From NCBI GenBank assembly GCA_024639975.1, contig JAHEFX010000004.1, positions 1-60,194 of the forward strand: a DNA stretch of 60,194 nucleotides, read 5' to 3'. The notes beneath the pieces are model-generated. The model searched no databases. It saw nothing but the letters and a program-made list of their open reading frames with translations, and had not been told where the DNA came from. Shown piece by piece: positions 1-60,194 of this stretch. Position 1 is the first letter of the stretch; every line of letters starts with the position of its first letter. The translations under genes were made by a program, and so were the position numbers. Origin of the DNA: a bacterium (GTDB lineage Bacteria > Actinomycetota > Acidimicrobiia > Spongiisociales > JAENVV01).

Positions 1-540
1 ACCGCGACCGGCCTCTTTGAGAGCGGCCTTGACGACCCGGGTCGGCTTCGAGCCGCGGTCGCTGTAGACGGGGGTACCGACCCGCTCGCCCAGCTGGATC
101 AGCTGGTCGATGGCGGCCGGGCGCTGGAGGTCTGCTGCCACGAGGAGCGGGCGACGACCTTCATCCTTGAGAAACCTCGCAAGCTTCGCCGTCGTGGTCG
201 TCTTGCCAGAGCCCTGCAGGCCGGCCATGAGGATGACGAGCGGCGGGCTGGAGGGGGAGGCGAGTGGGACATGGTCCTTGCCGAGCGTCGTGACGAGCTC
301 CTCGTCCACGATCTTCACGACCTGTTGGCCCGGAGTCAGCGAATCGTGGACCTCGGCGCCGACGGCCCGCTCGCGGATGCGGCCCACGAGGTTGCGGACG
401 ACGCCGACGTTGACGTCGGCTTCGAGCAGCGCGAGACGCACTTCACGAAGTGCGGTGTCGACGTCGGCCTCGCTCAGCCGGCCCTTGCCGGTGAGATTGC
501 TGAAGACGGTCGAGAATCGGTCGGTGAGGGTGTCGAACAT
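1..540 (-). CDS. ffh: Signal recognition particle GTPase Ffh, N-terminal part
   Basis: Ffh binds 4.5S RNA and the signal sequences of nascent membrane proteins and docks on FtsY at the membrane. The frame reads from an ATG at 540 to the left window edge, so only the first 180 codons are present: the helical N domain (residues 1-90) and the start of the G domain, with the G1 loop GLQGSGKTTT (107-116) and the DLQRPAA motif (138-144) typical of SRP GTPases. The M domain lies outside the window. A TATTCT box (minus strand, 552-557) sits 11 bases before the ATG. Its receptor gene ftsY is about 24 kb away on the same strand. Confidence 0.95.
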   Translation of the reverse strand, partial: MFDTLTDRFSTVFSNLTGKGRLSEADVDTALREVRLALLEADVNVGVVRNLVGRIRERAVGAEVHDSLTPGQQVVKIVDEELVTTLGKDHVPLASPSSPPLVILMAGLQGSGKTTTTAKLARFLKDEGRRPLLVAADLQRPAAIDQLIQLGERVGTPVYSDRGSKPTRVVKAALKEAGRG

Positions 541-613
541 GCGGCGGGGAGAGAATAGGAGTCGGAGCGCGATAGCGGCCGACGGAATCTCCGGCGGGGT
601 CGTTCTGGTCTAG

Positions 614-736
614 GCGATCCGGACCTACCGGCGGGAGTCCCTGCGCCCCGACCTCGTGGCCGGACTCGTCCTCGCCACCATGCTCATCCCACAAGACATG
701 GCCCGCGCCGAGCTGACCGGTCTGCCGAGCAACCGC
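614..736 (+). pseudogene. Remnant of a SulP-family anion permease (N-terminal helix only)
   Basis: The frame after the TAG at 611-613 reads YRRESLRPDLVAGL, then LATMLIPQDMARAELTGLPS. This matches the start of the SulP/SLC26 transmembrane domain, where a basic stretch followed by RPDLVAGLxxAxxLIPQxMAYAxLxGLP forms the first membrane segment. The usual GLYA continuation and the remaining roughly 500 residues are absent; after residue 40 the frame becomes arginine-rich and unrelated. There is no plausible start or Shine-Dalgarno. It is read as a decayed fragment left by a deletion; it could still be chance, but the run of matches is long. Confidence 0.6.
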
Positions 737-948
737 GTACTGCGGGTCCTACGCACAGACTCGTTGCAGGAATCGGATCCACGGCCACGCGGTCTGCGGC
801 GGCGTCGTTGTGTCGGCCACCGTCACTACCGGCTGGAAGTCCCTCACATGAAGGCCCGGATGGCACGACGACTGGCGAACGCCTCCCGGACTGTGGTCGA
901 TCGAGTCCATTCGGCCACGCTACGCAGGCCCCAAACCGGTCCGACTCC

Positions 949-954
949 TACACT
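949..954 (+). promoter_or_regulatory. -10 box of dxs (TACACT)
   Basis: TACACT ends 9 bases before the ATG at 964, which places transcription start 2-3 bases upstream of it, so the message is nearly leaderless. It supports the 964 start over longer readings of the frame. Confidence 0.45.
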
Positions 955-963
955 GCACGGCGC

Positions 964-2802
964 ATGTCACTCCTCGAGCAGGTGGACGCCCCGTCCGACC
1001 TCCTTCGTCTCGACCAACACGAACTGGCCGAACTCGCCGAAGAGATCCGGGCCTTCCTCGTGCGCGCCATCGCCGACACCGGTGGGCACCTCTCGCCCAA
1101 CCTCGGGATCGTGGAGCTCACGTTGGCGCTACACCGGACCTTCGACTCACCCCACGACAAGCTCATCTGGGACGTCGGGCACCAGGCCTACGTCCACAAG
1201 TTGGTGACCGGCCGGCGCGACTTCACCTCGTTGCGGCAGGACGGCGGGATGTCGGGCTACCCGAGCCGAGCCGAGAGTGAGCACGACTTCGTCGAGAACT
1301 CGCATGCATCCACCTCCATCTCCTACGCCATGGGTCTCACGAAGGCGAAGGACGACGACTCACACGTGATCGCCGTCATCGGCGACGGCGCCCTCACCGG
1401 CGGTATGGCCTACGAAGCGCTCAACCACGTCGCCCAGGAGAAGCCGTCCGGGCTGATCATCGTGCTGAACGACAACGGCCGCTCCTACGCGCCGACGGTC
1501 GGTGGGCTGGCCGAACACCTGGCGAAGCTACGAGTCGACCGCCGCTACGAGGATGCCAAGCAGGCATTTGGGTCGGCGCTCCGCAAGCTGCCGCTCGTTG
1601 GTGACTTCGCCGAGGAGACCGCCGTCCGCATGAAGGAGAGCGTCAAGGAGATGCTCACCACCCTCACCTTCTTCGACATCCTCGGCCTCAAGTACACCGG
1701 GCCGATCGACGGGCACGACCTGGCCCTCCTGGAGGAGACCTTCGAGCGGGCAAAGGGCTTCGACGAGCCCGTCGTCATCCATGTCTTGACCGAGAAGGGG
1801 CGCGGCTACCAGCCGGCCATCGACGACGAGCAGGACAAACTCCACGGGGTGGGCAGGTTCGACCCCGCGACGGGCAAGCCGCTCGGCGGCGGCCTGTCGT
1901 GGACTGCCGGTTTCGGAGCGGCCCTCGCCCACGAAGTCGAGCACCGCCCCGACGTCGTGGCGATCACCGCCGCCATGGAGTCGTCGACCGGGCTCTCGAA
2001 GATCTCCGACGAGCACGCCGACCGCGTCATCGACGTCGGGATCTCCGAACAACACGCCGTCACCCTGGCTGCCGGCCTCGCCATGGGCGGCAAGCGACCG
2101 GTCGTGTCCATCTACTCCTCGTTCCTCCAACGGGCGATCGACCAGATCATCACCGACGTCGCGATGCACGAGCTCCCCGTCACGTTCGTCCTGGACCGGG
2201 CCGGGGTGACCGGACCCGATGGCCCCTCACACCACGGCGTGATGGACCTCTCCTACCTCCGGATGATCCCCGGCCTCGCCGTAGGCGCACCGGCAGACAC
2301 CCAGGAGCTGGCCGGGATGCTCTCCGCCGCCCTCGACCACGACGGCCCGGTGGCGATCCGCTATCCGCGAGGACCTGCTGCTGCGCTGCCCGACCTTCCC
2401 GCCCAGCCACTGGAGTTGGGCCGCTGGGAGCGGCTGACCGAGGGAGACGAGGTCCTCCTCCTCGCCACGGGCAAGATGGTCGAGGCCGCCCACAAGGCAG
2501 CCGGCCTGGCCGAGGACCGCTCGACGACCGTCGTGAACGCCCGTTGGGTGAAACCGATCGACCCTCGGCTCGCGGCTTGGGCGTCGGCACACGACCGGGT
2601 CGTCACCGTGGAGGACGGTGTCGTCGCCGGTGGGTTCGGAGCCGGCGTGGCCGAGCACCTCGCCGCCGCCGGGGTGACGAAGCCGATCACGATGCTCGGT
2701 ATCCCGGACCGGTTCCTGCGCTTCGGGGAGCAGGCCGGAATCCTCGCCGAGCTGGGTCTCGATGCGGCCGGCATCGCCGACACACTCGCCTCGCTCGACT
2801 GA
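964..2802 (+). CDS. dxs: 1-deoxy-D-xylulose-5-phosphate synthase
   Basis: Dxs condenses pyruvate and glyceraldehyde 3-phosphate with thiamine diphosphate, the first step of the MEP isoprenoid pathway. The 612-residue product has the usual length. GGHLSPNLG (about residue 40), GDGALTGGMA for Mg-ThDP binding (about 140), the SEQHAV segment carrying the catalytic glutamate (about 361) and DRAGVTGPDGPSHHG (about 420) are all present, so it looks active. The frame is open upstream to 808, but the family N-terminus begins near MSLLEQVDAP and the -10 box at 949-954 fits the ATG at 964. It stands alone and diverges from ffh. Confidence 0.95.
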   Translation: MSLLEQVDAPSDLLRLDQHELAELAEEIRAFLVRAIADTGGHLSPNLGIVELTLALHRTFDSPHDKLIWDVGHQAYVHKLVTGRRDFTSLRQDGGMSGYPSRAESEHDFVENSHASTSISYAMGLTKAKDDDSHVIAVIGDGALTGGMAYEALNHVAQEKPSGLIIVLNDNGRSYAPTVGGLAEHLAKLRVDRRYEDAKQAFGSALRKLPLVGDFAEETAVRMKESVKEMLTTLTFFDILGLKYTGPIDGHDLALLEETFERAKGFDEPVVIHVLTEKGRGYQPAIDDEQDKLHGVGRFDPATGKPLGGGLSWTAGFGAALAHEVEHRPDVVAITAAMESSTGLSKISDEHADRVIDVGISEQHAVTLAAGLAMGGKRPVVSIYSSFLQRAIDQIITDVAMHELPVTFVLDRAGVTGPDGPSHHGVMDLSYLRMIPGLAVGAPADTQELAGMLSAALDHDGPVAIRYPRGPAAALPDLPAQPLELGRWERLTEGDEVLLLATGKMVEAAHKAAGLAEDRSTTVVNARWVKPIDPRLAAWASAHDRVVTVEDGVVAGGFGAGVAEHLAAAGVTKPITMLGIPDRFLRFGEQAGILAELGLDAAGIADTLASLD

Positions 2803-2815
2803 TCGTCCCGGGACC

Positions 2816-2821
2816 TAACCT
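2816..2821 (+). promoter_or_regulatory. -10 box of the copper/cytochrome cluster (TAACCT)
   Basis: TAACCT ends exactly 7 bases before the ATG at 2829, giving transcription from the start codon itself. It lies 14 bases past the dxs stop and probably drives the five overlapping genes to 5610. Confidence 0.5.
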
Positions 2822-2828
2822 GCCAGCC

Positions 2829-3185
2829 ATGCGGTTCGTGATCCTCCTCACAATCATCCTGTCCGTTGCTGCATGCGGTGGAGGCGACGATGGCATGTCC
2901 TCCGCGGCGGTCGAAGGTTCCGAGATCGCCCGGGTGGCCGGATGCGCGGCTTGCCATGGCAGCTCCGGCGAGGGCGGCGTGGGACCTCCTTGGATCGGCT
3001 TGGTCGACTCGGAGATCGAGTTGGTCGACGGCACGACGATCATCGCCGACGAGGCATACCTCCGCGAGTCGATCATCGACCCGCAGGCGAAGGTCAGAGC
3101 CGGGTACGAGATCACCATGCCCGAGAACACTCTGACCGACAGCGAGGTCGACAAGGTCCTGGCGTACATCGAGGCCCTCGGGTGA
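2829..3185 (+). CDS. Cytochrome c lipoprotein
   Basis: This 118-residue product begins with a lipoprotein signal (ILSVAAC, cysteine at about residue 16) and is therefore probably anchored outside the membrane. It carries one haem c site, CAACH, and a distal stretch ESIIDPQAKVRAGYEITMP whose methionine is the likely second haem ligand. That arrangement resembles the cytochrome c domain fused to subunit II of caa3 oxidases, here as a free protein. It is first in a cluster of five genes with 4-base overlaps at several junctions, which points to a role in electron delivery to, or assembly of, a copper oxidase. The actual redox partner cannot be seen. Confidence 0.85.
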   Translation: MRFVILLTIILSVAACGGGDDGMSSAAVEGSEIARVAGCAACHGSSGEGGVGPPWIGLVDSEIELVDGTTIIADEAYLRESIIDPQAKVRAGYEITMPENTLTDSEVDKVLAYIEALG

Positions 3186-3769
3186 AACTGCTCAGGCCGC
3201 TCCTCGCGGTCGCCGTCCTCCTCGGTGCATGCGGACCGGCCATCCCCGACGAACCGGCCGGGATCGTCCGCGACCCGGCCCCGGAGGTCGGGTCCGTGTC
3301 GCTGCCCGACCTCGACGCCGACGGCCGGGCGTTCCCCTTCGTCGCCGGCGCCGGCGGTGTCCTCGTCGTGTACTTCGGCTACACGTCCTGTCCTGACGTC
3401 TGCCCGACGACATTGGCGGACCTGCGCCGGGCCATGGCGGACATGGACGAGGCCGAGAGCATCGCCGTCGCGATGGCAACCGTCGACCCCGACCGCGACA
3501 CACCGGAGGTCATCTCCGGCTACCTCCACAGCTTCTTCCCGGAGGGCCATCCCCTCCGAACCGAGGACGATGCCGAACTCAGGGCGGCGGCCGACGCGTT
3601 CGGCGCCGACTACGACGTGACGACGTCCGAGGAGGGCGACGTCGAGGTCGCCCACACGGGCTTCCTCTACGCCGTCGACGACCAGGGGCAACTGGCGCTG
3701 ACGTGGCCATTCGGCACAACATGGGAAGACATACAGGGCGACCTTCGATGGTTGCTGCACGGTGGTTGA
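3182..3769 (+). CDS. SCO1/SenC family copper chaperone
   Basis: SCO proteins insert copper into the CuA site of cytochrome c oxidase. The 195-residue protein has a lipoprotein signal (AVLLGAC), a thioredoxin fold with the copper motif CPDVC in SCPDVCPTTL, and the conserved distal histidine in VAHTGFLYAVD. The VDPDRDTPE loop is also typical. The GTG start at 3182 overlaps the previous stop by four bases (GTGA), implying translational coupling. All copper ligands are intact. Confidence 0.92.
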   Translation: MKLLRPLLAVAVLLGACGPAIPDEPAGIVRDPAPEVGSVSLPDLDADGRAFPFVAGAGGVLVVYFGYTSCPDVCPTTLADLRRAMADMDEAESIAVAMATVDPDRDTPEVISGYLHSFFPEGHPLRTEDDAELRAAADAFGADYDVTTSEEGDVEVAHTGFLYAVDDQGQLALTWPFGTTWEDIQGDLRWLLHGG

Positions 3770-3785
3770 CACGGAGGACACTCCA

Positions 3786-4277
3786 ATGAAGAAGATGGTG
3801 GTGATGCTCTCGGCACTGGCACTGTTCGCCACGGCTTGCTCGACGAGCGGGCCGATCTCCGCGGACGACGCCTGGGCGCGGGAGTCGGCGATGATGCAGT
3901 CGGCGGCTGCCGTCTACATGGACCTCACCGCTGACGAGGACGACGCCCTCGTCTCGGCTTCGGTCGAATCGTCGGTGGCACCGACGGTCGAGATCCATGA
4001 GACGACCGAGATGGGCCCCGACGACGAGATGTCCGGTGACGACGATGACATGGGCGAAGAAGGCGATATGTCCGGAGACGGCGGGATGATGCAGATGGTC
4101 CCCGTCGAACAGGTCGACCTCCCGGCGGGCGAGACGGTCTCGCTGGAGCCGGGCGGGCTGCACATCATGCTCCTGGACCTCACCGAGCCCCTGGAGATCG
4201 GCGACGAGTTCGATGTCGACCTCGAGTTCGAGTCGGGCGAGACGCTCAGCGTGACCGTCGAAGTGAGAGAAGGCTGA
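3786..4277 (+). CDS. PCu(A)C copper chaperone (DUF461) with an acidic Met-rich insert
   Basis: PCu(A)C proteins bind Cu(I) through His and Met and pass it to SCO or directly to CuA. After a lipoprotein signal (FATAC) the 163-residue product keeps the family core: AAAVYMDLT, the ligand region VEIHETTEM, MMQMVPVEQVDLPAG and PGGLHIMLLDL. Between the first His and the following Met ligands sits an extra segment of about 20 residues made almost only of Asp, Glu, Gly, Ser and Met (residues about 76-100), which may add copper sites. A good Shine-Dalgarno (GGAGGA, 3773-3778) precedes the ATG. Confidence 0.88.
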   Translation: MKKMVVMLSALALFATACSTSGPISADDAWARESAMMQSAAAVYMDLTADEDDALVSASVESSVAPTVEIHETTEMGPDDEMSGDDDDMGEEGDMSGDGGMMQMVPVEQVDLPAGETVSLEPGGLHIMLLDLTEPLEIGDEFDVDLEFESGETLSVTVEVREG

Positions 4278-4636
4278 CCAAGCGAGCGGTATTCGCCATC
4301 ACCGCAACCGTCCTGCTCCTGGCCGGTTGCGGTGATGGCGCGCTCGAGATCGATGACGTCGCCGACGGACCGACGGACTACGAGTTCCTGATCCCCGCAG
4401 GTGCCGGCGAGGCACTCGACGCCGGAGAGCCCCTCGAGATCCTTCCCGCCGAGATGGAGGTGAGGGTCGGGGAGGTGATCCGGATCGAGAACGAGGACGA
4501 TCGGGGCCACCTGGTCGGCCCGTTCTTCATCGGCGCCAATGAGACCCTCACACAGCGGTTCTCCTCGGAGGGGACCTTCCAGGGCAGTTGCACGGTGCAT
4601 CCATCGGGACAGATCACGCTGACGGTGCTCCCGTGA
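4274..4636 (+). CDS. Cupredoxin-like lipoprotein, probable CTG start
   Basis: The first ATG of the frame (4454) would leave out a clear lipoprotein signal: TKRAVFAITATVLLLAGC is encoded from 4277. No ATG, GTG or TTG lies in frame between the signal and the preceding coding end, and the only plausible initiator is the CTG at 4274, which overlaps the previous stop as CTGA, matching the GTGA overlaps elsewhere in the cluster. The resulting 120-residue protein has a cupredoxin-like C-terminal half with possible ligands His (DRGHLVGPF), Cys (GSCTVHPSG) and His; the usual axial Met is not evident. It probably handles copper outside the membrane with its neighbours. Confidence 0.7.
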   Translation: MTKRAVFAITATVLLLAGCGDGALEIDDVADGPTDYEFLIPAGAGEALDAGEPLEILPAEMEVRVGEVIRIENEDDRGHLVGPFFIGANETLTQRFSSEGTFQGSCTVHPSGQITLTVLP

Positions 4637-5610
4637 GGTGGGCGGCGGCCGTCGCCCTCATGGCGTTGGTCGTCTTGTCCCCGGCTGCCGCGCTCGCCGA
4701 CCCGGCCGGCCCGACCGACTACGAGACCACGATCGTGTCGATCGAGCCCGAGGTCGACGGACTCTCGGCCCGGATGCTCGGCGGCGACAGCTTCCTCGAA
4801 CTCACGACGGTTGGCCACGATGTGCTGATCACCGGGTACCGGGGCGAGCCCTACCTGCGATTCGACGCCGACGGGACGGTCTACGAGAACGCTCGCTCCG
4901 AGACGACCTACCTCAACCAGGACCGGTACGGCGAGACCGAGGTCCCTGCGACTGCCGACCCCGACGCCGACCCCGAATGGGTCGAGGTGGCCAGCGATGG
5001 CAGGTACGCATGGCACGACCACCGAACCCACTGGATGGTCGAGGAGCCGCCACCCGGCGCGGAGCCGGGTGACACCGTCCTGGAGGCCGTGGTACCGCTC
5101 GAGGTCGACGGAGAACCCGTACTCATCTCGGTCCGATCCCTCTACGTCGAGCCACCCGGGCCGTGGGCGTCGTCGGTCGGTGGGGCGATCGGCCTCGTGG
5201 TCTCCGCAACACTCGTCCGCCTGATGGGCCGTGCCTCCGGTGCCCGTGCCTCACTGCTGGGCCTCGGGACAGCTGCCCTGACCATGGGAATCTGGGAACG
5301 CCTGTCGATGCCCCCTGAGGCGGCCGCCTCTCCCCTCGTCTTCCTCCTTCCGGCAGGAACACTCCTCTTCGCGTGGATGGCGAAGCCATCCGCCCCCACG
5401 CAGGCCTATGCCGGTCTGCTGTCGGCGCTGTCGCTCGGGGTCTGGGTGTGGCTGCGCTGGGAGGTGCTCCTCCGGCCGATCCTCCCGACCGCCGCCCCCT
5501 GGCAGATGGATCGACTGGTGACGGCGGCGGCAGCGACCGGGACGGTCGTCGTGCTCTGGCACCTCCTCGCCGGGTTGCTCGGTGGCCGATCCGACCGGGC
5601 CGAGGCCTGA
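4633..5610 (+). CDS. Exported membrane protein with HDH(R)TH motif, last gene of the copper cluster
   Basis: No named family was recognised. The 325-residue product starts with a signal peptide (cleavage near ALADP), continues with an extracytoplasmic domain of about 165 residues containing the histidine-rich YAWHDHRTHWM, and ends in about five membrane helices (residues 185-318). The GTG at 4633 overlaps the previous stop as GTGA. The position and the histidines suggest copper handling comparable to CopC/CopD or YcnI-type systems; this is inference from context only. Confidence 0.8.
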   Translation: MRWAAAVALMALVVLSPAAALADPAGPTDYETTIVSIEPEVDGLSARMLGGDSFLELTTVGHDVLITGYRGEPYLRFDADGTVYENARSETTYLNQDRYGETEVPATADPDADPEWVEVASDGRYAWHDHRTHWMVEEPPPGAEPGDTVLEAVVPLEVDGEPVLISVRSLYVEPPGPWASSVGGAIGLVVSATLVRLMGRASGARASLLGLGTAALTMGIWERLSMPPEAAASPLVFLLPAGTLLFAWMAKPSAPTQAYAGLLSALSLGVWVWLRWEVLLRPILPTAAPWQMDRLVTAAAATGTVVVLWHLLAGLLGGRSDRAEA

Positions 5611-5653
5611 ACCACCACCCAAGCGGTCTCGGACTCCGATCCCCGCGGACCCC

Positions 5654-5659
5654 TACCCT
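5654..5659 (+). promoter_or_regulatory. -10 box of ppc (TACCCT)
   Basis: TACCCT ends 8 bases before the GTG at 5668, so the transcript begins at or one base before the start codon. Confidence 0.45.
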
Positions 5660-5667
5660 CCGTCCCC

Positions 5668-8394
5668 GTGAAGGACGACTCCACACTCCGTTCAGACATC
5701 CGCCGCCTGGGCAGCCAGCTGGGCGAGACTCTCGTGCGCGAGCAGGGCCAGGAGCTCCTGGACCTCGTGGAGGAGGTCCGCGAGACCACCAAGCGGCTCC
5801 GCGATGACGCCGACCCGACCACGGCCGAGGAGTTCTCCGCCGTCCTGTCGCGCCATGACACCGAGACGGCCATCCTCCTCGTGCGAGCGTTCACCACCTA
5901 CTTCCACTTGGCCAATGTCGCCGAGCAGACCCACCGGGTCGACGAGATGGCCGCACGCTCTCCCGGGGAGGCCGAGTGGTTGACGGCAACGATCGACCGG
6001 ATCGCCGACGCGGGCCTCGAGCGGGACCTGATAGAGGACGTCGTCGACCGCCTCGAGCTGCGCCCGGTCTTCACGGCCCACCCGACCGAGGCGGCCCGCC
6101 GGACGATCCTGGTGAAGCTCGACCAGATCGCCGAGCTGCTGGACCGCCGACTGGACCCCCGCGTCACCGAGACGGAGTCCGCCCGGATCGACCGGCGGAT
6201 CGGGGAGGTCATCGACCTCATCTGGCAGACCGACGAGCTCCGCCTCGACAAGCCGACGCCGCTCGAGGAGGCGAAGTTCACCTTCTTCTTCCTCGATCTG
6301 CTCTTCGAGGTCATGGCCGACCTCACCGACGACCTCACCCATGCCTTGGGCGAGCTGGGCGTGGCGAAGGGTGTCGACTGGCACCCGATCCGCTTCGGGA
6401 CCTGGGTGGGCGGCGACCGTGACGGCAACCCGTTCGTCACGCCCGAGCTCACGATGGAGATCCTCGAACTCCAACACGAGCACGGGCTGCGGAACCTCCG
6501 CCATGCCGTGGAGGACCTGTCGTACCAGCTGTCGTCATCGATTCGCATCGCCGGCGTCTCCGACGCGCTGGCCGTTTCCCTGGAGGACGACAAGCGACTG
6601 CTCCCGAATGCACTCGACGACTTCAACCGGCTCCGGATCGAGGAGCCCTACCGACTCAAGTGCAGCTTCATCTACGCCAAGCTGGCCAACACGATGTCCC
6701 GGATCAAGGCGAGGGCCCGGCACACACCGGGCGTCGACTACCGGGACCCAGCCGAGCTCATGGCAGACCTGGAGCTCATCTCCGACTCCCTCCGATCCCA
6801 CAACGGAACGCAGATCGCCGACGGTGTCGTGGCACGCCTCGCCAGGAGGGTCTCCTCGTTCGGCTTCCACCTTGCCGTCATGGACATCCGGGAGCACGCC
6901 GAGCGCCATCACGCCGCCCTCGAGGCGATCCACGAGGTTGCCGGTGCCGTCGACTACTCGAGCTTGACCGCCGGGGAGCGCACCCGGCTGCTCGCCGAGG
7001 AGCTCCGCTCGGCTCGCCCCCTCCTCTCCCCCGCCCAGGTCCTGCCCGAGCACGCGGACAAGACCCTCTCCATCATGTCCACGGTCCGCGAAGCGAAGGA
7101 CCGCTTCGGCGAAGGCGTCGTCGAGACGTACATCATCTCCATGACCCGCGACGTCGGGGACGTGCTGGCCGCCGTGGTCCTGGCCCGCGAAGGCGGCCTC
7201 GTCGACCTGCGCACCGACGTGGCCCGGATCGGTTTCGCCCCGCTCCTCGAGACGATCGACGAACTGCGGGCAGCGGGGTCGATCCTCGACGAACTGCTGT
7301 CCGATCCCTCCTACCGCCGGTTGGTCGAGCTGCGTGGGAACGTCCAAGAGGTGATGCTCGGCTACTCCGACTCCAACAAGGACGGCGGGATCACCACCTC
7401 CCAGTGGGAGATCTACAAGGCCCAGCGGAACCTCCGTGAGGTGGCGGCGCGGCACGGCGTGGTGCTCCGCCTCTTCCATGGTCGGGGCGGCACGGTCGGC
7501 CGCGGCGGCGGACCCACCCACGAGGCGATCATGGCCCAGCCCTGGGGCGTCGTCGACGGCCCGATGAAGCTCACCGAGCAGGGCGAGGTGATCTCCGACA
7601 AGTACGGGATCCCATCGCTCGCCAGGGCCAACCTCGAGCTCACCGTCTCGTCGGTCCTCGAGGCGTCCCTCCTCCATCGGACCTCCCGTCGCGAGCGGTC
7701 GGTGCTCGACCGGTGGGACGAGCTCATGGAGGTCATTTCGTCGGCCGCCTTCGAGCGCTACCGGGAGTTGGTCGACCACCCGTCGTTGGTCGACTACTTC
7801 CTCACCTCGACGCCCGTCGACCTCCTCGGTTCCATGAACATCGGCTCTCGGCCCGCCCGCCGCAAGGACGGGTCCCAGGCCGGGCTCGAGGACCTTCGGG
7901 CCATCCCGTGGGTCTTCGGCTGGACCCAGTCCCGCCAGATCGTTCCCGGCTGGTTCGGCGTCGGTACCGGACTCGCTGCGGCCAAGGAAGCAGGCGTCTG
8001 GGACACCGTCGTCGAGACGGCCGCCGAGTGGCCGTTCTTCGACACGTTCCTGTCGAACGTCGAGATGACCCTGGCCAAGACCGACCTCGGGATCGCGCGT
8101 CGCTACGTCGACGAGTTGGTCGCTCCCGCACACCGGGCCCCGTTCGACCTCATCCGAGAGGAACACGACCTCACCGTGCGCCTCATGCTCGAGGCGACCG
8201 GTGACGCCGCCGTGATGGTCACCAACCCCGTGTTGGCCCGGACCCTCGAGGTCCGCGACCGTTACCTCGACCCACTGAACTACCTGCAGGTGTCATTGAT
8301 CGCCAAGTCGCGCAAGCACGCCGACCCGCTGGTCGAACGAGCCCTGCTGCTGACGGTGAACGGGATCGCGACCGGGCTGCGGAACACGGGCTGA
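5668..8394 (+). CDS. ppc: Phosphoenolpyruvate carboxylase
   Basis: Ppc fixes bicarbonate on phosphoenolpyruvate to give oxaloacetate and refills the TCA cycle. At 908 residues it has the full bacterial length. The catalytic histidine is in FTAHPTEAARRT (about residue 138), followed by GGDRDGNPFVT (about 250), GYSDSNKDGG (about 570) and the glycine-arginine loop FHGRGGTVGRGGGP (about 605), and the C-terminus ends in the family-typical TGLRNTG. The GTG start fits the upstream -10 box. It is a single-gene unit and looks fully active. Confidence 0.97.
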   Translation: MKDDSTLRSDIRRLGSQLGETLVREQGQELLDLVEEVRETTKRLRDDADPTTAEEFSAVLSRHDTETAILLVRAFTTYFHLANVAEQTHRVDEMAARSPGEAEWLTATIDRIADAGLERDLIEDVVDRLELRPVFTAHPTEAARRTILVKLDQIAELLDRRLDPRVTETESARIDRRIGEVIDLIWQTDELRLDKPTPLEEAKFTFFFLDLLFEVMADLTDDLTHALGELGVAKGVDWHPIRFGTWVGGDRDGNPFVTPELTMEILELQHEHGLRNLRHAVEDLSYQLSSSIRIAGVSDALAVSLEDDKRLLPNALDDFNRLRIEEPYRLKCSFIYAKLANTMSRIKARARHTPGVDYRDPAELMADLELISDSLRSHNGTQIADGVVARLARRVSSFGFHLAVMDIREHAERHHAALEAIHEVAGAVDYSSLTAGERTRLLAEELRSARPLLSPAQVLPEHADKTLSIMSTVREAKDRFGEGVVETYIISMTRDVGDVLAAVVLAREGGLVDLRTDVARIGFAPLLETIDELRAAGSILDELLSDPSYRRLVELRGNVQEVMLGYSDSNKDGGITTSQWEIYKAQRNLREVAARHGVVLRLFHGRGGTVGRGGGPTHEAIMAQPWGVVDGPMKLTEQGEVISDKYGIPSLARANLELTVSSVLEASLLHRTSRRERSVLDRWDELMEVISSAAFERYRELVDHPSLVDYFLTSTPVDLLGSMNIGSRPARRKDGSQAGLEDLRAIPWVFGWTQSRQIVPGWFGVGTGLAAAKEAGVWDTVVETAAEWPFFDTFLSNVEMTLAKTDLGIARRYVDELVAPAHRAPFDLIREEHDLTVRLMLEATGDAAVMVTNPVLARTLEVRDRYLDPLNYLQVSLIAKSRKHADPLVERALLLTVNGIATGLRNTG

Positions 8395-8413
8395 TCGGCC
8401 GTCGCCGGGCGGT

Positions 8414-8419
8414 TACTGT
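8414..8419 (+). promoter_or_regulatory. -10 box of the monooxygenase gene (TACTGT)
   Basis: TACTGT ends 9 bases before the ATG at 8429 in a 34-base gap after ppc; a nearly leaderless start. Confidence 0.4.
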
Positions 8420-8428
8420 CGCGGCACC

Positions 8429-9547
8429 ATGGAATCCGTCCCGGTCGTCATCATCGGCGGTGGCCCCGCCGGCCTCGCCTCATCCGCCACGCTCCGCCGG
8501 CGCGGCGTCGACTCGATCGTCCTCGAGCGGGGCGACACGGTTGCCCCGGCCTGGCACCGTCACTACGAGCGGCTCCACCTGCACACCCAGAAGGGTGCCT
8601 CGGGCCTGCCGGGACAACCGATGCCCAAGAGCTATCCGCAGTTCCCCTCGAGGGACCAAGTGGCCGACTACCTCGCCGACTACGCCGATCGACAACAGGT
8701 CGATGTGCGACTCGGGACCGAGGTCGAGGCTGCCCGCCATGAGGAAGACGGGTGGGTCACTGCGACAACCGATGGTCGGCGTTTCCACTCCGAGCACGTC
8801 ATCGTGGCCACCGGGTTGTCCCACACGCCGCGCATCCCCGAGTGGCCGGGCATGGACGACTTCGACGGCGAGATCGTCCACTCCAACGAGTACCGAAACG
8901 GCGCGCCGTGGGCGGGCAGGGCGGGTCTCGTGGTCGGCTTCGGGAACTCCGCCGGCGAGATCGCGCTCGACCTCGCCGAGCACGGCGTCCGGTCCAACAT
9001 CAGCGTCCGGCACAGGTCGGTGGTCGTGCCGCGGGCCATCCTCGGCATCCCGATCCTGACGATCGCCCGTTGGCTGTCGATCTTCCCCCCGAAGGTCGCC
9101 GACTTCCTGTCCAAGCCCTTGCTCGCACTGTTGGTCGGTGACATCTCCAAGGTCGGCCTGCCTGCAGCCGAGTGGGGACCGCTGGAACAGATCGCCACGA
9201 CCGGCAAGGTCCCGCTGCTCGACGTCGGGACGATGAAGGCCCTCAAGGAGGGCCGTATCACCGCACACCCGGGTGTCGAGCGCTTCACCGCCGACGGGGT
9301 CGTCTTCACCGACGGGACCGAGCTCGCCTGTGACGTCGTGGTGCTCGGAACGGGTTACATCCCAGCCGTCGACCAGGTCATCGCCGAACCGGGACCGGCT
9401 GTCGACGAGAAGGGGCACCCCGTCGTCTCTGGGGCGAAGACACCGATCGACGGTCTGTGGTTCGTCGGCTTCCGCGAACCGCCCACCGGCCGCATTCGCG
9501 AGATCGGCATCGAAGCCGAGCGCGTGGCCGAAGCGATCTCGGGCTAG
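8429..9547 (+). CDS. Flavin-containing monooxygenase-like FAD/NAD(P)H oxidoreductase
   Basis: The 372-residue protein has an N-terminal FAD-binding fold (VVIIGGGPAGL, residues 6-16) and a second nucleotide fold VVGFGNSAGEIALDL (about 168), the pattern of group B monooxygenases of the YUCCA/FMO type. WHRHYERLHLHT after the first fold and the ATG-type VVLGTGY near the end are also typical. The FMO fingerprint is not exact, so the substrate and even the monooxygenase activity are uncertain; it could oxidise nitrogen, sulfur or a ketone. It is a solitary gene convergent with upp. Confidence 0.85.
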   Translation: MESVPVVIIGGGPAGLASSATLRRRGVDSIVLERGDTVAPAWHRHYERLHLHTQKGASGLPGQPMPKSYPQFPSRDQVADYLADYADRQQVDVRLGTEVEAARHEEDGWVTATTDGRRFHSEHVIVATGLSHTPRIPEWPGMDDFDGEIVHSNEYRNGAPWAGRAGLVVGFGNSAGEIALDLAEHGVRSNISVRHRSVVVPRAILGIPILTIARWLSIFPPKVADFLSKPLLALLVGDISKVGLPAAEWGPLEQIATTGKVPLLDVGTMKALKEGRITAHPGVERFTADGVVFTDGTELACDVVVLGTGYIPAVDQVIAEPGPAVDEKGHPVVSGAKTPIDGLWFVGFREPPTGRIREIGIEAERVAEAISG

Positions 9548-9566
9548 ACGCGGCGGACGACCGGCG

Positions 9567-10196
9567 TCAGCCCGTGGTCCCGAACAGCCGGTCACCCATG
9601 TCGCCGAGTCCGGGTCGGATGTAGTACTTGTAGTCGAGCTCGCGGTCCACCGCTGCAGCGACGATCGGTACGTCGGGGTGGTCCTCGGCCATCCGCTCGA
9701 CACCGGCCGGCGCCGCGCAGACGACGAGCGCCGTCACATCGGTGGCACCCGCCTGCTTCACCTTGTCCACCGCCCAGGAGAGCGACCCACCGGTGGCGAG
9801 CATCGGCTCGAGCACCAGGACGTGGGTGTCGGCGAGGGGCGGGAGCTTGGTGTAGTACTCCTGCGGCTGGGCGGTCTCCTCGTCCCGGAACAGGCCGACG
9901 TAGCCGACCCTCAGGTCGGGGATCTGGCGGGTGAGCCCCTCGAGCAGGCCCAGGCCGGCACGGAGCACGGCAACGGCGACGATCCCCTTGGCGATGCGCT
10001 CACCCGTGGTGATCTCCATCGGTGTCTCGACCTGGAACTCCTCGACCTCCCAGTCGCGGGCCGCCTCGTAGGCCAGCGTCGTCGCGAGGCGACGAGTGGC
10101 GGTGCGGAACGCATCCGGCTCGGTGTCCTTCTTCCGCAGGATCGTCATGTGGTGACGCGAGAGCGGGTTGTCGAGGATCGTCAGCTTCGGGTGCAT
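9567..10196 (-). CDS. upp: Uracil phosphoribosyltransferase
   Basis: Upp salvages uracil with PRPP to form UMP. The 209-residue protein is full length. The N-terminal HPLIRHKLT-like region reads DNPLSRHHMTILR, the PRPP loop is VLEPMLATGGSLSWAVD and the uracil loop near the C-terminus reads YYIRPGLGDMGDRLFGT. A GGAG precedes the ATG and a TACCCT box (minus strand) lies about 30 bases upstream, so unlike most neighbours this gene has a short leader. Confidence 0.97.
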   Translation of the reverse strand: MHPKLTILDNPLSRHHMTILRKKDTEPDAFRTATRRLATTLAYEAARDWEVEEFQVETPMEITTGERIAKGIVAVAVLRAGLGLLEGLTRQIPDLRVGYVGLFRDEETAQPQEYYTKLPPLADTHVLVLEPMLATGGSLSWAVDKVKQAGATDVTALVVCAAPAGVERMAEDHPDVPIVAAAVDRELDYKYYIRPGLGDMGDRLFGTTG

Positions 10197-10246
10197 GCTC
10201 CGTCCGGGTCGGGGTCCGGCGAGGGTACCGCCTCACGGCAGGCCGA

Positions 10247-10252
10247 TAGCCT
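10247..10252 (+). promoter_or_regulatory. -10 box of the alkyltransferase-like gene (TAGCCT)
   Basis: TAGCCT ends 7 bases before the GTG at 10260, which decides that start because no Shine-Dalgarno is present. Confidence 0.5.
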
Positions 10253-10259
10253 CTCGGCC

Positions 10260-10532
10260 GTGACCCCGTACCAACGCGCCGTCGTCGCCGTGGTCTCCGC
10301 CATCCCCAAGGGCGAGGTGATGACCTACGGGGAGGTCGCCACCGAGGCCGGCTTCCCCGGAGCGGGCCGGGCCGTCGGCGGCGTCCTGAAGGCGTTCGAC
10401 GACCTGCCCTGGTGGCGGGTCGTCGCCGCCAACGGCCGATTGGCGCCCGGGTTGGAGCGTCGTCACGCCGAGCTGCTGCGAAGTGAGGGCGTGCGGATCG
10501 ATGGCGGCAGGGTCGTAGGCTCGGCGACATGA
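10260..10532 (+). CDS. Alkyltransferase-like protein (ATL, MGMT fold without the active Cys)
   Basis: ATL proteins bind O6-alkylguanine in DNA and hand it to nucleotide excision repair. The 90-residue product contains the MGMT winged-helix core (IPKGEVMTYGEVA, GAGRAVGGVLK), but the PCHRV motif carrying the alkyl-accepting cysteine is replaced by PWWRVVAANG, the Trp substitution that defines ATL proteins. It therefore cannot repair by alkyl transfer. Its stop overlaps the astD start as ATGA, although astD also has its own -10 box. Confidence 0.92.
   Translation: MTPYQRAVVAVVSAIPKGEVMTYGEVATEAGFPGAGRAVGGVLKAFDDLPWWRVVAANGRLAPGLERRHAELLRSEGVRIDGGRVVGSAT
10516..10521 (+). promoter_or_regulatory. 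-10 box of astD (TAGGCT), inside the preceding gene
   Basis: TAGGCT lies within the last codons of the ATL gene and ends 7 bases before the astD ATG, so astD can be transcribed leaderless and independently despite the 4-base gene overlap. Confidence 0.45.
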
Positions 10533-11998
10533 CTGGAGAGAGCTTCATCGACGGCGTCTGGGTGGATGGCGACGGCGCCGAGTTCGTAGCCGTTGACCCC
10601 GCGACCGCCGAGCAGACCTGGTCGGGGCGCGCCGCATCCAGGGCCCAGGTCGCGGATGCGGTCGAAGCCGCCCGGGATGCCTTCCCCACCTGGCGACGAA
10701 CCCCTCTCGGCGACCGGGTGGCCCTCGTCGAGGGCTTTGCCGAGCTCGTCCGGGATGCGACCGAGGAACTCGCATCGATCATCACCGGGGAGACCGGAAA
10801 GCCGCTTTGGGAGTCCCGGACCGAGCCGGGGGCCATGGCAGCGAAGGCCGCGATCTCGATCGAGGCACAGGCGAGTCGTGCGTCCACGACCGAACGGGAC
10901 CTCCCCGGCGGCGTTCGCTCGGTCACCCGTCATCGGCCGCACGGGGCGATGGCCGTTTTCGGTCCCTACAACTTCCCCGGGCACCTACCCAACGGTCACA
11001 TCATCCCGGCGCTCCTCGCCGGGGACACCGTCGTGTTCAAGCCATCGGAGCTCGCTCCCGGGACCGCCGAGGCGACGGTTCGACTATGGGAGCGCGCGGG
11101 CCTTCCCGACGGCGTGCTCAACCTGGTCCAAGGAGCCGTCGACACGGGCAAGGCCCTCGCCGGTCACCCCGAAGTCGATGGAATCCTCTTCACCGGTTCG
11201 GCAGCGACGGGCAGGCTCCTGCACGAGCAGGCGGCGGGTCGACCCGAGCTCCTGCTCGCGTTGGAGCTCGGGGGCAACAACCCACTCATCGTCACCGAGG
11301 GAGTGGACTTGGCGGCCGCCGTACTGGCGACCGTCCAGTCGGCCTACCTGTCCGCCGGACAACGGTGCTCCTGTGCCCGGCGCCTATTGGTCCCACGCGG
11401 CGAGTGGGGCAACGCCTTCCTGGATCGACTTGCCGACGTCGTCTCCACGATCGAGCCCGGCGACCCCCGCGCCGAGGACCAGCCATTTCTTGGTCCCGTC
11501 GTCAGTGCCCGTGCGGCCGATGGCCTAGCCGCTGCCTGGATGGACCTCGTAGACCTCGGCGGAACGCCCCTGGTGCCGCTCCTTCGCGGTGACGCCGCGA
11601 CGGGCTACGTGTCCCCGGGCCTCATCGACCTGACGGGGGTCGAGGGGGTCCCCGATGAGGAACACTTCGGTCCGCTTCTCCAGGTGTACCGCTACGCCGA
11701 CCTGGACGAGGCATTCACCATTGCCAATGACACGGCGTTCGGGCTCTCGGCGGGGATCCTGTCCAACGATCGGGCCGATTTCGATCGCCTCCTCGACGAG
11801 AGCAGGGCCGGAGTCGTGAATTGGAACCGGCCGCTGACCGGGGCCTCCTCCGCCGCCCCGTTCGGCGGTAGCGGTGCGTCCGGCAACCACCGGCCCAGCG
11901 CCTTCTACGCCGCCGACTATGTCGCCCATCCGGTCGCCAGCCTCGAGACCGAGGACCTGACCGTTCCCGACACGCTGCCCCACGGTCTCTCCCTGTGA
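10529..11998 (+). CDS. astD: N-succinylglutamate 5-semialdehyde dehydrogenase-like aldehyde dehydrogenase
   Basis: AstD oxidises succinylglutamate semialdehyde to succinylglutamate in the arginine succinyltransferase pathway. The 489-residue sequence follows recalled E. coli AstD closely: AVFGPYNFPGHLPNGHI, ALLAGDTVVFKPSEL, the glutamate in ALELGGNNPLIV (about residue 247) and the nucleophile in SAGQRCSCARRL (about 280), then ASSAAPFGGSGASGNHRPSA. All catalytic residues are present. No astA, astB, astC or astE is nearby, so the physiological aldehyde may be different; the name rests on sequence resemblance. Confidence 0.85.
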   Translation: MTGESFIDGVWVDGDGAEFVAVDPATAEQTWSGRAASRAQVADAVEAARDAFPTWRRTPLGDRVALVEGFAELVRDATEELASIITGETGKPLWESRTEPGAMAAKAAISIEAQASRASTTERDLPGGVRSVTRHRPHGAMAVFGPYNFPGHLPNGHIIPALLAGDTVVFKPSELAPGTAEATVRLWERAGLPDGVLNLVQGAVDTGKALAGHPEVDGILFTGSAATGRLLHEQAAGRPELLLALELGGNNPLIVTEGVDLAAAVLATVQSAYLSAGQRCSCARRLLVPRGEWGNAFLDRLADVVSTIEPGDPRAEDQPFLGPVVSARAADGLAAAWMDLVDLGGTPLVPLLRGDAATGYVSPGLIDLTGVEGVPDEEHFGPLLQVYRYADLDEAFTIANDTAFGLSAGILSNDRADFDRLLDESRAGVVNWNRPLTGASSAAPFGGSGASGNHRPSAFYAADYVAHPVASLETEDLTVPDTLPHGLSL

Positions 11999-12663
11999 GT
12001 GCGTTCTTCTGGCTCCTTGCAGCCGGACACATCGCCGTCCTCACCTGGGGCGCCCGTCGCCTCCGGGACTCATGGACCTCCTACGCGCTCTTCATCGTCG
12101 GTGTGACGGCCGCCTTGGCGTTCGACAACTTCGTCCTGGGACTCGGGGGGTTCTTGGAGGAGGGGCCGGTATTGGAGTTCCTCAACGGCGGCCGATTCTG
12201 GACCCACGCCCTCCTCACCCCGACGATGATGGTTGCCGCCCTCGGCATGCTGCGCATGACCGGTGTGGCTTTCGCCCGGACGCGTTCGGCCTTCGTCGTC
12301 GGTGGCCTCTTCTCCGGCTCCCTCGTGCTGCTCGGCACCTGGGTGGACATCGTGAACCTCGAGCTGGAGCCGGTCGCCGAGTACGGGATCACCCGCTACG
12401 TCAATGCCTTCGAACTGATGCCAGGACCGCCGATCCCGGCGCTCCTCACGATCATCGTGGTGATCGTCGCCGGGGTGATCCTCTGGCGCCGATCGGCGTT
12501 CGCCTGGCTGGCGCTTGGTGGACTCACCATGTTCGGGACCGCCGCTGCGGGCGGCCTGCTCGTCGGCAACACCGGCGAGGTCGTGTTCGCGGCGTCGCTG
12601 ATGGCCGGGATGGTGTTCGCCACCGGGCAAGCCGAGAAGCTCTCGGTGCTCGGGAGCCGCTGA
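11995..12663 (+). CDS. Integral membrane protein of unknown function
   Basis: The family was not recognised. The 222-residue protein has about seven hydrophobic segments and few charged residues apart from short loops. The GTG start at 11995 overlaps the astD stop as GTGA, so the two are probably translated in tandem. Its end lies only a few bases from the paaE stop on the other strand. Nothing in the sequence indicates a substrate or cofactor. Confidence 0.75.
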   Translation: MSAFFWLLAAGHIAVLTWGARRLRDSWTSYALFIVGVTAALAFDNFVLGLGGFLEEGPVLEFLNGGRFWTHALLTPTMMVAALGMLRMTGVAFARTRSAFVVGGLFSGSLVLLGTWVDIVNLELEPVAEYGITRYVNAFELMPGPPIPALLTIIVVIVAGVILWRRSAFAWLALGGLTMFGTAAAGGLLVGNTGEVVFAASLMAGMVFATGQAEKLSVLGSR

Positions 12664-12666
12664 CGG

Positions 12667-13752
12667 CTAGCGCCCCATCCCGCCGTGGACGTCGTAGCTC
12701 AGGTCGACGACCTCGGATACCGGATGTGACTGGCAGGTGAGGACCAAGCCCATCATCTCCTCTTCGTCGGTGAGGGCGTAGTTCTTCTCCATCTCGACTT
12801 CGCCGACCGTCACGAATGCCTTGCAGGTGGCACACATTCCGCCCTTGCAGGCGAACGGGACCTCGGGCCGAACCGTCCGGGCATAGTCGAGGATCGACGG
12901 ACCCTCTGGGTCGACGAGCACCGTCGAGGTCCGGCCGTTCATGGTGATTCGGACCTCGGCCATCCCCTCGGCGTCTTCGGCGGGGGCCGGCGGTGGTTCG
13001 AACCGCTCGTCGAAGAACAACTCGTCGTGCACGGTTGCTGCATCCACCCCACGGGCTTCCAGCACGGCCCGGGCGTCCTCCACGAGTCCCAGCGGCCCGC
13101 AGAGGAACCATCCGGTCACGCCCTCGACCGGGACGAGCGTGTCGATCAGTGACTCGAGCTTCTCGGCGTCGATCCGGCCTTCGAAGAGGGGCACGGCGTT
13201 GGGTTCGCGGCTGAGTACGTGGACCACCTGGAACCGGTCCGGGAAGCGATCTTTCAGCGCTTCGACGTCGTCGAGGAACATGATCGAGCGACTGGTCCGG
13301 TTGCCGTACAGCAATGCCACTCGGCTGTCGGGCTCGCCTTCGAGGGTCGAGGAGATGATCGACAGCACGGGTGTGATCCCCGAGCCGGCGGCGATGGCGA
13401 CGTAGCGCCCGGCCGACTCCGGATCGGGGTCGTGGGTGAACTCGCCCACCGGTGGTGCCACCTCGACCACGTCGCCCGCCCGCAGGCGTTCGGTCGCCCA
13501 ACTGCTGAACAACCCACCATCGATCCGCTTGATCCCGACGCGCAGCGGGCCGCCGAGGGGCGCAGCGATGGAGTACGAGCGGCGGACGTCCTCCTCGCCG
13601 ATCTCCGCTCGGAGCACGACGTGCTGGCCCGGCACCCACCGGAAGGCTTCGGCCAGTTCGGCTGGGACATCGAAGGTGACGGAGACCGAATCGTCGGTCT
13701 CTTCGCGCACCTCGGCGACCGGGATGGGGTGGAAGACGACCGGGTCGGCCAT
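12667..13752 (-). CDS. paaE: Phenylacetyl-CoA epoxidase reductase subunit
   Basis: PaaE passes electrons from NADPH to the di-iron PaaABC core. The 361-residue protein has an N-terminal FAD domain (RRSYSIAAP, about residue 58), an NAD(P) domain (GSGITPVLS, about 120; WFLCGP about 222) and a C-terminal plant-type 2Fe-2S domain with cysteines in FACKGGMCATC (about 310) plus a final Cys in LTCQSHP. The longer frame upstream to 13968 overlaps paaD fully; the ATG at 13752 overlaps the paaD stop by one base. It is the last gene of the paa operon. Confidence 0.96.
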   Translation of the reverse strand: MADPVVFHPIPVAEVREETDDSVSVTFDVPAELAEAFRWVPGQHVVLRAEIGEEDVRRSYSIAAPLGGPLRVGIKRIDGGLFSSWATERLRAGDVVEVAPPVGEFTHDPDPESAGRYVAIAAGSGITPVLSIISSTLEGEPDSRVALLYGNRTSRSIMFLDDVEALKDRFPDRFQVVHVLSREPNAVPLFEGRIDAEKLESLIDTLVPVEGVTGWFLCGPLGLVEDARAVLEARGVDAATVHDELFFDERFEPPPAPAEDAEGMAEVRITMNGRTSTVLVDPEGPSILDYARTVRPEVPFACKGGMCATCKAFVTVGEVEMEKNYALTDEEEMMGLVLTCQSHPVSEVVDLSYDVHGGMGR

Positions 13753-14222
13753 CAGAGCACCTTGAAGTGGTCGAAGGGTTCCAGGCACGCGGTGCATCGC
13801 CGCAGCGCCTTGCAGGCGGTCGAACCGAAGGCGGAAACGACCTCGGTCTGGTTCGAGCCGCACTGAGGGCAGATGACGACCTCGACCTTGCCGACACGGC
13901 CGGGAGGTGCGATGCCGTACTCCTCCAGACGCCGTTTGGCATCGTCGGACATCCAGTCGGTGGTCCACGCCGGGCTGTGGACCAGCCGGACGGTCGCCGG
14001 GGCCAGGCCGAACCCGCCGAGGACCTCCTCGACCTGCTCGGTGATCATGTCCATGGCAGGACAGCCACTGTACGTGGGGGTGATCTCCACCACCACGGCG
14101 GCGTCGACCTCGGTCACCGTCCGCACGATGCCCAGGTCACCGATCGTCAGGACCGGGATCTCCGGATCCGGTATGGCCTCCACCGCTTCCCGAACGGCAG
14201 CGAGGTCGACGAGGGTCACCAT
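13752..14222 (-). CDS. paaD: Phenylacetyl-CoA epoxidase subunit PaaD
   Basis: PaaD belongs to the MIP18/SufT-like family and helps mature the iron centres of the epoxidase system. The 156-residue product has the DUF59 core (AIPDPEIPVLTIGDLGIV, PTYSGCPAMDMI) followed by the C-terminal zinc-ribbon CPQCG ... CTAC seen in PaaD proteins. The ATG at 14222 lies inside the end of paaC (7-base overlap), fitting tight translational coupling; longer readings to 14381 would sit wholly in paaC. Confidence 0.94.
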   Translation of the reverse strand: MVTLVDLAAVREAVEAIPDPEIPVLTIGDLGIVRTVTEVDAAVVVEITPTYSGCPAMDMITEQVEEVLGGFGLAPATVRLVHSPAWTTDWMSDDAKRRLEEYGIAPPGRVGKVEVVICPQCGSNQTEVVSAFGSTACKALRRCTACLEPFDHFKVL

Positions 14223-14983
14223 TCGGCGCCCACGTGTGTTCGGTGCAGGAGCTGCATCTCGGGGAGGATGTGACCCAGGTGCTCGGTGTGGAATCCCCGG
14301 CGCCCACCGACGCGGGTGCCGGTGCCCTCGGGGACGGGCAGGCCGGCCGCATCGAGCACCGGTCCGAGGTTCGCTTCCCAAGCCGGTCGCAAAGTCGTCG
14401 GGTCGACGCCGACGCCCGCTGCTGCCATCTCGCGGTCGAGGTCGTCGGACTCGAAGAGGTCATCGGTGAATCGCCACAGCACGTCGAGGGCCGATGCCAT
14501 GCGCTCGTGGCTCTCCTCGGTCCCGTCGCCGAGCCGCACCGCCCAACCGGATGAGTGGGAGAGGTGGTAGCGGGCTTCCTTGATCCCCTTCTGTGCGATC
14601 CCGGCGAGCACCAGGTCGATCGACCCGGAGAGCGCTTCGTAGAACGGGACCTGGAAGGCGTCGAAGAGCAGCTGGCGGCAGATGGTGTGGGCGAAGTCGA
14701 GGTCGGGTTGCTCGACCAGGAGCACATTCGCGAACTCGCGCTCGTCACGGGTCATGGCGAGGTCGTCCTCGGTTCGGCCCTCGCCGGCGAGGTTGCCGGC
14801 GTGGGTGTAGAACGCCCGTGCCTGTCCGATGAGGTCGATCGAGAGGTTCGCGATCGCGATGTCCTCCTCGAGGTCCGGCCCCCGGGAGACCTGTGCTCCG
14901 AGGCGCTGGCCGAGTATCAGGCAGTCGTCGGCCGGACGGAGCACCCATGCGGCCCGGCGGGCGTCGACGGCGGGCTCCGTCAC
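14216..14983 (-). CDS. paaC: Phenylacetyl-CoA epoxidase structural subunit PaaC
   Basis: PaaC is the non-catalytic ferritin-like partner that forms the heterodimeric core with PaaA. The 255-residue protein opens with a helical stretch (LRPADDCLILGQRL, DIAIANLSIDLIGQAR) and contains ARYHLSHSSGWAVRLGDGTEES, which is highly typical of PaaC. Its start overlaps paaB by four bases and its end overlaps paaD by seven. Confidence 0.96.
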   Translation of the reverse strand: MTEPAVDARRAAWVLRPADDCLILGQRLGAQVSRGPDLEEDIAIANLSIDLIGQARAFYTHAGNLAGEGRTEDDLAMTRDEREFANVLLVEQPDLDFAHTICRQLLFDAFQVPFYEALSGSIDLVLAGIAQKGIKEARYHLSHSSGWAVRLGDGTEESHERMASALDVLWRFTDDLFESDDLDREMAAAGVGVDPTTLRPAWEANLGPVLDAAGLPVPEGTGTRVGGRRGFHTEHLGHILPEMQLLHRTHVGAEW

Positions 14984-15309
14984 ATGTGCCCCACTTCTTC
15001 GGGGATCTCGTAGAACGTCGGGTGGCGATAGGGATGCTCGGACCCGAACCAGTCCGTGGCGTCGTGGGGGTCGGTCGCCGTGATCGCCGAGGACGGAACG
15101 ACCCAGATGCTCACACCTTCCTTGCGTCGGGTGTAGACGTCCCGGGCGTGGTGGAGCGCCGTGGCGGCGTCCGGGGCATGGAGCGATCCGACGTGCACGT
15201 GGTTGAGTCCTCGATCGGCGCGGATGAACACCTCCCAGAGCGGGCTGCCTTCCGTGCCGGCGAGCGTCGGGTCGACCTCGTCGTCGGTCCTTGGTACGTC
15301 GTAGCTCAT
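14980..15309 (-). CDS. paaB: Phenylacetyl-CoA epoxidase subunit PaaB
   Basis: PaaB is a small subunit of the epoxidase complex whose exact role is structural. The 109-residue product contains WEVFIRADRGLNHVHVGSLH and ALHHARDVYTRRKEG, both diagnostic of PaaB. The ATG at 15309 has a strong GGAGGA a few bases upstream; a longer frame to 15402 overlaps paaA and is not used. Confidence 0.96.
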   Translation of the reverse strand: MSYDVPRTDDEVDPTLAGTEGSPLWEVFIRADRGLNHVHVGSLHAPDAATALHHARDVYTRRKEGVSIWVVPSSAITATDPHDATDWFGSEHPYRHPTFYEIPEEVGHM

Positions 15310-15319
15310 CGGGTCCTCC

Positions 15320-16252
15320 TCATGCGCTGGCCGCCGCCGTGCGGGCCTTCGCTGCGTGGGCGGCCGCCGCCTCACGCACCCAGGCGTGCTCCTCCCACAC
15401 ACCGACCTTGTGTGCGCTGCGCTCCTTGTTGCAGGGGCCGTCGCCTTTCACGACCGACCAGAACTCGTCCCAATCGATCGGTCCGACGTCGTAGTGCCCG
15501 GTCTCGGTATTCCAGGCGAGGTCGGGGTCCGGCACCTTCAAGCCGAGGTACTCGGCTTGGGGGACCGTCGCATCGATGAACCGCTGGCGGAGCTGGTCAT
15601 TCGTCTCCAGCTTGATCTTCCAGGCCATGGACTGGACCGTGTGCGTCGACTCGGCATCGGGCGGGCCGAACATCATGAGCGACGGCCACCACCACCGGTC
15701 CAAAGCATCTTGCGCCATGGCCCTTTGGGCATCGGTCCCCTCCGACAGCACCCGCATGATCTCGTAGCCCTGCCGCTGGTGGAACGACTCCTCCTTGCAG
15801 ATGCGGATCATCGCCCGCGAGTAGGGCCCATAGGAGGTGCGGGTCAGCATCACCTGGTTGGTGATCGCCGCGCCATCCACCAACCAGCCGATCGCGCCGA
15901 TGTCGGCCCAGGTCAGGGTCGGGTAGTTGAAGATGGACGAGTATTTCTGGCGACCCTCGTGGAGCAGGTCGACAAGCTCGGCGCGGGACACGCCAAGCGT
16001 CTCGGCTGCCGAGTAGAGGTATAGGCCGTGTCCCGCCTCGTCCTGGACCTTGGCGATCAGGATCGCCTTGCGCTTGAGCGACGGGGCTCGCGTGATCCAG
16101 TTCCCTTCCGGCTGCATCCCGATGACCTCGGAGTGCGCATGCTGGGCGATCTGGCGGATCATCGTTGCCCGATAGGCGTCGGGCATGGGGTCGCGTGGTT
16201 CGATCTTCAGGTCCTCGCCGATCAGGGCGTCGAACCGTTCCTCTGGAGTCAT
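15320..16252 (-). CDS. paaA: Phenylacetyl-CoA epoxidase catalytic subunit PaaA
   Basis: PaaA carries the di-iron site that converts phenylacetyl-CoA to its ring 1,2-epoxide. The 310-residue protein shows the carboxylate-bridged di-iron pattern in [14 protein letters not shown] (about residue 70, ExxH) and in [15 protein letters not shown] (about 150, ExxH), and long conserved stretches such as [15 protein letters not shown]. It heads the operon paaABCDE. The ATG at 16252 is exactly 6 bases from a -10 box, so translation probably begins on a leaderless message under control of the operator at 16266-16279. Confidence 0.97.
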
Positions 16253-16258
16253 GGTCGG

Positions 16259-16264
16259 ACGTTA
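16259..16264 (-). promoter_or_regulatory. -10 box of the paaABCDE operon (TAACGT)
   Basis: On the minus strand TAACGT ends 6 bases before the paaA ATG, giving a leaderless operon transcript. The operator palindrome begins one base further upstream and so covers the promoter spacer. Confidence 0.55.
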
Positions 16265-16265
16265 G

Positions 16266-16279
16266 CGAACGATCGTTCG
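16266..16279. promoter_or_regulatory. 14-bp perfect palindrome, PaaR-type operator
   Basis: CGAACGATCGTTCG is a perfect 14-base palindrome immediately upstream of the paaA -10 box. It fits the consensus CNAACGNNCGTTNG that I recall for PaaR, the TetR-family repressor of phenylacetate genes relieved by phenylacetyl-CoA. Binding here would block RNA polymerase. No tetR-like gene lies next to the operon, so the regulator must be encoded elsewhere. A site of the same architecture precedes etfBA (19684-19697). Confidence 0.65.
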
Positions 16280-16319
16280 TTTTGGGCCGGATTCCGATCG
16301 GGTCCGGCTGGCCGCTCCG

Positions 16320-16325
16320 TACCCT
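16320..16325 (+). promoter_or_regulatory. -10 box of the epimerase gene (TACCCT)
   Basis: TACCCT lies 23 bases before the ATG at 16349 and is followed by a Shine-Dalgarno AAGGAG (16339-16344), so this gene has a short leader rather than a leaderless start. Confidence 0.4.
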
Positions 16326-16348
16326 CTAGGAGCACTAGAAGGAGTCGC

Positions 16349-17293
16349 ATGGACATCGCCGTCACCGGTGCCTCCGGCACGATCGGGACCGCCCTCACCG
16401 AGGCCCTCGCTGCGCGGGGCGATCGAGTCCTCCGCGTCGTGCGACGGCCTCCTGGCACCGACGAGATCGCCTGGGATCCCGCCGAGGGGACGATCGACCG
16501 TGCCGGCCTCGAGGGACTTGATGCCGTCGTCCATCTCGGTGCTGCCGGAATCGGTTCCCAACGCTGGACCGACGCCTACAAGGCGGAGATTCGCGACAGC
16601 CGGGTCGAGGGGACGGCGCTGATGGCCCGGACACTCGCCGGGCTCCAATCCCCCCCTTCCGTCTTCGTCAGCCAGTCGGCCATCGCCGTATACGGCGACC
16701 AGGGCGACCAGCTGCTCACCGAGGATTCGCCCAATGGCTCGGGTTTCCTCGCCGACGTCGTGGTGGACTGGGAGAAGGCTGCCGAGCCGGCCCGTGAGGC
16801 CGGCCTTCGGGTGGTGCACCCCCGGACAGGCCAGGTCCTCTCCCCCGTGCCCGACCTCGGGCTCTCCAACATCTTCTTCGGAGAGGGCACCCTCCAGCGC
16901 CTCGTCCCGCTCGCCCGCCTCGGCCTCGCCGGGAAGTTCGGCGACGGCAAGCAGTGGTGGTCGTGGGTCTCACTCCCTGATCAGGTGGCGGCCACCCTGT
17001 TCGCCATCGATACCGATGGCCTCGAGGGTCCTGTGAACGTGGTGGCCCCCGAGCCCACTCGCAATGACGAGTTCATCGCAACGCTCGCGGCGATCCTCGG
17101 GAAGAGGACGTTCTTGCCGATACCGGCGTTCGGACCGAAGCTCGTGGTCGGCTCGGAGCTCGCCGAGACACTTGTCTTCGAGAGCCAGCGGATCACCCCA
17201 CCGAAACTGCTCGCCGCCGGCTACGAGTTCCTCCACCCCGATCTCGAATCGGCCTTGCGAGCCGTCCTGAAGATCGGACAGACCGACACCTAG
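16349..17293 (+). CDS. TIGR01777-type NAD(P)-dependent epimerase (YfcH-like SDR)
   Basis: The family consists of extended short-chain dehydrogenases of unknown substrate related to E. coli YfcH and human SDR39U1. The 314-residue product has the nucleotide loop VTGASGTIGTAL (residues 5-16), VVHLGAAGIGSQRW (about 60), FVSQSAIAVYGDQG (about 108, with the catalytic Tyr) and the family hallmark FGDGKQWWSWVSLPD (about 200). The ATG at 16349 follows a good Shine-Dalgarno. It diverges from the paa operon. The function in the cell is unknown. Confidence 0.9.
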   Translation: MDIAVTGASGTIGTALTEALAARGDRVLRVVRRPPGTDEIAWDPAEGTIDRAGLEGLDAVVHLGAAGIGSQRWTDAYKAEIRDSRVEGTALMARTLAGLQSPPSVFVSQSAIAVYGDQGDQLLTEDSPNGSGFLADVVVDWEKAAEPAREAGLRVVHPRTGQVLSPVPDLGLSNIFFGEGTLQRLVPLARLGLAGKFGDGKQWWSWVSLPDQVAATLFAIDTDGLEGPVNVVAPEPTRNDEFIATLAAILGKRTFLPIPAFGPKLVVGSELAETLVFESQRITPPKLLAAGYEFLHPDLESALRAVLKIGQTDT

Positions 17294-17296
17294 GCT
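17291..17296 (+). promoter_or_regulatory. -10 box of the sulfite-oxidase-like gene (TAGGCT)
   Basis: TAGGCT overlaps the TAG stop of the preceding gene and ends 7 bases before the ATG at 17304: a leaderless start. Confidence 0.5.
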
Positions 17297-17303
17297 CGGT
17301 CGG

Positions 17304-18308
17304 ATGCCCGGACTTCGAGTCGTCACCACCGACCCACCGAACGCTGGCGTCGAGCTGTCCTCGCTGGCAGGCAACGTCTCCCAGGCGGGCGTCTTCGAGC
17401 GGAACAACTTCCCGATCCCGGAGACCCCTCCGGCGTCGTTCGGGATCCGAATCCCGGGCGCGGACGACCGGTCCGTCTCGCTCGCCGACCTGCAGGGCTT
17501 CCCCCAGGCCACCCACCGCTGGATGCTCGAGTGTGCCGGCAACGCCCGCACCGGCATGGATCCCCGACCCGTCGGCACGCCTTGGCCCCTCGCCGCCATG
17601 TCTCCGGTGACGGCGTCCGGCGCTCGGCTCGTCGACGTACTCGGCGACCTGTCCGACAACATCGTCGAGCTCGTGTTCACCGGTGCGGACCGGGGCAGGA
17701 TTCGTGACGAGGGCGTCATCCCGTACCAGTTCTCCCTGACCCGATCCGAGGCGCTCGACGCCCGAGCCCTGCTCGCCACGAGCCTCAACGGCGAGCCGTT
17801 GTCGGGCCGCCATGGCGGCCCGATCCGATTGATGGTCCCCGGGGCCTACGGCATGAAGTCGGTGAAATGGCTCGAGTCGATCCACGCCGTCGACACTCCG
17901 TTCGAAGGTCACTTCGTGCGGAAGTACCGCTATCGCGGTGATCGTCGCTTCGTCGACGAATCCCCGGTCGACCGCACGCTCGTCCGGGCCGTGATCACCA
18001 GCCACACCGACGGCGGCCGCGTCTCGGCCGGACCGACGCGGGTCACCGGCTCGGCCTGGAGTGGGCATGGGGATGTCACCTCCGTCCGCCTGTCCGCCGA
18101 TGACGGCGCCAGTTGGGTCGAGGCCGACCTGTCTCCCGACGGTGACATCGTCTGGTGGGAGGCCGAGGTCGACGTGGGTCCCGAACCCGTATTGGTGGCA
18201 CGAGCGACCGATTCGTCGGGAGCCACCCAGCCACTCGAGGCACCTTGGAACAGCGGCGGCTACGGCAACAACGCCGTCCATCGCGTCCTCCCCACCGCCA
18301 CGCCTTAG
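17304..18308 (+). CDS. Sulfite-oxidase-like molybdopterin oxidoreductase
   Basis: The 334-residue protein combines an oxidoreductase molybdopterin domain with a C-terminal Mo-cofactor dimerisation domain (about 215-330). The Mo-ligating cysteine is in WMLECAGNAR (about residue 76), and the pterin-binding VPGAYGMKSVKWLESI (about 180-195) is well conserved. There is no signal peptide and no haem domain, so this is probably a cytoplasmic enzyme of the SUOX family with an unknown electron acceptor and substrate (sulfite or another small oxyanion). No molybdenum cofactor genes are in the window. Confidence 0.9.
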   Translation: MPGLRVVTTDPPNAGVELSSLAGNVSQAGVFERNNFPIPETPPASFGIRIPGADDRSVSLADLQGFPQATHRWMLECAGNARTGMDPRPVGTPWPLAAMSPVTASGARLVDVLGDLSDNIVELVFTGADRGRIRDEGVIPYQFSLTRSEALDARALLATSLNGEPLSGRHGGPIRLMVPGAYGMKSVKWLESIHAVDTPFEGHFVRKYRYRGDRRFVDESPVDRTLVRAVITSHTDGGRVSAGPTRVTGSAWSGHGDVTSVRLSADDGASWVEADLSPDGDIVWWEAEVDVGPEPVLVARATDSSGATQPLEAPWNSGGYGNNAVHRVLPTATP

Positions 18309-18311
18309 CCT
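18306..18311 (+). promoter_or_regulatory. -10 box of deoA (TAGCCT)
   Basis: TAGCCT begins with the stop codon of the previous gene and ends 6 bases before the ATG at 18318, giving a leaderless transcript. Confidence 0.5.
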
Positions 18312-18317
18312 TGGGGC

Positions 18318-19619
18318 ATGAATGTCGTTGAACTGATCACGCGCAAACGCGATGGTGGCCGCCTCACCGCGCAGGAGATCCAGGAGCTCATCGTCGCCTA
18401 TACGGCCGACGAGATCCCCGACTACCAGATGTCGGCCTTCGCCATGGCAGTGGTCTTCAGCGGCATGGACAACGAAGAGCTGGCGAGCCTCACCGACGCC
18501 ATGCTCAACTCCGGCGATCGACTCGACCTGGGTTGGCTGGACGCTCCCAAGATCGACAAGCACTCCACCGGCGGCGTCGGCGACAAGGCCTCCCTCCCCC
18601 TGGCCCCGCTGGTTGCCGCTTGCGGGGTCGCCGTCCCCATGATGTCCGGGCGCGGCCTCGGCCATACCGGCGGCACCCTCGACAAGCTGGAGTCGATACC
18701 CGGCATGTCCGTCCGTCTCGACCCCAAGGAGTTCTACCGGGTACTGGAGCGCAACGGCATGGTGATGGCCGGGCAGTCGGAGACGTTGGTTCCAGCCGAT
18801 CGACGCCTCTACGCCCTGCGCGATTCAAGTGGCACCGTTGCCTCGATCCCCCTCATCGCCTCCTCCATCATGTCCAAGAAGCTCGCCGAGGACATCGACG
18901 GCCTGGTCCTCGACGTCAAGGTCGGAGGTGGTGCGACCATGAGGCGGGACGAAGACGCTTGGCAGTTGGCCAAGGCAATGATCGACATCGGCCAAGCCCA
19001 CGACACTCCCGTACGGGCGCTTCTGACCGACATGTCCCAGCCCCTCGGCCGTGAGGTCGGCAACTCCAACGAGATCGCCGAATCGGTGGCCGTCCTGAAG
19101 GGTGAGGGACCACCGGACGTGACCGAGGTGACGATGCTGCTCGGCGTGGAGATGCTCCTGCTCGCCGGGACCGCAACCACGCCCGACGACGCTCGCCGCC
19201 AATTGGAGGCAGCGGTTTCGAGCGGTAGCGGTATGGAAGTCTTTGCAGCAGTGGTTGCCGACCAGGGAGGAGACCCCGCCGCCCTCTACGACACGTCCCT
19301 CTTGCCGAGTGCCCCCAACACCCATGTGGTCGAAGCCAAGGAGAGCGGGGTCGTCACCACCTGCGATGCCGGATTGATCGGCGTCGCAGGCGTTCGGCTG
19401 GGCGGCGGACGTCTGGCCAAGGAAGACGAGATCGACCCCGGAGTCGGCATCACCGTCGACGCAAAGGTCGGCGAAGCGGTCGATGCCGGTGACCCGCTGT
19501 GCACGGTCGTCTGGCGGGATGAAGCCCGGCTGGCGTCGGCCCTGGAGATGCTGGGCGGCGCCTGGGAGTTCGGCGACGAGGCGACCATCCCCCCACTCCT
19601 CCACTACCGGGTCAGCTGA
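18318..19619 (+). CDS. deoA: Thymidine / pyrimidine-nucleoside phosphorylase
   Basis: The enzyme cleaves thymidine (or uridine) with phosphate to the base and sugar 1-phosphate. The 433-residue protein shows the anion-binding KHSTGGVGDKASLPLAP (about residue 81) and the family signature SGRGLGHTGGTLDKLESIPG (about 112), as well as DVKVGGGATMR for phosphate binding. The length suits the Bacillus-type Pdp as well as DeoA, so the specificity for thymidine against uridine cannot be decided. It is a single gene with its own promoter and a hairpin downstream. Confidence 0.94.
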   Translation: MNVVELITRKRDGGRLTAQEIQELIVAYTADEIPDYQMSAFAMAVVFSGMDNEELASLTDAMLNSGDRLDLGWLDAPKIDKHSTGGVGDKASLPLAPLVAACGVAVPMMSGRGLGHTGGTLDKLESIPGMSVRLDPKEFYRVLERNGMVMAGQSETLVPADRRLYALRDSSGTVASIPLIASSIMSKKLAEDIDGLVLDVKVGGGATMRRDEDAWQLAKAMIDIGQAHDTPVRALLTDMSQPLGREVGNSNEIAESVAVLKGEGPPDVTEVTMLLGVEMLLLAGTATTPDDARRQLEAAVSSGSGMEVFAAVVADQGGDPAALYDTSLLPSAPNTHVVEAKESGVVTTCDAGLIGVAGVRLGGGRLAKEDEIDPGVGITVDAKVGEAVDAGDPLCTVVWRDEARLASALEMLGGAWEFGDEATIPPLLHYRVS

Positions 19620-19660
19620 GATCCCATCCGAGGTTCCCGACCCCGGTCTCATCGGCTCCT

Positions 19661-19675
19661 GGAAGCAGCGCTTCC
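19661..19675 (+). terminator. Hairpin after deoA
   Basis: GGAAGC-AGC-GCTTCC forms a 6-bp stem 42 bases beyond the deoA stop. There is no U-tract, so it is only a weak terminator candidate. Confidence 0.3.
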
Positions 19676-19683
19676 GGACCAGG

Positions 19684-19697
19684 TGAGCGTTCGCTCA
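19684..19697. promoter_or_regulatory. Operator-like inverted repeat before etfBA
   Basis: TGAGCGTTCGCTCA has perfect 6-base arms around a two-base centre. It has the same length and pattern (YGARCGNNCGYTCR) as the paaA operator at 16266-16279 and overlaps the expected -35 position of the etfB promoter whose -10 box is at 19714-19719. It is likely a TetR-family site, possibly for the same regulator that controls paaABCDE. Confidence 0.5.
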
Positions 19698-19713
19698 AAG
19701 TTCGGGCCGGGTG

Positions 19714-19719
19714 TACGCT
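19714..19719 (+). promoter_or_regulatory. -10 box of etfBA (TACGCT)
   Basis: TACGCT lies 36 bases before the etfB ATG, so the transcript has a leader of roughly 30 bases that contains a strong Shine-Dalgarno (AGGAGG, 19746-19751). Confidence 0.45.
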
Positions 19720-19755
19720 CGGCCACCGCATTCGACACGCCAATTAGGAGGACCG

Positions 19756-20514
19756 ATGAAGGTCGCCGTCTGCGTCAAGCAGATCCCCGATCCGGCGTCC
19801 GACTACTCGCTCGACCCGGCCACGCACAACCTCGTGCGGCCCGCCGAGCAGGTACTCGACGACACCGATCGCTACGGGGTCGAGATGGCACTCCAGATCG
19901 CCGAGCAGCACGAAGGATCCGTGACCCTGGTCTCCATGGGTCCGTCCGGGAACCTGCAGGGGATCCGCCAGGCGCTCGCCATGGGCGCCGACAAGGCCGT
20001 ACTCGTCGACGACGAGGAGCTCAAGGGCTCCGATTCGCTGACCACGGCGAAGGTGCTCGCCGCCGCCATCGCCCGCGAGGAGTACGACCTCGTGATCGCC
20101 GGCACCGAGTCCACCGACGGCTACTCGGGGATCGTGCCCCAGCAGGTCGCTGCGCTCCTCGGCATTCCTTCCCTCACCTACGCGACCCAGGTCGACACCG
20201 ACGGTTCGTCGGTGAGCATCCGTCGGCAGACGGCCGCCGGATACGACGAGGTGTCGGCTTCGACACCGGTGCTCGTTTCCGTCACGGCGGGTGTCGTCGA
20301 GCCCCGCTACCCGACGTTCAAGGGGATCATGCAGGCCAAGCAGAAGCCGGTCGACACGGTCACCGCCGGGGATCTCGGCGTCGAGGCCTCCCCCGGCCAG
20401 GCCATTCGGTCGGTGCAGCCCGCCCCCGCTCGGGAGGCCGGTGAGAAGGTCGTGGACGAGGGTGAGGCGCACCTGCAGGTGGTTGCAGCCCTCGAGCAGG
20501 CAAAGGTGGTGTGA
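19756..20514 (+). CDS. etfB: Electron transfer flavoprotein beta subunit
   Basis: EtfB pairs with EtfA to carry electrons from acyl-CoA dehydrogenases to the membrane ETF:quinone oxidoreductase. The 252-residue protein begins MKVAVCVKQIPDP, contains VLVDDEELKGSD and AGTESTDGYSGIVPQQVAALLG, and ends with a C-terminal arm, all typical. The ATG at 19756 has AGGAGG at the right distance; the longer frame from 19711 is not used. The operator-like repeat upstream suggests induction together with aromatic or fatty acid degradation. Confidence 0.96.
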   Translation: MKVAVCVKQIPDPASDYSLDPATHNLVRPAEQVLDDTDRYGVEMALQIAEQHEGSVTLVSMGPSGNLQGIRQALAMGADKAVLVDDEELKGSDSLTTAKVLAAAIAREEYDLVIAGTESTDGYSGIVPQQVAALLGIPSLTYATQVDTDGSSVSIRRQTAAGYDEVSASTPVLVSVTAGVVEPRYPTFKGIMQAKQKPVDTVTAGDLGVEASPGQAIRSVQPAPAREAGEKVVDEGEAHLQVVAALEQAKVV

Positions 20515-20516
20515 CC

Positions 20517-21461
20517 ATGTCGATCCTCGTATTCATCGAAGAATCGAACGGCGGCCCCGTGCCTGTCGGCCTGGAGATCCTGACGAAAGTCCGCGCCCAG
20601 GGCGACGTCGCCGTCGCCTACGCGGGCACCGGCGGTGAGGCCGTATGGGCCGCGCTCGGCTCCCATGGCGCCACCAGTGTCCACCACATCCCAACCGACG
20701 CCGGCAAGCTCGCTCCTGGGGCCGTCGCCAAGGCGGTCGCCTCGATCATCGAGTCGACCTCCCCCGACGCCGTTCTCGTCGGCGGCACATACGACGGCCG
20801 AGATGTGGCCGGCTGGCTCTCCGCCCTCACCGGCATGAGCGTGCTCGCCAACGCCACAGGCCTCGCCTTTGATGGCGGACTCGTCGTCACCAACGAGGTG
20901 TTCGGCGGGACGCAGCTCGTCGAGAGCACCTTCGACGGCACCGGCATCGTGCTCGTCCGGCCCAAGGCATTCGCCGCCGAGGCCGGTGACGGGGGCGCTC
21001 CTGCCGTCTCCGTGGTCGACCTCCCCGACATCGGTCACGCCGGTTCGGCCGCCGTGACCGGTAGCCACGTCGAGGAGTCCGAAGGACCCAAACTCGAGGA
21101 GGCGAACGTCGTCGTGGCCGGTGGCCGCGGTATCGGCGAAGCCGAGAAGTTCGCTCTCGTCGAAGAGCTCGCCGGGCTGCTCGGCGGCGCAACCGGTGCC
21201 ACTCGCGCCATCGTGGACGCCGGCTGGGTCCCCTATGCCAAGCAGGTCGGCCAGACCGGCAAGACGGTCAAGCCCGATGTCTACATCGCCCTCGGGATCT
21301 CCGGAGCGATGCAGCACCTCGTCGGCATGAAGGACGCCGGCACGATCATTGCTGTCAACAAGGACGAGGAGGCACCGATCTTCTCGGTCGCCGACCTCGG
21401 CGTCGTCGGCGATGTCCACCAGGTCGTGCCGAAACTCATCGAGGCCCTCAAGGCCCGCTGA
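20517..21461 (+). CDS. etfA: Electron transfer flavoprotein alpha subunit
   Basis: EtfA binds the redox-active FAD. The 314-residue product has an N-terminal Rossmann-like domain starting MSILVFIEES and a C-terminal FAD domain (about 190-314) with VVAGGRGIG, VDAGWVPYAKQVGQTGKTVKPDVYIA split across the binding loops, and GISGAMQHLVGMKDAGTII, followed by INKD-like AVNKDEEAPIF. An alternative GTG at 20511 overlaps the etfB stop as GTGA and adds two residues; the ATG at 20517 is preferred for its N-terminus, but the choice is open. Confidence 0.96.
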   Translation: MSILVFIEESNGGPVPVGLEILTKVRAQGDVAVAYAGTGGEAVWAALGSHGATSVHHIPTDAGKLAPGAVAKAVASIIESTSPDAVLVGGTYDGRDVAGWLSALTGMSVLANATGLAFDGGLVVTNEVFGGTQLVESTFDGTGIVLVRPKAFAAEAGDGGAPAVSVVDLPDIGHAGSAAVTGSHVEESEGPKLEEANVVVAGGRGIGEAEKFALVEELAGLLGGATGATRAIVDAGWVPYAKQVGQTGKTVKPDVYIALGISGAMQHLVGMKDAGTIIAVNKDEEAPIFSVADLGVVGDVHQVVPKLIEALKAR

Positions 21462-21481
21462 GCAACCCCGACTCGATTGGA

Positions 21482-21507
21482 AGGGCCCGGCCGAATGGCC
21501 GGGCCCT
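21482..21507 (+). terminator. Strong hairpin terminator after etfA
   Basis: AGGGCCCGGCC-GAAT-GGCCGGGCCCT forms a perfect 11-bp stem 20 bases after the etfA stop, followed by a C/U-rich run. It should end the etfBA transcript; its symmetry allows function in either direction. Confidence 0.75.
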
Positions 21508-21551
21508 CCTCTGTTGGCGTTGACCTCCCAAGCCTCCGGGAGGGTCCGGGA

Positions 21552-21562
21552 TGCTGAGGCTC
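21552..21562. repeat. Dispersed repeat copy 1 (TGCTGAGGCTC)
   Basis: This short copy shares TGCTGAGGCTCCAG with copy 2 at 21969-21995 and the core with copy 3 at 23012-23037. Its left flank differs. Confidence 0.35.
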
Positions 21563-21576
21563 CAGGGTCCTCCGTT

Positions 21577-21582
21577 TACGCT
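21577..21582 (+). promoter_or_regulatory. -10 box of the thioredoxin-like gene (TACGCT)
   Basis: TACGCT ends 7 bases before an in-frame GTG at 21590, which selects that start over the first possible start at 21551 or the ATG at 21611. Confidence 0.45.
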
Positions 21583-21589
21583 CCGTTTC

Positions 21590-21919
21590 GTGAACGAGTC
21601 GAGCACAGTGATGGTGACACTCCAATACTTCGACGGCTGTCCGAATTGGAGGCAAACCCTGAGCGTTCTCCACTCGATCGCATCGGCCGATCCGGGCGTG
21701 GAGATCCAGACCGAACGGGTGGACACTCCGGAGAGCGCCGAGGAACGGTGTTTTCGCGGCTCGCCGACCGTCCTCATCAATCAGAACGATCCGTTCGCCG
21801 ACGAAGGCTTGCCAGTGGGCCTCACTTGTCGGCTCTATCCCACTCCAACCGGGATCGCTGGATCTCCGACGGCGGATCAGTTGCGACAAGCCATAGCCTC
21901 CGCTCGCCACCACGGCTGA
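21590..21919 (+). CDS. Small thioredoxin-fold protein with GCPNW motif
   Basis: The 109-residue product resembles small actinobacterial thioredoxin-like proteins: VTLQYFDGCPNWRQT (about residue 8), a cis-proline region FRGSPTVLINQNDPF (about 48) and RLYPTPTGIAGSPTADQLRQAI near the end. Only one cysteine is present in the position of the redox motif (CPNW instead of CxxC), so it is not a standard disulfide oxidoreductase; a further Cys lies in GLTCRLY. Such proteins often sit near mercury or metal resistance genes, but none is seen here. Substrate unknown. Confidence 0.65.
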   Translation: MNESSTVMVTLQYFDGCPNWRQTLSVLHSIASADPGVEIQTERVDTPESAEERCFRGSPTVLINQNDPFADEGLPVGLTCRLYPTPTGIAGSPTADQLRQAIASARHHG

Positions 21920-21920
21920 T

Positions 21921-22205
21921 CCCCGAACTCCTACCCCAGCCGGCCAGCCGGTCGAACCAGCCGGGCAGGTATCGACCGGGGTGCTGAGGCTCCAGCGCCA
22001 GCGCATTCCCGCCGTCAATGGGGATCGAGACCTCGGCCTCGCAGCCGTCATCGGTGGCAGAGAGCCGTAGGAGTTCGAGGACGGCAGCCCGCTGGTCAGG
22101 TGTCGCTTCTCGGAGTGGCTCGGGCGCCCGACTGATCAGCGGCTGGAGGTCGAGGGCGTCCGACTGTGGCCGAGGAAGGTCGCGGCTGGTTGGCGACCGG
22201 GGCAC
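21921..22205 (-). pseudogene. Possible C-terminal remnant of a site-specific recombinase
   Basis: The minus-strand frame reads DLQPLISRAPEPLREATPDQ then RAAVLELLRLSATDDG, a pattern common in the C-terminal helical part of large serine recombinases. It continues to EPQHPGRYLPGWFDRLAGW and then loses character. No catalytic domain is present upstream, where the frame ends within the spacer. The 319-base interval 21920-22238 contains no other gene. The recombinase identification is tentative. Confidence 0.3.
21969..21995. repeat. Dispersed repeat copy 2
   Basis: The first 24 bases match copy 3 (23012) at 22 positions, from GTATC through CCGGGGTGCTGAGGCTC. On the minus strand it encodes EPQHPGRY within the recombinase-like remnant. 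Confidence 0.45.
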
Positions 22206-22238
22206 GTGCTATCAGGCTGAGGAGGTGAGCTGACTCCT

Positions 22239-22823
22239 TCAAGCACCGCGACCCCCCTGGGGAAGGCGGGACACTGGATCGACGCCTGGTCCCGTCGGCT
22301 GTTCGGTCCACCCCTCTCTCCAACGAGCGGCCACCACCGCGGCCGCCAGCCACGTCACCAGCATCAGCGGTCCACCGATCTTCACGAAGGCGAGTACCGC
22401 TCCCCCAGTTCCGAGCGGGATCAGCGCCAGCGCCCGCCGCCACGCATGGCCCTTCAGCGCAAGGATCGAGCCCAGCGCCACGAGGCTGATGAGTAGTCCG
22501 CCGGACCCGAGCGCGAAGAGCACGAACGCCCAGTCTTGGCCCAAGCCGTCCTCGATGACGTTGACCGCACTGTTCCATGCCGCGGTCGCTCCTGCAACCA
22601 GGGCCAGCCTCACGACCCACTTCCCACCGGCCATCCTCCCGAACGCCGGCATTGCGAACGCAAGGGTGAGGAGCATCCCGCTGAACCAGAGGACGTAGGG
22701 CCACTGAGTCTGGGTCGGGGACGCCTCTGCTGTCGGCCGGACCACAACCCAGTACACGAAGAAGCTGATGCCGGTGAGCAGGTTCACGCCCACCCAAGCA
22801 CTGCGTGAGTCGAGGAATGCCAA
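22239..22823 (-). CDS. Polytopic membrane protein of unknown function, TTG start
   Basis: The family was not recognised. The 194-residue protein has about six hydrophobic segments beginning at LLTGISFFVYWVVV and ending at LVTWLAAAVVAARW. An in-frame stop lies 12 codons upstream of the TTG at 22823, and no ATG or GTG exists between, so TTG preceded by GGAG is the likely start. It belongs to a small patch of orphan genes and has no evident operon partner. Confidence 0.7.
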   Translation of the reverse strand: MAFLDSRSAWVGVNLLTGISFFVYWVVVRPTAEASPTQTQWPYVLWFSGMLLTLAFAMPAFGRMAGGKWVVRLALVAGATAAWNSAVNVIEDGLGQDWAFVLFALGSGGLLISLVALGSILALKGHAWRRALALIPLGTGGAVLAFVKIGGPLMLVTWLAAAVVAARWREGWTEQPTGPGVDPVSRLPQGGRGA

Positions 22824-22941
22824 CGCGTCTCCAAGGAGATCGGCGCGTCCCGGGTCGAACTACAAGCCCGGGCCACGTTCCAAACGAACGGTCGCGAGGC
22901 ACGGAGCCGCGTTTGCATGGGACAAAGCCACCTGACCGAGC

Positions 22942-22956
22942 CCCGCCTCTGGCGGG
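22942..22956 (-). terminator. Hairpin between accessory genes
   Basis: CCCGCC-TCT-GGCGGG forms a 6-bp GC stem about 120 bases downstream of the minus-strand gene at 23078-23653. No U-tract follows; it is a weak candidate. Confidence 0.25.
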
Positions 22957-23011
22957 AAGCCTACATCGCTCCGCTAGCCCGATTCAGGACCCGAGATCAT
23001 CGCGGGAAGGA

Positions 23012-23037
23012 GTATCCGCCGGGGTGCTGAGGCTCAG
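23012..23037. repeat. Dispersed repeat copy 3
   Basis: Nearly identical to copy 2 over 24 bases, in an otherwise non-coding stretch between 22824 and 23077. On the minus strand it reads EPQHPGGYSFPR and then stops. Confidence 0.45.
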
Positions 23038-23077
23038 TCCCCCAACTCCCGCTTCGAGAGCGAGTGACCGGCGGCGA

Positions 23078-23653
23078 CTAGTCCTCAACCCCGATGGTCT
23101 TCACCAGGCCCGACCAAGCGTGGTTGGCGACTCGGTACACGCCGTCCTCTTCGACGACGACGTACAGCGCGACGCCCACCTGCCGATCCGTGGGTTCCTC
23201 GTCACCTTCCCAGTACCTGATCCAGGTCTCGGGAAAGGACACGAACCACGGTCCGTCGCCGACGACGACGACATCATCGCCTCTCTCGGTCTCGAAGCGG
23301 TAGTTGGGGAACGAACCCGCAATGATGCTCTCGACATTCGTGTCGTCGACGTGGCCGAACCGCAGGGCCGAAGGGTCATCGGGATCCCAGCCCTGCTCGT
23401 AGAGAAACTCGTTCAGCATGAACGCGGCTGTGCCCTCAGCGGTCACAGCCCGAATGGCTTCGGCATCGCGGGCCTCCCATGCGGCCAAGTAGTCGTCGAT
23501 GGCCCGATCGACCCCGGCAGGGACGGATGACGTCGCCGCCAGGTCGAAGATGAACCAGCCCAATGCAGCAACGACGACGACACCGAGGATCCCCCACCAG
23601 ATCGGTGTGGGCGACCGATGCTTCGACACCTCTTTGACTTCTTTGTCCGACAC
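23078..23653 (-). CDS. Membrane-anchored protein with an NTF2/SnoaL-like domain
   Basis: The 191-residue product has a short cytoplasmic N-terminus, one membrane helix (IWWGILGVVVVAALGWFIF, about residues 18-36) and an extracytoplasmic domain that begins IDDYLAAWEARDAEAIRAV, the opening helix of NTF2/SnoaL-like folds, and ends with strands ALYVVVEEDGVYRVANHAW. The fold is inferred from this pattern. The GTG at 23653 follows a purine-rich GGGAGTGAGGGG, and a GATAAT box is about 50 bases upstream. Function unknown. Confidence 0.7.
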   Translation of the reverse strand: MSDKEVKEVSKHRSPTPIWWGILGVVVVAALGWFIFDLAATSSVPAGVDRAIDDYLAAWEARDAEAIRAVTAEGTAAFMLNEFLYEQGWDPDDPSALRFGHVDDTNVESIIAGSFPNYRFETERGDDVVVVGDGPWFVSFPETWIRYWEGDEEPTDRQVGVALYVVVEEDGVYRVANHAWSGLVKTIGVED

Positions 23654-23959
23654 CCCCTCACTCCCTTCTCTCCGGTTGGACGAACGCGGATCTTCTCAAC
23701 CGCTCATTATCGCGCCGAACCCGGTCGCTGTCACGGGGTCACACCGGACCCGGAGGCGCAGAATCACCGCACCAGTCAGATTCCGCGTCACCCGTCGCAA
23801 CGGCGGACGCCACCCGGAATTCGGCCCGGATCATTGCGGCTGCCAGCACCCCGGTGAGGTGAGCGCGGGCGTCGCAGGAGGAGGAACAGATCGAGCCGCA
23901 GGGCGGCGAGCAACGCGAACAGGGGCTCCGGCCCCTCGCTGCGGCGCCGGAGAGCTAGC
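23654..23959. other. Non-coding interval in the accessory patch
   Basis: This 306-base gap contains the promoter region of the 23653 gene (GATAAT on the minus strand near 23714) and, at its right end, a hairpin after the DUF3224 gene. One minus-strand frame reads LFALLAALRLDLFLLLRR, but it has no start and is not supported as a gene. Confidence 0.5.
23921..23936 (-). terminator. Hairpin after the DUF3224 gene
   Basis: AGGGGC-TCCG-GCCCCT forms a 6-bp stem 24 bases beyond the stop of the minus-strand gene at 23960-24370. Confidence 0.4.
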
Positions 23960-24370
23960 TCACCCTTCGGGAAGCTCGAAAACGAGGACGAAGCGGTGTT
24001 CGCCGTCGTCCGTGATCTCGATGGTGCCGTCGCCGACGATGCCTTCGAGTTCACGGGACCCCGAGCCGGGCACGATCGGCCAAGTCGCCCACTGCTGCCC
24101 CATCCCGTCCATGGTCCCGGCATGCAGGACGGCGAACCCTCCTGAGCGACCGTTGAGCGTGCCTTCGATCCACTCGATCCCCACGTAGCCGCGTCCCTCC
24201 GGGGCGACGGCAGTGCTGAGCTCCACCACGCCCCGACCTTCGAGGTCCCCGGAGAAGGTCTTGTGGACCCGGGCACGGGAGACGTCGGTGTGCCCACGAC
24301 TGCCGATCGGCTCACCGTCGGTGATCTCATCCACGACGAAGGTGGATTCGGCAAACTGTCTGTCTCCCAT
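23960..24370 (-). CDS. DUF3224 family protein
   Basis: DUF3224 proteins are small beta-barrel proteins of unknown role found in many actinobacteria. The 136-residue product shows the family pattern: an opening TFVVDEITDGEP strand, RARVHKTFSGDLEGRGVVEL, YVGIEWIEGTLNGRSGGFAV and WPIVPGSGSRELEGIVGDG. The ATG at 24370 starts the conserved region directly. It lies just downstream of cdd on the same strand with a 29-base gap and may be cotranscribed with it. Confidence 0.85.
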   Translation of the reverse strand: MGDRQFAESTFVVDEITDGEPIGSRGHTDVSRARVHKTFSGDLEGRGVVELSTAVAPEGRGYVGIEWIEGTLNGRSGGFAVLHAGTMDGMGQQWATWPIVPGSGSRELEGIVGDGTIEITDDGEHRFVLVFELPEG

Positions 24371-24399
24371 GACTCGCTCCTCAGGTGCCGGAGGGGGCG

Positions 24400-24801
24400 T
24401 TACGAAGGTCGGGGATCGTCCGGGAGCTCGAAGCGGTGTGGCAGCAGGTCGTCGAGGGTGAACCGCCGGCTGTCGGTGCCATCGATCGTGATGGTGATGT
24501 GGGTCACGCCGAGCTCCGAGAACAGCTGCCGGCAGTTGCCGCACGGCGTTGCATCTCTCACGTGGGTGGCGTCGATACAGGCGACGAAGACCTCGATCGG
24601 ACCACGGTGGCCGCTGGCCATGGCGGACCCGAGCGCATTCGCTTCCGCACAGATCGTCGACCCGTAGGCCGCATTCTCGACGTTGCATCCCGACCAGGTA
24701 CGACCGTCCTCGGCAACGACCAGCGCCCCGACCCGGAACTTGCTGTACGGGGCGTAGGCCGCAAGCGCCGCCTCCGCTGCTTCTGCCGCGTGTTGGGTCA
24801 C
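24400..24801 (-). CDS. cdd: Cytidine deaminase
   Basis: Cdd deaminates cytidine and deoxycytidine in pyrimidine salvage. The 133-residue protein has the short tetrameric form: YAPYSKFRVGALV, NVENAAYGSTICAEANAL with one zinc cysteine and the catalytic glutamate (about residue 52), and PCGNCRQLFSE with the other two zinc cysteines (about 86). The GTG at 24801 overlaps the ftsY stop as GTGA. Coupling cdd to the SRP receptor gene is unusual in function but simple in layout. Confidence 0.95.
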   Translation of the reverse strand: MTQHAAEAAEAALAAYAPYSKFRVGALVVAEDGRTWSGCNVENAAYGSTICAEANALGSAMASGHRGPIEVFVACIDATHVRDATPCGNCRQLFSELGVTHITITIDGTDSRRFTLDDLLPHRFELPDDPRPS

Positions 24802-25820
24802 CGTTCCCCCAGCAGCGCATCGACGTAGGCGTCGGGATCGAAGGCGATGAGGTCGTCGACACCCTCGCCGAGACCGATGAACTTCACCGGGACACCAAGC
24901 TGGTGCTCCACCGCGAACGCCACACCCCCGCGGGCCGAGCCATCCATCTTCGTGAGCACGACACCGCTGAGCTCCGAGACGTCGCCGAAGGCCTCGGCTT
25001 GGGCCAGACCGTTCTGTCCGGCCGTGCCGTCGAGGACGAGCAGCATCTCCGAGACGTTGCCTGCCTCCCGCTCGAGCACCCGGACGATCTTGCCCAGCTC
25101 TGCCATGAGGTTCTTCTTGTTCTGGAGGCGCCCGGCCGTGTCCACGATGACCGTGTCGGCCCCGGTCTCGCGGGCTCGTGAGACACCTTCGAACGCAACC
25201 GACGCAGGATCGCCGCCCGACTCCCCCCGCACGACCTCGACGCCGACACGGTCGGCCCAGGTCGCGAGCTGGGTGTCGGCGGCCGCCCGGAACGTGTCGG
25301 CAGCAGCAAGGATCGGCGTCGCCCCCGCTTCCCGCAGGCGGGCGGCGAGCTTGGCGATCGTCGTCGTCTTCCCGACGCCGTTGACACCGACCACGACCAC
25401 CACGGCCGGATCGCCGTCCAATGAGACCTCGCGGTCCTTGCCGGCGAGGGTCTCGTGCAGCCGACGCGACAGGAGCGTGCGCGCCTCCTCTGCCGTCTCC
25501 GGCTTGGCGGTCCGAACCTCGTCGACCAGTTCTGAGGCAAGGCGGACGCCGATGTCGGAGGCGATCAACACCTCCTCGAGCGCCTCCCAGGTGTCCTCGT
25601 CCATACCGGCACCGAGGAGCGACCGCAGTCGGTCGCCGAATCCGGACCGGGCCCGACCCAATCGATCGGCGACGTCCGGCGCACCGGCTTCGACCGCCCG
25701 GGATGGGGCCTCGGGCAGCTCGCCGCGTTGGGACCTGCGGCGCACGGCGACCAACACGCCTGCGGCGAGGAGAAGGACGGCGAGGGAGAACGCTACGACG
25801 AGCGCGGTATCGAAGCTCAT
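24798..25820 (-). CDS. ftsY: Signal recognition particle receptor FtsY
   Basis: FtsY docks the SRP-ribosome complex at the membrane. The 340-residue protein starts with a membrane helix (ALVVAFSLAVLLLAAGVLVA, residues 6-25), which replaces the acidic A domain of proteobacteria, followed by the N domain and the GTPase: GVNGVGKTTTIAKLA (about 152), AADTFRAAADTQL (about 175), VDTAGRLQNK (about 228) and TKMDGSARGG (about 288). A TAGCCT box ends 9 bases before the ATG (minus strand, 25830-25835). Confidence 0.97.
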   Translation of the reverse strand: MSFDTALVVAFSLAVLLLAAGVLVAVRRRSQRGELPEAPSRAVEAGAPDVADRLGRARSGFGDRLRSLLGAGMDEDTWEALEEVLIASDIGVRLASELVDEVRTAKPETAEEARTLLSRRLHETLAGKDREVSLDGDPAVVVVVGVNGVGKTTTIAKLAARLREAGATPILAAADTFRAAADTQLATWADRVGVEVVRGESGGDPASVAFEGVSRARETGADTVIVDTAGRLQNKKNLMAELGKIVRVLEREAGNVSEMLLVLDGTAGQNGLAQAEAFGDVSELSGVVLTKMDGSARGGVAFAVEHQLGVPVKFIGLGEGVDDLIAFDPDAYVDALLGER

Positions 25821-25851
25821 ATGGGTCGCAGGCTAGGGCGGCCGGACCCGG

Positions 25852-28800
25852 TCAGGAGACCGCGGGGAGGGCTTCTTGCACGTCCTGGAGCCGCTTGCTG
25901 AGAACCTTGGACGATCCGCCCGGCTCCATGGTCACGCCGTAGAGGATGTCAGCCGACTCCATCGTCTGCTGCTGGTGGGTGACGATGAGCAACTGCGAGG
26001 TGCCCCGGAAGGACTCGACCAACTGCAGGAACCGCCGAAGGTTGGCGTCGTCGAGCGCCGCCTCGACCTCGTCGAGGACGTAGAACGGGCTCGGACGGGC
26101 CCTGAAGATGGCGAACAGGAAGGCGAGGGCGGCCATCGACTTCTCGCCACCGGACAAGAGCGACAGTCGGCTGACCTTCTTGCCGAGGGGCTGGATCGTG
26201 ATGTCCACCCCCGAGCCGAGCAGGTCGTCGGGGTCGGTGAGTGTGATGCGGCCGCGCCCGCCGGGGAACAGAATGGCGACGTGGTCGGTGAATGCCTCGG
26301 CCACCTCGTCGTAGGCGGCCTGGAACAGCGAAACGATCTGCTCATCCAGGGCCTCGACGACCTTCCGAATATCCCGTCTGGACGACTCGAGGTCCTGCAG
26401 CTGTTCGGCGAGGAAGGCTCGCCGCTCCTCGAGCTCGGCGTATTCGTGGGCGGCGAGTGGATTGATGGGGCCCATCCGTCGGAGGTCCGCAGCCAAGGTA
26501 TCCACCCGGGCACCCGGGTCGGTCCCTTCGGGGATCGCCGGTCGCTCCTGGGCAAGGGCGGTTGCTTCGTCGCAGTCGGCGTCGCGTCGGAGCATCTCTG
26601 CCGTCGCCTCCCGGCGCACCCGCAGCTCGGCCAGCGCTATCCGGTCGGTCGAGAGGCGCTCACGACGGGCCTCGACGGTGCGACGCAGCTCGTCGACCCG
26701 CAGGCGGGCGTCGGTCAAGCGCTGGATCGCCTCCCCCGAACGGGATCGAAGCTCGGCCTGGCGAACACGAAGTGCCTCGATGTGCCCCCGAGTGATCTCG
26801 AGTGTCGCCCTCGCCTGATCCTCGATGGAGGTGAGCGCATCCAACGCCTCGGGATCGAACCGTGTCTGGGACAGGGTGGTGATCTCCCGTTCGACCTGCG
26901 CGAGGCGGCGTTCCATCGTCTGGCGCCGCTCACGGGTCGCCCCGGCGACCGAACGGGCTTGCTGGGCCTCGGCCCGAACCGTGTCGCGGCGCGCCGACAG
27001 CTCGGCCCGGCGGTTGGCAAGGGCCTCGTAGGCAGCCTGGCGCTCGGCCTCTTCGCCCTCCAGCGCCGCAAGGCGAGCCCGGAGTGCCTCGATTCGCTCG
27101 GCTCGACCGTCGTCGCCCGCCACCAAGGCCGTGCGTCGCTCGTCGAGTCGGCTGCGGTCCCCGTCGAGGGCCGCGACACGCTGACGGACGGTCTCCGTGC
27201 GCCGGGTCAGCTGGTCGAGGCGCCGCTCCGCCTCCCGAAGCTCGCGGAGGGCCGTCGTCACGGCCGTCCGGGAGGTCTCGGCGGCCGAACGGGCGGTCTG
27301 GGCCCCGGCCGATGCATCGGCGTGGGCGAGGGCCTCGGTCTCGGCTTGGCCACGGGCCACTTCGACCATGGCCGGTGTTGCACCGTCGGGGTCGGCGAGA
27401 CTCACGGCGGCGGCGGTGATGAGGTCGCCGTCGGGCGTGACGACTCGGACCTCGGGGTGCCGGGAGACGATCTCCCAGCCCGCCTGCCAGCCCTCGACGA
27501 GGACCACGTCGCCCAACAGGACGGCCGCCAGTCCGGCGTTCGTCGTCGGGCCGAGTCGATCGATGAGGGCATCCACGCCCCACGAGGCCGCGACCATGCG
27601 TGCGATCGCCGTCGGACCTCCATGGGCAGCAACCAGCGGGACGCCACCGAGCCCATCTCGCTTCAGGCCGTCGATGATCGGGGCGAGATCGGTGCCGTCG
27701 GCGAAGACGAGGGCGTCGGCGAACGGCCCGAGGGCCGTGTCGACGGCGTGGGCGAGTTCGTCGGGGACGTCGAGGACCTCGGCAATGGAACCGATTCGGG
27801 ATCCGAGCTCGCCGGCCTTGGCCGTGGCCACCGGGTGGGCGGCACCCGCGACCACGGCTTCCAGCGCATCGCGCCGGGACGTGGCTGCGGCGTGACGTCC
27901 TGCTGCTTCGCGGGCGACCTGGTCGGCGTCTTCCCAGGCACGGACAGCCGTCTCGACGGTGGCCTCGGCAGCGGCGAGGGCTTCGGAGCCCTCCTCGACG
28001 GCCCTCCTGGCCGGGTCGAGGGCTTCGGTGAGCTCGGTGAGTTCGGACCGACCGGCTTCGGCGTCCTTGGTGACCTCGGCGAGTCGCTGATCGACGCGGC
28101 TGAGCTCCCGTCCATCCCGCTCGGCTGCCGTCTCGAGACCACGCAGCTCCGATCTGACGACGACGAGGGCACCCTCGGCGGGCATCTGCTCCTGTTCGGC
28201 CAGCGTCTGGATCTCGTCCTCGAGGGCGCCCAGCAGCTCCTCGGCCCGCTCGGCGGCACCCACGGACGTCGTCTCCTCCTCGGACACGACGGAGAGCCCG
28301 GCGACCAGCTCGGTCTGTTCCTCCTCGAGGTCGGCCCGACGTTCATCGGCTCCTTCGAAGCGGGCGGAGAGGGTTCGGCGACGCTCACCGGCGACCGAGC
28401 CGACGCCCCGAAGCCGCTCGGCAAGGGTCTCCAGGCGGGCCGCCGCGGCCGTGTCCCGATCGAGTGCCCGGCCGACTTCGCCGGCTTGCTCCTCCAATGG
28501 CGCAAGCGCGGCCGACGCCTGCTCGAGCTCCTTGGATTCGGCATCCAATCGCACCTCGTCGGTGCTGGTGCGCGCTTCGAGGTCGACCAGGCGCCGGTCC
28601 GTGGACCGCAGCTCCTCACCACCGAGCCACCGGCGGATGGCGAGCAGTTCGCTGCGCACGTCGTCGTGGCGAGCGGCGTCGTCGGCTTGGCGCTTGAGCG
28701 GCCGGATCTGGCGCTTCAGCTCACGGAGGATGTCCTCGAGCCGGAGCACGTCGGCGTCGGTCCGCTCCAGGCGACGGATGGCCCGGTCCTTGCGGAGTCG

Positions 28801-29310
28801 ATGCTTCAGGATGCCGGCAGCTTCTTCGATCACCGCACGGTGGTCCTCGGGCTTGGCGTTGAGGATCGAGCTGATCTGGCCCTGGCCGACGATCACGTGC
28901 TGGTGACGACCGACGCCGGAGTCCGACAGGAGCTCCTGGATGTCGAGGAGGCGGCAGTCGGTCCCATTGATCTCGTAGTCGGAGGAACCGTCCCGGTAGA
29001 GACGGCGGGTGATGGCGACCTCGTCGAGATCGACCGGCAACGCCCTGCTGGCGTTGTCGAAGACCAGCGTCACCTCGGCCCGCCCGAGTTGGGGGCGGGT
29101 TGCGGTGCCGGCGAAGATGAGGTCCTCCATCTTCTGGGTCCGCAGCGAGCTCGGCGCCTGCGTACCCATCACCCAGGCAAGGGCATCCACCACGTTCGAC
29201 TTGCCGGAGCCATTCGGCCCGACGACGACGGTGACGCCTTGTTCGAGTTCGAGGCGCGTCCGATCGGCGAACGACTTGAACCCGGTGAGTTTGAGTGAGC
29301 GCAGGTACAT
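25852..29310 (-). CDS. smc: Chromosome segregation ATPase SMC
   Basis: SMC compacts and segregates chromosomes with ScpA and ScpB. The 1152-residue product has the whole architecture: head part with GPNGSGKSNVVDAL (residues 31-44), a first coiled coil, a hinge (about 490-630, with the GGVPLVAAHGG region), a second coiled coil and the C-terminal head with LSGGEKSMAALAF and the Walker B PFYVLDEVEAALDDAN. scpA and scpB are not in the window. An inverted repeat lies in the leader just before the ATG. It is followed by ftsY, as in many actinobacteria. Confidence 0.97.
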   Translation of the reverse strand: MYLRSLKLTGFKSFADRTRLELEQGVTVVVGPNGSGKSNVVDALAWVMGTQAPSSLRTQKMEDLIFAGTATRPQLGRAEVTLVFDNASRALPVDLDEVAITRRLYRDGSSDYEINGTDCRLLDIQELLSDSGVGRHQHVIVGQGQISSILNAKPEDHRAVIEEAAGILKHRLRKDRAIRRLERTDADVLRLEDILRELKRQIRPLKRQADDAARHDDVRSELLAIRRWLGGEELRSTDRRLVDLEARTSTDEVRLDAESKELEQASAALAPLEEQAGEVGRALDRDTAAAARLETLAERLRGVGSVAGERRRTLSARFEGADERRADLEEEQTELVAGLSVVSEEETTSVGAAERAEELLGALEDEIQTLAEQEQMPAEGALVVVRSELRGLETAAERDGRELSRVDQRLAEVTKDAEAGRSELTELTEALDPARRAVEEGSEALAAAEATVETAVRAWEDADQVAREAAGRHAAATSRRDALEAVVAGAAHPVATAKAGELGSRIGSIAEVLDVPDELAHAVDTALGPFADALVFADGTDLAPIIDGLKRDGLGGVPLVAAHGGPTAIARMVAASWGVDALIDRLGPTTNAGLAAVLLGDVVLVEGWQAGWEIVSRHPEVRVVTPDGDLITAAAVSLADPDGATPAMVEVARGQAETEALAHADASAGAQTARSAAETSRTAVTTALRELREAERRLDQLTRRTETVRQRVAALDGDRSRLDERRTALVAGDDGRAERIEALRARLAALEGEEAERQAAYEALANRRAELSARRDTVRAEAQQARSVAGATRERRQTMERRLAQVEREITTLSQTRFDPEALDALTSIEDQARATLEITRGHIEALRVRQAELRSRSGEAIQRLTDARLRVDELRRTVEARRERLSTDRIALAELRVRREATAEMLRRDADCDEATALAQERPAIPEGTDPGARVDTLAADLRRMGPINPLAAHEYAELEERRAFLAEQLQDLESSRRDIRKVVEALDEQIVSLFQAAYDEVAEAFTDHVAILFPGGRGRITLTDPDDLLGSGVDITIQPLGKKVSRLSLLSGGEKSMAALAFLFAIFRARPSPFYVLDEVEAALDDANLRRFLQLVESFRGTSQLLIVTHQQQTMESADILYGVTMEPGGSSKVLSKRLQDVQEALPAVS

Positions 29311-29313
29311 GAG

Positions 29314-29327
29314 TTACACGTGTGTAA
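29314..29327. promoter_or_regulatory. Inverted repeat in the smc leader
   Basis: TTACAC-GT-GTGTAA has perfect 6-base arms and ends three bases before the smc ATG. The likely -10 box TACGCT (minus strand, about 29343-29348) is upstream, so the repeat is within the transcribed leader; it could be an operator or an RNA structure near the ribosome site. No Shine-Dalgarno is visible. Confidence 0.4.
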
Positions 29328-29378
29328 TTGGGACCGGAAAAGCGTACCAGTCCACCCAGCGTCCGCCCGACATCACCG

Positions 29379-30203
29379 TCAGTGCTGGCAGTCGGGGCAC
29401 CAGTGGGTGGAGCGCTGGGCCAGCACCGTCCTGACGATGGTCCCGCCGCAGCGCCGGCACGGCTCCCCCTCTCGGCCGTAGGCACCGAGCGTCGCCACGT
29501 ACTCACCGGCTCGCCCGTCCGGCAACAGGTAGGCCAGGTCGTCGAGGCTGGTGCCGCCGCCCCGGAGAGCCGCTTCGAGGATGCCGGGGATGGCACGGAG
29601 GACTGCCCCGAGCTCCCTCGCCTCGAGCGAGCCGGCCGGTCGCATCGGAGCGACTGCTGCTTCGTGCAGGACCTCGTCGACGTAGATGTTGCCGAGGCCG
29701 GCGACGATGCGCTGGTCGAGCAGTAGGGCCTTGATGGGAGCAGTCCGGCCGGCGAGTGTCGGGGCGATCTCACCCACCGTCGGGAGGTCGGTCAGGGCGT
29801 CACGACCGATGCCCGACAGGACGTCGTCCAACTCGCCATCGGTGAGGCAGGCAACGAACCCGAACGTCCTCGGGTCGACCAGCCGGACCTCCCGATCGCC
29901 CACTCGCCAACGGACATGGGCATGACGGGCAGGTACTTCGTCGAAGGGCACGACCTGCATCCGCCCCGACATGCCGAGGTGGACCACGATGGTCAGGTCC
30001 CCGTCGAGGTGCCACAACATGAACTTGCCCCTGCGGTCCGTCGAGACCACGGCACGGCCACGGGACCGATCGACGAAATCGGCCGGGCGTGGCTGGCGGC
30101 GCAGCATCCGCGGGTGCCCGACCTCGATGCGGTCGATGCGGTGGCCTTCGATCACGGGGGCGAGGTGTCGTCGGGTCGACTCGACCTCGGGGAGCTCGGG
30201 CAC
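29379..30203 (-). CDS. mutM: Formamidopyrimidine-DNA glycosylase
   Basis: MutM (Fpg) removes 8-oxoguanine and formamidopyrimidines and nicks the strand. The GTG at 30203 gives PELPEVES directly after the initiator, placing the catalytic proline at residue 2 and glutamate at 3. Other hallmarks are STDRRGKFMLWHL with the catalytic lysine (about 58), HLGMSGRM (about 74), GNIYVDEVLHEA (about 172) and the C-terminal zinc finger CRRCGG with CPDC. The 274 residues are the normal length. The longer frame to 30326 overlaps rnc and is rejected. One base separates it from the rnc stop. Confidence 0.97.
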   Translation of the reverse strand: MPELPEVESTRRHLAPVIEGHRIDRIEVGHPRMLRRQPRPADFVDRSRGRAVVSTDRRGKFMLWHLDGDLTIVVHLGMSGRMQVVPFDEVPARHAHVRWRVGDREVRLVDPRTFGFVACLTDGELDDVLSGIGRDALTDLPTVGEIAPTLAGRTAPIKALLLDQRIVAGLGNIYVDEVLHEAAVAPMRPAGSLEARELGAVLRAIPGILEAALRGGGTSLDDLAYLLPDGRAGEYVATLGAYGREGEPCRRCGGTIVRTVLAQRSTHWCPDCQH

Positions 30204-30204
30204 G

Positions 30205-30876
30205 TCAGGCCAGGCGCTGGAGGGCGCCGGCCGCCGCGCGCTGCTGAGCTTCCTTCTTCGAGGTGCCGGTCCCGGTCCCGAGCACCGATCCGTCGACGAG
30301 CACCGACGCCACGAATTGGCGGGCATGGTCGGGACCCGAGGACTCGATCAGGTACTGGGGCAGGGCGCCGTCCACGGCCAGCCGCTCCTGGAGGCGGGTC
30401 TTGAAGTCGCGGCTCCCGGGATCGGTGGCCATCTCCTCGGCGATCGAGCCGAAGTGGGCAAGGGTCACATCCCGGGCGGCCTCGTACCCGGCATCGAGGA
30501 AGACGGCACCGAGGATCGCCTCCATGGCGTCGGCGAGGATCGAGTCCTTCTCCCGGCCCCCTGAGGTGACCTCGCCCTTGCCGAGACGCAGCAGCGAGCC
30601 GACCTCGAGGGATTCGGCGACCTCGGCGAGGCGGGGGCGGTCGACGGTCGAAGCCCGGGCCTTGGCAAGCTGGCCCTCGGGTAGGTCCGGATAGCGGACG
30701 TAGAGGTCGCGGGTGACGGCGAGGCCGAGCACGGCATCACCGAGGAACTCCATGCGCTCGTTGTGTGGGCTACCCGATTGCTCGGCGGAGAACGAGCGAT
30801 GGGTGAGCGCCGTCTCGAGGTAGGAGACGTCCTCGAATCGGTGACCGAGCCGGTCCTGCAGCTCCTCGAGGCCCAT
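30205..30876 (-). CDS. rnc: Ribonuclease III
   Basis: RNase III cuts double-stranded RNA, including rRNA precursors. The 223-residue protein has the catalytic signature NERMEFLGDAVL (residues 39-50), the second acidic cluster ending DAMEAILGAVFLDAGYEAAR (about 115) and a C-terminal double-stranded RNA-binding domain (about 150-222). Its ATG overlaps the plsX stop by one base (TGATG). Order plsX-rnc-mutM-smc is conserved in actinobacteria. Confidence 0.97.
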   Translation of the reverse strand: MGLEELQDRLGHRFEDVSYLETALTHRSFSAEQSGSPHNERMEFLGDAVLGLAVTRDLYVRYPDLPEGQLAKARASTVDRPRLAEVAESLEVGSLLRLGKGEVTSGGREKDSILADAMEAILGAVFLDAGYEAARDVTLAHFGSIAEEMATDPGSRDFKTRLQERLAVDGALPQYLIESSGPDHARQFVASVLVDGSVLGTGTGTSKKEAQQRAAAGALQRLA

Positions 30877-31874
30877 CAGGCGATCGAGTCGGCTGCGATG
30901 CGCTCGGTGACCCTGGACACGAGGTCTCGCTCGGCGCCCTCGGCCGCGATGGCGATGGCCCCGGAGATCGCCTTCGGACTGGACGATCCATGGCCGATGA
31001 CGACCACGCCCTTCGTACCGAGCAGGTGGGCACCACCGGTGTTGTCGGGGTCGAACCGGTCCCGGAGCGCCATCAGGATCGGCGCGGCGGCGAGCTGCTG
31101 CTCCTTGGGGAGGCCGTCCATTGCGGCCGCCGCCGCCTTGGCGGTGAGCCGCAGCGCACCTTCGGCCGTCTTGAGCACGAGGTTGCCTGCGTAGCCGTCG
31201 GTAACGATCACATCGGCATTCCCGCCGGCGACGTCTCGACCCTCGACGTTGCCGATGAACTCGACGTTGTCGTCTTCCTCACCGAGAAGGCTCAGCAACT
31301 CCCAGGTGCGCTTCTCGAGCTCCCGGCCCTTGCCGTGTTCCTCACCGATGTTGAGCAAGCCGACCTTGGTGAGGGACTTGCCGTGGTAGGTCTCTGACAT
31401 GACCGTGCCGAGCAACGCGAACTGGGCGAGGTGCTCTGGCTTGCAGTCGGGGTTGGCGCCCGAGTCCAGGAGGATGACGGGGTCTGGCACCGAGGGCAGC
31501 ACGGTGGCGATCGGCGGCCGGAGCACGCCGGGAACCCGACCGATGGTGAAGACGGCAGCGGCCATGGCTGCCCCCGTCGACCCGGCCGAGACGAGGGCTG
31601 CGGCTTCGCCGTCGGCGACGAGGCGCGCCGCGACGGCGATCGAGGAATCGGGCTTCTCGCGGAGGGCCCGGGTGGGGTGGTCCCCCATGCCGATGACGGA
31701 TGGGGCGTGGACGATCGGCAGGTCGGCATCCTGCTCGGCGAGCAGGGGGGCAAGTACCGCCTCGTCCCCGACGAGTACGACATCGTGGCCGGCCGCTGCG
31801 GCTCCGATGGCGCCGGCGACCGTCACTGTGGGGGCGTCATCGCCCCCCATCGCGTCGAGAGCGACGCGAGCCAG
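30876..31874 (-). CDS. plsX: Phosphate acyltransferase PlsX, probable CTG start
   Basis: PlsX forms acyl-phosphate from acyl-ACP for phospholipid synthesis. The family begins with a strand RIALDAMGGD; here the codons from 31874 read LARVALDAMGGDDAP, but the only ATG (31850) lies inside that motif and there is no GTG or TTG upstream. CTG at 31874 has GAGGAG at ideal spacing (7 bases) and starts four bases after the rpmF stop. With it the protein has 332 residues, the usual size. Other motifs: ALVSAGSTGA, LLDSGANPDCKPEHLAQFA and VTDGYAGNLVLKT. A start at 31850 would remove the first strand. Confidence 0.85.
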   Translation of the reverse strand: MARVALDAMGGDDAPTVTVAGAIGAAAAGHDVVLVGDEAVLAPLLAEQDADLPIVHAPSVIGMGDHPTRALREKPDSSIAVAARLVADGEAAALVSAGSTGAAMAAAVFTIGRVPGVLRPPIATVLPSVPDPVILLDSGANPDCKPEHLAQFALLGTVMSETYHGKSLTKVGLLNIGEEHGKGRELEKRTWELLSLLGEEDDNVEFIGNVEGRDVAGGNADVIVTDGYAGNLVLKTAEGALRLTAKAAAAAMDGLPKEQQLAAAPILMALRDRFDPDNTGGAHLLGTKGVVVIGHGSSSPKAISGAIAIAAEGAERDLVSRVTERIAADSIA

Positions 31875-31877
31875 TGC

Positions 31878-32063
31878 CTACTCCTCGTTCACGACACCGG
31901 GGAACTCACGGCCCCGGTAGATGCCGCAGTTCGGGCAGGCACGGTGAGGACGCTTCGGCTCACCGCACTGGGCGCAGGCCACGGCGCTGGGACGATCCAG
32001 CTTCCAGTTGGCCTTGCGACGCCGGGTGCGCGACCGGCTCATCTTCTTCTTGGGTACGGCCAC
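31878..32063 (-). CDS. rpmF: Ribosomal protein bL32
   Basis: bL32 is a small zinc-ribbon protein of the large subunit. The 61-residue product begins MAVPKKKMSRSRTRRRKANW, the standard N-terminus, and carries the cysteine pairs CAQCG and CPNCG. A GTG start at 32063 preceded by AAGGAG gives this N-terminus. It sits between yceD and plsX, the classic order. Confidence 0.97.
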   Translation of the reverse strand: MAVPKKKMSRSRTRRRKANWKLDRPSAVACAQCGEPKRPHRACPNCGIYRGREFPGVVNEE

Positions 32064-32077
32064 GATGGGCTCCTTGA

Positions 32078-32575
32078 CTACTGCTCGGGTGGGAAAAGAC
32101 CTTCGAGGGCGGCGAACGGGGAATCCGATGACTCGGCGTGCCCGTCGCACGGACTGACATTCAAGTCGGTTCCACACTCAGTGCAAAGCCCCAAGCAGCC
32201 CTCTTTGCACAAAGGAGCATGGGGCATGGCCATCGCAAGCTCCTCGTGGACGGCCATCGCCAGGTCGATCCGACCGTCGGCGGAGATGGGTCTCGAGTCC
32301 TCGTCCTCTTCGTCGCCGTAGGTCTCCACCAGCGCCGTCGACACGACGCCGTCGGCATCCCGGAGGCATCGGGCGCAGACGATGCGAGCCGCCACCTCGA
32401 CCTCGCCCCGGACGACGACGGCACCGATCGCCGCTTCGATACGGACGTCGCCCAGGGCCACGTCCTCGACCTTCACCGACTCCGACGAGAGTGAGATCGG
32501 GACCTCGAGGCGCTCGTCGCGGTGCGCGCCCGGGTGGGCGAGCAGGTCCGAGACGAGGTAGCGCGAGAAGTCCAT
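32078..32575 (-). CDS. yceD: YceD family protein (DUF177)
   Basis: YceD proteins are linked to rRNA accumulation and are encoded upstream of rpmF in most bacteria. The 165-residue protein has VCARCLRDAD (about residue 78) and the C-terminal CKEGCLGLCTECGTDLN (about 130-148), the conserved cysteine cluster of the family. The ATG at 32575 follows a -10 box at 6 bases. The long frame to 33247 is a shadow of the upstream genes. Confidence 0.93.
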   Translation of the reverse strand: MDFSRYLVSDLLAHPGAHRDERLEVPISLSSESVKVEDVALGDVRIEAAIGAVVVRGEVEVAARIVCARCLRDADGVVSTALVETYGDEEDEDSRPISADGRIDLAMAVHEELAMAMPHAPLCKEGCLGLCTECGTDLNVSPCDGHAESSDSPFAALEGLFPPEQ

Positions 32576-32581
32576 GCCGAG

Positions 32582-32587
32582 ACGGTA
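32582..32587 (-). promoter_or_regulatory. -10 box of yceD-rpmF-plsX (TACCGT)
   Basis: On the minus strand TACCGT ends 6 bases before the yceD ATG, giving a leaderless transcript for the ribosome/lipid part of the cluster. Confidence 0.5.
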
Positions 32588-32613
32588 CCGCCGTGTGGGG
32601 TGTTCTTCCTTGG

Positions 32614-33186
32614 TCAGGTCCCCTGGACCTCGGGGCTCGGACCGCGGGCCTCGTGGAGCTCGCCGAGCTCCGCGCGGATCTCGCGGAGGGCAGAGGTGAG
32701 CAGGTGATCGACCCGGCCGAGTTGCTCGATCGCCGAGTCCTCTGAGCGGAGCCGAACAGCCGAGGCTTCGACCTCCGCGTTGCGCACCAGGACGTTCGCC
32801 TCCTGGACCGCTTCGGCGAGGATCGTGTGGTCCGACACGAGCTCCTTGGCCTTGGCCCTCGCCTGGTCGAGCACCTTGTGGGCCTGTCGACGGATCTCCT
32901 CGGCGTCCTCGTTCGTCCGGGCGATGAACGACTCGCGCTCGCGGATCATCCAGCGAGCGACCCGAAGCTCCTCGGGGAGTTGGTCCTTGACCTGTTCGAG
33001 GGCTGCCAGCACCTCCTGGCGCTCGAGACGGATGTGTCCGCCCATCGTGGTCTTGGCCTCGTGGACGGCGAGTATGAGCTGCTCGAGCAGGCCCTCCACC
33101 CGGCCGATCTCGTCGGGACCGAGCTCCTCGATCGGGGTCGGTTCGTCGATGTCTTCGAACTCCGAGAGCGGGTCGTGGGGATCCAT
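32614..33186 (-). CDS. DivIVA-like coiled-coil protein
   Basis: The 190-residue product is acidic at its N-terminus (MDPHDPLSEFEDIDEP) and then almost entirely helical with heptad character from residue 30 to 185 (for example EEIRRQAHKVLDQARAKAKE). Between coaD and yceD many actinobacteria encode a protein of this kind related to DivIVA/SepIVA, which organises septal or polar growth. The membrane-binding N-terminal motif of true DivIVA is not seen, so the relation is by position and helix pattern. The ATG overlaps the coaD stop by one base. Confidence 0.75.
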   Translation of the reverse strand: MDPHDPLSEFEDIDEPTPIEELGPDEIGRVEGLLEQLILAVHEAKTTMGGHIRLERQEVLAALEQVKDQLPEELRVARWMIRERESFIARTNEDAEEIRRQAHKVLDQARAKAKELVSDHTILAEAVQEANVLVRNAEVEASAVRLRSEDSAIEQLGRVDHLLTSALREIRAELGELHEARGPSPEVQGT

Positions 33187-33656
33187 CACGGCTCCTGTTT
33201 GGAAGCGAGCGCGGCCATGACCGGCTCGGGGACGAGGGCGGCGACATCGCCTCCGAGCCGCCACACCTCCTTGACGAGGGAAGAAGAGACGAATCGGTAC
33301 TCGGCGGCGGTCGGCAGGAAGACGGTCTCGATACCGGTGAGATGGCGATTCATGTGGGCCATGCCGATCTCGTACTCCCAGTCGGCGCTCTCGCGGAGGC
33401 CCTTCACGAGGGCAGTGGCGCCGAGCTCGGAGGCCAATTCGACGAGTAGCCCGTCGAAGCCCACGACTTCTATCTGCCCATCGAACAACTCATCGACGAG
33501 GGCGGCGCGCTCTTCGAGGGTGAACAGCGGTGCCTTCGAGGGGTTGGCAACCACGCCGACCACGACCTTGTCGAAGATGTGCAGGGCACGTCGGAGCACG
33601 TCGACGTGGCCGAGTGTCGGCGGATCGAAGCTCCCGGGGCAGAGTGCCGTAGTCAC
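33186..33656 (-). CDS. coaD: Phosphopantetheine adenylyltransferase
   Basis: CoaD adenylates 4'-phosphopantetheine, the penultimate step to coenzyme A. The 156-residue protein has the nucleotidyl transferase signature CPGSFDPPTLGH (residues 6-17), VKGLRESADWEYEIGMAHMN (about 85-104) and FVSSSLVKEVWRLGGDV (about 125-141). The GTG start at 33656 overlaps the rsmD stop as GTGA; the frame beyond it to 33725 lacks family similarity. Confidence 0.97.
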   Translation of the reverse strand: MTTALCPGSFDPPTLGHVDVLRRALHIFDKVVVGVVANPSKAPLFTLEERAALVDELFDGQIEVVGFDGLLVELASELGATALVKGLRESADWEYEIGMAHMNRHLTGIETVFLPTAAEYRFVSSSLVKEVWRLGGDVAALVPEPVMAALASKQEP

Positions 33657-34195
33657 GGCGTCCTTTCGTCGCGGTACCACCAGAGCTGGGCCGAGCCGTA
33701 GGTCCGCTCGTCGACGAGCGGCCACGGCGCCTCGGGGACCGGCTCCCCCACCCGGCGATGCAACAGCACCGTGGCTCCGGGCGCGAGGTGCGGCGCTAGG
33801 GCGGAGAGCACCTCGACAACGGAGGATATGTCCATCGGGTAGGGCGGATCAACGAATGCCAGGTCGAAGGAGCCACTCGGCGGTCTCGCCAGCACCCGCT
33901 CGACCCGGTCGACGAGCACCTTCCCACCCAGCGAAACCGCTTCGACGTTGTGCTCGAGCACCCCGGCGGTCGAGCGGTCGGCCTCCACGAAGGTCGCCGA
34001 GGCGGCGCCCCGACTGAGGGCTTCGAGTCCCATGCTCCCGGTCCCCGCGTAGAGGTCGAGGACGACGGTGTCGACGATCTCGGGAGCGAGAATGTTGAAG
34101 ATGGCCTCTCTCGCCCGATCGGTCATGGGCCGTGTCGTCTGACCCTTGGGGCTCTGCAACCGCCTGCCCCGAGCCTCTCCACCGATGATCCGCAT
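33653..34195 (-). CDS. rsmD: 16S rRNA (guanine966-N2)-methyltransferase
   Basis: RsmD methylates G966 of 16S rRNA. The 180-residue product starts MRIIGGEARGRRL and shows the SAM loop DLYAGTGSMGLEAL (about residue 47) and the catalytic VDPPYP (115-120), an N6/N2-methylase type motif. A TAGCCT box 7 bases upstream selects the ATG at 34195 over longer readings. It is the first gene of the minus-strand block running to cdd. Confidence 0.96.
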   Translation of the reverse strand: MRIIGGEARGRRLQSPKGQTTRPMTDRAREAIFNILAPEIVDTVVLDLYAGTGSMGLEALSRGAASATFVEADRSTAGVLEHNVEAVSLGGKVLVDRVERVLARPPSGSFDLAFVDPPYPMDISSVVEVLSALAPHLAPGATVLLHRRVGEPVPEAPWPLVDERTYGSAQLWWYRDERTP

Positions 34196-34202
34196 GATCG
34201 GG

Positions 34203-34208
34203 AGGCTA
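34203..34208 (-). promoter_or_regulatory. -10 box of rsmD-coaD (TAGCCT)
   Basis: On the minus strand TAGCCT ends exactly 7 bases before the rsmD ATG: a leaderless start for the block. Confidence 0.5.
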
Positions 34209-34285
34209 CGCCCCGATCGAACGATCCCAGCGAGGGCCTCCCCCGGCGGCGACACCGCCGCAGACGATGCGTCGAGTCTCGTCGA

Positions 34286-34291
34286 TAGGCT
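34286..34291 (+). promoter_or_regulatory. -10 box upstream of the bkdA1 leader ORF (TAGGCT)
   Basis: TAGGCT ends 7 bases before a GTG at 34299, the same geometry as at many annotated genes here, although the first large gene begins only at 34352. Confidence 0.5.
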
Positions 34292-34298
34292 CGGCGCC

Positions 34299-34355
34299 GT
34301 GATCCCACGCGAAGCGATCGAACCCACCTCATCCGGCGCCCGGGAGACCTCGTGA
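34299..34355 (+). CDS. Possible 18-residue leader peptide upstream of bkdA1
   Basis: A short frame begins with a GTG placed 7 bases after a TAGGCT box and encodes MIPREAIEPTSSGARETS. Its stop overlaps the bkdA1 start as GTGA, so ribosomes translating it would arrive exactly at the bkdA1 start. It could be a leader peptide that couples translation, or simply a leader sequence that happens to be open. The peptide is not rich in branched-chain residues, so classical attenuation is not evident. Confidence 0.4.
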   Translation: MIPREAIEPTSSGARETS

Positions 34356-35581
34356 CCGAGCCCGGCCCAGTACGACTCGAGATCCCGTCACCCCCCGGCG
34401 GGCCCGGCCATCACGCCGAGTTCTCCCACGTCCGGCTGTCCGAACCCGGTGCCGCTCCCCGGCCCGAGATCGACGCCGAACCGGACACCATGACGGACCT
34501 CGCCTTCGATCTCATCCGGGTGCTCGACGACGACGGCATCGCCGTCGGTCCCTGGGACCCCGGCCTCACACGGGACGACCTGCTCCGAGGCCTGCGCGAC
34601 ATGCTGACGGTGCGCTCCTACGACCGGCGGATGTTGACCGCCCAGCGCCAGGGCAAGACCTCGTTCTACATGCGGTCGCTCGGCGAGGAAGCGGTGTCGT
34701 GTGCGCACCGAGCCGAGTTGGGTCCGGAGGACATGACCTTCCCCACCTACCGACAGCAGGGCCTCCTCATCGCATCGGGGTACCCGCTCGAACTGATGAT
34801 GAACCAGGTCTACTCCAACGTGGCCGACCCGCTGCACGGCCGCCAGCTCCCGGTCATGTACACCTCGCGATCGCACGGGTTCTTCTCGATCTCGGGCAAC
34901 CTCGCCACACAGTTCATCCAGGCCGTGGGATGGGCGATGGCATCGGCGATCAAGGGCTCGACCGCGATCGCGAGCGCCTGGATCGGCGATGGCTCCACGG
35001 CCGAATCCGACTTCCACTCCGGCATGCTCTTCGCCTCCACCTACCAGCCGCCGGTCCTGCTGAACATCGTGAACAACCAATGGGCGATCTCGACGTCCCA
35101 AGACGTCGCACGCGGCCACGCATCCACCTTCGCTGCACGCGGTCTGGGATTCGGCATCCCCTCGCTCAGGGTCGACGGAAACGACTTCCTCGCCGGCCGT
35201 TCGGTCACCCGCTGGGCCGCGGACCGGGCGCGGGCCGGCCTCGGACCGACGCTCATCGAGTGGGTGACCTACCGGGCAGGCGCCCATTCCACCTCCGACG
35301 ACCCGGACGGCTACCGACCCGTGGGGGAGGCGGCAGCCTGGCCCTTGGGCGATCCGGTGGAGCGACTGGAACGACACCTCCTCGCGACCGGGGCGGCCAC
35401 GCGTGCCGAGCTGGACTCCCTGGCCGAAGAAGTCGAAGCGACGGTGGCCGAGGCCCAGGCCGCCGCCCTCGCCCACGGGACACTGCACACCCATCCCGCG
35501 TCGGTGAAGGACATGTTCGAGGACGTGTACGCAGAGATCCCCCCGCACCTGCAGGCGCAGCGCGACGAGGCCGGGTCCTGA
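34352..35581 (+). CDS. bkdA1: Branched-chain 2-oxoacid dehydrogenase E1 alpha subunit
   Basis: With E1 beta this protein decarboxylates the keto acids of valine, leucine and isoleucine. The 409-residue product resembles Pseudomonas BkdA1: YMRSLGEEAVSCAHRAELG, GFFSISGNLATQFIQAVGWA, the ThDP motif WIGDGSTAESDFHS (about residue 210), NIVNNQWAISTSQ and the phosphorylation-loop-like RAGAHSTSDDPDGYRP (about 310). The GTG at 34352 has GGGAG upstream. The E2 and E3 partners are not adjacent. Confidence 0.92.
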   Translation: MTEPGPVRLEIPSPPGGPGHHAEFSHVRLSEPGAAPRPEIDAEPDTMTDLAFDLIRVLDDDGIAVGPWDPGLTRDDLLRGLRDMLTVRSYDRRMLTAQRQGKTSFYMRSLGEEAVSCAHRAELGPEDMTFPTYRQQGLLIASGYPLELMMNQVYSNVADPLHGRQLPVMYTSRSHGFFSISGNLATQFIQAVGWAMASAIKGSTAIASAWIGDGSTAESDFHSGMLFASTYQPPVLLNIVNNQWAISTSQDVARGHASTFAARGLGFGIPSLRVDGNDFLAGRSVTRWAADRARAGLGPTLIEWVTYRAGAHSTSDDPDGYRPVGEAAAWPLGDPVERLERHLLATGAATRAELDSLAEEVEATVAEAQAAALAHGTLHTHPASVKDMFEDVYAEIPPHLQAQRDEAGS

Positions 35582-35582
35582 C

Positions 35583-36596
35583 ATGGCTTCCATGAGCATG
35601 GTCGAGGCAATCCGCGACGCCCACGGCGTCGCCATGGAGCGGGACGAGTCGGTCGTCGTGTTCGGTGAGGACGTCGGGTTCTTCGGCGGCGTGTTCCGAT
35701 GCACCCAGGGCCTGCAGGAGCGCTTCGGGTCCCATCGGTGCTTCGACACCCCGATCAGCGAATCAGGCATCGTGGGAGCCGCGATCGGGATGGCCGCCAA
35801 CGGTCTCCGGCCGTGTGTGGAGATCCAGTTCGCCGACTACATGTACCCGGCGTACGACCAGATCGTCTCGGAGGCCGCCCGGCTCCGCCATCGCTCGGCG
35901 GGCGACTTCACCGCCCCCATCACGATCCGCATGCCGACCGGGGGCGGCATCTTCGGGGGCCAGACCCACTCCCAGAGCCCCGAGGCCCTGTTCACCCATG
36001 TGGCCGGACTGACGACGATCGTCCCCTCGAATCCCTACGACGCCAAGGGGCTCCTCCTGTCGGCGATCGAGAGCCCCGATCCCGTTGTGTTCCTGGAACC
36101 CAAGCGTCTCTACCACGGCGCCTTCGCAGGCAGACCCGATGATCGTGTGATTCCTTGGAACGAGCACGAGCTCGGCGAGGTACCCGATGGGCACTACACC
36201 GTTCCCATCGGCAAGGCAGCCGTGCGCCGGGAGGGAGCCGATCTCACGGTCGTCACCTACGGGACGATGGTCCACGTGGCCGCGACGGCCATGGACGAGT
36301 CGGGGATCGACGGCGAGATCATCGATCTCCGCACGCTCGTGCCCTTCGACATCGACCTCGTCCTGGCGTCGGTCAGGAAGACGGGCCGATGCATCGTGCT
36401 CCACGAAGCCACCAAGACCTCGGGATTCGGAGCCGAGGTCGCAGCGCTCGTCCAGGCCAAGGCCTTCTTCTCGCTCGAGGCACCGGTGCGCCGGGTCACG
36501 GGGTGGGACACGCCCTACCCCCACGCCCAGGAGTGGGACTACTTCCCCGGCCCTGACCGGCTGGTCAGGGCGATGGCCGAGACACTGGCGATCTGA
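35583..36596 (+). CDS. bkdA2: Branched-chain 2-oxoacid dehydrogenase E1 beta subunit
   Basis: The beta subunit completes the E1 heterotetramer. The 337-residue protein shows VVFGEDVGFFGGVFRCTQGL (about residue 26), DTPISESGIVGAAIGMA (about 56), EIQFADYMYPAYDQI (about 80) and HEATKTSGFGAEVAA (about 275). It starts one base after the alpha subunit stop, so the two are one translational unit. The pair may serve amino acid catabolism or supply branched primers for fatty acids. Confidence 0.94.
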   Translation: MASMSMVEAIRDAHGVAMERDESVVVFGEDVGFFGGVFRCTQGLQERFGSHRCFDTPISESGIVGAAIGMAANGLRPCVEIQFADYMYPAYDQIVSEAARLRHRSAGDFTAPITIRMPTGGGIFGGQTHSQSPEALFTHVAGLTTIVPSNPYDAKGLLLSAIESPDPVVFLEPKRLYHGAFAGRPDDRVIPWNEHELGEVPDGHYTVPIGKAAVRREGADLTVVTYGTMVHVAATAMDESGIDGEIIDLRTLVPFDIDLVLASVRKTGRCIVLHEATKTSGFGAEVAALVQAKAFFSLEAPVRRVTGWDTPYPHAQEWDYFPGPDRLVRAMAETLAI

Positions 36597-36603
36597 GGCC
36601 CGC

Positions 36604-38778
36604 CTAGGACTTGAAGAGGTACTCGACGACCTCGGCGTCGGGGAAGAAGGCCGTCAACTCCTCGGCGAGTTCGGGATGCTCGGCTAGTTGTGGATCGACA
36701 TCGACGAGGGCGAAGGCGTCCTCGCGAGCACCGACCAGCAGGTCCGTGTCGCGCAGGATGTCGCCGAGGCGAAGATCGCCCCTCCCGGACTGGCGGTCGC
36801 CGAAGACCGAGCCCTGGCCTCGGATCTCGAGGTCTCGCTCGGCCAGGCGGAAGCCGTCCGTCGTCGCGACCATCGCCTCGATCCGCGCCTCGCCGTCCTC
36901 GGTGGTCGGGTCGGCGACCAGTACGCAATGACCGGGGTGGGCACCTCGTCCGACCCGGCCCCGGAGTTGGTGGAGCTGGGACAGCCCGAACCGGTCGGCG
37001 TCGAGGATCACCATCATCGTGGCGTTCGGGATGTCGATCCCGACCTCGATGACCGTCGTCGCCACGAGCAGGTCGACCGAGCCGGATCGCATCTGCTCCA
37101 TGGCTTCTGCCTTCTCCTCGGGTTTGAGCTGGCCGTGGAGGAGGCCGACGGCGAGGTCCGGGAAGAGGCCCGACAAGCGATCGTGCCATTCGGTCGCCGA
37201 AGCCGCCTCGACCTTCGAGGACTCCTCGACGAGGGGGCAGACAACGAACACCTGACGACCCGCCACCGCCTCCGAGCGCACCCGATCCCAGACCGGGTCG
37301 AGGTCGGTCGGGGTGACGGCCTCGGTGGTGGTGGGCGTGCGACCGGGGGGCATCTCGTCGAGGAGGCTGACGTCGAGGTCGCCGTAGAGCGTCATCGAGA
37401 GCGTTCTCGGGATCGGGGTCGCCGTCATGATCAGTTGGTCGGGCTCGATTGCGCCCGCCTGCTCCTTCAGGGCCACCCGCTGACCGACGCCGAACCGGTG
37501 CTGTTCATCGACCACGGCGGTGGACAACGCCGAGAAGGCAACTCCTTCCTGGATGAGCGCGTGGGTCCCGACCACGATGTCGACCCGACCATCGGCGATC
37601 ATCGAGACCAGCTCGGTTCGGTCGGCCCCCGGAGCAGCCGTGCAGAGCGCCTGGCTCCCGGTGAGCAGCGCGACCGAAACGGTTGGGCCCTCGGTGCCGG
37701 CCTCGAACAACGACCCGGTCCCCGATCCGTCGCTCTGGGCCGGCGCCAATCCGGCCCCCTCGAGCAGATCGGTGATCCCGAGGAAGTGCTGGGTCGCCAG
37801 GACCTCGGTCGGAGCCATCACGGCCCCTTGGTGGCCCGCTTCCACGGCGACCAACAGGGCTGCGACCGCAACGACCGTCTTGCCGGAGCCGACCTCGCCC
37901 TGCAGGAGCCGATGCATCGGGTGGGTGCTGGCCATGTCCTCGGTGATCTCGCCGATGACCCGACGCTGGGCATCGGTGAGCGGGAAGCCGAGGGCGCCCA
38001 CGAACGCCCCCACGAGTGACCCGTCTCCCCGATGGGCGACGCCGACCGCCGACTCGGCCTTCTGGCGCTTGGCGAGCGCCAGGGAGAGCTCGATCCGGAA
38101 GAACTCGTCGAAGACGAGTCGCTTTCGCGCCGTTCGGGCCTCACCGAGGTTCTCCGGGAAGTGGATGGCCTGCAGGGCGGCGGCTCGGTCGACGACCTCA
38201 CGGTGTCGTCGGATCCGGGCCGGGACCGGGTCGGCCACCGGCTGCGAGCGCCGAAGGGCGTTGTGGACCGCCTTGCGGAGGGTCGTGGGCCCGACATCGT
38301 TCACCGACCGGTGGATCGGGACCACCCGACCGGTGGTGAGCGATTCCCCGCCGGACAACACGTCGGCGACGGGGCTCTTCATCTGTAGTCGCCCCTTGAA
38401 GCGCTCGAGCTTGCCGGACAAGGCGACCTCGCGGTCCTTGAGCTGATTGACCCGGAACCCCTGGTTGAACCAGGTCACGGCAACCGTGCCCGACTCGTCG
38501 GCGACGACGGCGTTGACGAGGACGAGCCCTTTGCGGACCCGTCGACTCGAGATCGACGTGACGCGACCGATCACCGTCACCTCCTTGTCGACCGGCGCCT
38601 GGGCGAGGGGGACGACCGTCGAGCGGTCCAGGTATCGGCGGGGCGTGTGGAGGAGGAGGTCGGTCACCGACTCGACACCGCCGGCGCGCAACGCCCTGCC
38701 GCGCGCGCCGCCCAGCTCCTTGACCTCGGTCACGTCGACCGAGGTGAGGTAGGCGAGGCTGCGGCCACGGGTCGTCAT
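36604..38778 (-). CDS. recG: ATP-dependent DNA helicase RecG
   Basis: RecG remodels stalled replication forks. The 724-residue protein has the N-terminal wedge (OB-fold, about 65-150) and helicase lobes: LLQGEVGSGKTVVAVA (Walker A, 294-301), APTEVLATQH (about 321), the DEQH box VVDEQHRFGVGQR (424-427), TATPIPRTLSMTLYGDLD and QLRGRVGRGAHPGHC. The frame is open to 38826, where a TTG could start; the ATG at 38778 fits the family N-terminus better, with a GTG at 38784 as another option. It diverges from the heliorhodopsin gene. Confidence 0.96.
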   Translation of the reverse strand: MTTRGRSLAYLTSVDVTEVKELGGARGRALRAGGVESVTDLLLHTPRRYLDRSTVVPLAQAPVDKEVTVIGRVTSISSRRVRKGLVLVNAVVADESGTVAVTWFNQGFRVNQLKDREVALSGKLERFKGRLQMKSPVADVLSGGESLTTGRVVPIHRSVNDVGPTTLRKAVHNALRRSQPVADPVPARIRRHREVVDRAAALQAIHFPENLGEARTARKRLVFDEFFRIELSLALAKRQKAESAVGVAHRGDGSLVGAFVGALGFPLTDAQRRVIGEITEDMASTHPMHRLLQGEVGSGKTVVAVAALLVAVEAGHQGAVMAPTEVLATQHFLGITDLLEGAGLAPAQSDGSGTGSLFEAGTEGPTVSVALLTGSQALCTAAPGADRTELVSMIADGRVDIVVGTHALIQEGVAFSALSTAVVDEQHRFGVGQRVALKEQAGAIEPDQLIMTATPIPRTLSMTLYGDLDVSLLDEMPPGRTPTTTEAVTPTDLDPVWDRVRSEAVAGRQVFVVCPLVEESSKVEAASATEWHDRLSGLFPDLAVGLLHGQLKPEEKAEAMEQMRSGSVDLLVATTVIEVGIDIPNATMMVILDADRFGLSQLHQLRGRVGRGAHPGHCVLVADPTTEDGEARIEAMVATTDGFRLAERDLEIRGQGSVFGDRQSGRGDLRLGDILRDTDLLVGAREDAFALVDVDPQLAEHPELAEELTAFFPDAEVVEYLFKS

Positions 38779-38828
38779 CGACACCCATTGTCGTTGACGG
38801 GTGCGATACGAAGGTGCCTCCCGCAACG

Positions 38829-38834
38829 TAGGCT
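38829..38834 (+). promoter_or_regulatory. -10 box of the heliorhodopsin gene (TAGGCT)
   Basis: TAGGCT lies 24 bases before the ATG at 38859. The expected leader of about 18 bases contains GGAGAGAG (38847-38854) as ribosome site, so this gene differs from the leaderless majority. Confidence 0.45.
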
Positions 38835-38858
38835 CATCGCACCCCCGGAGAGAGACCC

Positions 38859-39632
38859 ATGACCACTGACGAAACCACCCGACGAATCGGCCGCCTGCGC
38901 GGCTACAACCTCGGCATGGGCGTCCTGCACGCCGTGCAGGGCGTGGCCGTGGTGGCGCTCGCCAACGACTTCTCCCTCCCCGTCACCGCCGCGTTCCTCG
39001 CCGGTGCCCCCGGCCTTCCCGAGTCCTACACCGGCGTCGAGCAACTCTTCTCCATCAACCTCGCCTGGGGTGTGGCGGTGTTCCTCTTCCTGTCGGCACT
39101 GGCCCACTTCATCATCGCCTCCCCGGGTGTCTTCACCTGGTATGGCGACAACCTCCGGAAGAACCGGAACTACGCCCGATGGGTCGAGTACTCGATCTCC
39201 TCCTCGGTCATGGTGATCCTGATCGCCATGCTCACCGGTCTCAGCGACCTTGCGGCGCTGATCGCCATCTTCGGCGTCAACGCCTCCATGATCCTCTTCG
39301 GTTGGCTGGTCGAGCGTGACCACGAGCCCGGTCAGAAGGGGTGGGGACTGCCGTTCTTCTTCGGGTGCATCGCCGGCATCGTTCCCTGGATCGCCATCGG
39401 CATCTACCTCTGGAGCCCCACGGTCGAAGGCGGCCCTCCCAGCTTCGTGTACTGGATCTTCTTCTCGCTGTTCATCTTCTTCAACTCGTTCGCGTTGAAC
39501 CAGATCCTGCAGTACAAGCCCGTGGGCAAGTGGCGCGACTACCTGTTCGGCGAATCCGCCTACGTGGCGCTCAGCCTCGTGGCCAAGTCGTTGCTCGCCT
39601 GGCAGGTGTTCGCCGGGGCCCTCACCGTCTGA
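38859..39632 (+). CDS. Heliorhodopsin
   Basis: Heliorhodopsins are retinal proteins inverted in the membrane relative to type 1 rhodopsins, with the N-terminus inside; they do not pump ions appreciably and their role is debated. The 257-residue protein has seven helices and the full diagnostic set: RLRGYNLGMGVLHAVQG (His24), ALANDFSLPVT, HFIIASPG (His83), RWVEYSISSSVM with the probable counterion Glu110, IFGVNASMILFGW, FFGCIAGIVPWIAIGIY, FFNSFALNQILQYK and the retinal lysine Lys243 in YVALSLVAKSLLAWQVF. It matches recalled heliorhodopsin 48C12 over most helices. No retinal synthesis gene is nearby. It lies between recG and rpmB. Confidence 0.96.
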   Translation: MTTDETTRRIGRLRGYNLGMGVLHAVQGVAVVALANDFSLPVTAAFLAGAPGLPESYTGVEQLFSINLAWGVAVFLFLSALAHFIIASPGVFTWYGDNLRKNRNYARWVEYSISSSVMVILIAMLTGLSDLAALIAIFGVNASMILFGWLVERDHEPGQKGWGLPFFFGCIAGIVPWIAIGIYLWSPTVEGGPPSFVYWIFFSLFIFFNSFALNQILQYKPVGKWRDYLFGESAYVALSLVAKSLLAWQVFAGALTV

Positions 39633-39672
39633 TCGGAGCCGGTTTCGGGTTTCCATTGACGGGACCCATTGC

Positions 39673-39678
39673 TACTCT
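39673..39678 (+). promoter_or_regulatory. -10 box of rpmB (TACTCT)
   Basis: TACTCT lies 33 bases upstream of the rpmB ATG; the leader of about 27 bases is C/U-rich. A TTGACG at 39656-39661 is too close to serve as its -35. Confidence 0.35.
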
Positions 39679-39711
39679 GCGGCCGATCCCTCCTCTCCCC
39701 ACAGGTTTGTC

Positions 39712-39900
39712 ATGTCCTACCGCTGCGAGATCTGCCAGAAGGAACCGAGCTTCGGCAAGCAGGTCACCTTCTCCCACAAGCGCTCTTCGCGCCGCTGGAA
39801 CCCGAACATCCAGAAGGTGCGCGTCAAGCACGGCTCCAACACCCGCAAGGCCCGCGTCTGCACGTCATGCATTCGGGCCGGCAAGGTCGAGAAGGCCTAG
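39712..39900 (+). CDS. rpmB: Ribosomal protein bL28, zinc-binding form
   Basis: bL28 belongs to the large ribosomal subunit. The 62-residue product has MSYRCEICQKEPSFGKQV, then SHKRSSRRWNPNIQKVR and CTSCIRAGKV, the usual signature. Both cysteine pairs (CEIC and CTSC) are present, marking the C+ form that needs zinc; actinobacteria often hold a zinc-free paralogue elsewhere for zinc starvation. The next gene follows after four bases. Confidence 0.97.
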   Translation: MSYRCEICQKEPSFGKQVTFSHKRSSRRWNPNIQKVRVKHGSNTRKARVCTSCIRAGKVEKA

Positions 39901-39904
39901 TCGG

Positions 39905-40117
39905 GTGCAAGGCGTCGTCAAGGTCTACGACACCGCCACGTCGACCGGCGTGGTCCTGCTCGATGCCGACCGGTCCGAGGTCTACCTCCGTCCCGGGTCG
40001 CTCGAGGGCTCCATCTTCCGGATGCTCCGCCAGGGCCAGCGCGTCGTCGTCGACGTCACCGAGGACGACGGCAAGCGCTTCGTCACCCGCGTCGGGTTGG
40101 GCACAGAAGGCGCCTGA
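39905..40117 (+). CDS. Small cold-shock-like (OB-fold) protein
   Basis: The 70-residue product starts MQGVVKVYDTATSTGVVLLD and ends RVVVDVTEDDGKRFVTRVG, the strand pattern of a cold-shock-type OB fold in which GVVKxYDxxxxxGVV replaces the usual GTVKWFNxxKGFGFI. The aromatic RNA-binding RNP1 residues are missing, so nucleic acid binding may differ. The GTG at 39905 lies four bases after rpmB, so the two are cotranscribed; a role at the ribosome is possible but unproven. Confidence 0.75.
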   Translation: MQGVVKVYDTATSTGVVLLDADRSEVYLRPGSLEGSIFRMLRQGQRVVVDVTEDDGKRFVTRVGLGTEGA

Positions 40118-40138
40118 CCGGCAATCGCCAATGGATCT

Positions 40139-40163
40139 GAAGGCCGGGCATCGCCCGGCCTTC
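40139..40163 (+). terminator. Terminator after rpmB and the cold-shock-like gene
   Basis: GAAGGCCGGGC-ATC-GCCCGGCCTTC is a perfect 11-bp stem 21 bases past the stop, followed by TCTCGTTT. Confidence 0.75.
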
Positions 40164-40175
40164 TCTCGTTTGGAG

Positions 40176-40181
40176 TACGCT
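40176..40181 (+). promoter_or_regulatory. -10 box of the RAM-domain gene (TACGCT)
   Basis: TACGCT ends 6 bases before the ATG at 40188, directly after the preceding terminator: a leaderless start. Confidence 0.5.
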
Positions 40182-40187
40182 CGCCCC

Positions 40188-40421
40188 ATGGTCAAGGCGT
40201 ACGTTCTCATCCAGACCGAAGTAGGCAAGGCGGCACCGGTGGCGGAGGCGGTCCGAGCCATCGATGGCGTGGAGGCCGCAGACGACGTCACCGGCCCCTA
40301 CGACGTCATCGTGAAGGCATCGGCGTCCAACGTCGACGACCTCGGACGCATGGTGGTTGCATCGATCCAACAGATCGACGGCATCACCCGCACCCTCACC
40401 TGCCCGGTCGTCCACCTGTAG
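40188..40421 (+). CDS. Stand-alone Lrp/AsnC ligand-binding (RAM) domain protein
   Basis: The 77-residue product consists only of the alpha/beta RAM domain of Lrp-type regulators: KAYVLIQTEVGKAAPVAEAV, then GVEAADDVTGPYDVIVKASA and ITRTLTCPVVHL. It lacks the DNA-binding domain. Such free domains form multimers and probably bind amino acids or modulate full Lrp proteins; what this one does is unknown. It is a monocistronic gene bounded by terminators. Confidence 0.88.
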   Translation: MVKAYVLIQTEVGKAAPVAEAVRAIDGVEAADDVTGPYDVIVKASASNVDDLGRMVVASIQQIDGITRTLTCPVVHL

Positions 40422-40438
40422 CCGGCCTCCGGCCGGCT
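40420..40438. terminator. Hairpin between the convergent RAM-domain and ddl genes
   Basis: AGCCGGCC-TCC-GGCCGGCT forms an 8-bp stem beginning in the stop codon of the plus-strand gene and 33 bases past the end of ddl on the other strand. It may serve both genes. Confidence 0.5.
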
Positions 40439-40470
40439 GCACTCAGCCGGCTCGGTGGCTTCCGGCCCAG

Positions 40471-41565
40471 CTAGCCCAGCTTTGCGGCGATGCTGCCGGC
40501 GTCGCGGAGGGCCATGCCGTCGGCGCCCACCGCGGTCCATCCAGGACCCTTGCCCCGGTCAGCCTCTTCGAGCAGGTCCCGCACGAGCTGGGGCGTCGTC
40601 ACCCCACCGGCCGACCAGAGGTAGTGGCTGAGCGAGCCGGGCGGGTTGTTGATCTCATTCACGTAGAGGGCGTCGCCGTGATGGAGGAAGTCGAGCCGTG
40701 AGACACCGCGGACCCCGGTCAGACGGGCGACGGTCGCTGCGAGCGACCGGATCCGCTCCGCCAGCTCTTCGGGGATGTCGGCTGGGAGCTCACGTCGTGA
40801 TCCTTCGAGTCCACCACCACTCAAGTACTTCTCCTTGTAGTCGTACAAGGCGCCACCTCGCAGTGGTCGCTCGATGGGGCTGAGTTCGAGCTCCGGCCAG
40901 GTTCGGATGGAGATGTTCAGGTCGTCGGCACCCTCGAGGAACGGCTCGAGGACTCCGCCGGCGACGTAGTGCGGCGAGCTCTTGGTGAGAGCCAAGGCGG
41001 TGGCATGGTCCTCGACGACCTCGATGCCGATGGACGAGCCGCCGAAACGGGGTTTGGCGATGTACGGACCCTCGAAGTCGGGGATCACGGCCTCGTCGAT
41101 CGGGCGGCGAGGAAGGGTCGGGAGGCCGGCGGTCTCCATGACCGCACCGAAGGCGAGCTTGTCCATGGCGAGCGAGGCCGACCAGGTGGCCGGGCCCGAT
41201 GACCGGATACCGGCGATGTCCAATGCCGCCTGGAGGGCCCCGTCCTCTCCGGGACCACCGTGGCACGCATTGACGACGGCTTCGACACCGAGCGGCTTGG
41301 GCCGTCCCAACCGCCCTTCGGCGACCCAGCCTGCGCCGGGAGCGGCAACGAACCCGAGCTCCTCGGACCCCTTCGGCACCCCTTCGATGAAGTCCGCCGC
41401 CTCGGCGTTGACCGGCACCTCGTACCAGTCTCCCGTCTTGGTCCAGTACAGCGCCCGGACCTCGGTACCGGACTCGTGGAGGGTGCGTGCGGCCATGAGG
41501 CCGGTGAGGATGGAGATGTCGTGTTCTGGCGAGGGACCACCGAACACCACCGCATGACGACTCAT
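40471..41565 (-). CDS. ddl: D-alanine--D-alanine ligase
   Basis: Ddl joins two D-alanines for the peptidoglycan stem. The 364-residue protein begins HAVVFGGPSPEHDISILTG, continues with NACHGGPGEDGALQAALDIAG (about residue 95) and KPRFGGSSIGIEVVEDH (about 170), and ends with the ATP/Mg-binding SRLDFLHHGDALYVNEINNP (about 295) and PGSLSHYLWSAGG. The family motif VTEINxxPG reads VNEINNPPG, and the common HGxxGEDG reads HGGPGEDG. It is downstream of murF with its own promoter. Confidence 0.94.
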   Translation of the reverse strand: MSRHAVVFGGPSPEHDISILTGLMAARTLHESGTEVRALYWTKTGDWYEVPVNAEAADFIEGVPKGSEELGFVAAPGAGWVAEGRLGRPKPLGVEAVVNACHGGPGEDGALQAALDIAGIRSSGPATWSASLAMDKLAFGAVMETAGLPTLPRRPIDEAVIPDFEGPYIAKPRFGGSSIGIEVVEDHATALALTKSSPHYVAGGVLEPFLEGADDLNISIRTWPELELSPIERPLRGGALYDYKEKYLSGGGLEGSRRELPADIPEELAERIRSLAATVARLTGVRGVSRLDFLHHGDALYVNEINNPPGSLSHYLWSAGGVTTPQLVRDLLEEADRGKGPGWTAVGADGMALRDAGSIAAKLG

Positions 41566-41572
41566 GGGCGTG

Positions 41573-41578
41573 AGGCTA
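41573..41578 (-). promoter_or_regulatory. -10 box of ddl (TAGCCT)
   Basis: On the minus strand TAGCCT ends 7 bases before the ddl ATG, in the 40-base gap after murF. Confidence 0.5.
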
Positions 41579-41605
41579 GGAGTCCTGCCGGGTTGCTCCT
41601 ACGAC

Positions 41606-43144
41606 CTACGGGTAGTGGTCGGGGAGGTCGTTCTCGTACAGCACCACGTCGCCCTGTCGGAGGGTGGCCCGCACCCACTCGATCGCCTCGTCGCGGCTCG
41701 GGGCGAAGCGCACGTCGGCTTGACCGGTGTTGGCCCCCTTGCGGAGGGCAACCCGATTGGTCCGCTTCACGATGACGACGTCATCGGCCACCTCCGCCGC
41801 CCGCTCGCCGAACGCCTCATTGGCCGACGCCTGCTCCCTGCCGAGCTCGACCATGCCGGGGGTCACCACGACTCGGCGCCCGGTCCCCGTCCCCGCGAGC
41901 AACTCCAGCGCTGCCTCCGCCCCGGCGGGGTTCGAGTTGAACGTGTCGTCGATGACCCAGAACCCGCCCTTGCCCAGGGTGACCGACTGACGATGGTCGG
42001 GGGTGTCCGAGTCCGCGAAGGCCTCTGCCATCCCGTCGAGGGCGACACCGGCCGCGACACCGATCCCCACGGCCAGGGCGAGGTTGGTCGGGAAGGGCAC
42101 CGCCGGCAGGCGGGCGACCTCGGCCCCGTCGACGACGACGGCCCACCCGTCCTCGGCAGGGGTGACGCGGACTGCGACCTCCTCTGACTCGACGCCGGTT
42201 CGGACGACCCGCTTCCCGGATGCCTCGAGCTCGTCGGCGAGGCCGGCCAGTCGCTCATCGTCGACGTTCAGCACGACGGTCCGAGCCCGCTCGGTGATCT
42301 CGGCCTTGGAACGAAGCGTGGTGTCGAGCGACCCGAACCGCTCCAGGTGCACCGGACCGATCGCCGTGATCGCCGCGATGTCGGGTGGGATCCACTCACA
42401 GAGCGATCCGATCTCCCCCGGTCCGTAGCTCCCCATTTCGGCGATGAACCACTCGGTCCCCGGCGACAGGTGCTCGTTCACCGTCCGGGCGAGCCCCATC
42501 GCGTTGTTGAACGAGGCCGGGCTGGCGACGGTCGGGGCCGACGCTGCCAGGACCCGCCGGACGTACTCCTTCGTGGTCGTCTTGCCGTAGGACCCGGTGA
42601 TGGCCACGACGCTCGGACCGACCATGCGCATGCCGGCACGGGCCTTGTCGATCCACTTGCGCTGCGACCGCTTCTCGATCGGTGCGAGCACCACGAGGGC
42701 GACGTCGACCAGGACGTCGATGGCGAACAGCCCGAAGATGAGACCGGCCGCGTAGTCGGAGCCGGGAATGAGCGAGACGACGGCCGTCACGAGGACGGCC
42801 AGGCCACCCGTCGTGAAAGCCACCTTCTTCAGTCGATCGGTCCAGGCGAGGGCGGATGTGGTCCCTCGCGCCGGGAGCCCGACCGGGAACACGGCACCCA
42901 GGGCCGCAGCGATGAGGACGAACCAGAGACCGAGATCGGTGAGGACGGCCCCCACGAGGGCGGCGACGGCCGCGAAACCAATGGTGACGTTGAGCGGCGT
43001 CGAGAGCCACCAGCGGACCAAGAAGCGTGTGACCGAGCCGGGCAGGTAGTGCTCTCGTTGGGCGACCCGGAGCCATCGCAGACCGAGCGGAACGGCCGCG
43101 GCAAGCGTCGCCGTCGTGGCGACCAGCGCCTCCCACCAGGTCAT
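41606..43144 (-). CDS. murF: MurF-type Mur ligase fused to an N-terminal membrane domain
   Basis: MurF adds D-Ala-D-Ala to UDP-MurNAc-tripeptide. The C-terminal 340 residues are a Mur ligase: VAITGSYGKTTTKEYV (about 180, ATP loop), ASFNNAMGLARTV (about 208), IAEMGSYGPGEIG (about 233), GPVHLERFGS and VIDDTFNSNPAGAEAALELL (about 400). Normal MurF is cytoplasmic, but here residues 1-165 form about four to five membrane helices (VATTATLAAAVPLGL, VTIGFAAVAALVGAVLT and others). The ligase is therefore held at the membrane. Its start overlaps the hydrolase stop as ATGA. Some such fused proteins are known only as Mur ligase family members, so the substrate is likely but not certain. Confidence 0.88.
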   Translation of the reverse strand: MTWWEALVATTATLAAAVPLGLRWLRVAQREHYLPGSVTRFLVRWWLSTPLNVTIGFAAVAALVGAVLTDLGLWFVLIAAALGAVFPVGLPARGTTSALAWTDRLKKVAFTTGGLAVLVTAVVSLIPGSDYAAGLIFGLFAIDVLVDVALVVLAPIEKRSQRKWIDKARAGMRMVGPSVVAITGSYGKTTTKEYVRRVLAASAPTVASPASFNNAMGLARTVNEHLSPGTEWFIAEMGSYGPGEIGSLCEWIPPDIAAITAIGPVHLERFGSLDTTLRSKAEITERARTVVLNVDDERLAGLADELEASGKRVVRTGVESEEVAVRVTPAEDGWAVVVDGAEVARLPAVPFPTNLALAVGIGVAAGVALDGMAEAFADSDTPDHRQSVTLGKGGFWVIDDTFNSNPAGAEAALELLAGTGTGRRVVVTPGMVELGREQASANEAFGERAAEVADDVVIVKRTNRVALRKGANTGQADVRFAPSRDEAIEWVRATLRQGDVVLYENDLPDHYP

Positions 43145-43860
43145 GCCAGATCCGCCACGGCCGCTTGGATCAGGTCTGGGCGGGAGCGATGGACGTCGTG
43201 GCCGACTCCCTCGACCACGTCGAGAACCGCATCGTCGACCAGCGCGACCGCCTCGCGGGCGATGTCGGGGTGGGCGGCGGTGTCCTCGCCACCCCAGACC
43301 ATCCGAACGGGGACGTCGAGCTCGGCCAGCTCGGCGGCGTAGGACTCGTTCACGGCACGTACGAGCACGTCACGCATGATCCCCGATGCCGCTCGGTAGT
43401 CGGCGGAGCCGTACTTCTGGCGGGCCGCCTCGAGGCGATCGTCCGAGACGAGACCGCGATCGTGGGCCCAGCGGACGAAGCGGTACCCGGTCGGCGACTT
43501 GCCGCTGCCGGCCCGGCGGAGCAGGGGGACGCCGGCGAGCACCAGACCCCTGACGGGCACGCCGTCGGCGGCGAGGCACACGGCGATCCGCCCCCCGAAC
43601 GAGTGGCCGACCACGACCGGTGGTTCGTCGAGCGCGGCGATGGCGGGCGCAAGTGCCGCTGCGTACTCGTGGGCCCCCCAAGCCTCCGGAGGGACAGGTG
43701 ATGCCCCGAATCCGGGCAGATCGACGGCGATACGGCCCGCGTCCGGCAGAACCCCGTCCCAATCGGAGCGGTTCCTTCCCCAGCCATGGAGGCAGACGAC
43801 CGTGTGGGGCTCGGGGCCGACGTCGGCGAACACCCCTTCGGCGATCGCGCGAAGAGCCAC
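43141..43860 (-). CDS. Alpha/beta hydrolase
   Basis: The 239-residue protein has the classic lid-and-core fold with oxyanion region VVCLHGWGRNRSDW (residues 21-34), nucleophile Ser87 in VVGHSFGGRIAV, acid Asp192 in WGGEDTAAHP and base His220 in VEGVGHDVHRSRP. It could be an esterase or thioesterase. The GTG start overlaps the fabI stop by one base and its stop overlaps murF, so it is part of an envelope operon fabI-hydrolase-murF. The substrate is unknown. Confidence 0.88.
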   Translation of the reverse strand: MALRAIAEGVFADVGPEPHTVVCLHGWGRNRSDWDGVLPDAGRIAVDLPGFGASPVPPEAWGAHEYAAALAPAIAALDEPPVVVGHSFGGRIAVCLAADGVPVRGLVLAGVPLLRRAGSGKSPTGYRFVRWAHDRGLVSDDRLEAARQKYGSADYRAASGIMRDVLVRAVNESYAAELAELDVPVRMVWGGEDTAAHPDIAREAVALVDDAVLDVVEGVGHDVHRSRPDLIQAAVADLA

Positions 43861-44639
43861 TACTCGCTCGGCGCGGCGATGGCATGGAAACCGCCATCGA
43901 CGTGGACGATCTCACCGGACGTCATGGGAGCCCAGTCGCTGAGCAGGACACACACCATCTTCGCCACGGGCTCCGGATCGTTCTGGTCCCAGCCGAGTGG
44001 GGCACGGTCGCCCCAGACGTCCTTGAACTGGGTGAAGCCCGGGATGGACTTCGCCGCGACGGTCGCCAGTGGCCCGGCCGAGACGGCGTTCACGCGGATG
44101 CCCGAGCCCCCGAGGTCACGGGCGAGGTAGCGCGTGGTTGCCTGCAGGGCGGCTTTGGCAACCCCCATCCAGTCGTAGCCGGGCCAGGCCTGTCGGTTGT
44201 CGAAGTCCATGGCGACGAGGGCACCGCCCCCCGCCTCCTCCATGAGCGGTCGGAGGCCCACGGCGAGCGTCTTGTAGGAGAAGGCCGAGACGCCGAATGC
44301 CGTCTGGGCACTCTCCACGGGTGTGTTCAGGAAATTGCCACCCAGGGCGTCTTCGGGCGCAAAGGCGATGGAATGGAGCGCCCCGTCCACCGATCCCCAG
44401 CGCTGCTTCAGCTCGGTAGCCAGGGCTTCCATGTGGGCGTCGTCCATGATGTCGAGCTCGAGGACGTCGGGCGGGTCGGGCAGTCGCTTCGCCGAGCGTT
44501 CGGTGAGGCGGATGGCCCGCCCGAAACCGGTCAACACGATCTCGGCACCCTGCTCCTGCGCGATGCGGGCAGCATGGAACGCAATCGAATCTGGGTTCAG
44601 GACCCCCGTGATCACCAGTCGCTTGCCGTCCAGCAGCAT
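43860..44639 (-). CDS. fabI: Enoyl-ACP reductase, InhA-like FabI
   Basis: FabI reduces enoyl-ACP with NADH in the last step of fatty acid elongation. The 259-residue protein shows KRLVITGVLNPDSIAFHAAR (NADH site), LHSIAFAP, a catalytic Tyr155 and Lys162 in GYDWMGVAKAAL with the Tyr-(6)-Lys spacing of FabI/InhA, and NAVSAGPLATVAAKSIPGF, as in mycobacterial InhA. The ATG at 44639 has GAGGAG five bases upstream; the longer frame to 44999 overlaps the transporter and is rejected. A TACCAT box (minus, 44664-44669) gives a leader of about 18 bases. Confidence 0.94.
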   Translation of the reverse strand: MLLDGKRLVITGVLNPDSIAFHAARIAQEQGAEIVLTGFGRAIRLTERSAKRLPDPPDVLELDIMDDAHMEALATELKQRWGSVDGALHSIAFAPEDALGGNFLNTPVESAQTAFGVSAFSYKTLAVGLRPLMEEAGGGALVAMDFDNRQAWPGYDWMGVAKAALQATTRYLARDLGGSGIRVNAVSAGPLATVAAKSIPGFTQFKDVWGDRAPLGWDQNDPEPVAKMVCVLLSDWAPMTSGEIVHVDGGFHAIAAPSE

Positions 44640-44685
44640 CCGCTCTCCTCGTTCGGTCGCCGGATGGTACCGGTGGGACCCGCCG

Positions 44686-45990
44686 CTACCCGGCCTTCGC
44701 CTCCTCGTGGTCGAAGACGTGGGCGTTGTGGGCGAACCGCTTCCAGTTGAAGGCGTGCATCGCCTCCTCGTGGCTCGGCGGGAAGACGAGGGCAGCGGCG
44801 ATCGCCCCGGCCACGCAAGCCACCCCACAGATACTGAACGCCAACGGGAAGTTCCCGAGGTCACCGAGGGCACCGCCGAGGATGGGGAACGCGATCCCGC
44901 CGAATCCGTAGGCGAGGAACACCCAGGGGTAATTGGCGCCAACGGTCGCGTTGCCGAACTCGTCGGCCGTGATGGCCGGGAACAGAGCGAAGTTGCCACC
45001 GAAGTTGAACCCGATCAACGCTGCTGCGAGGTAGAGCAAGTACTCCTGGCCGGCCATCGTGATGAACAGGAACATCAGCGCCCCCTGTGTCGACGCCATG
45101 ACGACCACGGAACGCTTCCTGCCGAACCGGTCACTCAGCACGCCCCAGGTCAGTCTGCCGATGCCGTTCGCGAGGCTGAAGAAGACCGCCATCGCCGTGC
45201 CGGCGATCGCACTCGCCTCGACCGGGGACATGCCGCCTCCCACCAGCACCTCGACCGGATACAGCTTCATCAGGCCGATCGCCATGAGACCGGCGCCGGC
45301 CGAGACCATGAACGTCAGGGAGATCAAGTGGAACTGGGGGGTGCGGAGCATCTCACGAGGGGTGAAGTCGACCGTACCGACTGCCTCCCCCTTCGGTGGT
45401 GTGAATCCCTCGGGGAGCCAGCCGTCGTCTGGGTATCGCATCCAGGTGGCACCGACGAGCACGAGCACCGCAAAAGCGATGCCATAGGTGATGAAGGTGC
45501 CGGAGAGACCGATCGACTCGATGAGCCCACCCCAGTCACCGGCGAGCTTGACCCAGCCCAGCGCACCGAAGCCGAAGCCTGCCACGGCAACGCCCGAGAT
45601 CATGCCCTTCCGATCGGGGAACCACCGCATGCCGACGGCGATCGGCACCACGTACCCGAGACCGATCCCGGAACCGCCGACGAGCCCGACCCCGAAGAGC
45701 ACCATCCAAAAGTCGGTGCCACCGGTGATGCCGGCGATGGCGTAGCCCGCCCCGAGCGTGACCGCACCGGCCACGGCGAGCGTCCTGGGGCCCCACGTGG
45801 CGAGCTTGCGGCCGGCGAACACCATGACGAATGCGAACGCCGCCAAGCCCACGGAGAAGACGATCGTCGTCTCGACATTGCTCCACCCGGCCTCGACGAG
45901 ACCGGGGGTGAACACCGGCCAGGCGTAGATCGCCCCCAGACAAACCTGCATGAGAACCGCGCCGAACACGACCGGCCACCGTCGAACCAC
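44686..45990 (-). CDS. MFS transporter, oxalate/formate antiporter-like
   Basis: The 434-residue protein has 12 membrane segments and belongs to the OFA subfamily of the major facilitator superfamily: LMQVCLGAIYAWPVFTPGLV at the N-terminus, GLVGGSGIGLGYVVPIAVGM (about 100), and NGIGRLTWGVLSDRFGRKR (about 280). The C-terminus has a soluble tail ending in FDHEEAKAG. Substrates in this group are small carboxylates such as oxalate, formate or pyruvate; none can be assigned. The GTG at 45990 follows GGAGGAG. No oxalate degradation gene is near. Confidence 0.85.
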   Translation of the reverse strand: MVRRWPVVFGAVLMQVCLGAIYAWPVFTPGLVEAGWSNVETTIVFSVGLAAFAFVMVFAGRKLATWGPRTLAVAGAVTLGAGYAIAGITGGTDFWMVLFGVGLVGGSGIGLGYVVPIAVGMRWFPDRKGMISGVAVAGFGFGALGWVKLAGDWGGLIESIGLSGTFITYGIAFAVLVLVGATWMRYPDDGWLPEGFTPPKGEAVGTVDFTPREMLRTPQFHLISLTFMVSAGAGLMAIGLMKLYPVEVLVGGGMSPVEASAIAGTAMAVFFSLANGIGRLTWGVLSDRFGRKRSVVVMASTQGALMFLFITMAGQEYLLYLAAALIGFNFGGNFALFPAITADEFGNATVGANYPWVFLAYGFGGIAFPILGGALGDLGNFPLAFSICGVACVAGAIAAALVFPPSHEEAMHAFNWKRFAHNAHVFDHEEAKAG

Positions 45991-46046
45991 CGCGAACTCC
46001 TCCGGGGACTGCCCCAAGGCTACCGAAGCCCCGGGACGGCTCGATC

Positions 46047-46412
46047 TCAGAGAGACGCGCCGAAGGTCATCCAGGCCCGGAGTCCGAGGCCGCTTACGAA
46101 GAGCAGCAACAGGCCCCATCGGAGTGCCGGGTTGGCGGCCAGCTGTGCTTTGTAGATGTAGGCGAAGGCGACGGCGAAGAGGACGACGATGCCATAGAAG
46201 AGATGGAACGAACCGGGATCCAGACCCTGCCAATAGAGGAGCAGCCCGAGGCCGGTCTGCACGACGGACATGAACAACCCCGCGATCGTGCCGAGAGCGA
46301 ACCACGGACCCGCTTCGGCCTTGGCGATCGCGGCACCAACCCCCCACAGGCCGACGAGGCCGGTGAAGACGATCGTGACCCAACCGGTCACTTCATGGAT
46401 GTCTCCGAGCAC
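46047..46412 (-). CDS. Small four-helix membrane protein
   Basis: The family was not recognised. The 121-residue protein has four hydrophobic helices (VTIVFTGLVGLWGVGAAIA, ALGTIAGLFMSVVQTGLGLL, LFYGIVVLFAVAFAYIYKA and WGLLLLFVSGLGLRAWM). A GTG start is used. It lies 56 bases upstream of the transporter gene on the same strand. The pattern of histidine and tryptophan near the helix ends gives no clear cofactor hint. Confidence 0.7.
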   Translation of the reverse strand: MLGDIHEVTGWVTIVFTGLVGLWGVGAAIAKAEAGPWFALGTIAGLFMSVVQTGLGLLLYWQGLDPGSFHLFYGIVVLFAVAFAYIYKAQLAANPALRWGLLLLFVSGLGLRAWMTFGASL

Positions 46413-46414
46413 GG

Positions 46415-46429
46415 GGGGCAGTATGCCCC
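46415..46429 (-). terminator. Hairpin after the tandem GNAT gene
   Basis: GGGGC-AGTAT-GCCCC forms a 5-bp stem a few bases after the GNAT stop and just before the start of the next minus-strand gene. Confidence 0.3.
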
Positions 46430-46432
46430 TCG

Positions 46433-47455
46433 TCAGGCGCCGAGCCGTTTGCGGGCCGACTCCAGGTCCCCCTGCCAGGTGTCCATCACGAGGATCGGAC
46501 TGAATCCCATGGTCAGGTTGATGTTGAGCATCGGCTCGTTCGAACCTGCGTTGAAGGTGTCGACGCGCTCCATCCCGGGAACTGCGTCGCGCACCCGAAG
46601 GACGTTGGTGGCTTTCATCCAGCGGCCCAGGCCCCGGTTGCGATGGTCAGGGTGGGTGACGGTCTCCCACTGCCACGCCTGGGCCGCCTGGAGGTCGTCG
46701 GTCATGATCGAGGACGAGCCCACCCAGAGTCCGGAGGGTCGGTGCACCGCGACCACCGAATACAGCTTGCGCTTGGCCTCGGCCGTCCTGGCCTGCAGGT
46801 CACGCCAGATCTCGGGCGTGAGGACCTCATCCTCCATCTCGAGGTCCTCGCGGGGCTCGGTGTTCATCAAGAACTGCAGCTGGCACCATGGCTCGATGTG
46901 CTCGTCGGCGAACGGGGTCTCGAGGAGGAGCAGTTGGTAATCCCCCGCCCGCTCGTCGGCCCGTTCGATCCACGACCGCATCAAGCCGACATCGAGCGTG
47001 CCCATCGAGAGGCGACTGCGCTTCTCGCGATAGGCCATCTTCCAACCGGCCCGTTGGCACAGCTCCGCTTCGCTGCGGCCATTGATGACGTAGGTGTCGA
47101 CCAACTTTCGCCCCTGCGTCTCGAGGTCGTCGAACGCCGGGCGGAGGAGCGCCCGACCGATGCCCTCGCCACGCCGAGTGGGGGTCGTGCTGACCCTGAC
47201 GTAGCCGGCGTTCAGGTTGTTCTCGAGGTTCGCCCAGGTCACGGCGGCGCCCACGATCTCGACCCCATCGAAGGCGACCCACCGCATGACGCGCTCGTCC
47301 CTGCGGGTGGAACGTCGATCGAGGAGCCACCGCTCGAACGGCACCGGGTCGTCCTCGGGGAGCTCCTCGCGGTCGAGGGGTTCGTAGTACGCGTGGAGTC
47401 GACGGAGCACCGACTCGTCCGACCTGCCCGTGTCGACAGGTTCGATCCGGATCAT
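46433..47455 (-). CDS. Tandem GNAT acetyltransferase
   Basis: The 340-residue protein carries two GNAT domains in series: the first (about 1-160) with the acetyl-CoA loop STTPTRRGEGIGRALL (about 90) and the second (about 165-340) with VTHPDHRNRGLGRWM (about 270). Two-domain GNATs of this kind include mycothiol synthase MshD, but the overall length, N-terminus and central region do not resemble MshD enough for that name. The ATG at 47455 follows a -10 box by 6 bases, which decides the start. Substrate unknown. Confidence 0.85.
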   Translation of the reverse strand: MIRIEPVDTGRSDESVLRRLHAYYEPLDREELPEDDPVPFERWLLDRRSTRRDERVMRWVAFDGVEIVGAAVTWANLENNLNAGYVRVSTTPTRRGEGIGRALLRPAFDDLETQGRKLVDTYVINGRSEAELCQRAGWKMAYREKRSRLSMGTLDVGLMRSWIERADERAGDYQLLLLETPFADEHIEPWCQLQFLMNTEPREDLEMEDEVLTPEIWRDLQARTAEAKRKLYSVVAVHRPSGLWVGSSSIMTDDLQAAQAWQWETVTHPDHRNRGLGRWMKATNVLRVRDAVPGMERVDTFNAGSNEPMLNINLTMGFSPILVMDTWQGDLESARKRLGA

Positions 47456-47461
47456 GGGCGG

Positions 47462-47467
47462 ACGGTA
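47462..47467 (-). promoter_or_regulatory. -10 box of the tandem GNAT gene (TACCGT)
   Basis: On the minus strand TACCGT ends 6 bases before the ATG at 47455, favouring it over the upstream TTG at 47470. Confidence 0.5.
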
Positions 47468-47519
47468 CAAGGTCGAGGACCTCGTTGCGGCCCCAATACC
47501 ACGAGCGCCCGGGACTCGA

Positions 47520-47906
47520 TCAGGGCTTGATCGAGCGCGCCCCCAGGAACGCCATTGCGAAGCCGGCGTAGCCGATGACCGCCCCCACTACCTCGATCAC
47601 CGAGTCCAGCTGGCTGTCGGCGAATCGGAGGTCTTCGATGAGCGTCAACGCCCCCAGGATTCCCAGCAGGTACCCCAGGGCCCTGAGGATGCCTGCCTTG
47701 GATCCGACGCCGTCGAACCAGTCGACCCTCGACACCAGCACGGCCACGATCGCCAGCACCAGCGGGATCCAAGCGATCCAGTACTCGTTCATGAGTAGGC
47801 CGAACACCACGTACACACCGATCAGTACCAGCGACCCCAGTCCGATCAAACCGCCCGTGGAACTGCCTCCGTCGGCAGCTGCCGACACCGGTTCCGAATC
47901 CTCCAT
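47520..47906 (-). CDS. Small membrane protein with four helices
   Basis: The family was not recognised. The product (128 residues from the ATG at 47906) has a polar N-terminus rich in Ser, Gly and Ala and four hydrophobic segments, the first being GLIGLGSLVLIGVYVVFGLL. Alternative starts are ATG at 47921, 8 bases from a TACCGT box, and TTG at 47930; GGGAGG four bases before 47906 supports that one. It lies between two other minus-strand single genes. Confidence 0.65.
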   Translation of the reverse strand: MEDSEPVSAAADGGSSTGGLIGLGSLVLIGVYVVFGLLMNEYWIAWIPLVLAIVAVLVSRVDWFDGVGSKAGILRALGYLLGILGALTLIEDLRFADSQLDSVIEVVGAVIGYAGFAMAFLGARSIKP

Positions 47907-48002
47907 CCGACCTCCCGTCATCGACGTCAACGGTACGGCGTCGAATCCATGCGCGTCGGACGGATCGGCCTTCTTCTCGCTGGGCCCGGCGGGCTCGGGC
48001 GG

Positions 48003-48698
48003 CTACTCCGCCGGACCGGCGCTCGGCTCGTCCCCGGACTCGTCCGAGACCTCGGCTTCCGCTGCCCCGGGTGCCGACCCGAGGAGCTTCGCCTTCTCGA
48101 CCTCGAACTCCTCCGGCGAGATGACCCCCTCGTCGCGGAGCTTGGCGAGGTCCGTCAGATCGTCGTACTTGCCGCGCGATGGCGCAGCCGCGGTCGATGG
48201 CGCCGATCCACCCGACAGGTGGAGCGTGCGCTCTTCGCGCGCGTCGTAGATGGCCTTCTGGACCTCGGTCGGCTCCGGCACGTTCTTGAAGACCTGCAAG
48301 GAGTTCGCACCTGCCGACTCGACCGCCATGTCCCCATAGCCGAGCATCCGCTCGATCGGGCCCTGGGTCACGGCGACCGAGTTGATCGCGTCGACCGGGA
48401 TCTCCTTGCCCGACTTGGTGAAGAAACCGGTCCGAACGATGAGTCGCTCGTTGGTCACCCAGTAGCGGGTGGTGAGCCACTCGGTGATCGAGGTGGTCGC
48501 CGCAACGGCGCTGACCGCCAGGCCGGCCACCAGACCGATCAGCCCGCCCCAGACGAACCCGTCACCGATCCACCAACCCAGCCAGAGGCCGCCGACCCCC
48601 AGCACGAGGGCGAGCGCCATCCCGACGATGCCCGATCGCCAGTGCGCCCGGAACGTCATTCGGACTGCTTCCCCCGAGGTCAGGAATTCCTCTGCCAT
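48003..48698 (-). CDS. PH-domain (bPH2) membrane protein with C-terminal SHOCT domain
   Basis: The 231-residue product has two membrane helices (about 22-70), a bacterial PH domain of the DUF304 type (WVTNERLIVRTGFFTKSGKE, then IPVDAINSVAVTQGPIERML, about 80-140) and, after a linker, a SHOCT motif (DLAKLRDEGVISPEEFEVEK, about 185-205), a short helical domain for oligomerisation. Proteins of this kind are common in actinobacteria and of unknown role, perhaps in membrane stress. AAGGAG precedes the ATG at 48698. The gene diverges from gdh. Confidence 0.85.
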   Translation of the reverse strand: MAEEFLTSGEAVRMTFRAHWRSGIVGMALALVLGVGGLWLGWWIGDGFVWGGLIGLVAGLAVSAVAATTSITEWLTTRYWVTNERLIVRTGFFTKSGKEIPVDAINSVAVTQGPIERMLGYGDMAVESAGANSLQVFKNVPEPTEVQKAIYDAREERTLHLSGGSAPSTAAAPSRGKYDDLTDLAKLRDEGVISPEEFEVEKAKLLGSAPGAAEAEVSDESGDEPSAGPAE

Positions 48699-48760
48699 CC
48701 ACTCTCCTTTGATTCGGCCCGAACCCTACCGACCTGCCCGCTCGCGGCATGGTCGATGCG

Positions 48761-48766
48761 TATCGT
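48761..48766 (+). promoter_or_regulatory. -10 box of gdhA (TATCGT)
   Basis: TATCGT is 35 bases before the GTG at 48801, leaving a leader of about 28 bases with GGAGGG as ribosome site. Confidence 0.4.
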
Positions 48767-48800
48767 GCACGGAGGCCAACACGGAAATTGGAGGGTCCGC

Positions 48801-50078
48801 GTGCTCATCGAGACGCCGCCGACGTTCGAACTCGCCTCACCGATGTATCGGGAGGCGTTGATCCAGTACGACTCGGTCGCCGAGTACGTCGACCTGGACG
48901 ACAACATCCGCCAACGCCTTCGACACCCCCAGCGGTCGATGGTCGTCTCATTCCCCTTCCGGCGCGACGACTACTCCGAGGTCGACACGGTCTACGGCTA
49001 TCGGGTCCAGCACCTGCACACGATGGGACCGACCAAGGGCGGCATTCGCTACGCCCCCGACGTGAACATCGGGGAGGTTGCCGCCCTGGCCATGTTCATG
49101 ACCTGGAAGTGCGCCATCATCGGCCTCCCCTTCGGCGGCGCCAAGGGCGGGGTCCGGATCGACCCGACGACGCTCACCCGCCCCGAGAAGCAGCGGGTGA
49201 CCCGCCGCTACACGTCGGAGATCATCGACTTCATCGGCCCCCATCGCGACATCCCGGCTCCGGACATGGGCACCGATGCCCAGACGATGGCGTGGATCAT
49301 GGACACCTACTCCCAACAGAAGGGCTACTCGGTACCGGCCGTGGTGACTGGCAAGCCTCCCGAGCTGGGCGGATCCGTGGCCCGTCGCGAAGCGACCGGT
49401 CGGGGGGTCATGTCCCTGCTACCGGCGGCCATGGCCCATCTCGGTCTCCCCCTCAGGGACACCCGGGTGGTCATCCACGGCTTCGGCAACGTCGGCAGGT
49501 TCGCCGCCATCGCCGGGGTCGAGATGGGCTGTCGAGTGATCGCCGTCAGCGACGTCAGCGGCGGGATCCACGACCCTGCCGGCCTCGACATCGCGAAGGC
49601 AACGGCCTGGGTGGACGAGCATGGCACCCTCGCCGACTACCCGGACGCCGACCACATCACGAACGACGAGCTGTTCGCCCTCGATTGTGAAGTCCTGGTC
49701 CCAGCGGCGATCCAAGGAGTACTCACGGGCACGAACGCGCCGGACGTCAAAGCGAAGGTGATCCTCGAAGGAGCGAACAACCCGACCACCTCCGAAGCGG
49801 ACGCCGTGTTCAAGGAGAACGGGATCTTCATCGTGCCGGACGTCCTTGCCAATGCGGGTGGCGTCACGGTCTCCTACTTCGAGTGGGTGCAGGACCTCCA
49901 GAACTACTTCTGGTCGGAGAACGAAATCGTTGCCCGTCTTCGCGAGATCATGGGCCGGGCCTTCGACGAGGTGCTCGCCCTATCGATCCGGGAGGGATTC
50001 GACATGCGTACCGCGGCCCTCGTGAAGGGCATCCGACGGGTCGGCGCCGCCAAGGCCGTCCGGGGGATCTACCCCTAG
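48801..50078 (+). CDS. gdhA: Glutamate dehydrogenase
   Basis: The enzyme interconverts glutamate and 2-oxoglutarate with ammonia. The 425-residue protein has the hexameric GDH pattern: KGGIRYAPDVN (about residue 79), the catalytic lysine in PFGGAKGGVRID (Lys115), DIPAPDMGTDAQTMAW (about 152), the nucleotide loop VIHGFGNVGRFAA (about 227) and ILEGANNPTTSEAD (about 322). NAD or NADP preference is not clear. The frame is open far upstream to 47949, but GGAGGG five bases before the GTG at 48801 and the family length decide the start. The gene ends in CTAG, shared with the stop of the convergent gene. Confidence 0.95.
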   Translation: MLIETPPTFELASPMYREALIQYDSVAEYVDLDDNIRQRLRHPQRSMVVSFPFRRDDYSEVDTVYGYRVQHLHTMGPTKGGIRYAPDVNIGEVAALAMFMTWKCAIIGLPFGGAKGGVRIDPTTLTRPEKQRVTRRYTSEIIDFIGPHRDIPAPDMGTDAQTMAWIMDTYSQQKGYSVPAVVTGKPPELGGSVARREATGRGVMSLLPAAMAHLGLPLRDTRVVIHGFGNVGRFAAIAGVEMGCRVIAVSDVSGGIHDPAGLDIAKATAWVDEHGTLADYPDADHITNDELFALDCEVLVPAAIQGVLTGTNAPDVKAKVILEGANNPTTSEADAVFKENGIFIVPDVLANAGGVTVSYFEWVQDLQNYFWSENEIVARLREIMGRAFDEVLALSIREGFDMRTAALVKGIRRVGAAKAVRGIYP

Positions 50079-50722
50079 AAGCCCCGCTGGGGCAACGGTT
50101 CCCCGGTCGTCCACTCCCCTATGGAGGGACCACCGAGGCGGGCCAGGCGCCAGATGCCGTAGAAGTAGGTGCCGGTCAGGAGCGCCACGGTTCCCGGCCA
50201 GCCCCAAAGGATCCCGACCACAGCTTGGACCCAGGCTGCCTCGTCGAGCAGGACGCCTTGGACGAGGGCCCTCGAACCGAAGTAGGCCGCCCAGACGAGC
50301 GTCGTCTCGACGTAGGCCGGTCGCACCTTCGGATGCCGGTACCAGTCGTTCGGCCAGCGACGAAAGATCCTCGAGGTCCAGGCGACCATGGGCAGGCCGA
50401 AGAGGACGCTCACGACGGCCACAAGGGCTATGGCTGCCGATCGCACCACGCCCGGGAGGAAGAAGCCGCCCGCTCGACCCATGAGGAGCGCCAGGCCCGC
50501 GGCCCCGACCACGCCCAGGAGCCCGCCGAGGGCCCAGCCGGCGCTGCGACCGGTGACCCGTCGCCAGACGGTGATGGCGAGCGCGAGGACGATGGCAGTG
50601 GTCGCAGCGATGGGGAGCGACCAACCGGCGAGGATCCCGAAGACCAACACCGGGACTGCTCCGTCGAGGATGGTCCGACCCGCCAGCAGCTCGCGAGCGT
50701 CGGCCCAGAGTTCTTGCACCAT
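50075..50722 (-). CDS. DUF3159 family membrane protein
   Basis: The 215-residue protein has about six membrane helices and the DUF3159 pattern: ILAGWSLPIAATTAIVLALA near the N-terminus, GRAGGFFLPGVVRSAAI (about 95) and PLVGL-like VLFGLPMVAWTS. The function of this actinobacterial family is unknown. ATG 50722 is preferred over the longer frame to 50800, which overlaps the next gene. Its stop (TAG on the minus strand) uses the same CTAG as the gdhA stop. Confidence 0.8.
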   Translation of the reverse strand: MVQELWADARELLAGRTILDGAVPVLVFGILAGWSLPIAATTAIVLALAITVWRRVTGRSAGWALGGLLGVVGAAGLALLMGRAGGFFLPGVVRSAAIALVAVVSVLFGLPMVAWTSRIFRRWPNDWYRHPKVRPAYVETTLVWAAYFGSRALVQGVLLDEAAWVQAVVGILWGWPGTVALLTGTYFYGIWRLARLGGPSIGEWTTGEPLPQRGF

Positions 50723-50753
50723 GTCCGGGATACGGATCTGCGTGCGGCCCGGA

Positions 50754-51566
50754 TCAGTCGGCGAACGCCGGACAGATGTCTTGGAACGAGCACCAATCAC
50801 AGAGGACCGACGTGGACGGCTTCCACGTATCGGTCTCGATCGCGCGGACGATGGAGTCCCAGATCGCCCGCACCTGCTTCTGCACGCCGTCGAGTACTTC
50901 GTCGTTCACCGACATCGAGTACTGGGTGGGCCCGTTCAGGTAGATGAGCCGCAGCTCGACGGGGGTCCGACCCAACCGCTGGCGGATCAACATGGCGTAG
51001 ATCTTCATGGCGAAGAAGGCCGACGCCGCGTAGCGCTCGGGCGGCGCCTTGCCGGTCTTGTAGTCGAGAATCACGAGCTCGCCATCCGGACGCTCGTCGA
51101 TCCGGTCGAGGATGCCACGGATCACCATCCCGTCGAGCTCCTCGACCAGGTCGAGCTCCCGATCCATCGGCACCACCTGCTGGGGGTCCTCGATCCCGAA
51201 GTAGTTGGCGAGCAGCTCCATCGAGGCGACGCCCCAGGCCCGCTCGTCCTCGGCCGTCTCGAACAGGCCCTCGTATTCCTCGCTACCACGAAGCTCGGTC
51301 CACGCCTTGCGGAACAGGTCGTAGAGCACCTCCGGAGCCCGTTCATCGGCGGGCCGGTCATAGAACCACTCGAGGGCGAGGTGGGCGGTGGTCCCGCGGG
51401 CCTGGTGGACGGTGGTCGGCTCGGGCAGCTTGTCGATCGATCGGAACTTGTAGAGCTGCGGGCACTGCTTGAAGTCCGATGCCCGGCTCGGGCTCAGCGT
51501 TGCGAGCACGATGGGTTCGTCGGCGTTGGGGGAGGCGTCGGAGGCGGCTTGGGCGGGGCTGGTCAC
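50754..51566 (-). CDS. RecB-like PD-(D/E)XK nuclease with Fe-S cysteines
   Basis: The 270-residue protein is a free-standing RecB/Cas4-type exonuclease domain. It has LSPSRASDFKQCPQLYKFR (first cysteine, about residue 33), the conserved GTTAHLALEWF histidine (about 60), the catalytic aspartate and DYKTG lysine of GILDRIDERPDGELVILDYKTGK in pieces (about 165-185), and a C-terminal cysteine triad CDWCSFQDIC, which with the first cysteine can hold a 4Fe-4S cluster. It may process DNA ends. The GTG at 51566 fits a -10 box at 7 bases. No helicase partner is adjacent, but adnAB-like genes are 2 kb away. Confidence 0.88.
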   Translation of the reverse strand: MTSPAQAASDASPNADEPIVLATLSPSRASDFKQCPQLYKFRSIDKLPEPTTVHQARGTTAHLALEWFYDRPADERAPEVLYDLFRKAWTELRGSEEYEGLFETAEDERAWGVASMELLANYFGIEDPQQVVPMDRELDLVEELDGMVIRGILDRIDERPDGELVILDYKTGKAPPERYAASAFFAMKIYAMLIRQRLGRTPVELRLIYLNGPTQYSMSVNDEVLDGVQKQVRAIWDSIVRAIETDTWKPSTSVLCDWCSFQDICPAFAD

Positions 51567-51573
51567 GCTCCTG

Positions 51574-51579
51574 ATCGTA
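51574..51579 (-). promoter_or_regulatory. -10 box of the RecB-like gene (TACGAT)
   Basis: On the minus strand TACGAT ends 7 bases before the GTG at 51566. Confidence 0.45.
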
Positions 51580-51706
51580 GGAGGGGGGTCGGACGGAAAC
51601 GCGTATCCATCCCCGGTCCATGCTCGTTTTCGACCAGAGCGCGAAATTCTCACCCGGTTCGCGAAAAGAACGGCCTGATTTCGGGTTCGGGACCCTCCGG
51701 ATGGCA

Positions 51707-51712
51707 TATAGT
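51707..51712 (+). promoter_or_regulatory. -10 box of the structured RNA (TATAGT)
   Basis: TATAGT is the most consensus-like -10 box seen in the window and stands in an A/T-rich patch. It predicts a transcript start near 51719. No good -35 box is recognisable at the standard spacing. Confidence 0.55.
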
Positions 51713-51718
51713 TCCTAT

Positions 51719-52234
51719 TGCACGAACCGGAGCGATCCGGGGAGTGCCGGGACCGGAGCGATCCGGGACCGGGCCGACGATCGGACCATGCGGAACGAGC
51801 GTCGGCGGACCCCCACAGGTCCGCCTCGGCCGGTGCAGCGCCTTCGGGTGGCGATCGGACGGGTGGGTCGGGGAGGCTCCCCCGGGGAGCGGCCTTCGGG
51901 CCGGGCCACGGGGACCGACGGACGGGAGACCGGACGGCGGAGTCGACACTTCGGTGTCGATGGCCACCCGGACTCGACAGTGAAGTGGACGAGAGTCCAC
52001 GGCCCTCGGACGGGGCCCGAAAGGAAGCCGACCGAAGGTTGCCGGAAGACCGGCGGAGCCGACCGCAAGGAAGGCGCCGAACGGAGCTGGCAGGCCGCAG
52101 ACGCAGGCATGGCTGCAGTGGCTGGTCGGAAGCGACCCAGGTCGCCGAAGACAGGCATCAGGCTCACGCTGGATGCCACGGGAGCCCCGAGGGGGCGGAA
52201 GCCGAAAGGCTGAAGCTTTCTCGGGGCTTTCCCA
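51719..52234 (+). ncRNA. Putative large structured non-coding RNA (about 510 nt)
   Basis: From a strong -10 box to a terminal hairpin this stretch contains a dense series of local helices closed by stable tetraloops: two copies of CCGGA-GCGA-TCCGG (51727, 51753), GGCGGACC-CCCACA-GGTCCGCC (51804), GGCC-TTCG-GGCC (51891), TCGACAC-TTCG-GTGTCGA (51943), GTGGAC-GAGA-GTCCAC (51985), GGCCC-GAAA-GG-AA-GCC (52014), GCCGG-AAGA-CCGGC (52041), a GCAA loop at 52065, GGTCG-GAAG-CGACC (52124) and AGCC-GAAA-GGCT (52200). GNRA and UUCG loops at this density are typical of functional RNA. The conserved cores of RNase P RNA, tmRNA and SRP RNA were looked for and not found. Class unknown. Confidence 0.65.
52180..52233 (+). 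terminator. 3' closing hairpin of the structured RNA
   Basis: AGCCCCGAG (52183-52191) pairs with CTCGGGGCT (52220-52228), extended by GGG with CCC at the base, and encloses a GAAA-capped inner hairpin. A short TTT follows the stem. It may close the RNA, terminate it, or both. Confidence 0.5.
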
Positions 52235-52243
52235 TGTCCGGGG

Positions 52244-52714
52244 TCAGTTGGTGAGGTCTGCCACCGTTGCCGCCAGCACGCCCCGGAATGCGGCTGGATC
52301 CACGGAGACGAGGAGGCCGCGCCGACCGCCGTTGACCAGTACCTCGTCGAGGTCGGCAAGCCGTTCATCGCACAGGACCTGCACGCGACGCCGGGTACCG
52401 AACGGCGAGATGCCACCGATCCGGTATCCCGTGACCTTCTCGGCCTGTTCTTCGGTCGCCGGTGCCACCTTCTTGGCGCCGAGCAGGCGTCCGACCGAAC
52501 GCGTCGAGATCTCTCGGTCACCGGGAGCCACGACCAGTACGGGCTCGCCATCGGCTTCGAGCACGATGGTCTTGGCGACCAGTCGGAGCTCGACGCCGAG
52601 GGCTTCGGCTGCGCCGGCCGCCCCGCCGCCGGCGTATCGATACGGATGGGTCCCGAAATCGACGTCGTGACCCCGCAGTTGGCGCGTCGCCGCCGTCTGT
52701 CCGACGCCTGCCAT
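52244..52714 (-). CDS. ybaK: YbaK/EbsC family aminoacyl-tRNA deacylase
   Basis: YbaK proteins hydrolyse mischarged Cys-tRNA(Pro) and relatives. The 156-residue protein has the family elements: HDVDFGTHPY at the start, VAKTIVLEADGEPVLVV with the catalytic lysine (about residue 46), and VTGYRIGGISPFG (about 96), the GGxxP(F/I)G motif. The ATG at 52714 follows the GNAT stop after one base, so the two genes form a pair. The exact tRNA substrate cannot be told within the superfamily. Confidence 0.92.
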   Translation of the reverse strand: MAGVGQTAATRQLRGHDVDFGTHPYRYAGGGAAGAAEALGVELRLVAKTIVLEADGEPVLVVAPGDREISTRSVGRLLGAKKVAPATEEQAEKVTGYRIGGISPFGTRRRVQVLCDERLADLDEVLVNGGRRGLLVSVDPAAFRGVLAATVADLTN

Positions 52715-52715
52715 G

Positions 52716-53288
52716 TCAGTCCGGGGCACTGAAATGGGCGACGACGCGGTCAGCCGCTTCTGCCGCCCACTCGTGGGCGAGGGGCAAGGGCATCTCGGCA
52801 ACGGCCAACGAGTCCTCGACACGGGTCGTCGCCCCGAGCTGTCCGAAGACCTCGATCATCTTGCGATTCTCGGCCAGGACGATGCCGACGAACTCCTCGA
52901 CCCCGTTCTGCATGGCCGTGCGGGCCAGCACCGAAAGAAGGAAGGAGCCGATGCCGAGGCCTTGATAGTCGTCGACGACCGTGACCGCCGCTTCTGCCCT
53001 CGGCTCGCCCTCCAGCCGGACGTAGCGGGCGATGCCGGCCGGACGCAGCTCGCCGTCATCGTCGATCAGACATCCCCAGGCGGCATGGTCGTGCTGGTCG
53101 AGCTCTGTGAGGTAGACGAGCTCGTCCTCGGTCAGCTCACGGACGATCCGGTGGAACCGGAAGTAGTTACTCAGCTCGCTGAGCTGGCTCAGCGCCGTCT
53201 GGAGCATCTCCTTGTCCTCGGGCGCGATCTGGCGGACATGGACCACGACCCCACGCGGGAGCACGACGCGGAGCGGATCGGGCGACAT
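52716..53288 (-). CDS. GNAT family N-acetyltransferase
   Basis: The 190-residue protein has the GNAT fold with the acetyl-CoA loop VDDYQGLGIGSFLL (about residue 110) and the RQIAPEDKEMLQTALSQLS opening typical of acyltransferases fused to or related to the Pat protein-acetyltransferase family. Here the domain is free, without the cAMP or CoA-binding parts. The ATG at 53288 fits a -10 box at 6 bases. It is cotranscribed with ybaK. Substrate unknown. Confidence 0.85.
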   Translation of the reverse strand: MSPDPLRVVLPRGVVVHVRQIAPEDKEMLQTALSQLSELSNYFRFHRIVRELTEDELVYLTELDQHDHAAWGCLIDDDGELRPAGIARYVRLEGEPRAEAAVTVVDDYQGLGIGSFLLSVLARTAMQNGVEEFVGIVLAENRKMIEVFGQLGATTRVEDSLAVAEMPLPLAHEWAAEAADRVVAHFSAPD

Positions 53289-53294
53289 GGGGGA

Positions 53295-53300
53295 ATCGTA
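53295..53300 (-). promoter_or_regulatory. -10 box of the GNAT-ybaK unit (TACGAT)
   Basis: On the minus strand TACGAT ends 6 bases before the ATG at 53288. A divergent -10 box lies 32 bases away. Confidence 0.45.
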
Positions 53301-53332
53301 CGCACGGAGAAGAATCCGTCACACCCTCCCCG

Positions 53333-53338
53333 TACCGT
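53333..53338 (+). promoter_or_regulatory. -10 box of the microprotein gene (TACCGT)
   Basis: TACCGT ends 7 bases before the ATG at 53346; it may also serve the adnA/adnB-like genes downstream. Confidence 0.5.
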
Positions 53339-53345
53339 TTGGTCC

Positions 53346-53465
53346 ATGAAAGAGATCGAAGACATCCTCGAAGAAGCAGGCCTCGAGTTCGAGGTCCTCC
53401 ATGTCGGGCCGGCAGCTCTCTGCACGGGCTGCCTCGACGGCGCAGACCTTCCATTGGCCGCCTAG
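53346..53465 (+). CDS. 39-residue CxxC microprotein upstream of the adnA-like gene
   Basis: A complete short gene encodes MKEIEDILEEAGLEFEVLHV followed by GPAALCTGCLDG and a hydrophobic tail. The leaderless-type promoter at the correct distance, an acidic amphipathic helix and a CTGC pair make it more than a chance frame. It ends 38 bases before the adnA-like gene and could be cotranscribed with it. The CxxC could bind zinc or be redox-active as half of a site completed by dimerisation. No family is known to me. Confidence 0.6.
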   Translation: MKEIEDILEEAGLEFEVLHVGPAALCTGCLDGADLPLAA

Positions 53466-53503
53466 GCGCCACCGACAACACCTGCTATCACCGTCCCCGG
53501 GAC

Positions 53504-56479
53504 ATGACACGACACACCACAGGGGACGAGATCCGGCTGGGACCGGATGAGTGGGACGACGCCATCGCGGCCACCGGAGGGCCCCAGCTGGTCGTCGCCG
53601 GGCCCGGCGCCGGCAAGACCGAGTTCCTGGTCCGGAGGGCCGCACATCTCGTGGCCACGGGCGTCGACCCGAGAACGATCGTCGTCCTCACGTTCTCGCG
53701 GCGTGGTGCGGCCGAGCTGACGACGCGGATCCGACGATCCGTCGATCCGGAGACGCCGGCCCCGCGGGCCGTCACCTTCCACTCCCTTGCTGCCCGGATC
53801 GTCGAAGCGTTCGGCGAGGTGGTCGGCTGGTCCGAGCCGCCGGCGCTCCTCACCGGCCCCGAACAGGTCGACCTGGTCGCCCGCCTCCTCACCGAGCAGT
53901 CGGCGTCGAACTGGCCGGTCGGGTTCCAGCCCTTGCTCGAGTCGAGGTCCTTTGCCGAGGAGGTCACCGACTTCCTGCTCCGGGCCCGGGAGTACACCCT
54001 CGGCCAGGACGACCTGGTCGCGGCGACCGCCGGCAGGGCCGATTGGGTGGCACTCCCCCGGTTCGACCGCGAGTACGACCGGGCACTCGCCGACCAGCAC
54101 CGCCTCGACTACGCCTCCTTGATCCTGGCGGCCACCCGAATCGCCCAGAGCGAGGAGGTCGTCGACCAACTCGCCCGCGACATCAGTCATGTCCTCGTCG
54201 ACGAGTACCAGGACACCACCGCCGCCCAGGCCGACTTCCTCGGGGCCTTGACGGCGGGCTCGTCGAACCTGACCGTCGCTGCCGACCCGTATCAGTCCAT
54301 CTACTCGTTCCGCGGAGCCGCCCTCGAGAACGTCGACCGATTCCGAACCCAGTTCATGGCCCCCGACGGCTCGCCCGCCCGTCGAGTGGTATTGACGACG
54401 TCGTTCCGCGTTCCCGCCGGGATCCTGCGACCCGCCGAGCGGCTCACCGCAGGCGACCTGCCGGGAGCAGCCGGTCCGGTCTCGCCGGCGGGCGATGGCG
54501 GCCGTGTCGACGTTCGGGTGTTCGACCAGCGAACCCACGAAGCCGACTGGATCGCGTCCGAGCTACATCGGCTGCACCTCGTCGAGCAGATCCCTCTGCA
54601 GCGCATGGCGGTGGCCGTTCGGTCCACCCGCCGGCTGCTCCCCGACCTCTCGCGGGCCCTCGAGCGCCGTGGCCTTCCCCACGACCGGCCGGACAGCCGT
54701 CTGGTCGACCACCCCGCCGTCCGGGCGGTGGCCGACATCGTTTCGTTGGCCGCCGACGATGGCTCCCTCTCCGAGGCAGACCAGCGGCGTGCGGCGCGTC
54801 GCCTGCTCCTGGGCCCGCTCGTCGGCCTCCCCCTGGGTGCCGAGCGGGAGGCCCTCCGTGAGCGGGTGGGCTCTCGCGCCGACTGGGCCTCGGTGTTCCG
54901 AGGGATCGGCGAGGAGACCGCCGCGCTCGCCGACCTGATCGACGACGGGAACTGGGCGACCGACTCGGGAGCCGCCGACGGGTTCTGGCACCTCTGGTCC
55001 GGTCTCCCGTCGCTCACCGACCGCTGCCTAGCCGACGACGGTTGGCGAGCCGCCTGCACGTCGTTCTCCCAGACCCTCTCCCAGCTCGCCGAGCGCGACG
55101 CCGGCACCGACCTGGCCTCCTACCTGCGACTGGCCGAAGCCGACGACTTCGAGGCGACGCCGCTGCTCCGCCACGACCCGGCCAACGAGGACCGGCTCGT
55201 CGTCACCACCCTCCACCAACTCAAGGGTCTCCAGTTCGATGTCGTGGTGATCGCCGATGCGGTCGACGGCATTCTTCCCGACCTGCGGCGCTCGGTCTCG
55301 ATCCTCAACACCCACCTCCTCCCGGAGGCCCGCCGAGACCCGGTGGAGGCAGCTCGATTCCGGGTCCAGGAGGAGATGCGCCTCGCCTACACGGCGATGA
55401 CGAGGGCCTCCGAGCGAGTCATCTGGACCGCCACCGCCGAAGGCAAGGACGAGACCGAGGACCGCCCTTCGCGTTTCCTGACGGCGGTCACCGACCGGGA
55501 CCCGGCCCTCACCCAGACAAGCCCCCGACGACCGGTCACTCCCCTGGAGGCCGAAGCCGAGCTTCGACGGACCCTCGGTGACCCGGGGGCCCCGGCCGCC
55601 CAACGCCTTGCTGCAGCCGCCGTCATCACCGATTCCGAGATGCCTCACCTCCGCCCCATCGAGGCGCTGCCGGGCATCCGCGAGCCGGGGCCGACGGCCG
55701 GTCTGATACCCGAGTCAGCCGCCTTCTCGCCGAGCCAGGCCCAGGCCTTCGATGCCTGTCCCCGCTCCTACGCCCTCGGTCGGCATCTCGGGATCGGAGA
55801 CGAGCCCTCGCTCTACATGACGTTCGGAAGCCTGGTCCATGCGGTCGCCGAGCACGCCGACCGAGCAGCCTTGGAACGAGGAACACCCGCCACCGCAAGG
55901 GAGGCCCTTGCGGTTCTCGACGCCAAGTTCCACCCCGGCGACTTCGGGGGCCCGCCGTGGTCAGACCATTGGCACCGGCGCGCCGTCGAGGCCGTGGAGA
56001 ACCTCTACACGATGCCCCCGGGCGCCGGCTCCACGCCGGCCGTGGTCGAGCGACCCCTGGTGCTGGAGATCGATGGCGAGCACTGGCGGGGTCGCGCCGA
56101 CCGCATCGACGCCGACGACGGGTCATTGAAGGTCATCGACTACAAGACCGGCAAGAACCCCGCCAGCGCCAAGGACACGAAGGAGAGCCTCCAGCTCGGC
56201 TTCTACGCGTTGGCGGCCGCAGCCGATCCGGAGGTCGCCGGGCTCGGCACGGTCGACGGAGCCGAGCTGTGGTTCCCGCTGGCGGCACAGAAGCGCGGCT
56301 TCGCAACGCGTCCTTTCGACATGGCCAACCTTGAGGGTGTTCGGGAACGCCTGGCCGAGATCGCGACGTCCATACGCCGGGAGGAGTTCCCGCCGAACGT
56401 GGGAGCGGCATGCGACCGGTGCCCCGTCCGGATCCTCTGCGACGAATGGCCCGAGGGTCGGGAGGCGTTCGTCCCTTGA
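53504..56479 (+). CDS. UvrD-like helicase with C-terminal RecB-like nuclease, AdnA-like
   Basis: The 991-residue protein has a superfamily 1A motor and a nuclease, the layout of each subunit of mycobacterial AdnAB. Motor motifs: VVAGPGAGKTEFLVRRA (residues 30-46), VLTFSRRGAAEL, VLVDEYQDTTAAQ (about 230), motif III altered to ADPYQSIYSFRGA, and VTTLHQLKGLQFDVVV (about 568). The C-terminal domain (about 740-991) has VHAVAEHA, GRADRIDAD and VIDYKTGKNP, so its nuclease looks intact, with cysteines DACPRSY and CDRCPVRILC for a 4Fe-4S cluster. It is coupled to the next gene by a TTGA overlap. It may resect double-strand breaks. Confidence 0.88.
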   Translation: MTRHTTGDEIRLGPDEWDDAIAATGGPQLVVAGPGAGKTEFLVRRAAHLVATGVDPRTIVVLTFSRRGAAELTTRIRRSVDPETPAPRAVTFHSLAARIVEAFGEVVGWSEPPALLTGPEQVDLVARLLTEQSASNWPVGFQPLLESRSFAEEVTDFLLRAREYTLGQDDLVAATAGRADWVALPRFDREYDRALADQHRLDYASLILAATRIAQSEEVVDQLARDISHVLVDEYQDTTAAQADFLGALTAGSSNLTVAADPYQSIYSFRGAALENVDRFRTQFMAPDGSPARRVVLTTSFRVPAGILRPAERLTAGDLPGAAGPVSPAGDGGRVDVRVFDQRTHEADWIASELHRLHLVEQIPLQRMAVAVRSTRRLLPDLSRALERRGLPHDRPDSRLVDHPAVRAVADIVSLAADDGSLSEADQRRAARRLLLGPLVGLPLGAEREALRERVGSRADWASVFRGIGEETAALADLIDDGNWATDSGAADGFWHLWSGLPSLTDRCLADDGWRAACTSFSQTLSQLAERDAGTDLASYLRLAEADDFEATPLLRHDPANEDRLVVTTLHQLKGLQFDVVVIADAVDGILPDLRRSVSILNTHLLPEARRDPVEAARFRVQEEMRLAYTAMTRASERVIWTATAEGKDETEDRPSRFLTAVTDRDPALTQTSPRRPVTPLEAEAELRRTLGDPGAPAAQRLAAAAVITDSEMPHLRPIEALPGIREPGPTAGLIPESAAFSPSQAQAFDACPRSYALGRHLGIGDEPSLYMTFGSLVHAVAEHADRAALERGTPATAREALAVLDAKFHPGDFGGPPWSDHWHRRAVEAVENLYTMPPGAGSTPAVVERPLVLEIDGEHWRGRADRIDADDGSLKVIDYKTGKNPASAKDTKESLQLGFYALAAAADPEVAGLGTVDGAELWFPLAAQKRGFATRPFDMANLEGVRERLAEIATSIRREEFPPNVGAACDRCPVRILCDEWPEGREAFVP

Positions 56480-59400
56480 ACGAACCCACCCCCACGCCCG
56501 AGCAACAGGCGATCCTCGATGCCGGGCGCGGTCCGATGCGGATCGACGCCGGTGCCGGCACCGGCAAGACCTGGACCCTCGTCGCCAAGATCGCCTCGCT
56601 CGTGGAGCGAGGGGTGCCTCCGGAACGGATCCTCGGCATCACCTTCACCAACAAGGCCGCCGGTGAGCTGGCCGGCCGGGTACGGGGGGCGGTCGCCGAA
56701 CTGGTGGACATCGGGATCGAGGTCGACATCCACACCTACCACGGGTTCGCCGCCCGGGTCCTGCGGGAGTTCGGTCCCTTCGTGGGCGTGGAGCGCGACG
56801 CCAGGGTCATCACCCCCACGTTCTCCCGGCAGCTCCTGATCGAGTCCATCTCCGAGACACCGGACCTCGAACTGCTGAACCTCACCTACCTCCCAGCCGT
56901 GCTGGACCCGCTGGCGTCGCTGACCCAATCCATGTCAGACAACCTCGTCGACCCCGGAGTCCTGCTCTCGCCCGACCCCGATGACGACATCGAACGACGA
57001 CGGGCCCAACTCGCTTCCGTGGTGGTCGAGTACCGGAGCGAGAAGGCCCGTCTGGGGGTCCTCGACTACGGCGACCTCATCGCTCGGGCCCACGAGCTCG
57101 TCTCGACCCGGCCGGAGGTTCGCGACCGGATCGCCGATCGGTATGAAGTCATCCTGCTCGACGAGTACCAGGACACCGACCCCGCCCAGCGCCACCTACT
57201 GCAGCAGCTGTTCGGTGACGCCCGTACGGTGATCGCCGTCGGCGACCCCGACCAGACGATCTACGAATGGCGAGGGGCCTCCATCGAGAACTTCGAGGCC
57301 TTCCCGGAGCACTTCCCCACGGCTGACGGCAGCCCGGCCCCCACCCTGCCGCTCTCGCTGAACCGACGATCGGGCCAACTCATCCTCGACGTCGCCAACG
57401 CCGTGCGAGCCGAAGTGGGCGATGCGGCTCGGGCCCCGCTCCGCGCACCGGACGGCACGCCGGCCGGTTCCGTGACCGTCGGCTACCACCGCACCGCCGT
57501 CGATGAGGCGGCCGCCATCGCCGACCTGGTCCTCGAGCACCGCAACGAGGGCCTCGACTACCGCCAGATGGCCGTCCTCGTCCGATCGAGCTCCGCCATC
57601 TCCCCGGTTCGGGCAGCGTTGGCAGACGCAGACATCCCCGTGGAGGTGGCGAGTCTCGGGGGGTTGTTGGATGTGCCCGAGATCGTCGAGATACATGCAT
57701 GGTTGCGCCTCCTCCACGACGCCTCCGACTCGGTGGCCTTCGCCCGGTTGGCGATGGGCTCGCGGGGACGCCTCGGACCTGCCGAGCTGAAGCCACTCGC
57801 CGATTGGGTCCATGCCGGTCGCCATGGTGTCGCCCGGACACTCACCGAGGCGCTCGACCATCTCGACGAGCTCGACGTGTCACCGGAGGCGAACGCCGTC
57901 CTGGGTGGCCTCCGCGATCGCCTTCGACGTCTGCTTCCGGCCGCCCAGGGACTCAGCCTCTCCGAGCTGGTGCGGGAGGTCCTCGGCGAGATCGACGCGT
58001 GGCGGGACATCGAGTCGCTCCCTCCGGCCGCCGCCCTGTCCGGCCGCCTCAACCTCTACCGGTTCCTGGACCTCGCCGAGGAGTGGAGCCCATTGGAGGG
58101 CCGCCCGTCGCTCGAGGCGTTCCTCGAGCACCTGGCCCTGCTCGGCGAGGAACGGACCGAGGAGCCCGAGGCTGCCCGGCTCTCGGGCGAGGATGCCGTC
58201 ACCATCGTGACCGTCCACCGGGCGAAGGGCCTCGAGTGGGAGGTGGTGTTCCTCCCGTCGGTGGTCGACGCCCGCTTCCCCATCACCGGGCGCGCCTTCG
58301 ACGACCCGTTCTCCAAGCCGGCTTCCCTCCCCCACCGCCTTCGGCTGGACTCCAATGCCCTGCCGTGGCTCGACCCCGACGACAAGAAGCAGCGCGAGGA
58401 CGTGCTGCGCGAGCACGCCCTCGCAGCCGAGTGGCGCCTCGCCTACGTGGCCGTCACCCGGGCCCGCCAGTTCCTCCATGTCTCGGGGGCCCACTGGTAC
58501 GGCAGTCCACAGACCCTGAAGAACGCCAAACGGCCTTCGCCTCTCTACGAGGTCGTCGCCCGGGTCGACGGCGTGGACGACCTCGGAACGGCTGATCCCG
58601 GCGAGCGACCGGACACGCTCGTCCCGCCGACGCGGCACTCGGCTCCCGATCCCCTCTTCCGGGATGGCTGGGATGGCGCCCTTCGGTCGGCGGCGGAGCG
58701 TCCGGACTGGCCGGCGACACTCGCCGCCGAGCTGGGCATCACCGCGGCATACGATGAAGCGGTGGCCGACTTCCAGGACATGCTCTTCTCGCTTCCGGAG
58801 CCGCCGGCGTCGGAAACTGCCGAGGCGGCTCCGACGGTCTCGGTCTCGGGGCTCGTGACCTACGCCCGGTGTCCCAAGCAGTACTTCTGGAGCCATGTCG
58901 AGCCACTGCCGCGTCGCCCGAATCCGGCCGCGGCACGAGGGGTGGCCGTCCACCGCAAGATCGAGCTCCACAACCTGGGCCACCTCCCACTCGACGACGC
59001 CGGCGAGGCCGTGTACGACGTGACCGAGCCCGTATCACCCCCGGACGGTCGGGTCGGGGCGTGGGAGGCGTTCCAGGATTCCCGCTATGCGACCGAGCGG
59101 CCCCTCCTGGTCGAAGCGCCGTTCGAGACCGTCGCCCACGGCACCACCATCCGGGGACGGATCGATGCCATCTACGGCGACGACTCGGCCTGGGAGATCG
59201 TCGACTTCAAATCCGGCAGACCCACCGACGACCCGGCAGTCGGCATCCAACTCGACGCCTATGCCATCGCCGTCGCCGACGGCGCCGTCTCCCGGTCCCA
59301 GCCCGACGATCTGACGGTCTCTTTCGCCTATCTGGGAGACGGCCTCAGCGTTCGATCGAGGAAGCTGGACGCCGAGGAGCTGGCTTCTGCCCGGTCCAGG

Positions 59401-59514
59401 GTGGAGGCGGTCGTGTCGGGTCTGACCGCCGAGGACTTCGCACCAAGGCCGGGCGACCGCTGCCGGCGCTGCGACTTCGTCGACGTCTGCCCCGAGGGAC
59501 GGACCCAGCTCTAG
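56476..59514 (+). CDS. UvrD-like helicase with C-terminal RecB-like nuclease, AdnB-like
   Basis: The 1012-residue partner has intact motor motifs: [18 protein letters not shown] (residues 23-40), [33 protein letters not shown] (about 226), [19 protein letters not shown] (about 255) and [19 protein letters not shown] (about 578). The nuclease (about 790-1012) has [40 protein letters not shown] and [10 protein letters not shown], again with four cysteines. The start is a TTG overlapping the previous stop as TTGA. With the AdnA-like protein it probably forms a two-motor, two-nuclease complex for end resection in recombination. Confidence 0.9.
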
Positions 59515-59969
59515 ACGACCCGTCCGTCAGCGGTCTCGACCACCAAGGTCACCGGCCCGTCGTTGACCAGCGACACCTCCATCATCGCTCCGAACACGCC
59601 GGTCTCGACCGGGATGCCGAGACGGTCGACCGCCTGCACGAACGACTCGTAGAGCGGCTCCGCCACCTCCGGTCGGGCTGCTGCCGTGAACGACGGCCGT
59701 CGGCCCTTGCGAACGTCGGCATGGAGCGTGAACTGGGAGATCGCCAGGACCGACCCGCCCACATCGACCACCGACTTGTCGAAGCCCGACATCCCATCCC
59801 CTCTGAAGATCCGCATACCGACCAGCTTGGCCGCCAGGGAGTCGACATCGGACTGCCCGTCGCCGTCGGCCACGCCGAGCAGGACCACGAGGCCTTGCCC
59901 GATCTCGCCGACGACGTCACCGTCGACCCGGACCGAAGCCCCCAAGACCCGTTGCACCACTGCTCGCAT
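59511..59969 (-). CDS. dtd: D-aminoacyl-tRNA deacylase
   Basis: Dtd removes D-amino acids from tRNA. The 152-residue protein begins [17 protein letters not shown] and shows the two active-site motifs [17 protein letters not shown] (about residue 78) and [12 protein letters not shown] (about 136), the cross-subunit Gly-cisPro region being NDGPVT. Its stop shares CTAG with the stop of the convergent AdnB-like gene. A TAGGGT box (minus strand, 59978-59983) ends 8 bases before the ATG. Confidence 0.96.
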
Positions 59970-60051
59970 GGGCGGTCACCCTACGGCGCAGGCGGATGGA
60001 GCCCGGATTCCTGCCGGTGGATATGCCCCGACGCCCCCGGAACCCTGGCCC

Positions 60052-60057
60052 TACGCT
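60052..60057 (+). promoter_or_regulatory. -10 box of the last, partial gene (TACGCT)
   Basis: TACGCT ends 7 bases before the ATG at 60065, the standard leaderless geometry of this window. Confidence 0.45.
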
Positions 60058-60064
60058 TCGGGTC

Positions 60065-60194
60065 ATGCGAGAACGGAAGTCCCGACTCCACCTCGCGATC
60101 CTGCTCCCCCACCTCCGTGCCAGGTCCGGGATCGCCGCCGTCACCCTGACCCTCGTGGTCGGGACGGTCGCGCTCGACCTGACCGTGCCGGTGC
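60065..60194 (+). CDS. N-terminal fragment of a membrane protein
   Basis: The frame begins MRERKSRLHLAILLPHLRAR and continues with a hydrophobic helix (IAAVTLTLVVGTVALDLTV) before the window ends, so only 43 codons are visible. Basic residues before the helix suggest an inner-membrane protein with N-terminus inside. The -10 box 7 bases upstream supports the start. The family cannot be told. Confidence 0.6.
   Translation, partial: MRERKSRLHLAILLPHLRARSGIAAVTLTLVVGTVALDLTVPV

Follow-up and report, generated by a model that had tools for sequence, protein, structure and literature searches.

An undescribed candidate family of large structured RNAs in one actinobacterial order shares an upstream DNA site with dnaA and nrdJ

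Described large RNAs and the 51707-52234 interval

Large structured bacterial RNAs are few, and several have turned out to be catalysts, scaffolds or nanocages. The closest described systems fall into four groups. The titration RNAs CsrB, RsmY and RsmZ occur as several paralogous, hairpin-rich RNAs per genome, with variable bodies, a conserved upstream activator site and their own terminators; their protein is CsrA, and its binding motif is a repeated single-stranded GGA in loops. Ms1 and 6S RNA are stand-alone, highly structured RNAs that bind RNA polymerase (RNAP); actinobacteria lack 6S and use Ms1 (PMC9130861), whose gene is tied to a HAD-hydrolase or oxidoreductase neighbor. OLE, ROOL and GOLLD RNAs are large, ornate and rich in tetraloops, with an unknown function for most of them; RNA-only assemblies of this sort exist (PMC12286853), and GOLLD and ROOL are phage-linked. 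Finally, RNase P RNA and tmRNA are of a similar size class and are also heavily structured.

The interval considered here lies within a 60,194-nt stretch of DNA (the window; contig JAHEFX010000004.1 of assembly GCA_024639975.1, class Acidimicrobiia). A preliminary description, made from the sequence alone, proposed that positions 51707 to 52234 encode an unassigned large structured RNA with its own transcription unit, perhaps of a rare or undescribed class. The observation itself is confirmed by the present analysis. The segment from 51715 to 52234 on the plus strand folds with a minimum free energy (MFE) of -299.6 kcal/mol (z = -7.5, with none of 100 shuffles as good), whereas its complement gives z = -3.8; when the terminator is removed, the body still gives z = -5.6 for the sense strand against -2.3 for the antisense strand. 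The pairs of the MFE structure have a mean probability of 0.92. This structure has 14 hairpins, of which 8 carry UUCG or GNRA loops (GCGA twice, UUCG twice, GAGA twice, GCAA and GAAA), so the earlier count of at least ten hairpins capped in this way was slightly too high. The long 3' closing stem that had been proposed is real; it spans 52183-52230, with an outer stem of AGCCCCGAG/CTCGGGGCT, and together with a short U tract it forms a terminator-like hairpin at 52183-52233. At the other end, a 5' hairpin at 51720-51747 reads GCAC-GAA-CCGGA-GCGA-UCCGG-GGA-GUGC.

The interval sits in a gap of about 680 nt. On one side is a RecB-like PDDEXK_1 nuclease gene on the minus strand (50754-51563, start near 51563; Pfam PF12705, 8.6e-36), which diverges from the RNA, and on the other is a YbaK-like tRNA_edit gene, also on the minus strand (52244-52714; PF04073, 3.6e-29), which is convergent with it. 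(Farther along, at 53339-60194, two long frames with RecB-type nuclease domains near their C-termini, with matches at 55715-56443 and 58825-59496, suggest an AddAB/AdnAB-like repair cluster.) The open reading frames that overlap the RNA have no Pfam hit even at E <= 1, which argues against a protein-coding reading. A strong match to a known Rfam family had been named in advance as an outcome that would remove the novelty of the RNA, but a search of Rfam 15, including RNase P, tmRNA, SRP, 6S, OLE, ROOL and GOLLD where represented, gave no hit over the gathering threshold in the window, and a permissive scan at E up to 10 gave only sub-threshold hits (DUF3800-XI, 18.2 bits against a cut-off of 37.8).

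The -10 box TATAGT at 51707-51712 had been called the best in the window; it is one of only three sites on either strand that match TATAAT in 5 of 6 positions, and none matches in 6. However, the unit starts farther upstream than was first thought. A direct-repeat operator, CGCGAAA-N13-CGCGAAA, with its two half-sites 20 bp apart, lies at 51640-51666 and is the only match in the window even when one mismatch is allowed (0.02 expected), and since 51707 is the start of the -10 box, the transcript should begin near 51719, giving a structured non-coding RNA of about 516 nt (51719-52234). The -35 position at 51685-51690 is degenerate (GTTCGG, where other members described below have TTG(A/C)C). Because the -35 is poor, a generic σ70 scan finds no promoter here, and a promoter matrix lacking the CGCGAAA positions likewise does not pick out this promoter.

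Operator, terminator and bodies of the family

A DNA similarity search with the RNA in 99 genomes gave only short, chance-like matches outside its own genome, and similarity fails across genera. Relatives were instead found by synteny of the RecB-like gene. A sister genome (G002) has no RNA at that place, but beside the RecB-like orthologue in another genus of the same family (genus g2) lie two tandem structured RNAs, A (about 190 nt) and B (about 450 nt), with B followed by a gene for a bacterial PH-domain (bPH_2) membrane protein. Across four species A is 90-100% identical and B 73-95%, while the spacer between them is 6-30%. The 3' hairpin of B resembles that of the window, and upstream of A, of B and of the window RNA stands the same CGCGAAA-N13-CGCGAAA motif.

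The exact motif occurs in 120 of 138 genomes of the order, while a reversed-pattern control has no match in the order genomes listed. After most of the copies that were read there is a promoter, a hairpin-rich body and the same terminator, and tandem units each have their own operator, promoter and terminator. The distance from motif to promoter is rigid: a TTG -35 box starts exactly 45 bp after the first base of the operator in 68 of 76 RNA units, and the -10 lies near +68. (The window is among the 8 of 76 units that deviate, so the TTG is a majority feature and not a universal one; its -10 box sits at the family position, shifted by one base.) This is the geometry expected for a regulator that touches RNAP from an upstream site, although no such regulator has been identified and this step is an inference. 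A literature search for CGCGAAA found no bacterial paper apparent from titles and abstracts, and nothing was found on ncRNAs of this order.

The conserved terminator-like hairpin provides a second link among the units. An alignment of 41 sequences (40 distinct) has 16 pairs with 98.1% of cells paired, and seven of these pairs have changes on both sides (for example, C-G to U-A at the base of the stem and G-C to A-U in the apical stem), with 0 of 500 shuffles as good. A model of this hairpin (R1) hits 86 of 95 genomes of the order, as counted from its table, with 1-7 copies per genome that are often in tandem. Since R1 was trained with the window sequence included, a separate profile HMM was built without it; this finds the window's terminator at E = 1e-8, and the next place in the window, its own complement, at E = 0.2. 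In genus g34 (6 genomes) there are many operators but no R1 hits. In four of these genomes (G058, G066, G085 and G127; loci L138-L167), 5-10 operators per genome lie beside unrelated genes and are usually followed by GGGCCCACCCCCGCCACCACC; here the operator seems to have spread into another repeated element, while the RNA is lost or unrecognizable. In the rest of the class and phylum only weaker matches to R1 occur, the most regular of them in genus g89 of family f23, where a conserved hairpin-rich unit of about 250 nt (loci L240, L241 and L242 in genomes G315, G214 and G212) ends in a related terminator (CCCCGAGGGGCTGG..CTCGGGG) but lacks the CGCGAAA operator; this is possibly a distant cousin family in another part of the class. 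A scan of a public genome collection with the terminator returned 15 records, all of them metagenome-assembled genomes, most labeled Acidimicrobiia, Actinobacteria or Actinomycetota, two only 'bacterium' and one Acidobacteria. That the order was returned only as such genomes would explain why a nearly universal family was missed.

The bodies, of about 150-800 nt, differ in length and plan but fall into subtypes, two of which covary strongly. (Bodies were typed from selected loci and not exhaustively.) Subtype 1, in families f7, f8 and f2, has a three-way junction around GAGGGCCUUCGGGCUCAC, with 29 pairs of which 9 have double changes, and a model of this junction (R2) finds it in 13 genomes. 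Subtype 2, in family f8 and usually next to bPH_2, has 79 pairs, 26 of them with double changes and 0 of 500 shuffles as good. The window RNA does not contain the subtype-1 junction (best score 9 bits, against 76-99 in members), but the core of its 5' hairpin, ACCGGAGCGATCCGGGGA, is identical in the subtype-2 RNA of locus L071. No covariation could be counted for the window body itself because its genus is represented by one incomplete genome (84%). Among 45 members without their terminators, the sense strand folds better than the antisense strand relative to shuffles in 44. The overrepresented words are CUUCGG (177 against 17 expected), CGCAAG (79 against 8), CGAAAG and GGAAAC, so selection seems to be for stable capped hairpins rather than for a repeated single-stranded motif.

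Taken together, these results support the interpretation offered in the preliminary description, that of a structured RNA gene candidate matching no Rfam family; conservation and covariation in related genomes, whose absence it had set out as evidence against a functional RNA, are found in the family. What it did not include is that the RNA is one of a multi-copy, nearly order-wide family whose operator is also used elsewhere.

The same operator before replication genes

The window's own genome has a second operator, which lies upstream of dnaA (locus L168; Pfam Bac_DnaA, 1.2e-69). In family f12 of the class, whose genomes are about 1 Mb, most genomes have exactly one operator, and all 17 fetched copies (loci L223-L239) lie in front of dnaA, one of them confirmed by Pfam; this is a possible regulatory site of a replication origin region in an AT-rich lineage. 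In the window's order the operator also precedes nrdJ in 8 cases (one confirmed by Pfam as a class II ribonucleotide reductase) and dnaB once. At nrdJ the promoter geometry is that of the RNAs, with TTG at +45 in 7 of 8, but at dnaA the phasing differs, with TTG at +45 in 1 of 27. (The loci behind these counts of element types were partly chosen by hand.) The simplest history is an ancestral dnaA operator that later spread to nrdJ and to the RNA genes, but this is an inference. In one case (locus L170, contig C145 of genome G069) the nrdJ reading frame looks interrupted by an intein-like stretch (..HACFPEGTRISLRDGFKPIEKIEPGDIVLTHEGRYRSV..). The operator also precedes a gene for an uncharacterized protein of about 270 aa (MEPVLNIEPTQRLAELRRTVRLYQERYGELSG..) at loci L171 and L179 (genomes G069 and G094); this protein has no Pfam match and may be a further member of the regulon.

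The operator therefore appears to mark a replication regulon (dnaA, nrdJ, dnaB and the RNAs) and so gives a way in to its unknown regulator, while the conserved promoter and terminator make the family easy to annotate and to look for in metatranscriptomes.

Possible modes of action

The explanation favored here, with moderate confidence, is that 51719-52234 is a stand-alone gene for a large, highly structured, trans-acting non-coding RNA of an undescribed family specific to this order of Acidimicrobiia. The analysis directly supports the promoter element with its operator, the terminator-like hairpin, a selected secondary structure, the nearly order-wide distribution, and the presence of the operator before dnaA and nrdJ, with the spacing of the RNA promoters retained at nrdJ; by contrast, transcription, expression together with the replication genes, and action in trans are deduced, and no expression data were available. 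In this view, a replication- or growth-linked transcription factor bound to the operator makes the RNA together with the replication genes. The RNA, almost fully paired and capped by very stable tetraloops, would be long-lived and would act neither by base pairing nor by coding but as a folded platform, most likely binding or titrating a protein or forming an RNP or RNA assembly whose dose follows chromosome replication; against base pairing or coding, almost everything is paired and no reading frame has a match. Against this explanation, body structures differ between subtypes, genus g34 has many operators but no terminator hits, many members precede a bPH_2 gene, the -35 of the window promoter is poor, no covariation could be counted for the window body itself, and the function step is an inference without expression data. 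What is new is the RNA family and its regulation; large structured ncRNAs as such are a known kind. A bolder form of this idea, which is tentative, is that the family is a new class of replication-coupled RNAs, in which each genome of the order makes one to several rapidly evolving, tetraloop-armored RNAs under the operator of dnaA and nrdJ, and these form an RNP or titrate a factor so that replication, dNTP supply and growth stay in step, as an RNA arm of a bacterial cell-cycle regulon.

A conserved promoter and terminator around fast-changing, paralogous hairpin bodies is also the gene architecture of Rsm/Csr-type titration RNAs. However, a search for CsrA (PF02599) found no hit in the window's genome (84% complete) and was positive in only 3 of 21 relatives, and, as described above, the enriched words are UUCG and GNRA tetraloops rather than a repeated GGA motif; a CsrB-like sponge was rejected as a family. 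The possibility that this is a missing RNase P RNA or tmRNA was likewise rejected, since both are found elsewhere in the window's genome (on contigs C16 and C102, respectively) and RNase P RNA is found in all 21 genomes tested. The tmRNA, at 51878-52238 of C102, scores 71 bits, as low as in family f5 (62-68), while most relatives score about 150-168, indicating a divergent tmRNA.

Among the alternatives, an RNA that works like 6S or Ms1, mimicking or blocking a form of RNAP and thereby setting its availability, is unlikely but survives best. A long, almost fully paired RNA under growth-linked control, in a phylum that uses Ms1, would suit such a role; binding to RNAP core was not assayed. However, besides the lack of an Rfam match, the folds show no single long hairpin with a central bubble, the HAD-hydrolase or oxidoreductase neighbor of Ms1 is not found beside this RNA, where the neighbors are PDDEXK_1 and tRNA_edit, and the multi-hairpin, multi-copy units with lengths of 150-800 nt are unlike 6S and Ms1.

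A cis-regulatory leader, that is, an attenuator or riboswitch-like 5' region controlling the downstream gene, is nearly as doubtful. A bPH_2 gene (Pfam, 4.6e-20) follows 28 of 82 units, often within 200 nt of the terminator, and a cis role is thus possible for some members. However, most units have no bPH_2 gene in the downstream DNA examined, the next gene in the window is convergent, and tandem units are each bracketed by their own signals.

An ornate RNA that self-assembles like GOLLD, ROOL or OLE into an oligomer or cage, with a storage or scaffold role, is also improbable. Like Ms1-like polymerase binding, such assembly stays open as a way of working, although the membership criteria tested do not hold. 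Its size and dense GNRA-capped structure are consistent with this idea, and oligomerization was not measured, but there is no Rfam match, no viral contig was found with the terminator pattern, which also argues against a viral element, the promoter carries a fixed operator shared with dnaA and nrdJ, and the bodies change quickly, which is hard to reconcile with a fixed quaternary structure.

Least likely is that the hairpins act at the DNA level (as protein-binding or single-strand DNA structures, for example at replication sites) with the RNA being incidental, because although the operator also occurs at dnaA and hairpins would also form in single-stranded DNA, folding is strand-asymmetric across the members, a fixed promoter and a terminator bracket the structure, and many standard pairs are kept as G-U, which only RNA favors.
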